From Myxococcales bacterium (GTDB lineage Bacteria > Myxococcota > Myxococcia > Myxococcales > 40CM-4-68-19), in contig JAIVGS010000191.1 of assembly GCA_020201435.1 (NCBI GenBank), positions 1 to 36,494 of the forward strand: a stretch of DNA of 36,494 nucleotides, written 5' to 3'. Under the pieces are notes generated by a model, which was not told where the DNA came from, ran no database searches, and saw only the letters and a list, made by a program, of their open reading frames with translations. Position numbers and translations under genes: made by a program. Below are positions 1 through 36,494 of the stretch, in pieces; within the stretch, counting starts at the first letter, position 1; the number at the start of each line of letters is the position of its first letter.

Positions 1-2170
1 GCGTCAGGCGCACGCCGGCGTGCGTGTCGCAGCCCGAGAGGGTCACGCTGCTCGGCGAGTCGGGGCGATCGAGGGTCACGTCCTGCGGATGATCGTCGAC
101 GCCGGGAGCCGGCGGCGCGCACAACGCACCGTCGAATTGCCCGGCCGGCGCGTCGTTGCGCAGCCGCGCGAGCGCTTCGCACGCTTCGCGGCCGCAGCGG
201 TCGAGCTTTTGCACCCAGGCGTCGCTGAAGCCGAACGGCGGCGGGAAATCGAGCGAGCGTCCGTCGGAAGCAGCGGGCGCCGCGATCTCCGGAGCGCGGA
301 GACCGAAGAGCCGCCGCACCGACGCGGCGATGTCCTCGGGGCATCTTCCGCCGCGCACCGGACACAACCGATCGGCGACGGCGTGCTTGTCGAGCGCGGC
401 GCGATACGCCTCGCGCAGCCGGCGGCGGATCTCGCGGGTCGGCACGCCGCGCCCGTCGCAGATCAGCGGGCCCGGGAGGTAGTCGATGACCCGCGTCCCG
501 CCCTCGGTGAAGATCTTGTAGCCGACCACCGATGCGACGCGACGGTCGATCGTCTCCTGCGACAGGAGCCGGCACAGGACGCGAGAGGTCCGCGCCGACA
601 CCGCCCGCGCGATCTCGTCGTTTTCGCGGCGCGGATCGGCCTCGGCGTAGATCACTTCCAGCCGCTCCGCGACCGCTCCGAGCTCGCGCTCCTCGAGGCC
701 GGTGAAGAGCGCGTCGACATCGACGGCGAGCGGCTCGCAGAGCAGCGAACGCGCGCGGCGCAGGGTCTCGCGGACCGAAGCGATGTCCGAGATTCGCGCG
801 ATGCGCAGCTGCTGCTTGCTGGCGCCGAGCATCGCGGCGACCGCGGCCGCTTCCGCGGTCTTGTCGCGCACCGGGACGGCGCCGAGCGGGCCGATGCACT
901 TGCGGCCGTGCGGCGGCGAGGCGAAATAGGCGACCTTCAACGTCGACGGCGAAAGTCCCGGGATCGGCAGCGCGGAGCCGGCCGCCGGATCGACCCACGC
1001 CAGGCGCGCTTCCGCGTCCTGCAGATCCTTCACCGGCGGAAGCGCGGCGGCTCGCTGTTCGAGCGCGTCGGCGTCGGGAGCGGCGGCGACCGCGATCCAC
1101 CGCGCCGCCAGGTCGCCGTCGTCCCCCGAGAGGCCCGAAACCTGAAGTCCGAGATCGAGGTGGAGCGCCGCGTGGCGCAGCGAACCGAGCGCCGCGGGCC
1201 AGCGCGTCGCGCGCGCCGCCGCCGATGCCGCTGGCAGCTCCTCGATCGACGCCGCAGCCGCCTGCCACGCCTTGACGACGGTTCCGGCATCCGGCAAGCG
1301 CGGCGCTGGCCCGTCGTAGAACGTCGCCCGGGCTCCGTCGAGCTGCGCGAGCGCGCTCTCCACGCCGGTGACGATCGGATCGATCTGCACGCCGCACCGG
1401 CGCGCCTCCGCCGCGAGCTGCGTCCCGAGATCGCGCAGCGCCGCGCTCGGATGCTCGACCCTGCCCGTGGCCTGGCGCGCGAACGCGCCGTCGATCGCGA
1501 ACGCCTCCTGCACCGCGCGCGAGAAGAACTCGTCGAGGCCCTGCCGGGCCCCGAACAGACCGGTCAGCTCGACGTCGACGCGGCAAGTCTTGCAAGCGTT
1601 GCGCGGCCACTCGTCCGGCGCCCGCGAAGGACGCGAGAGGACCACCGTCAACTTGCCGCCGGCGGCGACGTCCATCACCTTGTCGAACGCGATCGGCCCT
1701 TCGGTGTCGAGATCGAGCGCGCTGGCGAACCGCGGCTTGCGGACCAGCACCCGAAGCTTCCCGGTGACTTCGGGAATGTCGCGGAGCGTGAGGCGCACCT
1801 CGCCCAGCTCGCCCTCGGGAGGAAGCTGCAGCTCCTGCGAGACGAGGAGGCTTTCGCAGCGCATCCCCGACGGCGGCGACGGGACCACGGTGCGCTGCGC
1901 GACCGAGAGGGGCGGCACCGAGGCGCATCCGCTCGCGACGAGCAGCAGCAGGAGCAGCGCGCCGATCGCGACCGCGACCAGCGGCGCCCGCTGCTCGAGC
2001 CGCCAGCCGCGCTTCCACGGATGCGTCGACGGCTGGAGCGCGAGGCGGAGCACGGTCAAGGGCCACGAGACGCGCTCGAAATCCTCGTCGATGTCCGGCT
2101 CCAGCGGCGACGCGACGACGATGCGCCGATGCGGCGCCTCGGTGCGCGCAGGCTGAAGGGACGACGGCAT
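1..2170 (-). CDS. Large single-pass membrane protein of unknown family (3' end outside window)
   Basis: The family is not recognised. The frame stays open from the ATG at 2170 to the left edge, so 723 residues are visible and the C-terminus is missing. A cytoplasmic stretch of about 60 residues precedes one strong hydrophobic helix at residues 62-80 (ending LLLLLLVASGC), so most of the protein should lie outside the inner membrane. The exported part has scattered cysteines (C104, a CxxC at C193/C196, and more further on), which could form disulfides. It follows the upstream gene after only 3 bases and is the last visible gene of a four-gene minus-strand unit (5140 to 1). An Arg-rich open frame on the opposite strand is its shadow. 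An internal start giving a lipoprotein ending at C82 is possible but less likely. Confidence is good for the gene and low for function. Confidence 0.8.
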   Translation of the reverse strand, partial: MPSSLQPARTEAPHRRIVVASPLEPDIDEDFERVSWPLTVLRLALQPSTHPWKRGWRLEQRAPLVAVAIGALLLLLLVASGCASVPPLSVAQRTVVPSPPSGMRCESLLVSQELQLPPEGELGEVRLTLRDIPEVTGKLRVLVRKPRFASALDLDTEGPIAFDKVMDVAAGGKLTVVLSRPSRAPDEWPRNACKTCRVDVELTGLFGARQGLDEFFSRAVQEAFAIDGAFARQATGRVEHPSAALRDLGTQLAAEARRCGVQIDPIVTGVESALAQLDGARATFYDGPAPRLPDAGTVVKAWQAAAASIEELPAASAAARATRWPAALGSLRHAALHLDLGLQVSGLSGDDGDLAARWIAVAAAPDADALEQRAAALPPVKDLQDAEARLAWVDPAAGSALPIPGLSPSTLKVAYFASPPHGRKCIGPLGAVPVRDKTAEAAAVAAMLGASKQQLRIARISDIASVRETLRRARSLLCEPLAVDVDALFTGLEERELGAVAERLEVIYAEADPRRENDEIARAVSARTSRVLCRLLSQETIDRRVASVVGYKIFTEGGTRVIDYLPGPLICDGRGVPTREIRRRLREAYRAALDKHAVADRLCPVRGGRCPEDIAASVRRLFGLRAPEIAAPAASDGRSLDFPPPFGFSDAWVQKLDRCGREACEALARLRNDAPAGQFDGALCAPPAPGVDDHPQDVTLDRPDSPSSVTLSGCDTHAGVRLT

Positions 2171-2173
2171 CGA

Positions 2174-3076
2174 TCACCTGTGCGAAAGCAGCTCGGAGGC
2201 CTCGAAGACGCGCTGCATCTCGTCGGGGAGCAGCGGTCCCGCGCGCTGCGCGAACTCGTCGGTGCACGGCCGGACCGGTTCCGGATAGCCGCGCGCCGCG
2301 AGCCGCGCCTCGATGGTGCGGCCGGCGAAGTGGGTGCGCTCCTTCTCGCCGCGGCGCCGGTTGTGCGCGCGCTCGACGGCGGCGAAGACCGCCAGCGGAT
2401 GCGCTCCCGGGTGCAGCGACGAGACGGCGTCGACGTCGAGCGAGACCGCGCCCTCCTCGTCCCGGCCGCCGACGAGGTCGTCGAGCACCGCGGCCTCGGC
2501 CGCCGGCAGCTGCTGATCGAAGAGATGGAGCTGGCTGGGATCGATCGATCCACGGAAGGCGGCGCGGCCCGCCGCGGTCGACAGCTGCGCGATTGCGACC
2601 AGCAGGTCGGCGTCGAACTCGCGCACGCCCCACAGCTCGCTGCCGCCGGAGACGAGCGGAATCCGCAGCCGCACGAGCGCGTCGAGATATTGGGCACGGC
2701 GCTCGCGCGTGGTGCGGCCGGCGGGCGCGAGGAACAGGATCGGCCGCGGCGCATCGCGCCAGCCTTCGGGCATCGTCTCGATCGCCTGCGGCGTCAGCTC
2801 GACGAAGACCTCGCCGGTGAGCGGCTTGGCGAGCAGCAGGTGGCGCACCAGCAGGAGCGGCTCGGCGTAATCGCGCAGCCAGGTCTCGACCACCTCGCGC
2901 TCCGCGCGGCGCAGGGCGGCGAAATCGAAGATCGCCAGCCACGGCCCTTCGAGCCACGTCACGGCGGCCTTGCCCGAGATCCGCGTGCCCGGCCCCGGCG
3001 CTCCGGCGGCCGTGCAGGCGCCGGCAGTCACGGAAAGAATTCGGGTCCAGATTGCCGCGACGTCGAGAGAAATCAT
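2174..3076 (-). CDS. Protein of unknown family, 300 aa
   Basis: The family is not recognised. The ATG at 3076 is chosen because a strong purine-rich ribosome site (GGAGGGAAAGGGG) lies just before it; a start nine codons earlier would cover that site. The protein begins with a short weakly hydrophobic segment and then looks like a soluble mixed alpha/beta domain, with segments such as WLAIFDFAALRRAEREVVE near residue 50 and PRPILFLAPAGRTTRERR near residue 115. No catalytic motif stands out. It lies 34 bases after the stop of the upstream gene and 3 bases before the large membrane protein, so co-expression is very likely. A run of seven T on the coding strand sits 22 bases before the start; the same motif recurs before two other genes of this block. 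A cytoplasmic partner of the downstream membrane protein is an inference. Confidence 0.75.
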   Translation of the reverse strand: MISLDVAAIWTRILSVTAGACTAAGAPGPGTRISGKAAVTWLEGPWLAIFDFAALRRAEREVVETWLRDYAEPLLLVRHLLLAKPLTGEVFVELTPQAIETMPEGWRDAPRPILFLAPAGRTTRERRAQYLDALVRLRIPLVSGGSELWGVREFDADLLVAIAQLSTAAGRAAFRGSIDPSQLHLFDQQLPAAEAAVLDDLVGGRDEEGAVSLDVDAVSSLHPGAHPLAVFAAVERAHNRRRGEKERTHFAGRTIEARLAARGYPEPVRPCTDEFAQRAGPLLPDEMQRVFEASELLSHR

Positions 3077-3110
3077 GTCCACCCCTTTCCCTCCACGAAG
3101 CAAAAAAACC

Positions 3111-4013
3111 CTAGAGCAGCGCGAGGAGTCGGCGCAAGCCGGTCATCGTGCTGAATTTCCTGGCAGTTTCCGACAGCTCGGCGAGCTCGGCGGGCGTCGC
3201 CGGGGCGGCCCGATCGACCTGAAGGACGGCCAGTCCACCGCGCTGCGTCGGACGGGCGACCGCGGCGACCCGGGCAAAGAGCGCGCACGCCTCCTGGAGC
3301 GACGCGCGCGCCCTCGCAGCGCCGGCGACGAACACGTCGGGCTCGATTTCCCACGGCAGCGCGTCGCAGATCGCGCGCAGCCGTTCGGCGGCGCGGAGAT
3401 CGGCTTGAGTCGCCTGGAACAGCCGCAGCGCGGCCTTTCGGGTCGAGGGCGGAAGCCGCGACCATTCCGCGCTCAAGACGCGCAGCACCAGTCCGACCGC
3501 GACTTCGGAGGTCAGCAATGGCTGCGGGCGCGCACTGGCATGAAGAATGCCGAACCATGCCGTGGCGGGCGGCGGCTCGTGGAGCGCCGGCCTGACCCGC
3601 GTCTCGACGCAGTGAAAAGCGAGCGCGAAGGCGGGGTCCTGGAGGAGCGCTTCGGACTCGCCGATCGCCCGCTCGGGGGACGCGGCGTGGTGAACGGCGT
3701 TCACTCGTTCCGAGACCGCCGGTGAACGCTGTTCACCGGGAGATTCGACCGTGACGGCGATCGCCGAAACCGCGAACTGCGGCAGCGCCTCGAACTGCCG
3801 CACCCATCGCTCGAGCTCGATCCACAGCACCCGCTCGATCGATCCCCGCGCCGACTCGTGGAGGAGCACGCGCCGCTGCCGGATGGTCTGCTCGAGCCAG
3901 GGTCGCAGGCGCGGCGCCCTGGTCAGGACCGCTTCCCACCGCGCGATCAGCTCCGCGCAATCGACCGGCGCCGCCGAAGGGTCGGGAAATTGCGGTGCGG
4001 GAAGCTTGCTCAC
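3111..4013 (-). CDS. Protein of unknown family, 300 aa
   Basis: The family is not recognised. The GTG at 4013 is chosen because it overlaps the stop of the preceding gene as GTGA, the arrangement used repeatedly in this window; ATGs further upstream would lie inside the preceding gene and encode an Arg-rich shadow sequence. The protein has no signal peptide or membrane helix. It appears largely alpha-helical, with many Ala, Leu, Arg and Glu residues, and I see no catalytic motif. It is the second gene of the 5140-to-1 minus-strand unit, so translational coupling to the first is likely. The two adjacent proteins share a helical, Arg/Leu/Glu-rich character and may form a cytoplasmic complex; that is inference. 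Confidence 0.75.
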   Translation of the reverse strand: MSKLPAPQFPDPSAAPVDCAELIARWEAVLTRAPRLRPWLEQTIRQRRVLLHESARGSIERVLWIELERWVRQFEALPQFAVSAIAVTVESPGEQRSPAVSERVNAVHHAASPERAIGESEALLQDPAFALAFHCVETRVRPALHEPPPATAWFGILHASARPQPLLTSEVAVGLVLRVLSAEWSRLPPSTRKAALRLFQATQADLRAAERLRAICDALPWEIEPDVFVAGAARARASLQEACALFARVAAVARPTQRGGLAVLQVDRAAPATPAELAELSETARKFSTMTGLRRLLALL

Positions 4014-5140
4014 GGCGTCTCCAACAGCTCGCGGCCGTTCTCTTCCAGCCAGCGCAGCATCGCCGGTAACCGCTGGCGCGCGCCATCTGTTTCCGGCGCC
4101 TCCAGCGTCGCGCGCAACAAGCCGGGCAATTTCTCGAGCAGGTCGCTGCGCGGCGATCCGCCGGCGGCGAGGAGACGGACGGCGAGATCGTCGGTGCGGT
4201 CTGGCAGCCACTCCGAGGACGAGAAGCCCGCGTCCTCGAACGGCGCCGAGAGCCCGCCGGCGGGCCCGCCGTTGTTGCGGCGCTCGTCGGCGATGTGCGT
4301 CAAGAGCACGAAGAAGCAGAGCGCCGCGGCCTCCGGCGCGAGCACGTCGACGCGCTGGGGCAGAAGCTTTCCCTCACCGTCGCGCCACGGCCACAGCGAG
4401 GCGCCGGGTCCGGACGCGAATCGAGCGAGCAGCGCCTGCGCGTGTCCCGCCGTGCGTCCGTTCTCGGCGTTGCGCCGCAGCCGCTTGCGCGCGTTGCCGG
4501 AGGCCGCCTGGACGAGGCTGGGCAGATATGCGCCCCGCTCGTCGCCGCGCCCGGTCGGATGCGGCGACCAGAGGCGATCCTCGACGCGCTCCCAGGCCGC
4601 TTCGTGTCCGAATCCGACGTGGCGGAACGCGACGTAGACCGCCTGCGAAATCTTGAGCACTCGCACGAGCAGCGCGGCGAACGGCTCGGCGCGCAGCGTG
4701 CGATGACTGACGCCGTGCAACACCTCCCGCGCGACGGCCCGCGAGTTGCGCGATCCGGTCAGCCGCTGGGCGACGTTCTCGAGCTCGGACATCGCGCGCA
4801 ACAGCGCCCACATCACCGCCGGACTTTCGGCGCGGCCGAGGGCGAGCGCCGCTTCGGCGAGCCACTCGCGGGTCGCGATCGGCAGCGTCGGCGTCGCCCG
4901 CTCGCACGCTCGCCAACTCTCCGGACGGCCGACCAGGCCGATCGCCTCGCCGCCTTCGGCGCCCAGCCGTTCGCGGACGGCAGGCGAGAAGACCAGATCA
5001 GGCTCCAGGTCAGTGCGGCGCCGCCCCCGGGTAGGTGCGCGCGAAAAGTACGAAGCGAGACCAATTCCCGACGCGTGCGCGCCGCTGCGGGCCTCGTACG
5101 CGAGGCGCAGGCACGATTCGAGATTCGGCAGCCGCTCCAT
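4010..5140 (-). CDS. Helical protein of unknown family, 376 aa
   Basis: The family is not recognised. It starts at the ATG at 5140 (MERLPNLESC) and is the first gene of the minus-strand unit facing away from the HExxH gene. It has no signal peptide or transmembrane segment and seems cytoplasmic and mostly alpha-helical. The segment WLAEAALALGRAESPAVMWALL near residues 90-110 resembles a helical-repeat fold, but no repeat period is clear. A basic patch (ARKRLRRNAENGR, near residue 215) could contact nucleic acid or lipid headgroups. The ribosome site is weak (GGAA). An inverted repeat between this gene and the divergent gene may control both. The last bases overlap the next start (GTGA). Function is unknown. 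Confidence 0.75.
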   Translation of the reverse strand: MERLPNLESCLRLAYEARSGAHASGIGLASYFSRAPTRGRRRTDLEPDLVFSPAVRERLGAEGGEAIGLVGRPESWRACERATPTLPIATREWLAEAALALGRAESPAVMWALLRAMSELENVAQRLTGSRNSRAVAREVLHGVSHRTLRAEPFAALLVRVLKISQAVYVAFRHVGFGHEAAWERVEDRLWSPHPTGRGDERGAYLPSLVQAASGNARKRLRRNAENGRTAGHAQALLARFASGPGASLWPWRDGEGKLLPQRVDVLAPEAAALCFFVLLTHIADERRNNGGPAGGLSAPFEDAGFSSSEWLPDRTDDLAVRLLAAGGSPRSDLLEKLPGLLRATLEAPETDGARQRLPAMLRWLEENGRELLETP

Positions 5141-5159
5141 TCGTGTTCCGACTCCAACC

Positions 5160-5187
5160 GTGACCGCCCCCGCGCGTTGGCGGTCAC
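5160..5187. promoter_or_regulatory. Perfect inverted repeat in a divergent intergenic region (possible operator)
   Basis: GTGACCGCC at 5160-5168 and GGCGGTCAC at 5179-5187 are perfect 9-base reverse complements separated by 10 bases. They lie in the 71-base gap between two divergent genes (starts at 5140 and 5212). That position and symmetry fit an operator for a dimeric repressor or activator acting on both units. A hairpin in the 5' leader of either transcript is the alternative. No regulator gene is visible nearby. The repeat is seen directly; its role is inferred. Confidence 0.5.
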
Positions 5188-5211
5188 GCAGCAGTGCCGT
5201 TATGAAAAGAA

Positions 5212-6810
5212 GTGACCGTGGAACCAGGCCGGTTTCAAATGAGGTTGGACGAAGCCGGGGGTAGCGGAGTCCCGCACGGCATCGTCGAGGTCAGTTTCGA
5301 ACAGGCCATACCCGAAGGCCTGCGGCGCGCGGTCCTCGCCGGCCTCGAGGACGCGCCCGGACTTCTCGCCCGGGCGCTGCACGTCGCTCCGCCGCGGCGG
5401 CCGTACCAGCGGGTCGAGATCGGGCTGCAAGCCGGCGACGCCGCGCAGGGCGAGGCGCTCGCGCTCGGCGCGGGATCGATCCGGTTGACGATCGGGTCGT
5501 CGGCCGCCGAGGCGCGCAGCATCGCCTGCCACGAAGCGCTGCACCTCCTCCTCGCCAGCGCGCTGCGCGGCGGCGAGAAGTGGAACGATCCCGAGCTCGC
5601 CTTCGGCGACTGGATCGTGCGCGGAATCGAAAGCGGGCTCGATGCGCCGCGGTTCCATGCACCCCTTCCGGAGGTCGTCACCCGCCTCCCGAAATCGCGC
5701 AGGGAGGTCGCGAACAGATTGACGGATGCGGAGCCGCTTTATTTCGGCGAGCCTCTGGCCCGGGCGCTGGAGCGCGAGAGCAGCGCGCAACGGCGCCTGT
5801 GGCTGGTGGAAGCGGCCCTCGGGGTCCATCATCTCGAGGCCGCCGCGCGGCTCGGCGAAGGCGCGCTGCGGGCGGTGATCCTCGACGACTGGCTGCTCGA
5901 CTACGAGCAGTACGCGCACGCAGTCGGCAATGCTCCGGCCGACGCGGGCAACCTCTGGCGCCTGTCGGATCCCGGCTGGTCTCGCGATCCGCTGGTCCGG
6001 CTCTCGGCCGCCGCCCAGGCGCTGCAGCGCGACGATCGCTGCGCGTTCGCCGGCGAGCAGTTCACGCGCGAAGGCGAGCCGCTGGTATGGAAGAACCGCG
6101 GCCGGGTGCGGCTGCCGCTTCTCGATGCTCCCGCCGTTTCCCGGCCGCCTCCGATCCATGGTTTCCGCGCTGCTCTCGCTGGGCTCGACCCCACTGTAGT
6201 CGACGATGCTTCCCGCGGCGAAGCGCGGAAGTTCGAGGCGCGCGCGTTGTGGCCGCGGATCCTGGCGCGGCTGCTGGCGACCGGCGTCCGGCCGCCCGAT
6301 GCCGATGCGGACTCGGTCGGCGTCGTCCAGATCGCCGACGGCGAGGGCGCAGACGAAGCCTTCCACATCTGGCGCGACGCCGCGGACGAGCTGCGCCGGA
6401 TCGCCGGCGATTGCGCGCCGTGGGTGCCCACCGTCGTCGCGCCGCGGGAAATCGATGCCGTCGCTTCGATCCTGCTGGTTCACGGAGCGCCGCCCTCCGC
6501 GGAATCGATCCTCTCTTCGCGCCGACTGGCGGCGCAGCGGCCGGTCCGCGGCACCGTGTTCCGCGATCATCTCGGCAATGGACGCGCATGGGAGCGGCTG
6601 CCCGATTTCGAGCCGCCGCTCGATCCGCGCTATCGGGACGACGCGTGGTCTGCGGGACCCGTGCCGCCGTCTCTCGCCGAGCTGCCCGCGGCGGTCGAGG
6701 CGGCTACGGCGAAGGGGCGACTCACGTCGCCCCTCGTCTACCTCCTCTCGATGATGGCGTTCGGCGTCGAGGAGTGCCACTACCGCGTCACCGGTATGGA
6801 TCGGCGGTAG
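5212..6810 (+). CDS. HExxH-containing putative zinc metalloprotease, unknown family, 532 aa
   Basis: The protein contains HEALH at residues 107-111 in the context ARSIACHEALHLLLASAL, the classic zincin pattern of a helix carrying two zinc-binding His and a catalytic Glu. Acidic residues that could supply a third ligand follow (E128, D133, E140, in PELAFGDWIVRGIESG), but which one serves is uncertain. The rest, over 350 residues, matches no family I know. No signal peptide or membrane helix is seen, so action in the cytoplasm is most likely. The GTG at 5212 is a tentative start; GTG 5218 and ATG 5239 are alternatives. It stands alone on the plus strand between two minus-strand units, shares the divergent region with the inverted repeat, and overlaps the next convergent gene by 23 bases. 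The HExxH could be chance, so the enzyme call is moderate. Confidence 0.7.
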   Translation: MTVEPGRFQMRLDEAGGSGVPHGIVEVSFEQAIPEGLRRAVLAGLEDAPGLLARALHVAPPRRPYQRVEIGLQAGDAAQGEALALGAGSIRLTIGSSAAEARSIACHEALHLLLASALRGGEKWNDPELAFGDWIVRGIESGLDAPRFHAPLPEVVTRLPKSRREVANRLTDAEPLYFGEPLARALERESSAQRRLWLVEAALGVHHLEAAARLGEGALRAVILDDWLLDYEQYAHAVGNAPADAGNLWRLSDPGWSRDPLVRLSAAAQALQRDDRCAFAGEQFTREGEPLVWKNRGRVRLPLLDAPAVSRPPPIHGFRAALAGLDPTVVDDASRGEARKFEARALWPRILARLLATGVRPPDADADSVGVVQIADGEGADEAFHIWRDAADELRRIAGDCAPWVPTVVAPREIDAVASILLVHGAPPSAESILSSRRLAAQRPVRGTVFRDHLGNGRAWERLPDFEPPLDPRYRDDAWSAGPVPPSLAELPAAVEAATAKGRLTSPLVYLLSMMAFGVEECHYRVTGMDRR

Positions 6811-7627
6811 CCACCGGCCTTCGCGACGCCGAGGCCATCGGGGCGATCGGCGACGGCAACGCTCGGGGCGATCCCTGGCCGTCCGCCTGCGTCGCGACCT
6901 CGGTCGCCAGGCGGGCCGCGGCTCGCTGCGTGATCGCTGCCATCACCTTCGCCCGCAGCGCGAGCAGGCCCGCCTTGCGCCGCAGCGAGTAGAGGCTCAG
7001 GCCGCCGTCCGGCCCGCCGGCGACGAGCGTCTCCTTGACCAGGCCCGAGATCTCGTCCTGCAGCGCCTTGTCGGCAGGATCGCCGGCCTGGCACGTGTCG
7101 GGCGAGAGGAAGCACGCGGAGTTCGTCAACCGGTCGTCGCGGTCGGCGGCGCGGATCTGATCGTCGGCGTCGCGCGCGAGGTTGCCGGTCGCGCTGTCGC
7201 TGCCGGGAGCGCCGTTGGTCGACCCGTCGCTGTCCATCGCGTCGACTTCTCGCAGCACGCCTTCGTAGATCGAGCGCGCCTGCTCGAGGTCGTGCTTGTA
7301 CGCGGCGAGGAACCGCGCGTGCGCCGCCTGCGCCTCGCGGGTGTGCGTGCCGCCGTTGTTCACCTGGCTCTTCCACGCCTGGTAGAGCCTGCGGGTCGCG
7401 TCGCTGCGCTCGACGCTCGCCGCCTGGCCGAGCTTGACCCACGCGCGGCTGACGCGGATCGCGGGGCTGTCCTCGGTCTCGGCCCACTTCGCGTCCGTCG
7501 CCTGCACCGCGGGCATCGGCACCGGCGGCAGCGGATACGTCACCGATTCGGCCGCCTTCACCGGCGTGAACTCTTCGGCGCGCGCCGCGGCCGCCAGCAC
7601 CATCGACAATAGTACGATTCGGATCAT
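6788..7627 (-). CDS. Secreted protein of unknown family, 279 aa
   Basis: The family is not recognised. A standard signal peptide is visible (MIRIVLLSMVLAAAARA, with likely cleavage after ARA at residue 17), so the protein is exported to the periplasm or beyond. The mature part is hydrophilic and mostly helical, with two cysteines close together (CFLSPDTC, near residue 175) that could form a disulfide. An Asp/Ser/Gly-rich linker (DAMDSDGSTNGAPGSDS) separates two helical halves. A good ribosome site (AGGAG) precedes the ATG. It is the last gene of the 10369-to-6788 minus-strand unit, 12 bases after the coiled-coil membrane protein, and its 3' end overlaps the convergent HExxH gene by 23 bases. 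No enzymatic motif is seen; a structural or adaptor role is a guess. Confidence 0.75.
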   Translation of the reverse strand: MIRIVLLSMVLAAAARAEEFTPVKAAESVTYPLPPVPMPAVQATDAKWAETEDSPAIRVSRAWVKLGQAASVERSDATRRLYQAWKSQVNNGGTHTREAQAAHARFLAAYKHDLEQARSIYEGVLREVDAMDSDGSTNGAPGSDSATGNLARDADDQIRAADRDDRLTNSACFLSPDTCQAGDPADKALQDEISGLVKETLVAGGPDGGLSLYSLRRKAGLLALRAKVMAAITQRAAARLATEVATQADGQGSPRALPSPIAPMASASRRPVATADPYR

Positions 7628-7639
7628 CGTCGTCTCCTC

Positions 7640-8143
7640 TTACGGCCGGCCGTCGTTGGACGAGCGCAGCACGGGCGCGAGCATCTGCAGGATCTGTTCC
7701 TGATCGGACGGCGGCGGCGGCGCGTGCGCCTTCTGGTACGCCGCGATCTGCGCGCGCGCGTCGGTCAGCTCCTTCTCGAGCGCGCCGATCTGCTTCTTGT
7801 AGGCCTCGGCCTGCTTCTGCGCGGCCCTGGTCCGGCCGAGCTCGCGGTCGAACTCGGCTTTCGCGACCGTCGCCAGCTTGCCGGCAGCGGTCACCGCGTT
7901 GCCGATGATGTTGGTATCCTTCGGCTTTTCCGTGGGCTGCACGAGCGGCTCGATCTTCGGCTGTTCGATCTTCGGAGCCACGGTCGCGAGCGCGACCTGC
8001 TGCTGCGGCTTCTGCGCGCCGTTCTGCCGCAGGATCCAGATCAAGAGCCCGGCGATGATCGCGCCCAGCACGGCATAGGGCCAGACGTGCGCGCGCGACG
8101 GAGCGGCTTCGATGGGACGGAACTCAGGGCGATCGTTCGGCAT
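7640..8143 (-). CDS. Single-pass membrane protein with periplasmic coiled coil, 167 aa
   Basis: The N-terminal 19 residues are cytoplasmic. A clear transmembrane helix follows at about 20-38 (VWPYAVLGAIIAGLLIWIL). A Pro/Lys/Glu-rich stretch comes next, then a predicted coiled coil at about 90-135 (repeated Ala, Lys, Glu and Gln heptads), ending in a PPPP turn and a short amphipathic tail. The layout resembles small bitopic scaffold proteins of secretion, division or motility machines, but no named family fits. The ATG at 8143 lies inside the 3' end of the lipoprotein gene (20-base overlap), so the two are translationally coupled. It may bridge the inner membrane and periplasmic partners; that is inference from layout only. 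Confidence 0.75.
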   Translation of the reverse strand: MPNDRPEFRPIEAAPSRAHVWPYAVLGAIIAGLLIWILRQNGAQKPQQQVALATVAPKIEQPKIEPLVQPTEKPKDTNIIGNAVTAAGKLATVAKAEFDRELGRTRAAQKQAEAYKKQIGALEKELTDARAQIAAYQKAHAPPPPSDQEQILQMLAPVLRSSNDGRP

Positions 8144-8918
8144 GGACTTCTCCTCGAGGAAGGGCTGAAGACATCGGACGCACGGCCTGGACGCCGCGCA
8201 GGAACGCGTCGTTGATCGCTTCGGCGGTCGAAGGCGCGGTCTCGCCGGCGAGGAACGTCACCGGCGGCGCGTCGTTGGCGTGGAGCACCCAGACGATGAG
8301 GAAGCCGCGCGTCGACGGATCGACCGGCGAGCGCAGCGGCGCGCCCATCTTCGAGCAGCGATCGCGCAGCATGCGGACGGCGTCGGCCGCGGCGTGACCC
8401 GCATCCTGCGCTTTCTCCGCCGCGAGCAATGAGTACGCTTCGCGCAGCTTGGCCTGGCCTTCGCCGCAGCCGTCGTTGGTCGGCTTGGTGCCGGTCGTGA
8501 GCGCGCTGCAGCCCTGGAGCGCCGCTTCGACGTTTCCACTCGCGCGCAGGGCGGAGTTGGTCACGCGCTGTCCGGCGGTGCAGGCTTTCTCGATCAGTCG
8601 CGGCGAGCCGAGATAGACGCCGGCCCGGAAGAGCGGCAGCGCGAGCGCCGAGGCCAGCACCTGGCTCGAGTTGTTGACGATCTCGTCGAGATCGGCGGCG
8701 GTGGCCTTGGTGCCGAGCGCGTGCTCACGTTCGCGCCGGCGGATGAAATCGTACGCAAATTGGTCGTTCTCCAGCGGCCCGAGCGGCGCGATCTGCGGCG
8801 CGTGCTCCGAGTCGAGGCCCTGCTCCCAGTTGCGCTGGTTTGCCACCGGCGGCGGGGACTCGTGGGCGCACGCGGCTGCGAGCGCCAGAGCCGTGCAAAG
8901 CTTGATGAACTTCGACAT
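8124..8918 (-). CDS. Putative lipoprotein of unknown family, 264 aa
   Basis: The ATG at 8918 is chosen because GAGGAGG precedes it at good spacing and it opens a lipoprotein signal peptide: basic MSKFIK, a hydrophobic core, then LAAAC as the lipobox with C17 as the lipidated residue. Mature residues begin CAHESPPP, and residue +2 is not Asp, so sorting to the outer membrane is plausible by the E. coli rule. The mature protein is helical, with several cysteines (within KACTAGQRV, LQGCSAL, DGCGEG and RDRCSKMG) spaced like a helical-hairpin or TPR-type domain with disulfides. No enzyme motif is seen. A T-rich motif lies 22 bases before the start, as for the gene at 2174-3076. The 3' end overlaps the next gene. 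Confidence 0.75.
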   Translation of the reverse strand: MSKFIKLCTALALAAACAHESPPPVANQRNWEQGLDSEHAPQIAPLGPLENDQFAYDFIRRREREHALGTKATAADLDEIVNNSSQVLASALALPLFRAGVYLGSPRLIEKACTAGQRVTNSALRASGNVEAALQGCSALTTGTKPTNDGCGEGQAKLREAYSLLAAEKAQDAGHAAADAVRMLRDRCSKMGAPLRSPVDPSTRGFLIVWVLHANDAPPVTFLAGETAPSTAEAINDAFLRGVQAVRPMSSALPRGEVHAERSP

Positions 8919-8954
8919 GAGCAACCTCCTCGTTCGCGAAAGCAAAAAAGTCCT

Positions 8955-9758
8955 TCAGCGCAGGGCCATCTCCGGCAGCGGCCGTCCGACGACCGCGTCG
9001 AGCAGCGGTCCTTCGTGCAATGGTCGATAGACGGGCCAGGCGATCTCGAGCACCGAACCGATGCGCCGCTGCCACGCGTCGTCGAGCTCGTCGAGGAACT
9101 TGCCGGCGCGAGCGAGCGCGGCCGGACGCCCGCGAGGCGCGCGCGACCCGCGCGACGTGGGTTCCAACCGCAGGGCCTTCTTGAAGAATCCGTCCGAGGG
9201 AAGGCGCAACATCGGAATCCCTTCCTTGCGCTGGTGGAGGGAAGGCGGATCGAGAGACTCGAGCGGACGCTCGTATTCCGCGCACACCGCCACCACCGGG
9301 CCGCCCTTGTGCAGAAGCGCGCCATCCTGTTTGCGCAGCGACACGTTGCTGATCAGCACGGTCAGCGAGTAGAGCTCCGCGGACCAGCCGAGCGAGCTCG
9401 CTTTCGCCGCCTGCACGCGCAACGGCAGCGACAGCGGCGGCGGCTCTTCGGCGAAATCGTTGCCTTTTTCGAGCGCCGCCAGCAGCAGCGCGGCGCCGCC
9501 GCCTTCGATCGGCGGTAGCTTGAGCAGCGAAAAGATTCGATCGAGCGCATCGCCGTCCGCCGGCACCTGCGCGAGGGCCTTGCCGTCTTTTTCCTCGACG
9601 ACGATTCCGACGGCGCGCAGCGGCGAGACCGCGGCGAGCGAAACTTCGACAGGAATCGCCGGCGTCTGGCGCGCGATCCAGGAGGAGAGATGATCGATCG
9701 ACACCGGCAGCGGCCCGCGCGCCCGCTGGTGGCGGAGGATCTCGATCGCATCGCTCAC
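8955..9758 (-). CDS. Soluble protein of unknown family, 267 aa
   Basis: The family is not recognised. The GTG at 9758 is chosen because it overlaps the stop of the upstream membrane-protein gene as GTGA; the open frame extends much further upstream but there becomes an Arg-rich shadow of that gene. The product is soluble, with neither signal peptide nor transmembrane helix, and has a mixed alpha/beta look. Visible segments include PAIPVEVSLAAVSPLRAVGI (about 30-50) and SLGWSAELYSLTVLISNVSL (about 115-135). No catalytic motif is seen. Tight coupling to the multi-pass gene suggests a cytoplasmic partner bound to it; that is inference. Confidence 0.7.
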   Translation of the reverse strand: MSDAIEILRHQRARGPLPVSIDHLSSWIARQTPAIPVEVSLAAVSPLRAVGIVVEEKDGKALAQVPADGDALDRIFSLLKLPPIEGGGAALLLAALEKGNDFAEEPPPLSLPLRVQAAKASSLGWSAELYSLTVLISNVSLRKQDGALLHKGGPVVAVCAEYERPLESLDPPSLHQRKEGIPMLRLPSDGFFKKALRLEPTSRGSRAPRGRPAALARAGKFLDELDDAWQRRIGSVLEIAWPVYRPLHEGPLLDAVVGRPLPEMALR

Positions 9759-10369
9759 GCCGCGAACCTCCGCCTCAGCGCTTCCTCGAGCAGCGCGTGC
9801 GTGCGCGCGGAATCGATCTGCGAGCGCGAGGCCTGTGCTTCGGTGACCGCGAGAAGACTCTTGAGCGTGTGGAGCAGGACGTCTTCCGGCTCGCCCCCGC
9901 GCGCGTCGGCGCCTTCGTGATCGAGCCGCCGCGCCGCGAGGACGATCACCGGCCCGAGCAGCATCGGGAACGTGCCGCCGACCATCAGGAAATACGCGTA
10001 GCTGATCTCGCGGTACGCGTGCGCCATGGTCGCCGCGAGCATGTCCGCGCCTGCCGACGTTCCCATCACGTCGCCGAGGGCCCCCATCCCGAGAGCGCCG
10101 AGGAGCGTGCTCATGCCCAGGCCGAGGCCGGGGCCGAGCAGCATCATCGTCAGGGCGACCGGGCGGACGTGCTTCTGCCAGATCTCGGCGCGGCGCGCGG
10201 CGCGGACGCGGCGCTCGTCGGTCGAGAGCGACGCATCGTCCTTCTCCGCGCGGGCCCGAAATCCTTCGACGATCACCCAGCCGAGGAGCGCGATCTGCAC
10301 CAGGGTGATCGCGAGCAGGACCGGAGCGCCGCCGTAGGTGTCGACCGAGTAGCGCCAGAAACGCAGCAT
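9755..10369 (-). CDS. Multi-pass membrane protein, possible distant MotA/TolQ/ExbB relative, 204 aa
   Basis: Three hydrophobic stretches are visible: about residues 15-37 (PVLLAITLVQIALLGWVIV), 70-95 (LTMMLLGPGLGLGMSTLLGA) and 128-152 (ISYAYFLMVGGTFPMLLGPV). Between helices 1 and 2 lies a charged cytoplasmic loop; the C-terminus is charged and soluble. Three helices, a Gly-rich second helix and a cytoplasmic tail recall the MotA/TolQ/ExbB stator family, but the signature motif is not clear, so this is a low-confidence guess. The ATG at 10369 is chosen because it precedes the first helix; an upstream extension would run into the divergent gene. No clear ribosome site is seen; a hairpin (CCGGC/GCCGG) with a T-run loop sits right before the ATG. 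It is the first gene of the minus-strand unit. Confidence 0.75.
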   Translation of the reverse strand: MLRFWRYSVDTYGGAPVLLAITLVQIALLGWVIVEGFRARAEKDDASLSTDERRVRAARRAEIWQKHVRPVALTMMLLGPGLGLGMSTLLGALGMGALGDVMGTSAGADMLAATMAHAYREISYAYFLMVGGTFPMLLGPVIVLAARRLDHEGADARGGEPEDVLLHTLKSLLAVTEAQASRSQIDSARTHALLEEALRRRFAA

Positions 10370-10419
10370 GCCGGCCAAGCAAAAAAGCCGGACGCGCGGA
10401 ATTGTTTGCTTGCGCGTGC
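10370..10419. promoter_or_regulatory. Divergent intergenic region with T-rich motifs
   Basis: This 50-base gap separates two divergent units and should hold both promoters or their leaders. On the minus strand TTTTTTGCTT (10386-10377) sits 8 bases before the membrane-protein start, enclosed by CCGGC/GCCGG arms (10371-10375 and 10387-10391). On the plus strand TTTGCTT (10405-10411) lies 9 bases before the M23-peptidase ATG. Neither start has a convincing Shine-Dalgarno sequence. I cannot assign -35 or -10 boxes with confidence. Confidence 0.35.
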
Positions 10420-10989
10420 ATGCGCCGCAACTTACCGGGGACACGAAGCCGCGGCTCCGCCGCGAGCATCATCTCCCCGGCTCTGGTCGTGCTGCTGGCC
10501 TCGTTCGCGGCGAGTCCCCGGATGGTGGCGCGGACGCCGTGGCTGCTCTTCCCCATCGACGTGCGGCGGTTCGATCACATCTCGTCGAAGTTCGGAATGC
10601 GCCGCCTGGAAGGCCACCGCAAGCTGCACCGCGGCGTCGACCTGGTCGCTCCGCAGGGCTCGTGGGTGGTGGCGGCGCGCGAAGGCCGCGTCAGCGACAC
10701 CGGCCGTTCGAAAACCTGCGGCTGGTACGTGACCGTCGAGCACGAGAATTCCTGGCGGACCGTCTATTGCCACTTGCGATTCGACCCGCGCCGCCTCGGC
10801 ATCGTCGAGGGCCTCACCGTTCCCGCGATGGGGGTCGTCGGCGAGGTCGGCAGCACCGGCCACTCGACCGGCCCGCACCTGCACTTCACGCTGCTGGACG
10901 ATCGCGGTCACGCGCGCGACCCGCTGCTGGCGCTCTACACGCCGGCGGAGACGCTGCAAATGCTCAAGAAGATGGGGCTGGCGAAATGA
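10420..10989 (+). CDS. M23 (LytM-type) peptidoglycan metallopeptidase, 189 aa
   Basis: A zinc endopeptidase that cuts peptide cross-links in peptidoglycan. An N-terminal hydrophobic segment (about 17-31, IISPALVVLLASFA) is a signal peptide or anchor, placing the enzyme in the periplasm. The M23 domain spans about 50-170, and all zinc-site elements are present: HRGVD (H70, D74), the catalytic His in YCHL (H118), and HLHF (H153, H155). It is therefore likely to be active, unlike the degenerate LytM activators such as EnvC or NlpD. The ATG at 10420 is chosen as the first ATG before the signal segment; a TTG six codons earlier is less likely. Its stop overlaps the penicillin-binding protein start (ATGA), so a cutter and a builder of the same polymer are coupled in translation. 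Confidence 0.88.
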   Translation: MRRNLPGTRSRGSAASIISPALVVLLASFAASPRMVARTPWLLFPIDVRRFDHISSKFGMRRLEGHRKLHRGVDLVAPQGSWVVAAREGRVSDTGRSKTCGWYVTVEHENSWRTVYCHLRFDPRRLGIVEGLTVPAMGVVGEVGSTGHSTGPHLHFTLLDDRGHARDPLLALYTPAETLQMLKKMGLAK

Positions 10990-12881
10990 AATGGCGGCGC
11001 GTCATCGCCGCCCTCGCGGGCGCTGAGCTGGTCGCGACGGTGGTCGCGCTCGTCTCGCCGCTCACGCTGACGCCCGCGGGCCGCGAGGCCGCACAGGTGT
11101 TCGCCGAGGATCTGCGCGATTACCGCGCCGCTCCGGTCGAGCTGCGCGAAGCGGCGCTGGTCTCCGAGGCGGCCGCCGCGTACGAAGATCGCGGCCTGTA
11201 CACCCGTCCGCGGTGGGTTCCGCCGATCAGCGCGCGCGGCGTGCTGCGCGCGATCGCGCGCAACCTGCGCGGAATTCCCGAGGGCGGCTCGACGATCCCG
11301 CAGCAGCTCGCCAAGCTCTACCTGCGCGGCGCCCATCGGCCGTCGCTGATCGACAAGACGCGCGAGATGCTGCTCGCGACCTGGATGGTCCGACAGGCCG
11401 AGCCGTCCGAGATCTCGGGGCTCTATCTCAACCTGAGCGCGGGCGCGAGCCTCGGCGACGAGCGGCGTCCGGTCGACGGGCTCGACCGGCTTTCGCTGGC
11501 GCTCTTCGGCCTTCCGCTGAAGCGGCTGTCGCGAGAGGACGAGCTGGTCCTCGGCGCGTCGCCGCGCGGCGTCGGCTGGCTGCGGGCGCATCCGGGCGTG
11601 TCCGCGCAGCGGCTGACGTCGGCGCGCGACTGGCTGGCGAAGCAGGGACGATGGGATCCGCACGGCCGTTCGTTTCTCGACGACATCGACGCCGGGTCCG
11701 CGTTTCGCTTCGTGGAGGGCTGGACCGAGCGCGTCGCCAGCGGCGGCGCCGACATCGATCTCGTCTCGGCGATCGATCGCTTCCGCGAGGGACTGAGCGG
11801 CGCGATCGACAGCGGATTCCCCGGCACCTCGGTGCGCACGTCGTTCGCGGTGATCGGATCCGAAGGCGCGATCCTCGCGCGGTCGGGCGCGGAGTCCGCG
11901 CTGATGCCGGTCAACTACGGCTCGGTCGCCAAGCTCGAGGCGCTCGATCTCGCCGTCGAAGCGTTCGGCCCGCACGCGGTGATGGAGCTGCCGCTGCCGC
12001 CCGCGCCGTGCGTGCGCTGGATCTGGGCGACCAAGGATCAGCGCCGCGCTCGCGCGGCGAGCTATTGCCCGAACGACGTGACGCCGGCGGCGAAGCCGAT
12101 GCCCTTCGACGAAGCGGTGGCGCGATCGATCAACTCGCTCACCGCGCGCCACGCGCTGTTGCTCCCGGTGCTCTTCGCGCAGCGGCGTCCGGACATGCTC
12201 GCGGAGATCTCGGCAGACGTGACCGAGGAAGAGCGCGCCGCGCTCGATTCGCCGGCCGACAAGGCGCTGACCGCGACCCTCTTCGCGCAGCTCGGGCAGA
12301 CCGTCCCGCCCGACGAGATCGCCTCGGATCTTTCCTACAGCGCCGCTTCGGTGGCGCTCTTCCGCCATCTGAAAGCGCGCCGCGAGCGCGCCGGGCTGCC
12401 GTCGTCGATGCTGCCCGACGATCCGACCTCGCTCCTGGGAAACTCGTCGAAGGCGACCGCCGAGCAGATCGGCGGCTATCTCCACCGCAAGCTGTTCGCC
12501 GGCGACGGCTCCTGCACGCTGAGCGACACCGGCGCCCTGCTCGGCCTGCACCGGCGCGAAGGGACGCTGCGCTGGCTCGCCCAGCGCTGGCCCAAGCTGG
12601 TCTTCAGCGGCAAGACCGGCTCCTCGCCGCACGACGACTCCGCCGTCGCCGCCGTCGCGCTCTGCCTCGAAGCACGACCGGTCGTGATCGTTTCGGCGCT
12701 GCGCGCGCTGTCAGGGCCGCTTCCCGAAGGCCTGCGCGGATCGGTCCTGCTCCGCGGAATCGACGCGTACCTCAAGGAGCTGTCGCGGCTCGAGCGCAGG
12801 CCCACCTCCGCGCTCTGGCCGTCGTTCGTGACCGACGACCTTCCCCCGGAGGAGCTGATGGTGGAAGCGAGACACCTATGA
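10986..12881 (+). CDS. Class A penicillin-binding protein (GT51 glycosyltransferase plus transpeptidase), 631 aa
   Basis: A bifunctional peptidoglycan synthase. The N-terminal hydrophobic stretch (about 7-28) is a membrane anchor. The GT51 domain (about 45-225) shows YED at 66-68 (Glu67 the likely catalytic base), GGSTIPQQLAK from residue 100, KTRE at 124-127 and YLN at 147-149. The family norm in the second motif is GGSTxTQQL, so Pro replaces Thr104. The penicillin-binding domain (about 280-600) has SVAK at 313-316 (acylated Ser313), SIN at 381-383 and KTG at 543-545, so all three active-site motifs remain. At 631 residues it is shorter than E. coli PBP1a or PBP1b, and no PASTA or C-terminal extra domain is seen. 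It overlaps the M23 gene before it and the small membrane gene after it, each by 4 bases. It may be a system-specific synthase rather than the housekeeping one. Confidence 0.9.
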   Translation: MKWRRVIAALAGAELVATVVALVSPLTLTPAGREAAQVFAEDLRDYRAAPVELREAALVSEAAAAYEDRGLYTRPRWVPPISARGVLRAIARNLRGIPEGGSTIPQQLAKLYLRGAHRPSLIDKTREMLLATWMVRQAEPSEISGLYLNLSAGASLGDERRPVDGLDRLSLALFGLPLKRLSREDELVLGASPRGVGWLRAHPGVSAQRLTSARDWLAKQGRWDPHGRSFLDDIDAGSAFRFVEGWTERVASGGADIDLVSAIDRFREGLSGAIDSGFPGTSVRTSFAVIGSEGAILARSGAESALMPVNYGSVAKLEALDLAVEAFGPHAVMELPLPPAPCVRWIWATKDQRRARAASYCPNDVTPAAKPMPFDEAVARSINSLTARHALLLPVLFAQRRPDMLAEISADVTEEERAALDSPADKALTATLFAQLGQTVPPDEIASDLSYSAASVALFRHLKARRERAGLPSSMLPDDPTSLLGNSSKATAEQIGGYLHRKLFAGDGSCTLSDTGALLGLHRREGTLRWLAQRWPKLVFSGKTGSSPHDDSAVAAVALCLEARPVVIVSALRALSGPLPEGLRGSVLLRGIDAYLKELSRLERRPTSALWPSFVTDDLPPEELMVEARHL

Positions 12882-13237
12882 TGGCGCGCAACAAGGACGG
12901 CTTCGAGGAGATCGAAGCGCTCATCTACCGGCTCTTCGCCGAGAAGCAGTTCGCGCTCGCGCTGCTGGCGCTGGTGATGGTCGCGCAGCTCCTCTCCGCG
13001 CAATTCCTCCTCCTGCGCCTCAAGGCGCCCGCCTCTCAAGCGGTGGCCGCGCCCGCTGCCTCGCAGCGTGTCGACGTTCGTTGCGACGCGCCCGGCGATC
13101 TCTCGAGCGCGCGCGGGAAAGTCGTCGTCGTGCACCTCGGCGCAGCCGCGAACGCCTGCCTCGCGCAAGTGACGGACGCCTCGCCGTCCGAGCTGGTGGT
13201 CGGAGTGGAGACCGATGCCAACCGCGCCCCACGTTGA
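12878..13237 (+). CDS. Small single-pass membrane protein, 119 aa
   Basis: The family is not recognised. A charged N-terminus (about 25 residues, rich in Glu and Asp) is followed by one strong helix at about 27-48 (FALALLALVMVAQLLSAQFLLL), then an Ala/Pro-rich linker and a small periplasmic domain with two cysteines (within DVRCDAP and NACLAQ), probably a disulfide. The ATG at 12878 overlaps the stop of the penicillin-binding protein gene (ATGA), and the 3' end overlaps the next gene by 23 bases. Its place between a peptidoglycan synthase and a proline-rich periplasmic protein suggests an accessory or activator of that synthase, analogous in layout only to LpoB- or FtsL-like partners. That role is a guess. 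Confidence 0.7.
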   Translation: MMARNKDGFEEIEALIYRLFAEKQFALALLALVMVAQLLSAQFLLLRLKAPASQAVAAPAASQRVDVRCDAPGDLSSARGKVVVVHLGAAANACLAQVTDASPSELVVGVETDANRAPR

Positions 13238-14000
13238 GCCGCCGCGCCTCGGCCGGTCGGTGCTGATCCAGCTGCTCGCGCTGGCCGCGGGAGCGCTGGC
13301 CAACGAGCTGCCCTGGTCGCGGACGAAGGCCGTGCCGGAACCGCCGCCGCAGCCGCCCCACAAGGAAGAGAGGCGGATCCGCGTGGTGCGGATCGAAAAA
13401 CCGCCGCCTCCGCCGCCGCCGAAGACCGCCGCTCCCGCGCCTGCTCCGGAGAAAGCCCCCGCGCGGTCGAAGCCGGCGCCGCCGAAACCGGCCCCGGCGA
13501 AGCCCGCGCCGAAGAAGAGCGATCCCCCGGCGCCGACCCGCATCGCCGCCGATTCGACCGCGATCCATGGCGTGCGGATGCGGGTCCTGGTCCCGCGCCG
13601 CGCCGACGAGCTGGCCGCGCACTTGAGGAACTCGGGCGGCTGTCTCGTCGTCTCGAGGCTGACCGGCGGCAGCGCCGAAGTGGTGTCGGTCCTGGGCATC
13701 GACGGGGTGCGCGCCGTGGAACGTCCGGGACCGCCCTGCAACGGAGTGCCGCGGCTGTTGCGCGAGGGAGCGTTGAACGAGGCGCTGGGCGATCCGCTGG
13801 GAAGGGCCCGCGCCGCGAACGCGGGCGAGGAGCTGGTCCTGCAAGTGCTGCTCACCGATCGCCTGCACGACGCCGCCCAGTCCGCGCTGCACGCGCGCTT
13901 CGGCGCCGTCTCCGAACAGGAGATGGGCCGCCTCGCGGCGCAGAGCGGGTACGAGCTGACCTGTTTCGCCGAGCCTTTGGGATCGATTCGTTGCCAGTAG
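13215..14000 (+). CDS. Proline-rich envelope protein with TonB-like spacer, 261 aa
   Basis: A weak hydrophobic segment near residues 15-32 (SVLIQLLALAAGALANEL) could anchor the protein in the inner membrane. Residues about 40-110 form a Pro/Lys/Ala-rich spacer (repeated PP, KPAP and PAPA units), the kind of stiff rod TonB, TolA and similar proteins use to cross the periplasm. The C-terminal 140 residues form a globular domain with Cys residues (within GGCLVV, PPCNGVP, TCFAE and IRC) and no recognisable family. I do not see a TonB C-terminal motif, so it is not called TonB. The ATG at 13215 lies inside the preceding gene (23-base overlap). An envelope-spanning linker of the putative assembly is an inference. 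Confidence 0.72.
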   Translation: MPTAPHVEPPRLGRSVLIQLLALAAGALANELPWSRTKAVPEPPPQPPHKEERRIRVVRIEKPPPPPPPKTAAPAPAPEKAPARSKPAPPKPAPAKPAPKKSDPPAPTRIAADSTAIHGVRMRVLVPRRADELAAHLRNSGGCLVVSRLTGGSAEVVSVLGIDGVRAVERPGPPCNGVPRLLREGALNEALGDPLGRARAANAGEELVLQVLLTDRLHDAAQSALHARFGAVSEQEMGRLAAQSGYELTCFAEPLGSIRCQ

Positions 14001-14008
14001 GAGCCGCC

Positions 14009-15598
14009 ATGAAAACCGCCGTGCTCGCCGCGCTGATCGCCTTTCCTTCCCTCGCCGCGCAGAACGTTTCGGTGACCGTCCGGTCGCACCTCGACGACGT
14101 CGACCTGAAAGCCCTCGCCGAGCAGGTGAACGACATCGCCGCGCGCACGCTTCGCGACAATGCCGAGGTCTCCGTCGACGGCGAGGTGGTGCGCGTCGCG
14201 CACGGTCTCCTCGTCACCCTCGAGCTCCGCGAGAACGGCAAGCTCGGGGCGACCGCATCCGCGCAGGGGAGCACTCCAGAAGAGATGCTCGACGCCGCGG
14301 CGAGCGCTGCCGTCGACCTGTTCCGCGCCTGGAAGGAGACCTCCGCGCTCTCGATGAACCCGACGCCGGTGCCCGAGCCTCCCGCGCCCTCGGCGGCGCT
14401 GCAGCCCGGAGTCGTGCGGCTCGACCTCGACGCCGACCTGCTGGTGGCGTTCGACGAGGCGCGCTCGGCCGAGGCGCGCGGAACCGAGAGACCCGAGGAG
14501 GCCGCGGCGGCCTGGCGCGTCGTCGCGGAGTCGATCGGGCCGAATCCGTTCCGCGAAGCGGCGGCGGCCCGCGCGAAGGATTGGCAGAGCTGGGCGGAGA
14601 ACAAACGCGTGTTCGAGGAGCAGCGATCGAAGGACAGCGCCCGCATGCGCAAGGTGCTGCCGCTCGCCGCGGTCACCGACGACACCAAGGTCGAGCTCCT
14701 CGTCCGCTACACGCGCGCGTACGGGATCGACAAGGCCGCCGTGTTGGTGGCGTTCCTGCCGGTTTCGCTGCGCGGGCCGGCCGACCTCGCGATCGGCTGC
14801 GAGGCGAAGCAGGCAGCCAGCTGCATCGAGCTGGCCCGCGCTTCGAGCGATCCCGCTCGGGCCGTCGACTACTTCGGACGGGCGTGCAACGCCGGCGACG
14901 CGGCTTCGTGCGCGGAAGCCGGAGATCGCTGGCTGGCCAGGGAGACACGCGACGTGGCAAAGGCGATCTCCGCGCTGGAAGCGGGGTGCGCCGGCGGGTC
15001 GGCGCGCGCTTGCACGCGCCTGGCCCGCGTCTACGAGGAAGGCGACGGCACCGACGTGAACCCCGCGCGCGCGACCGAGATGCGCGACCGCTCCTGCACC
15101 GCCGGCGACGGCGCCAGCTGCCGCAAGCTCGCATGCGACGCGGCGGACACCCGCGCCGCCAACGAATTGTGGACCAAGGGCTGCAACGACGGCGACTCGC
15201 TCTCCTGTACGCTGGCGAGCGTGAGCGCGCCGCGGCCGCAGCCAGCGCCGGCCCCCGTGGTGACCCGCGCCGAGGTGAAGTCGTCGCGCCGCCCCGGCGC
15301 GGGCACCGCGCTGCTCGGCGTCGCGATCGTCGCCGGCACCGGCGCGGTCTTTCTTGCGCTCGCCGACGACGGGGACCACGTCAATCACCGCCTCTGGGGT
15401 TCGCACGACCTCACGATCGCGGCACGCGACAGCGGTTCCTCGCCGCGGCGGATCCTGCCGATCGCGCTCGGAGCGACCGCGGCAGCGGCGGCGGTGGCCG
15501 GCGTCGCGCTGCTGGTGTGGCAGCCCGATCCGGGGCCGGGCAAGGTGACTGTCGGCGTGACTCCGACCGGCGTGATGTTGTCGGGCCCGCTCCCCTAG
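14009..15598 (+). CDS. Exported protein with Cys-bearing Sel1-like repeats and C-terminal membrane helices, 529 aa
   Basis: The ATG at 14009 is chosen because it has a ribosome site (AGGAG) and opens a signal peptide (MKTAVLAALIAFPSLAAQ). Residues about 20-120 form an N-terminal domain; about 265-410 hold Sel1/TPR-like repeats with paired Cys, for example RACNAGDAASC, AGCAGGSARAC, RSCTAGDGASC and KGCNDGDSLSC, typical of Cys-linked Sel1 repeat proteins that serve as scaffolds for protein contacts. A Pro-rich linker follows. Two hydrophobic stretches near the end (about 438-455, ALLGVAIVAGTGAVFLALA, and about 490-510) suggest membrane insertion. Its stop overlaps that of the convergent adaptor gene. 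It closes the plus-strand unit and may be its outer scaffold; that is inference. Confidence 0.82.
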   Translation: MKTAVLAALIAFPSLAAQNVSVTVRSHLDDVDLKALAEQVNDIAARTLRDNAEVSVDGEVVRVAHGLLVTLELRENGKLGATASAQGSTPEEMLDAAASAAVDLFRAWKETSALSMNPTPVPEPPAPSAALQPGVVRLDLDADLLVAFDEARSAEARGTERPEEAAAAWRVVAESIGPNPFREAAAARAKDWQSWAENKRVFEEQRSKDSARMRKVLPLAAVTDDTKVELLVRYTRAYGIDKAAVLVAFLPVSLRGPADLAIGCEAKQAASCIELARASSDPARAVDYFGRACNAGDAASCAEAGDRWLARETRDVAKAISALEAGCAGGSARACTRLARVYEEGDGTDVNPARATEMRDRSCTAGDGASCRKLACDAADTRAANELWTKGCNDGDSLSCTLASVSAPRPQPAPAPVVTRAEVKSSRRPGAGTALLGVAIVAGTGAVFLALADDGDHVNHRLWGSHDLTIAARDSGSSPRRILPIALGATAAAAAVAGVALLVWQPDPGPGKVTVGVTPTGVMLSGPLP

Positions 15599-16708
15599 CG
15601 CGTCGAGGGACCGGCGGCGGCCTGCGGACGCACCGGCGAGCCGTCGGAGACGTCGGCGCCGAGGTTGAGCGCCACCGCCTCTCCGCCGCGCAGGCCGTCG
15701 AGCACCTCGACCTGCGCGCCGTCGTCGGCGCCGAGCTTCACCCGCTGGAAGTGGACGTGGTTGTTCTCGACGATCGCGACCACCATCTGGCCGCCCACCG
15801 AGATCAGCGCGTCGGTCGGCACCAGCGGCCGCGGGTTGCCGTGCAGCGGCAGCTGCGTCTCGACGAACGCGCCGGGATAGAGGCCCGGCGGAGGATGCGG
15901 CAAATCGATCTCGCATAGCATCGTCCGCGTGCGCGCATCGAGCGCCTGCGAGATCCTCGAGACGCGCGCCTTGAGCGGCGGCTGATCGGCGGCGATCTGC
16001 AGCGAGACCTCGTCGGAGACGTGCACCCGCGCCGCGTCGTCCTGCGCGAGGTTCAACGCGACGCGCAAGCGCGAGAGGTCGGCGATCTCGAGCAGCGGCT
16101 GCGCGCTCGAGGTGCTACCCGTCGCCGCGGGCAGCAGCGTGCCGGGATCGGCGAAGCGTCCGGTCACGGTCCCGTCGAACGGGGCGCGCAGGATCTCGTA
16201 GCTCTTCTGCGCGCGGGCGCGCGAGACCGACGCCTCGGCGACCTTCACCGCCTCCTCCGCCTGCTCGCGCTCCTGCTGCGAGACGCGGCCGGCCGGCGCC
16301 AGCCGTTCGGTGCGCCCACGCTGCTGCTTGCGCAGCGTCAGCTCCGCCTCCGCCGATCGCAGCTGCTCGTCGATGTCGGGCGATTCCAGCTCGGCGACCT
16401 CCTGGCCGGCCTTCACCTTGTCGCCCTTGTCGACGAGGACTTTGCGCGCGTAGCCGGAGATCTTCGCGTAGAGCGTGGCGCGCTTGTCGGCGCGGACTTC
16501 GGCGGGCAGCGTGACCAGCCGTTCGGACGGCGCGACCTTCACCTCCGCGACCCGGACGACGGGCCCCTGCGCGAGCTCCTGCTTGAGCTGGTCTTCCTGG
16601 CGCGCCAGCGCATTGTGCTCGCCGCTGAAGAGCAGGAACGCGCCGGCGCCGGCGAGCACGACCGCGGTCGCGCAGACGATCAGGACCAGCGTGCCCTTCG
16701 GCCTGCGA

Positions 16709-16716
<8 letters not shown>
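15595..16716 (-). CDS. RND efflux periplasmic adaptor (HlyD/membrane-fusion family), 373 aa
   Basis: The adaptor joins an RND pump in the inner membrane to an outer-membrane channel. It shows an N-terminal helix (about 9-30, TLVLIVCATAVVLAGAGAFLLF), a first half-lipoyl segment (about 72-110, ending DKGDKVKAGQEVAELESP), an alpha-helical hairpin (about 112-170), a second half-lipoyl segment (about 172-195, ILRAPFDGTVTGRFADPG), then beta-barrel and membrane-proximal parts. The typical MFP order is complete. The ATG overlaps the permease stop by 8 bases, so it follows the permease in the same transcript. The usual gene order is adaptor first; here the permease is first. No TolC-type channel gene is in the window. 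Its stop overlaps that of the convergent gene at CTAG (15595-15598). Confidence 0.92.
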
Positions 16717-19933
<3,217 letters not shown>

Positions 19934-19984
19934 ATGAAAGCCTTGGATGCCGCAAGCGGCCGGGTGGTGCCAAGCTTTTTCACG

Positions 19985-20074
19985 TCACCGCGCGCCGCGC
20001 CAGGCGCGGGCGAGTGCTCCGCTCAGCACGTAACGCCGGAAGGCGACCCACTGCTCGACGAAGGAGCGCTGCAT
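19985..20074 (-). CDS. Possible small ORF (29 codons) between ilvE and the RND permease
   Basis: In the 145-base gap between ilvE and the permease an ATG with a fair ribosome site (AAGGG) opens a 29-residue frame that begins MQRSFVEQWVAFRRYVLSG and ends Arg-rich. It could be a short amphipathic peptide or chance. The rest of the gap holds a GC-rich inverted sequence (GCGCC/GGCGC around 20000) without a T-run. Confidence 0.2.
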   Translation of the reverse strand: MQRSFVEQWVAFRRYVLSGALARAWRGAR

Positions 20075-20078
20075 CCCT

Positions 20079-21008
20079 TCATCCTACCGCGGCGGCGGCG
20101 CGATGCACCTCGGTCAGCCAGATGGCCGACAGCCGGTGCTCGCCCCGCACCACCGAGTGGTAGGCGCGCTGGAACGCTTGCGTCACCGGCCCGGTTCGTC
20201 CGCCGCCGACGGTGCGGAAGTCGACTTCGCGGAGGCCGATCACTTCGGCCGCGGTGCCGCTGACGAACACTTCATCGGCAGCGTACAGTTGGTCGCGCGA
20301 GAGCGGCGCCTCCTCGATCTCGAAACCGAGCTCGGGCGCGAGGTCGATCAGCGACTGGCGCGTGAGACCGTTGAGGATGTTCACGTCCGGCGGCGTTCGC
20401 ACTCTGCCATTCTTGACGACGAAGATATTTTCGCCGGTGCACTCCGCGACCATGCCCTGCGCGTCGAGCATGATCGCCTCGTCGAAGCCGAGCCGCAGCG
20501 ACTCGGTCTTCGCCAACACCGAATTCGCGTAGTTGCCGCTCACCTTCGCCTTGGTCATCGTCACGTTCGGCTGGTGGCGCGTGTACGACGAGACGTTGGC
20601 GCGCACGCCGAGCGCGGCCGCTTCCGGGCCGAGGTACTGCTTCCATTCCCAGACCGCGATGCCGACGTGCGGCTTGCCGCCGTCGACGGTGAGGTTCCAT
20701 CCGCCCTCGGCGAGATAGACGAGAGGACGGATGTAGCACTCCTCGAACGGGCTCGCGGCCACGGTGTCGATGCACGCCTGACAGAGCTGCTGCTCCGTCC
20801 ACGGCAAGTCGCGGAAGCCGAGGATCCGCGCGGACTCGCACAGCCGCGCGACGTGATCCTGCAGCCGGAAGATGGCCGGTCCGCGCGTGGTGCGGTAGCA
20901 GCGGATGCCCTCGAAGACCGCGATGCCGTAGTGCAGCGCCGGCGTGAGGAAATCGAGCTTCGCCTCCGCCGGCGCGACGAGCTTGCCGTTGAACCACATC
21001 CGCGTCAT
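20079..21008 (-). CDS. ilvE: Branched-chain amino-acid aminotransferase
   Basis: Moves an amino group between glutamate and the 2-oxo acids of valine, leucine and isoleucine, the last step of their synthesis, using pyridoxal phosphate. Fold type IV features are present: the MWFNGKLV start, [13 protein letters not shown] near residue 30, the conserved [14 protein letters not shown] block and [14 protein letters not shown]. Length (309 aa) is normal. The ATG at 21008 is chosen because GGAGG precedes it and it overlaps the ilvC stop as ATGA; the frame upstream is ilvC shadow. It is the ninth and last gene of the ilv-leu operon. Confidence 0.96.
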
Positions 21009-22051
21009 GCAGCCTCCTTCTTCGCAACCGGAGCAGGCGCCTCGCTGGAGTCCTTCTGCTTGTTGCGGATCCAGCTCATCGTCTCGCGCAGCCGGCGGCC
21101 GACTTCCTCGATCGGATGCTCGCGACCCTGCTCGCGCAGCTTGTCGAAGACCGGCCGGCCGGCCTGGTTCTCGAGGATCCACTCGCGGGCGAACTGGCCG
21201 GTCTGGATCTCTTTGAGGATTTTCTTCATCTCCGCCCGCGCCGCGTCGCCGACGATCCGCTCGCCGCGCGAGTAGTCGCCGTACTCGGCGGTGTCGCTGA
21301 TCGAGTGGCGCATCCAGGAGAGGCCGCCCTCGTACATCAGGTCGACGATCAGCTTGAGCTCGTGCAGGCACTCGAAGTACGCGCTCTCCGGCTGGTAGCC
21401 GGCGTCGACGAGCGTGTCGAATCCGGCGGTGACGAGCGCGCTGATGCCGCCGCAGAGGACGGTCTGTTCGCCGAAGAGATCGGTCTCGGTCTCCTCGCGG
21501 AACGTGGTCTGCAGCACGCCGGCCCGCGTGGCGCCGAGAGCGCGCGCGTACGAGAGCCCGGTCGCGTGCGCGGTCCCGGTCGCGTCCTGTTGGACCGCGA
21601 TCAGCGCCGGCGTCCCCTGCCCTTCGACGTAGAGGCGGCGCACGAGATGGCCCGGCGCTTTCGGCGCGATCAACACCACGTCGACGTCGGGCGGCGGCTT
21701 GATCTGGCCGTAATGGATGTTGAAGCCGTGCGCGAAATAGAGCGCCTTGCCCCTGGTCAGCGCGGGCGCGATCTCGCTCTCGTAGATCTTCTTCTGCTGC
21801 TCGTCCGGCGCGAGCACCATGATCAGGTCGGCTTCGCGCGCGGCTTCCGCGACGCCGAGGACGCGCAGGCCCGCGCGCTGCGCCTTGTCCCTGGACTTGC
21901 TCGCCGCGTGCAGGCCGACGCGGACGTCGACGCCCGAATCCCGCAGGTTGAGGGCGTGCGCATGCCCCTGGCTGCCGTAGCCGACGACCGCCACCTTGCG
22001 GCCGCGGACGAGGTCGAGATTCGCATCCTTGTCGTAATAGAGAACGGCCAT
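21005..22051 (-). CDS. ilvC: Ketol-acid reductoisomerase (class I)
   Basis: Converts acetolactate or acetohydroxybutyrate into the dihydroxy acid with NADPH and Mg2+. The Rossmann motif [17 protein letters not shown] lies near residues 24-40, with KAPGHLVRR and the metal-binding knotted C-terminal half downstream. At 348 residues it is slightly longer than the usual class I enzyme because of a charged Ala/Pro/Lys-rich tail ([16 protein letters not shown]) with no known role. The ATG at 22051 has an AGGAG site and is 2 bases after the ilvD stop. The 3' end overlaps ilvE by 4 bases. Confidence 0.96.
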
Positions 22052-22053
22052 GG

Positions 22054-23733
22054 TCACTGCTCCTTTGTGTTCGGCGAAGTGATCGCGCCCTCTTCCGCCG
22101 ACGAGACGAGGGCTGCGTATTTGGCGAAGACGCCGGTGCGATAGCGCGGTGGAGGTGGCTTGAAGTCCCGCATGCGCTGTTGCAACTCCTGCGCGGTGAT
22201 CTCGACGTCGACCTTGCGCGCGTCGACGTCGATGCTGATGATGTCGCCGTCTCGCACGGCGGCGATCGGCCCGCCGCGTGCGGCTTCCGGCGATACGTGG
22301 CCGAGCATCAGGCCGCGGGTGCCGCCGCTGAAACGGCCGTCGGTGACGAGGGCGACGGATTCGCCGAGGCCCTGGCCGACGAGCGCGGCGGTGACGCCGA
22401 GCATCTCGCGCATGCCGGGACCGCCGCGCGGCCCTTCGTAGCGGATGACGACGACGTCGCCGGCCTCGATCCGGCGATCCCGGACCGCCGCGAACGCGTC
22501 TTCCTCGCGATCGAAGACGCGCGCCGGGCCGCGATGCTTCGGTCGCTCGTGCCCGGCCATCTTGACGACCGCGCCGCCGGGCGCGAGCGAGCCGCGCAGG
22601 ATGCACAGGCCGCCGGTCGCCTTGAACGGATTCGCGGCAGAGCGCACCACCGGTTGATTCGGCGTCTCCCGCGCCTGGTGCGTGCGCCACGCGGTTCCGT
22701 CGGCGGTGAGCGCATTCCCGTCGAACTTCTTCGCCTCGATCAGCCGCTGCGCGACGAGCGGAACGCCGCCCGCCCGGTGGAGATCGACGGCGGTGAACTC
22801 GCCGCCCGGCTTGAGCGACGCGATCAGCGGCGTCCGCGCGCTCACCCGATCGAAATCCTCGAGGGTGAGCGGCACGTCGGCTTCGCGCGCGATCGCCAGC
22901 AGGTGCAGCACGGCGTTGGTCGAGCCGCCGGTGGCGGCGACGCCGGCGATCGCGTTTTCGAACGAGGCGCGCTCGACGATGCCGCGCGGGCGCACGTCTT
23001 TTTGCAGCAGCTGCACGACCAGCTTCCCCATCTCGCGCGTGGCGTCGTCCTTGCGCGGATCGGTGGCGGGAATGCTGCCGTACCCGACCGGGCCGAGCCC
23101 GAGCAGCTCGACCGCCATCGCCATGGTGTTGGCGGTGAACTGCCCACCGCAGGCGCCCTCGCCCGGACAGGCGGCGTCCTCGATCGCTTTCAGGGTCTGC
23201 AGCGGAATCTTTCCCGCGGTATGCGCGCCGACGGCCTCGAAGACGTCGACGATGGTCACGTCGCGTCCTTCGAATCGACCGGGCGCGATCGATCCGCCGT
23301 AGAGCACGAGCGCGGGCAGATCGAGCCGCAGCACCGCCATCGCCGCGGCGGGGATCGTCTTGTCGCAACCCACCAGGCAAACCACGGCGTCGAAGAGATG
23401 CCCGCGGCAGACGAGCTCGATCGAGTCCGCGATCACCTCGCGGCTGACGAGCGAGGCCTTCATCCCCTCGGTGCCCATCGTCACGCCGTCGCTGATCGCG
23501 ATGGTGTCGAACTCCATCGGCGTCGCGCCCGCGGCGCGGATGCCCTCCTTCACCTTTTCCGCGAGACGCCGGAGGTGGAAATTGCACGGCATCGTCTCGG
23601 TCCAGGTGTTGGCGACGCCGACGATCGGCTTCGCCAGGTCCTCGTCGCTGAAGCCGATGCCCTTCAGCATCGCGCGCGCGGGGGCGCGATCGGGGCCTTC
23701 GGTGATCACACGGCTCTTGTGGCGCGGATCCAT
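22054..23733 (-). CDS. ilvD: Dihydroxy-acid dehydratase
   Basis: Dehydrates the dihydroxy acids to 2-oxo acids with an iron-sulfur cluster. The expected cysteines are visible: C50 (TETMPCNFH), C123 (VGCDKTIP) and C195 (GEGACGGQF). Other family blocks are [14 protein letters not shown] (79-91) and [21 protein letters not shown] near residue 470. At 559 residues the length is normal. The ATG follows the leuB stop with no gap (TAGATG), and GGGAGG at the leuB end serves as its ribosome site. Confidence 0.96.
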
Positions 23734-24747
23734 CTAGAGACCTCCCACGACTGCGTCGCCGACTTCGCGGCAGCTCGCTGTTCCGCCGAGATCGCGCGTC
23801 AGCACGCCGCGCTCGACCGCTGCCGAGACGGCGCCTTCGATCGCGTCGGCTTCGGCGTGCATGCGCAGCGAGAGGCGCAGCATCATCGCCGCGGAGAGGA
23901 TGGTGCCGAGCGGGTTGGCGATGCCCTTGCCGGCGATGTCGGGAGCGGAGCCGTGGATCGGCTCGTACAGGCCGCGCGCGCCGTCGCCGAGCGACGCGCT
24001 CGGGAGCATGCCGATCGATCCGGCGATCATCGCGGCCTCGTCGCTGAGGATGTCGCCGAACATGTTTTCCGTGACGATGACGTCGAAGGCGCGCGGATCG
24101 CGGATCAGCTGCATCGCGCACGAATCGACGAGCTGGTGCGTCAAGAGCACGTCCGGGAATTCCTCGTCCACGACTTTTTCCGCGACCCGGCGCCAGAGGC
24201 GCGACGTCTCCAGGACGTTCGCCTTGTCGACCGAGCAGAGGCGCTTGCGCCGTCTCTGCGCCAGCGCGGCGCCGATCCGGACCAGGCGCGCGACTTCATG
24301 CTCGGTGTAGGCGCAGGTATCGAAGGCGGAGTCGGCGGTGCTCGCCTTGTTGCCGAAATAGATCCCGCCGGTCAGCTCGCGGACGATGATCAGATCGACG
24401 CCTTCGACGACCTCGGGGCGCAAGGTCGACGCGTGGGCCAGCCGACGATGCGCGGCGACCGGGCGCAGATTCGCATAGACGCCGAGCTCCTTGCGCAGCG
24501 TGAGCAGCCCCGCTTCGGGCCGGGGCGGCTTGTCCCAATTGGGACCGCCCACCGCACCGAGAAGGATCGCGTCGGCCTCTTTGCAGAGCGCGAGCGTCTG
24601 GTCGGGCAACGGGGCGCCGGTCGCGTCGATGGCGCAGCCGCCGAACTTCGCCTCGCGCAGGTCGGTGATCCCGACCGCGTCGAGGACGCGCACCGCCTCG
24701 GCGATCACCTCCGGCCCGATGCCGTCGCCCGGCAGCACCGCGATCAT
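23734..24747 (-). CDS. leuB: 3-Isopropylmalate dehydrogenase
   Basis: Oxidatively decarboxylates 3-isopropylmalate to the precursor of leucine using NAD+. It begins [14 protein letters not shown], the family start. Substrate and metal residues are in [25 protein letters not shown] and [16 protein letters not shown], and the cofactor loop in [17 protein letters not shown]. At 337 residues it is slightly short but complete. The ATG at 24747 overlaps the leuD stop by 4 bases; sequence upstream in this frame is leuD shadow. Confidence 0.96.
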
Positions 24748-25247
24748 CGCTTCGCCTCGAACGCGGCGATCTCTTCTTCCGCCGCGAGCAGGTAACCGAG
24801 CTCGTCGATCTCGTGGATCAGGCAGTGGCGGGCGAACGGATCGAGCGTGAACGCGTAGCTGCGGCCTTCGCACTCGACAGTGCAGGATTCGAGATCGATC
24901 GCGATCTCGGTCCCCGGCGCGAACGTCGCGGCGATCTGCACCGGCACGAGGCCGTTCTTCACCGCGTTGCTGCGGAAGATGTCCGCGATCGACGGGCTGA
25001 TCACCGCGCGAAAGCCCGCGTCGAGCAGCGCCCACGGCGCGTGCTCCCGCGACGAGCCACAGCCGAAGTTCTCGCCGGCGACGAGGATCGTGCCGGCCTG
25101 GCCCTGCAGGAGCTCCGGCCGGTCGGCGAACAAGGCCGCTCCGAGCCCTTTCCGCACGGTCGTGCGGAGAAAACGCGCCGGGATGATCTGGTCGGTGTCG
25201 ATGTTCGGCCGCGGAACGACGACCGCCTTTCCGACGATGCGTTTCAT
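24744..25247 (-). CDS. leuD: 3-Isopropylmalate dehydratase small subunit
   Basis: Swivel-domain subunit that pairs with LeuC to isomerise 2-isopropylmalate to 3-isopropylmalate. Typical features are [13 protein letters not shown] (about 15-27), [17 protein letters not shown] (about 58-74) and the conserved [10 protein letters not shown]. At 167 residues it is the short form common outside Enterobacteria. The ATG at 25247 overlaps the leuC stop (ATGA), so both subunits are made from coupled reading frames, which helps equal amounts. Confidence 0.96.
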
Positions 25248-26551
25248 CGCAGCACCTCGCGGGGATCGGCGATGGCGCCTTTCAGCGCCGCGGCGGCGGC
25301 GGTGAGCGGGCTGGCGAGGAACGTGCGGCCGCCCCGACCCTGCCGCCCCTCGAAGTTGCGGTTGCTGGTGCTGACGGCTGCCTGGCCGGGCGTCAGCGAG
25401 TCGCCGTTCATCGCGATGCACATCGAGCATCCCGGCTCGCGCCATTCCGCGCCTGCTTCGCGGAAGACCCTGTCGAGCCCTTCTTGTTCGGCCGCATGCT
25501 TGACCTGCTGCGAGCCCGGCACGATCAGCGTGCGCACGCCCTCTGCGATCCTGCGCCCGCGCAGGACCGAGGCAGCCGCCCGCAGATCGGAAAGACGGCC
25601 GTTGGTGCAGCTTCCGACGAAGACGACGTCGATCTTCGTGCCGAGGAGCGGCGCCCCGCGCTTGACCCCCATGTACTGCAGCGGCTTTTCCGGCGCGTCG
25701 TCCGGGACGCGCGCGTCGACCGGGATCGCGGTGCCGGGGTCGGTCCCCCAGGTGATCATCGGCGCGAGCCGCGACACGTCGAGCGCGGCTTCCTTGTCGA
25801 ACCGCGCGCCCGGGTCGGTCCCCCACTCCGCGCTGCCGATCATTCCCGCCCGCGCACCCGCTTCGATCGACATGTTGCACACCGTCATCCGCTCTTCGAT
25901 CGACATTCCACGAACCGTGCTGCCTGCGTACTCGATCACGTGCCCGGCGCCGCCGCCGACGCCGAGCCTGGCGATCACCGCCAGGATCACGTCTTTCGCG
26001 GACACGCCGGCCGGCAGCGCCCCGTCGATCGAGATCAGCATCGCCTTCGGCTTGCGCTGCAGCAGGCACTGGGTCGCGAGCACGTGCGCGACCTCGCTGG
26101 TGCCGATGCCGAACGCGAGGGCGCCGAACGCGCCGTGCGTCGAAGTGTGGCTGTCGCCGCAGACGACGGTCATCCCCGCCTTCGTCAGCCCGAGCTCAGG
26201 GCCGATGACGTGGACGATGCCCTGCTTCTCGGAACCGAGCGCGTGCAGCTCGATGCCGTAGTCCCCGCAGTTGCGCGCGAGCGTATCCACCTGCGCCTCG
26301 GCGTCGCCATGCGCGAACGGAAATCGACCGTTCACCCGCGGCAACGTCGGAGTCGAGTGGTCCATCGTCGCGACCGTGCGATCGGGCCGCCTTACCCGGA
26401 GACCGCGCTCGCGCAGGACCGTGAACGCCTGCGGCGAGGTCACCTCGTGCACGAGGTGCAGATCGACGTAGAGGATCGCGGGCGCTTCCTCCGTCTCCGG
26501 GCGCACCAGGTGCGCGTCCCAGATCTTGTCGAAGAGCGTCCTAGACGGCAC
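25244..26551 (-). CDS. leuC: 3-Isopropylmalate dehydratase large subunit
   Basis: Aconitase-family subunit carrying the [4Fe-4S] cluster. The cluster cysteines are visible in [13 protein letters not shown] and [12 protein letters not shown], and the substrate segment [15 protein letters not shown] is present. At 435 residues it is shorter than the about 466 of the E. coli enzyme, within the range of the family. It starts with GTG at 26551, 11 bases before the leuA stop, so the two genes overlap. The tail [20 protein letters not shown] is the normal aconitase C-terminal block. Confidence 0.96.
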
Positions 26552-28109
26552 CGCAAGCCACCTCTTCGTCGTGCACCGGCCGCACCGCGCGCGGCCGGCC
26601 CGCCGAGATCCGGTTCACCACCTCGAGGAACGCTCGCGCGCTGCCGACGATGATGTCGGTCGAGACGCCGCGGCCGCCGTACCTGCGCCCATCGTGCTCG
26701 ACCTCGATCAGGACCTCGCCCTGCGCGTCTTCGCCCGGCGTCATGCTGACGATGCGGAAGTCGCGCAGCTGCGCGCGCACCCCGGTGATCCGCTCGATGC
26801 TCTTGAAGACCGCGTCGACCGGGCCGTCGCCGACGGCCGCGTCCTCGACGCGCCGGCCGTCCTTCATCTCCAGACAGACCGCGGCGCTCGGCGCGGCGTT
26901 GGTGCCCGAGACGGCGTGGATGCTGACCAGCTTCCAGCGCCCGCCGTTGGTCCCGAAGGTGGTCGTCTCGACCAGCGCGTCGAGGTCGCCGTCGTAGATC
27001 TCCTTCTTGCGATCGGCGAGGTCCTTGAAGGCGGCGAACACCTTGTCCAGCTCGGAGGCGTCGAGGCGGTAGCCGAGCTTTTCCAGCCGCTCGCCGAGCG
27101 CCGCGCGGCCGCTGTGCTTGCCGAGGACCAGGTCGGTCGAGCGCACGCCGACGTCCTGCGGCTTCATGATCTCGTAGGTGAGGACGTTCTTCAGCATCCC
27201 GTGCTGGTGGATGCCCGACTCGTGCGCGAACGCGTTCTGGCCGACCACCGCCTTGTTGCGCGGCACGAGGAACCCGGTGGCGAGCGAGACCGCGCGGCTG
27301 GCGCTGCAGATCTGTTCGGTGTTCACGCGGGTGTGCACGCGGAGGAAATCCGCCCGCGTCCGGATCGCCATCACCACTTCCTCGAGCGAGCAGTTGCCGG
27401 CGCGCTCGCCGATGCCGTTGACGGTGCACTCGATCTGCCGCGCGCCCTCCTGGACCGCGGCGAGGCTGTTCGCCGTCGCCAGCCCGAGGTCGTCGTGGCA
27501 GTGAACCGACACCACCGCTCTCGAGCCCACGGTCTTCCTGACCATCGCGATCAGCGCCGCGAACTGGGCGGGCATCGCGTACCCGACGGTGTCCGGGATG
27601 TTGACCGTCGTCGCGCCGGCTTCGACGACACGCGCGACGACCTCGGCGAGAAATTCCGGCTCGGTCCGCGCCGCGTCTTCGGGAGAGAACTCGACGTCGG
27701 GGCACTGCTCGCGCGCGTACTTCACCGCCGCGACCGCGTTCTGCACCACCTGCTCGCGCGTCATCCGCAGCTTGAACTCGCGGTGGATCGGGCTGGTGGC
27801 GAGGAAGACGTGGATGCGCGGCTTCTCGGCTTCGCGCAGCGCGTCCCACGCCCTCGAGATGTCCTCGCGCTGCGCCCGCGCGAGGCCGCAGATCGAGACC
27901 CCTCGCACCTGCCGCGCGACGGCGCGGACGGATTCGAAATCGCCCGGCGACGCGGCGGGAAAGCCCGCCTCGATCACGTCGACGTTCAACGCCTGGAGCG
28001 CGGCGGCCACCTTGAGCTTCTGCGGCAGGGTCATGCTCGCGCCCGGCGCCTGCTCGCCGTCGCGCAGCGTGGTGTCGAAGATCACGACTCGGTCGGTTGA
28101 TTCGCTCAC
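26541..28109 (-). CDS. leuA: 2-Isopropylmalate synthase
   Basis: Condenses acetyl-CoA with 2-oxoisovalerate, the first step specific to leucine. The catalytic barrel begins with [17 protein letters not shown] and includes the metal-binding [16 protein letters not shown] and the [14 protein letters not shown] block. The C-terminal 130 residues form the LeuA regulatory domain that binds leucine in this family, so feedback inhibition is likely. The GTG at 28109 is chosen because it overlaps the ilvN stop as GTGA and puts the barrel start at residue 11; the frame upstream is Arg-rich shadow. At 522 residues the length is normal. Confidence 0.96.
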
Positions 28110-28612
28110 GTTTGCACCTCGGGGGAAATGGGTCCGCGCGCGATGGCCACCGCGCCGGTTCGAACGAGCTCGACGATGCCGAACGGCTTCAGCGCTTCGA
28201 TGAGCCCGTCGATCTTGTCCTGCGATCCGGTGCTCTCGACGGTGATGCTCGCCGGCCCGAGGTCGACGACGCGGGCGCGGAAGACGTCGCACATCTGCAT
28301 CACTTCGCCGCGGAACTGCGCGCCGAGCTTGACGAACGCCATCTCGCGGACCACGACCGGCTCGGCGGTGACGTCACGCACCTCGATCACGTCGACGAGC
28401 TTGTAGAGATTCGCTTCCAGCAGGCGCGCGGCGTTGGCGTCGGCGCGGACCACCAGGGTGATCCTCGAGACGCCCGATCTTTCGGTGCGGCCGACGGTGA
28501 GCGAGTCGATGTTGACCACGCGCCGGCGAAAGAGCGAGACGACGCGGTTCAGCGCGCCGGGGAGATCCTCGACCAGCACGATGAAGGTGTGCGACGTCCG
28601 TTCAGGAGTCAT
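28106..28612 (-). CDS. ilvN: Acetolactate synthase regulatory subunit
   Basis: Small subunit that activates the catalytic subunit and makes it sensitive to valine. The N-terminal ACT domain is clear (HTFIVLVEDLPGALNRVVSL), followed by NIDSLTVGRTE and a second ACT-like half. At 168 residues it has the typical IlvH length. It begins at the ATG at 28612, overlapping ilvB by 11 bases, and ends with a GTGA overlap on leuA. Whether it acts like IlvN or IlvH of enterics cannot be told from sequence alone. Confidence 0.94.
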   Translation of the reverse strand: MTPERTSHTFIVLVEDLPGALNRVVSLFRRRVVNIDSLTVGRTERSGVSRITLVVRADANAARLLEANLYKLVDVIEVRDVTAEPVVVREMAFVKLGAQFRGEVMQMCDVFRARVVDLGPASITVESTGSQDKIDGLIEALKPFGIVELVRTGAVAIARGPISPEVQT

Positions 28613-30362
28613 ACGGCGTCTCCTCGATCGGCGACGGGCGCCGGATCATGTCGTGCAGGTCCGCCGCGGCGGGGACCATCGGGTAGACGCTGTCCTCGGC
28701 CTCGACGCGGAAGTCGATGATCACGGTGCCCCGCTCTGCGCGGGCCTTCTCGACCGCGTTCGGAAGATCGGCCCGGCGGTCGACGCGCAGGCCGCAGAGG
28801 CCGTGCGCCTCGGCGAGCTTGACGAAGTCCGGGCTCTTCAAGGGCGTCGCGATGTACCGTCCGCCATAGAAGAACTGCTGCCACTGGCGCACCATGCCGA
28901 GGTAGCCGTTGTTGATCACCGCGACGTTGAGCTTGAGGCCCTCCTGCGCGCAGGTGGAGAGCTCGGCGGCGGTCATCTGGAAGCCGCCGTCGCCGGCGAT
29001 GACCCAGATCTCGTCGTCGGGAAACGCGAAGCGCGCGCCCATCGCCGCGGGCAGCGCGAAGCCCATCGTGCCGAGGCCGCCGCTGGTGATCAGCTTGCGC
29101 GGATGATCGTGGCGGTAGTACTGCGCCTCCCACATCTGGTGCTGGCCGACGTCGGTGACGACCAGCGCGTTGCCTTTGGTGAGGCGCCAGAGATCGTGCA
29201 TCACGTGCGCCGCGTAGAGCCGGCCGTCGTCCGGCAGCGAGACGATGTCGCGCACCGCCGCTTCGCCCTTCAAGCCGGCGATGTGCTTGCGCCACGGCCC
29301 GCGATCCCGCGGCTTCACGCGCGACAGCAGCTCTTCCAGCGTCACCGCGACGTCGCCGACGAGCGCCACGTCGACCTTGACGGTCTTGTCGATCTCCGAG
29401 GGATCGATCTCGGCGTGGATCTTCTTCGCGCCGACCGCGAACGTCTTCGTGTTGCCGGTGACGCGATCGTCGAATCGCATCCCGAGCGCCACCAACAGAT
29501 CGGACTGCTGCACCGCGAAGTTGACCCACGCTTCGCCGTGCATTCCCATCATGCCCAGCGACAGCGGGTGCGTCGCGGGAAAGCCGCCGAGGCCGAGCAG
29601 CGTCTGCGCGACGGGAATGTCGCTGCGCTCGGCGAGCTCGCGCAGCGCGCGGGTCGCGCCCGCCATCATCACGCCGTGTCCGGCGAGGATCACCGGCCGC
29701 TTCGCGCCGTCGATCAACTCCGCGGCCTTGTCGAGCATCTCCGTGCGCACGCTCCTGCGCTTCCCGTTGCGCGGGCGGTGCGGCGGCGAGAGCTGGACCG
29801 ACTCGACGGCCGCCTGCTGCGCGTCCTTGGTGATGTCGACCAGCACCGGACCGGGCCGTCCCGATCGCGCGACGTGAAACGCCTCGCGGATCGTCGCCGG
29901 GATGTCGGCGGCTTTGGTGACCAGGTAGTTGTGCTTGGTGATCGGCAGCGTGATGCCGGTGGTGTCGATCTCCTGGAACGCGTCGGTGCCCAGCCCGGGA
30001 GACGCGACCTGTCCGGTGATGCAGACCACCGGCGATGAATCGAGCATCGCCGTCGCGATGCCGGTGACGAGGTTGGTCGCGCCCGGCCCCGAGGTCGCAA
30101 CGGCGACGCCGACCTTGCCGGAAGCGCGCGCGTAACCGTCGGCCATGTGCGACGCGCCCTGCTCGTGGCGGACCAGCACGTGCCGGATCGGATACGCGGG
30201 CATCGCGTCGTACGCGGGCATGATCGCGCCGCCCGGATAACCGAAGACGACCTCGACGCCCTCGCGGACCAGCGCCTCCCACAACAGCTGCGCGCCCGTC
30301 CGGCGCGGCGACGGTGCGTCTTCCTCTGCGTGTTTCGGTTCGGTTTCCAGTTGCAGCGCCAT
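28602..30362 (-). CDS. ilvB: Acetolactate synthase catalytic subunit
   Basis: Thiamine-diphosphate enzyme making acetolactate and acetohydroxybutyrate, the first shared step to valine, leucine and isoleucine. Visible blocks are GYPGGAIMPAYDA, the catalytic Glu segment RHEQGASHMADGYARASGK, GRPGPVLVDITKD, and the thiamine motif GDGGFQMTAAELSTC running to NNGYLGMVRQWQ. At 586 residues it is normal, with a short charged N-terminal extension of about 20 residues. An AAAGGAAG ribosome site precedes the ATG. It is the first structural gene after the attenuator, with the terminator hairpin about 30 bases upstream of its start. Confidence 0.96.
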   Translation of the reverse strand: MALQLETEPKHAEEDAPSPRRTGAQLLWEALVREGVEVVFGYPGGAIMPAYDAMPAYPIRHVLVRHEQGASHMADGYARASGKVGVAVATSGPGATNLVTGIATAMLDSSPVVCITGQVASPGLGTDAFQEIDTTGITLPITKHNYLVTKAADIPATIREAFHVARSGRPGPVLVDITKDAQQAAVESVQLSPPHRPRNGKRRSVRTEMLDKAAELIDGAKRPVILAGHGVMMAGATRALRELAERSDIPVAQTLLGLGGFPATHPLSLGMMGMHGEAWVNFAVQQSDLLVALGMRFDDRVTGNTKTFAVGAKKIHAEIDPSEIDKTVKVDVALVGDVAVTLEELLSRVKPRDRGPWRKHIAGLKGEAAVRDIVSLPDDGRLYAAHVMHDLWRLTKGNALVVTDVGQHQMWEAQYYRHDHPRKLITSGGLGTMGFALPAAMGARFAFPDDEIWVIAGDGGFQMTAAELSTCAQEGLKLNVAVINNGYLGMVRQWQQFFYGGRYIATPLKSPDFVKLAEAHGLCGLRVDRRADLPNAVEKARAERGTVIIDFRVEAEDSVYPMVPAAADLHDMIRRPSPIEETPYDS

Positions 30363-30382
30363 GGGCTTCCTTTGCGAGATCC

Positions 30383-30421
30383 AAAAACGAGAAGCCCCCG
30401 GACCCTTTCGGGTGCGGGGGC
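30383..30421 (-). terminator. Attenuator terminator hairpin in front of ilvB
   Basis: Read on the minus strand, GCCCCCGcACCC, loop GAAA, then GGGTcCGGGGGC forms an 11-pair stem with one mismatch (arms 30421-30410 and 30405-30394). A tail TTCTCGTTTTT runs to 30383. The GAAA loop is of the stable GNRA type. The U-run starts six bases after the stem, so it is a less than perfect intrinsic terminator. It lies between the leader-peptide stop and ilvB, as expected for an attenuator. Confidence 0.85.
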
Positions 30422-30471
30422 CTGGTTCCTTCCGGAGTCCTGCTTCCAGTTAGAACGGCGGCCCGCACCCG
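30409..30471 (-). promoter_or_regulatory. Antiterminator pairing of the ilv attenuator
   Basis: On the minus strand, CGGGTGCGGG (30471-30462), inside the last codons of the leader peptide, is a perfect 10-base complement of CCCGCACCCG (30418-30409), which forms most of the terminator's first arm. If the first segment is free, the two pair and the terminator cannot form. The first segment ends 9 bases before the leader stop codon, so a ribosome that reaches the stop covers it, while one stalled at the Leu/Ile/Val codons leaves it free. Pairing is seen directly; the mechanism follows enteric attenuators. Confidence 0.8.
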
Positions 30472-30578
30472 TCGCGAAGGACGACGAGAATGAGGCCGAT
30501 AAGGGAAATCGAGACGAGGCCGGCGGCGCTGGAGGAGTCGTTGCAGAACGTCGCGGGGCGCTGCGTCATCGCCCGCAT
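30450..30578 (-). CDS. ilv operon leader peptide (42 aa)
   Basis: A short gene whose translation senses charged Leu, Ile and Val tRNAs. From the ATG at 30578 it runs 42 codons to TAA at 30450-30452. AAGAGGG (30592-30586) sits 7 bases before the ATG, a good ribosome site; a second in-frame ATG lies at 30569. The codons at 30518-30477 read LVSISLIGLILVVL, 11 of 14 being Leu, Ile or Val. The peptide then ends RDGCGPPF, with its last codons forming one strand of the antiterminator. It starts 25 bases after lgt, so the operon may be read from lgt or from a promoter at the lgt end (TTGACA overlaps the lgt stop, but no good -10 is seen). Too short for ordinary gene finders. Confidence 0.88.
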   Translation of the reverse strand: MRAMTQRPATFCNDSSSAAGLVSISLIGLILVVLRDGCGPPF

Positions 30579-30603
30579 CCGTACGCCCTCTTCGCGGGCG
30601 TTG

Positions 30604-31365
30604 TCAAATCTTGTCCTCAAGTGGCTGATCTTTCAGGCGAGCGAGGAGCACGAATCCGACAAAAGTGGCGGCGATCGACGCATACTGGCCCGGAGTCCAG
30701 CCGACGTAGCGCTCGTCGCCGACGCGCAGCATGTCGAGGGCGAAGCGCACCGGGCCGTAGAGCAGAAGGAACACGGCGACGAAGAATCCGGTCGGACGCG
30801 GCTTGCGATCGAGCGCGACGAACGCGGCGCAGATGACGATCGTCCAGAACAGCTCCAAAAGACCGAGGTCGTAGCGCGGGCCGTCCGGAAAGCGCACCGC
30901 GAGGAAACTGCCGGTCGCGATGCCGACGTGATCGTGGGCGAGCGCGCAGCCGGTGCGGCCGAAGATCCACGCGAACGGAAACGCGAAGGCACAGATGTCG
31001 AAGAACGAGAGCGCCTGCTTCCACGAGAGCCGCTTCAGGCGCAGCGCCACGATCCCGCCGAGGACGCCGCCGATCAGGCCGCCGTACGACGACATCGTGC
31101 CCCACAGCTCGAGCAGCACCAGCGGATTGCGGCGCAGCGCTTCCCGCTCGTAGAGCAAGGTGTCGAAGACGTGCGATCCGACGAAGCCGAGAAACACCGC
31201 CCACAGCACGAGGCTCAGGACGAGGTCGCGATCCCATCCGAGCCGCGTCGCGCGGCGCACCGTGATCTCGTACCCCGCGACGACGGCGGCGAAGACGAGG
31301 ACCTGGAACGCGGAGAGCGAAAAGCCGCCGATCCGCAGGACCGGCTCCGGAACGTACGGGAACAC
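30604..31365 (-). CDS. lgt: Prolipoprotein diacylglyceryl transferase-like protein (divergent Lgt)
   Basis: An inner-membrane enzyme of the Lgt family, which adds diacylglycerol to the lipobox Cys of prolipoproteins. About seven hydrophobic helices are visible over 253 residues. Family landmarks are GTMSSYGGLIGG (89-100), FGRTGC (135-140) and TPGQYASI (224-231). Two positions differ from E. coli Lgt as I recall it: the His in SFHGG is Tyr94 here, and the GRIGNFxNGE block reads GRTGCALAHDHVG, with the Arg kept. It may be a lineage variant with full activity or a paralogue with another role. It starts with GTG at 31365, 9 bases after the secreted SH3 gene. Confidence 0.82.
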   Translation of the reverse strand: MFPYVPEPVLRIGGFSLSAFQVLVFAAVVAGYEITVRRATRLGWDRDLVLSLVLWAVFLGFVGSHVFDTLLYEREALRRNPLVLLELWGTMSSYGGLIGGVLGGIVALRLKRLSWKQALSFFDICAFAFPFAWIFGRTGCALAHDHVGIATGSFLAVRFPDGPRYDLGLLELFWTIVICAAFVALDRKPRPTGFFVAVFLLLYGPVRFALDMLRVGDERYVGWTPGQYASIAATFVGFVLLARLKDQPLEDKI

Positions 31366-31374
31366 CGGCGCACT

Positions 31375-32259
31375 TTACTTGACCGACGCCTCCGGGACCC
31401 AGCCCTGGTTGCCCTGGTCGTCGCGGATCTCGACGTAGCCGCGCTCGCGCCGCAGGACGCGGACCTTCGTCGCCGTCGCGGTCGTCACCTGCGCGCCGGA
31501 CGGCGCCGTCACCTGTCGAGCCGCGTCCTTCGGTTCGGCGAGCATCGGCGCCGGCGCGACGGCCTCCGCGCTGTACAGCTTCTCGACGCGCGGCATGTCG
31601 ACCTTCTTCTCGCGGACCACGTTTTCGCTGAGCTGCTCGAACGCGCGGCCCGCCGCGGCGACGTCCCGCGGCTGGCCGGGCTGGGTGAAGAAGTGGCCGG
31701 TGACGTGCACGATCTGGCCGTCGCCGTAGCGGAAGCGGACGCCGAGGACGCCGGAAGTCTGGTAACGCTCCGCCACCTGGCGCGAGCGCATGAGGATCTC
31801 GACGTTCCTGTCGAGCACGTCGAAGAGCATGCCGCCGCTCGCCAGCTGCCAGCGCGGCTCGCCGTGATCGGCGATCTTCGCGACCAGCCCGCGATCGCCC
31901 TGCACCTGCATCGGGAAGATCGCCTCGGCCGTGCTCTTCTGGTTGAAGCGCACCTTGCCGGGGAAGATCGCTTCGAGCAGGTAATGCACCGCGTGGTCGG
32001 TGGTGTAGAGCATCCCGCCGGCGCTGACGAAGCGGCGCACGCGCTCTCGCGCGGCGGGCGACATCTGGCCGGTGCAGTTGACCATCAGGATCTGCTGCCA
32101 GCGCAAGGGCGTGTCGGGGAGCTGGTCGGGAGTGATCAACGCGTACTTCACGCCGGCGCGGCCCATCACGTGCTCCATGTGATCGGCCGATCCCGCGACG
32201 ATGACGACTTCGGCGGACTCGACGTGCGACGACGCAGCGAGCAGCAGCGCGAGCAGCAT
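31375..32259 (-). CDS. Secreted amidotransferase-fold-like protein with C-terminal SH3 domain, 294 aa
   Basis: The protein opens with a short hydrophobic leader (MLLALLLAASSHVES), so it is exported. Residues about 16-210 look like a class I glutamine-amidotransferase or ThuA-like alpha/beta fold (VVIVAGSADHMEHVM, QILMVNCTGQMSPAARERV, SAGGMLYTTDH, IVHVTGHFFTQPGQ). A nucleophilic Cys in the usual turn is not certain; C62 in VNCTGQ is the only candidate I see. A linker follows, and residues about 250-294 form a bacterial SH3 domain (KVRVLRRERGYVEIRDDQGNQGWV), which commonly binds peptidoglycan or proteins. GGAGG precedes the ATG. It lies 18 bases after the EVE-like gene. Function is unknown; binding to cell wall is an inference from the SH3 domain. 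Confidence 0.8.
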   Translation of the reverse strand: MLLALLLAASSHVESAEVVIVAGSADHMEHVMGRAGVKYALITPDQLPDTPLRWQQILMVNCTGQMSPAARERVRRFVSAGGMLYTTDHAVHYLLEAIFPGKVRFNQKSTAEAIFPMQVQGDRGLVAKIADHGEPRWQLASGGMLFDVLDRNVEILMRSRQVAERYQTSGVLGVRFRYGDGQIVHVTGHFFTQPGQPRDVAAAGRAFEQLSENVVREKKVDMPRVEKLYSAEAVAPAPMLAEPKDAARQVTAPSGAQVTTATATKVRVLRRERGYVEIRDDQGNQGWVPEASVK

Positions 32260-32277
32260 GTTCGTTGACCTCCGCAG

Positions 32278-32724
32278 TCACGAACGCGCGGCGCGCGAAA
32301 ACGATCTCCATGCTCTCTCGAGCTCGCGGGCCACTCCGTCGGGTATGTGGATTCCCGACACCTGCGTATCCCAGTACATTTCCGCGAGTTTTCCGTGCGA
32401 CAGCGCCTCGCGCGGCAGGATAGGCTCGCTCGAAGGGTCGAGCAGCGTGTCGAGCGCGATGTCGACGTAATTGCACGGCACACCCGCGCGCCGCCAGCCG
32501 GGGCCTTCGTACCAGTCGCTCGTCGCCCATCCCGACGCGACGATGCCCCGCGGCTCGACGCCCTGGCGCAGGAGGAACACCCGATCGCCCTTGCGAATCC
32601 GTTTGCTGCGCGCGCAGCTCCAGTCGCTGTGCAGGACGCCGCGCTTGCACAGCCTGCGGATGTCCGCGCGCAGATCGCGCCACGCGTAGACGCGCGGGTT
32701 CCAGGTGAACAGATAGGTCGCTAT
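32278..32724 (-). CDS. EVE/PUA-like domain protein, stand-alone, about 148 aa
   Basis: Conserved segments match the domain usually found in front of HNH nucleases of McrA type and related to EVE/PUA folds: TYLFTWNPRVYAWRDL at the start, WSCARSKRIRKGDRVFLLRQG, EPRGIVASGWATSDWYEGP, NYVDIALDTLL and WDTQVSGIHIP near the end. Such domains are thought to read modified bases. Here no HNH nuclease part follows; the protein ends about 15 residues after the domain. The start is a puzzle: TYLFTW is normally near residue 2-4, but the codon there is ATA (32724-32722), overlapping the prpE stop. The nearest in-frame ATG is at 32829, 35 codons earlier inside prpE and encoding an Arg-rich stretch. A CTG start near 32712 is a further choice. 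Confidence 0.7.
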   Translation of the reverse strand: MATYLFTWNPRVYAWRDLRADIRRLCKRGVLHSDWSCARSKRIRKGDRVFLLRQGVEPRGIVASGWATSDWYEGPGWRRAGVPCNYVDIALDTLLDPSSEPILPREALSHGKLAEMYWDTQVSGIHIPDGVARELERAWRSFSRAARS

Positions 32725-34631
32725 ACCCGGCTCTCGCCGGAAGTCTTCTGTGGATAGCCGAGCCGCGTCAGGACCTTGCCCATCTCGTCGAGCGCGCCGG
32801 CGTCCTCGATGGTCGGCGGCATCGTCCATTGGAGTCCGTCGGCGATCTTGCGGATCGTCCCGCGCAGGATCTTGCCGGAGCGCGTCTTCGGCAGTTTCGC
32901 GACCACCGCCGCGGTCTTGAAGAACGCGACCGGCCCGATCCGATCGCGCACCAGGTCGACCAGCTCCTTGCAGAGCTCTGCCTCCGGACGCGAAACGCCC
33001 GCCTTCAGGACCACGAAACCGACCGGGACCTCGCCTTTCAAGGAGTCGTTCACCCCGACGACCGCGCACTCGGCGACGTCCTCGTGCGAGGCGAGCACCT
33101 CTTCCATCTGTCCGGTCGAGAGCCGGTGGCCGGCGACGTTGATCACGTCGTCGATGCGTCCCATGATCGAGAGGTATCCGTCGCTGTCGAAGTGACCGCC
33201 GTCGCCGGTCAGGTAGTAGCCGGGATATCGCGCGAGGTAAGCGCGCTCGAACGTGGCCTCGTCCTTGTACAGCGTAGGCAGACAACCCGGCGGCAGCGGC
33301 AGCTTGATCGCGATCGCGCCCTGCCTGACGTCCTTGCCTTCCTCGTCGAGGACGTGGACGTCGTAGCCGGGCAGCGGCTTCGTCGCCGACCCCGGCTTGA
33401 CCGGGAACTTCTCGACGCCGATCGGATTGCCGACGATCGGCCAGCCGGTCTCCGTCTGCCACCAGTGATCGATCACCGGAATCTTCAGCCGCTCCTGCGC
33501 CCACTTCAGCGTGTCCGGATCGCAGCGCTCGCCGGCGAGAAACAGCGCGCGCAACACGCGAGTCGGCTTCCACTTCTCGATCTCCACGCCCTGCGGGTCT
33601 TCGCGGCGGATGGCGCGAAACGCGGTCGGGGCGGTGAACAGCGTGCGCACGTCGTGCTGCGTGACCACGCGCCAGAATGCGCCGGCGTCCGGCGTGCCGA
33701 CCGGTTTGCCCTCGTACATGATGGTCGTGTTCCCGTTCAGCAGCGGCGCGTACACGATGTACGAGTGGCCGACGACCCAGCCGATGTCGCTCGCCGCCCA
33801 GTACGCCTCGCCCGGCCGCGCGTCGTAGAAGTGGGTCATGCTCCACTTGAGCGCGACCGCGTGTCCACCGTTGTCGCGGACGATCCCCTTCGGCCGGCCG
33901 GTGGTGCCGCTGGTGTAGAGGACGTAGAGCGGATCGTTGGCGGAGACCGTCACGCAGTCGGCCGGCTGCGCGCCTTCGACCGCTTCGTCCCAGGTGAGAT
34001 CCCGGCCGGCGGCCAACGGCGCTTCCGCCTGCGGCCGCTGGAACACGATCACGTTCGCCGGCTTGTGCCGCGAGAGCTCGATCGCCTTGTCGACCATCGG
34101 CTTGTACGCCACCACCCGTCCCGGCTCGACGCCGCACGAGCCGCAGACGATCGCTTTCGGCTCGGCGTGATCGATCCGCGCCGCCAGCTCGTGCGCCGCG
34201 AACCCGCCGAAGACGACCGAGTGCACCGCGCCGAGACGCGCGCAGCCGAGCATCGCGATGATCGCCTGCGGGATCATCGGCATGTAGACCACCACCCGAT
34301 CGCCCTTTCCGACGCCGAGACGCCGCAGGGCGCCGGCGAACGTCGCCACCTCGCGCTGCAGCTCGCGATACGTGTACTTCGCCGTTTGACCGGTGACCGC
34401 GCTGTCCCAGATCAGGGCGAGCTGGTCGGCGCGGCCGCTCTCGACGTGCACGTCGATCGCGTTCTCGCAGGTGTTGAGCTCCCCGCCCTGGAACCACCGC
34501 GGCTGGCGAGGGTTGGACCGGTCGAGGACGCGATCCCACTTCTTCCGCCAGCGCAGCGCGCCGGCTGCCTCGGACCAGAAGCTCCCCGGATCTTCGAGCG
34601 AGCGACGGTACACCTCGTCATATCGGCCCAT
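32721..34631 (-). CDS. prpE: Propionyl-CoA synthetase (PrpE-type acyl-CoA ligase)
   Basis: Activates propionate (perhaps acetate too) to the CoA thioester, releasing AMP and pyrophosphate. The adenylate-forming motifs are YTSGTTGRPKGIVRDNGGHA, where RDNGGHA marks PrpE rather than acetyl-CoA synthetase, then WWQTETGWPI, YYLTGDGGHFD, GRIDDVINVAGHRLS and the acetylatable-lysine segment PKTRSGKILRGTIRK. Length (636 aa) is typical. No methylcitrate-cycle gene is in the window. The divergent neighbour encodes inorganic pyrophosphatase, which would pull this reaction forward. The 3' end overlaps the likely start of the EVE-like gene. Confidence 0.93.
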   Translation of the reverse strand: MGRYDEVYRRSLEDPGSFWSEAAGALRWRKKWDRVLDRSNPRQPRWFQGGELNTCENAIDVHVESGRADQLALIWDSAVTGQTAKYTYRELQREVATFAGALRRLGVGKGDRVVVYMPMIPQAIIAMLGCARLGAVHSVVFGGFAAHELAARIDHAEPKAIVCGSCGVEPGRVVAYKPMVDKAIELSRHKPANVIVFQRPQAEAPLAAGRDLTWDEAVEGAQPADCVTVSANDPLYVLYTSGTTGRPKGIVRDNGGHAVALKWSMTHFYDARPGEAYWAASDIGWVVGHSYIVYAPLLNGNTTIMYEGKPVGTPDAGAFWRVVTQHDVRTLFTAPTAFRAIRREDPQGVEIEKWKPTRVLRALFLAGERCDPDTLKWAQERLKIPVIDHWWQTETGWPIVGNPIGVEKFPVKPGSATKPLPGYDVHVLDEEGKDVRQGAIAIKLPLPPGCLPTLYKDEATFERAYLARYPGYYLTGDGGHFDSDGYLSIMGRIDDVINVAGHRLSTGQMEEVLASHEDVAECAVVGVNDSLKGEVPVGFVVLKAGVSRPEAELCKELVDLVRDRIGPVAFFKTAAVVAKLPKTRSGKILRGTIRKIADGLQWTMPPTIEDAGALDEMGKVLTRLGYPQKTSGESRV

Positions 34632-34656
34632 GGGCGCAACTCTTTGCCCGGCTCAG

Positions 34657-34670
34657 GCTTGAAATCAAGC
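34657..34670. promoter_or_regulatory. Inverted repeat between divergent prpE and ppa
   Basis: GCTTGA at 34657-34662 and TCAAGC at 34665-34670 are perfect complements with a 2-base centre, in the 63-base gap between the divergent prpE and ppa starts. It could be a small operator for a dimeric regulator. No promoter boxes stand out. With only six bases per arm it could also be chance. Confidence 0.3.
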
Positions 34671-34694
34671 GCAGCCATTGTCAGCGTTGGCTTC

Positions 34695-35228
34695 ATGTCC
34701 AGGGACCTGACGAAGCTCCCCGCCTTCAACGACGACGGCGAGCTGCACGTCGTCGTCGAGTCTCCACGCGGCGCGGGCGTCAAGCTCAAGTACGACCCGG
34801 ACCTCGGCGCGTTCGAATACGGCAAGGCGCTCCCGATCGGGCTCACCTATCCGTACGACTGGGGATTCGTCCCCGGGACCGAAGCGGAAGACGGCGATCC
34901 GCTCGACGCGCTGGTCCTCACCGACGTGCCGAGCTATCCGGGCGTCGTGATCGCCTGCAGGCCGCTCGGGATCCTGCAGCTCGACGAGAAAGACGAAGAG
35001 GGCAAGAAGAAGAGCCGCGAGCGCAACGACCGATTGGTCGCCGTGCCGGTCAAGGCCAAGCGATTCGAAGAGATGGAGGATCCCGACGATCTCTCGGCTC
35101 GCCTGCGCGACGAGATCGAGCGCTTCTTCCTCAACACCACGTTCTTCAGCGCGAAAGATCCGCGCGTCCTCGGCTGGAAGGGCCCGAAGTACGCAGAGAA
35201 GAAGGTACGCCAGGCGATCAAGCGGTAA
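34695..35228 (+). CDS. ppa: Inorganic pyrophosphatase (family I)
   Basis: Hydrolyses pyrophosphate to phosphate in the cytoplasm. Family I marks are YPYDWGFVPGT (52-62), the metal-binding DGDPLD (D66, D68, D71) and RNDRLVAVP near residue 117, which supplies the later metal Asp. At 177 residues it has the usual bacterial length. The ATG at 34695 is chosen because the family domain starts there; no clear ribosome site precedes it, so it could be leaderless or weakly translated. The long frame upstream on this strand is the shadow of prpE. Confidence 0.94.
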   Translation: MSRDLTKLPAFNDDGELHVVVESPRGAGVKLKYDPDLGAFEYGKALPIGLTYPYDWGFVPGTEAEDGDPLDALVLTDVPSYPGVVIACRPLGILQLDEKDEEGKKKSRERNDRLVAVPVKAKRFEEMEDPDDLSARLRDEIERFFLNTTFFSAKDPRVLGWKGPKYAEKKVRQAIKR

Positions 35229-35340
35229 AGGAACTTCGACGTGACGGCGCGGGGGAAGCGCTTTCGCAGCGTTTCTTCAGCGCCCGCAACATCGTGATCG
35301 CGGCGCCGACGTTGACGCCCGCGGTGATCGCGCCGAGCAT
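35218..35340 (-). CDS. Possible small ORF (40 aa) directly after the YchF-like gene
   Basis: An ATG directly follows the stop of the YchF-like gene (TAGATG) and opens a 40-residue frame, beginning MLGAITAGVNVGAAITMLRA and ending in a basic, Ser/Arg-rich tail. The first half is hydrophobic enough for a short amphipathic or membrane helix. It overlaps the 3' end of ppa by 11 bases. No ribosome site is clear beyond the end of the preceding gene. It may be chance. Confidence 0.25.
   Translation of the reverse strand: MLGAITAGVNVGAAITMLRALKKRCESASPAPSRRSSFTA
35255..35275 (+). terminator. Possible terminator hairpin after ppa
   Basis: GAAGCGCT (35255-35262) and AGCGTTTC (35268-35275) can pair over eight positions including one G-U, with a five-base loop. 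Only a short pyrimidine run (TTC) follows, so it is at best a weak intrinsic terminator or a stability hairpin at the end of the ppa transcript. Confidence 0.35.
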
Positions 35341-36363
35341 CTACTTCGCCCGGCCCGCCCGGACGTGCAGGATGTCGCCGTCCTGCACGACGTAATCCTT
35401 ACCCTCCAGCCGCAGCCGGCCGGTCTCGCGCGCGCGGTGCTCGCTGCCCGCGGCGATGAAGTCGTCGTAGTGGACGACCTCGGCGCGCACGAAGCTCTTC
35501 TCGAGATCGGAGTGGATCTTTCCCGCCGCCCGCGCAGCGCGGTCGCCGCGGCGGATGGTCCACGCGCGCACCTCGTCTTCACCGACGGTGAAAAACGAGA
35601 TCTCCTTCAAGAGGCCGTACACCGCCCGCAGAAAGACCGCGCGCGCCGGCTCCTTGAGGCCCAGCGACTCGAGATAGTCGGGCTGCTCTGCCGCCGGCAG
35701 ATCGGCGATCTCGGATTCGACCTCCGCCGAAAGCGCGATCGCTTCCGCTCCGAGAGCACGCGCGGCGACGGTCAGCTCGAGCTCCAACGGCTTCGCCGCC
35801 TCGCCCTCCGCGACGTTGACCACCACCAGCATCGGCTTGCGGGAGAGGAACCCGAAGTGCGCCAGCGCCGACTCCTCGGCATCGCTCATCGTCAGCGTGC
35901 GCAGCGGCGAGCCCGACTCGAGATGCGCCGCGACCCGCGCCAGCTCGAGCATCTCGCCGCCGGCGTTGCGCTCCTGCCGCAGCCGGTGCATCCGCTTCTC
36001 GGCCGCCGCCAGGTCGGAGACGATCAGCTCCGCCTCGTAATCGCGCAGATCGCGCAGCGGATCGGCGTCGCTCTCGAACGCCCGCAGGACGAGGCAGAGC
36101 GCGTCGACCTCGCGCAGCGCCTGCAGCGCGTCGGCCTCGAGCGAGGCGCCCTTGCTCCGCGGCCCCGGCAGGTCGGCGAGCAGGACCTCCGCGTGGGTCG
36201 TCTTCTTCGGTTTGAAGATCGCGCTCAGCCGGTCGAGCCGCGGATCCGGCACCTTGATCGCGCCGAGATGCAGCCTGGCCTCCGGGCCGCGATGCAACCC
36301 CGTGAGCGCGTTGAACAGCGACGTCTTTCCCGAACGCGAATATCCCGCGAGACCCGCGCGCAT
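35341..36363 (-). CDS. YchF/OLA1-related GTPase with C-terminal TGS (DUF933) domain, 340 aa
   Basis: A TRAFAC-class nucleotidase. The P-loop is GYSRSGKT (near 8-15), the switch motif DLPG, and the base-specificity site NVAEG (NxxE instead of NKxD), which in YchF goes with use of ATP. The C-terminal 80 residues follow YchF closely (EVRAWTIRRGD, AAGKIHSDLEKSF, RAEVVHYDDF, EGKDYVVQDGDILHVRAG). The N-terminal G domain is divergent: the usual GLPNVGKS and DIAGLVKGAS blocks are altered. It looks like a paralogue rather than housekeeping YchF. The ATG at 36363 puts the P-loop in the usual place; a start six codons earlier is possible. Confidence 0.87.
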   Translation of the reverse strand: MRAGLAGYSRSGKTSLFNALTGLHRGPEARLHLGAIKVPDPRLDRLSAIFKPKKTTHAEVLLADLPGPRSKGASLEADALQALREVDALCLVLRAFESDADPLRDLRDYEAELIVSDLAAAEKRMHRLRQERNAGGEMLELARVAAHLESGSPLRTLTMSDAEESALAHFGFLSRKPMLVVVNVAEGEAAKPLELELTVAARALGAEAIALSAEVESEIADLPAAEQPDYLESLGLKEPARAVFLRAVYGLLKEISFFTVGEDEVRAWTIRRGDRAARAAGKIHSDLEKSFVRAEVVHYDDFIAAGSEHRARETGRLRLEGKDYVVQDGDILHVRAGRAK

Positions 36364-36494
36364 GAAACCGAAGGCTAGCACCGTCCCGGATCGCCGGCGA
36401 TTCTACGATTCTATGAAGTATAGATTTGGAAGGCTTCAGGCCTCGGGCTTCAGGCCTCGGACGTCGTTCGCGACGGTGGCACGCGGCATGAAAG
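36364..36494. other. Right-edge intergenic stretch, AT-rich patch
   Basis: This is upstream of the YchF-like gene. An AT-rich patch at about 36400-36428 stands out from the GC-rich surroundings; on the minus strand it contains TAGAAT twice, a reasonable -10 candidate for the YchF-like gene, but no clear -35. No gene can be assigned to the remaining bases up to the edge. Confidence 0.35.
36433..36460. repeat. Tandem 14-base repeat (two copies)
   Basis: GCTTCAGGCCTCGG occurs twice in a row (36433-36446 and 36447-36460). Each copy contains the palindrome AGGCCT. Such short intergenic units can be a genome-wide repeat family, but only two copies can be seen here. Confidence 0.75.

Follow-up and report, generated by a model that had tools for sequence, protein, structure and literature searches.

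Genes for the synthesis of leucine, isoleucine and valine form a nine-gene ilv-leu operon on a contig from a Myxococcales bacterium (GenBank JAIVGS010000191.1, assembly GCA_020201435.1), and the short region preceding its first gene, ilvB, raises the question of how the whole operon is controlled. The window analysed here is the complete stretch of 36,494 nucleotides. An earlier note on this DNA had proposed an attenuator responding to these three amino acids and relying on one alternative pairing. This proposal is strengthened by the conservation of the control codons and of the complementary segments among relatives, with compensatory changes in distant ones. On such comparative grounds, the region is most probably (about 0.9) a minimal, probably leaderless, ribosome-mediated transcription attenuator sensing charged Leu, Ile and Val tRNA, and the operon would most likely be switched on only when these amino acids are short.

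Parts of the leader region

The candidate attenuator spans positions 30569 to 30383 of the minus strand, 5' of the operon (Table 1). All nine downstream genes belong to ilv/leu biosynthesis, which confirms the operon as first described. The leader ORF does contain a run in which 11 of 14 codons specify Leu, Ile or Val. Among the 63,345 open 14-codon stretches in the six frames of the window, just one other place reaches 11 of 14, at position 17254 within a 1074-aa ORF, and it is presumably a membrane segment. The leader segment reported as complementary to a terminator arm was found again as an exact 10-bp match between segment 2 and segment 3, the 5' arm of the terminator. The terminator hairpin, rightly placed before ilvB, is followed by a U-rich tail ending near 30383 and is kept in relatives; in the window, the run of U residues is not continuous (CTTCTCGTTTTT). 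The antiterminator strand extension is based on the window fold together with covariation in relatives, and the small spacer hairpin, seen in the window and in many relatives, is weak when taken alone (mean z -0.9). The gene lying upstream of the region (30604-31365, minus strand) is prolipoprotein diacylglyceryl transferase-like, with 78 bits for a lgt cut-off of 119.

Table 1. Features of the candidate attenuator and of its operon, in the order of predicted transcription (window coordinates).
Feature	Sequence	Position	Strand	Remarks
Predicted -35 box	TTGACA	30602..30607	-	overlaps the end (stop codon) of the lgt-like gene upstream; TTGAC[A/G] similarly placed in most relatives
Predicted -10 box	TACGGA	30578..30583	-	spacer of 18; overlapped by ATG 30578
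Leader ORF	MTQRPATFCNDSSSAAGLVSISLIGLILVVLRDGCGPPF	30450..30569	-	probable start ATG 30569; 39 codons and TAA
Control run	LVSISLIGLILVVL	30477..30518	-	CTT at 30479-30477 is the last control codon, ninth before the stop
Segment 2, antiterminator strand	CGGGTGCGGG	30462..30471	-	within the last leader codons
Antiterminator strand extension		30452..30459	-	second Pro and Phe codons; partner, the bases 5' of segment 3
Small spacer hairpin	CUGGA...UCCGG	30432..30449	-	3' of the leader stop codon
Segment 3	CCCGCACCCG	30409..30418	-	common to antiterminator and terminator
Terminator hairpin (segments 3 and 4)		30392..30423	-	-25.6 kcal/mol
U-rich tail	CTCGTTTTT	30383..30391	-	predicted 3' end of the short transcript
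ilvB-ilvN-leuA-leuC-leuD-leuB-ilvD-ilvC-ilvE operon		20079..30362	-	nine genes

Distribution in Myxococcota and predicted promoter

Homologues of IlvB were taken from named genomes as well as from the same family, order and phylum, and the DNA upstream of them was scanned. Leaders sharing the end [GR]-x-Gly-Pro-Pro were found 5' of ilvB in the relatives of the window and in Sorangium, and such leaders also precede operons with other first genes; the bodies of the peptides are very different and the Leu/Ile/Val run is kept. A covariance model built from 25 sequences gave one good match in the window's own genome (E 7e-16) and was searched in 195 genomes of its phylum, 318 from the class that includes Sorangium, and 17 named genomes. 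From this search 77 Myxococcota loci were kept. A leader ORF was called at 76, its start codon being uncertain at some of them, and the next gene is a branched-chain amino acid (BCAA) gene in 75 of the 76: ilvB (41), ilvD (25), ilvC or a divergent reductoisomerase-like gene (5), leuA (3) and cimA (1). For the one exception (L225), close to the end of its contig, no gene could be recognised. Weak matches of the model (L164-L167 and L171-L173, E 1e-3 to 1e-2) were excluded, as they come without BCAA genes and without a Leu/Ile/Val leader, or with an unrelated ORF only. No Rfam family, T-box and riboswitch families included, attained its gathering score in the window or among 15 loci related to it, and only sub-threshold matches were obtained.

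The copy preceding cimA (L187, TIGR00977) carries the attenuator word in frame 2, as defined below, and is the second one of its genome, which has another before ilvB (L182). At L180, L219 and L192, the attenuator and ilvB are separated by a predicted short gene, divergent and ketol-acid reductoisomerase-like; that of L180 encodes 255 aa and falls under the family cut-offs. A variant leader (MKDAHDVSLLGGAVVVVSLIISLLLVIQA and stop), missed by the model, lies 317-416 nt upstream of the ilvB match at L049 and L050, with its arm-complementary strand (GCGGGGACCAG) just 3' of the stop codon and not within the ORF. In Acidobacteriota (L074, L077, L094, L109), short Leu/Ile/Val-rich ORFs are found about 90-240 nt upstream of ilvB, without the Myxococcota word; they possibly represent another type of attenuator.

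This distribution bears on a more trivial explanation, in which the hairpin is the mere terminator of the lgt-like gene and the Leu/Ile/Val-rich ORF a product of chance, a small membrane peptide or a lipoprotein. The hairpin of the window indeed sits between the lgt-like gene and ilvB, the leader ORF is hydrophobic, and a Gly-Cys end is present in many relatives. The module nevertheless follows the BCAA genes and not lgt, being also located 5' of genes led by ilvD, ilvC, leuA and cimA, and a protein function would predict neither the rare-codon bias nor the compensatory pairing described below. Several clades have Ala, Ser, Gly or Val in place of the leader Cys, and the lipoprotein reading of the ...GC end was rejected because this residue is not conserved. 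Taken as a whole, this explanation is considered extremely improbable, and the attenuator is preferred.

Comparison of the same loci led to a revision of the leader start. The ORF of 42 codons initially described does run from ATG 30578 to 30450 (minus strand, read from 30800 to 30200); its start codon was not confirmed, since the conserved promoter favours ATG 30569. A pattern composed of TTGAC[A/G], 16-19 nt, a -10-like hexamer, 4-13 nt and an in-frame start was found at 55 of the 76 loci, against a mean of 5 and a maximum of 10 in shuffled sequences, and TTGAC[A/G] occupies the same place 5' of most related leaders. In the window, the -10 hexamer, a weak match, is separated by 8 nt from ATG 30569; at the sister locus L145, an identical TACGGA is found 9 nt from the ATG. 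The promoter was not called by a generic sigma-70 scan, and the comparison among relatives was needed. Given its conservation at 55 of 76 loci, this promoter predicts a transcript 5' end that coincides with ATG 30569 or is a few bases away. The promoter geometry points to a transcript that is leaderless or nearly so, with a leader ORF of probably 39 codons, and on which a ribosome would be able to load while the 5' end emerges. The motif CGCCCGC (30600-30594) was rejected as a candidate segment 1, as it lies within the promoter spacer and would stay untranscribed.

The same attenuator might instead be translated by a Shine-Dalgarno mechanism from ATG 30578, on a transcript starting further upstream. 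A GAGGG motif is present 9 nt 5' of this codon, and a good ribosome site had been proposed there. If the predicted promoter holds, this motif would be part of the promoter spacer, and the -10 box would be overlapped by ATG 30578 itself; moreover, no comparable ribosome site recurs before the leaders of relatives, whereas the promoter-plus-start pattern does. Translation from ATG 30578 is regarded as quite unlikely, and the start at ATG 30569 is retained.

RNA pairing, control codons and folding

In the window, the duplex formed by the leader end and its own terminator arm has an energy of -28.3 kcal/mol, against -18.5 kcal/mol after synonymous recoding (P=0.013). Across the leaders, the mean value for the last 12 leader codons and their own arm is -24.4 kcal/mol, to be compared with -17.3 for synonymous recoding, -18.1 for codon permutation and -21.8 kcal/mol for the arms of other loci. 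At position -6 of the pairing word, T-A and G-C alternate by lineage, with a paired fraction of 0.86 versus 0.58 expected. The pairing extends outside the word: the bases immediately 5' of segment 3 are matched by the second Pro codon and its 3' neighbour, in an outer helix illustrated by CCTGT:ACAGG (L145), CCAGG:CCTGG (L180), CCGAT:ATCGG (L186) and CCGTTC:GAACGG (L175). When partners were shuffled within rough clades, a control that is not equivalent to a full phylogenetic correction, the signal at -6 remained (P=0.003) and the outer helix displayed 117 pairs against 94.7, a number reached by 0 of 5000 shuffles. Frame 0 is used for the word in 41 leaders (GGG TGC GGG CCN CCN, giving Gly-Cys-Gly-Pro-Pro) and frame 2 in 23 others (GGT GCG GCG GCC, giving Gly-Ala-Ala-Ala). 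Since one word is read in two frames, it is the RNA rather than the peptide that is conserved, and this comparison indicates that the pairing word is under selection as RNA.

The Pro-Pro-Phe end of the leader had been proposed as possibly delaying release and strengthening termination. It is now largely explained by the pairing of the second Pro and of the next codon 5' of the terminator arm. The Gly-Pro-Pro end could still act, besides pairing, as a ribosome-pausing peptide over segment 2 that strengthens termination: it is kept in most frame-0 leaders although both Pro codons (P1 and P2) vary at their third base, and the geometry suggests that segment 2 would be covered by a ribosome pausing at this end. 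Against this, the third bases of P2 co-vary with the arm (CCT:AGG, CCA:TGG, CCG:CGG) and its CC pairs with GG, so that RNA pairing accounts for Pro-Pro, which is absent from the frame-2 group (GAAA) and from others. An additional pausing function is judged unlikely, and pairing is the preferred explanation.

Control codons were compared in a non-redundant set of 61 leaders (<75% identity over 28 codons). Leu, Ile or Val is specified in 59 of them by codon 9 before the stop, almost never by codons 2-6 and in 38-50 leaders by codons 12-15, with the reservation that the covariance model was trained on 11 leader codons and the stop, which makes statements on codons 1-11, codon 9 included, partly circular. 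This circularity does not extend to the promoter, to the Leu/Ile/Val content of the leader further upstream than codon 11, to the genes downstream or to the covariation. The choice of synonymous codons is also peculiar, ATT representing 67% of the Ile codons in leaders versus 8% in downstream genes (P 2e-53), CTT and CTA 37% versus 5%, and GTA and GTT 33% versus 7%; Gly codon use is unshifted and that of Ala shifted slightly. At codon 9, with the same reservation, 37 of the 48 Leu/Ile codons are ATT or CTT (P=7e-7), and the window uses CTT, which accounts for 1% of the Leu codons of its own operon.

Folding the whole 238-nt region, as had been suggested, is uninformative (z -0.36), whereas truncated folds that take the ribosome into account do discriminate. 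Before segment 4 is made, the antiterminator of the window has a probability of 0.99 in naked RNA and of 0.96 when codon 9 occupies the A site; for a ribosome standing at the stop codon, it drops to 0 and the terminator reaches 1.0. The medians for the 61 leaders are respectively 0.98, 0.99, 0 and 1.0. These folds, together with the fixed codon 9, agree with the spacing argument of the earlier note, according to which a stalled ribosome frees segment 2 and a ribosome at the stop covers it. In the full-length window RNA, two states lie within 2 kcal/mol (-40.9 and -42.6), the terminator being slightly favoured at equilibrium even with a stalled ribosome. The switch must therefore be kinetic, its outcome being set by the order of synthesis. 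No protector or pause (1:2) hairpin of the classical four-segment trp type was found in truncated naked folds of the window and of the 61 leaders, and the antiterminator probabilities of this naked RNA imply that segment 2 is unsequestered. Since naked RNA favours read-through and no such hairpin was found, prompt translation is needed, which a leaderless start would supply.

Proposed mechanism and relation to known attenuators

In the mechanism proposed from these computed features (the parts and their geometry, conservation, covariation and codon bias), transcription would begin on ATG 30569 or a few bases away from it, and a ribosome would load on the emerging 5' end. When Leu, Ile or Val is scarce, this ribosome would stall in the control run, at the latest with the CTT of codon 9 in its A site; segment 2, left uncovered, would then pair with segment 3 ahead of the synthesis of segment 4, and the antiterminator would allow the operon to be read. 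When these amino acids are plentiful, the ribosome would reach the stop and cover segment 2, segments 3 and 4 would pair, and transcription in the cell would terminate near 30383.

The classical ilv, leu and trp attenuators of enteric bacteria encode a leader peptide in which the regulated amino acids occur in runs, and possess mutually exclusive antiterminator and terminator structures between which the ribosome position decides. The myxococcotal element resembles them in its Leu/Ile/Val-run leader, its exclusive structures and the proposed deciding role of the ribosome. It differs from them by the absence of a detected protector (1:2) hairpin, by an antiterminator strand placed in the last leader codons, by its predicted leaderless start and by its occurrence in a different phylum, without demonstrated sequence kinship. 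Canestrari is said (PMC13236596) to have described in 2020 mycobacterial polycysteine attenuators, which are likewise leaderless short ORFs whose codons sense an amino acid; those sense cysteine, and the myxococcotal one would sense BCAA.

Among the nearest described systems are the ilvB leaders of Actinobacteria, that of M. tuberculosis ilvB1 (PMC13236596) included, with short ORFs containing Ile, Val and Leu codons and an intrinsic terminator 5' of ilvB (PMC1262725, PMC11857589, PMC13236596). Their mode of regulation was called unclear in 2005 (PMC1262725). The ilvBNC operon of C. glutamicum has a three-hairpin attenuator modelled with an anti-antiterminator hairpin, in a 2025 paper that also discusses leaderless translation and competing hairpins (PMC11857589). 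The short ORF and the intrinsic terminator before ilvB are common to both groups. In contrast to the actinobacterial systems, two states suffice in Myxococcota, the antiterminator shows covariation, and the switch also precedes ilvD, ilvC, leuA and cimA. Control-codon bias has been discussed for E. coli leaders (PMC1183508).

The element is a new case of a known kind of attenuator with variant features, and not a new kind. It constitutes a well supported, lineage-wide and apparently undescribed member of the classical attenuation mechanism: no report of such an attenuator for Myxococcota was found in the open-access literature searched, where absence does not amount to proof. A broader proposal, for which the odds appear evenly balanced, is that of a Myxococcota-wide regulon governed by a leaderless two-state attenuator devoid of a protector hairpin, with its antiterminator strand in the last leader codons, a word whose reading frame has switched between lineages, and a last control codon fixed in position and biased towards rare codons; ribosome loading on a leaderless transcript would take the place of such a hairpin in keeping ribosome and polymerase in step.

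These results point to a BCAA-sensing regulon of Myxococcota (ilvB, ilvD, ilvC, leuA and cimA) that is absent from Rfam and from the open-access papers searched. They offer a natural comparison for attenuation that starts leaderless and dispenses with a protector hairpin. A single RNA word read in two frames makes the constraint on the RNA separable from the constraint on the peptide, and rare codons at a fixed position provide a testable case for the choice of codons in attenuators.
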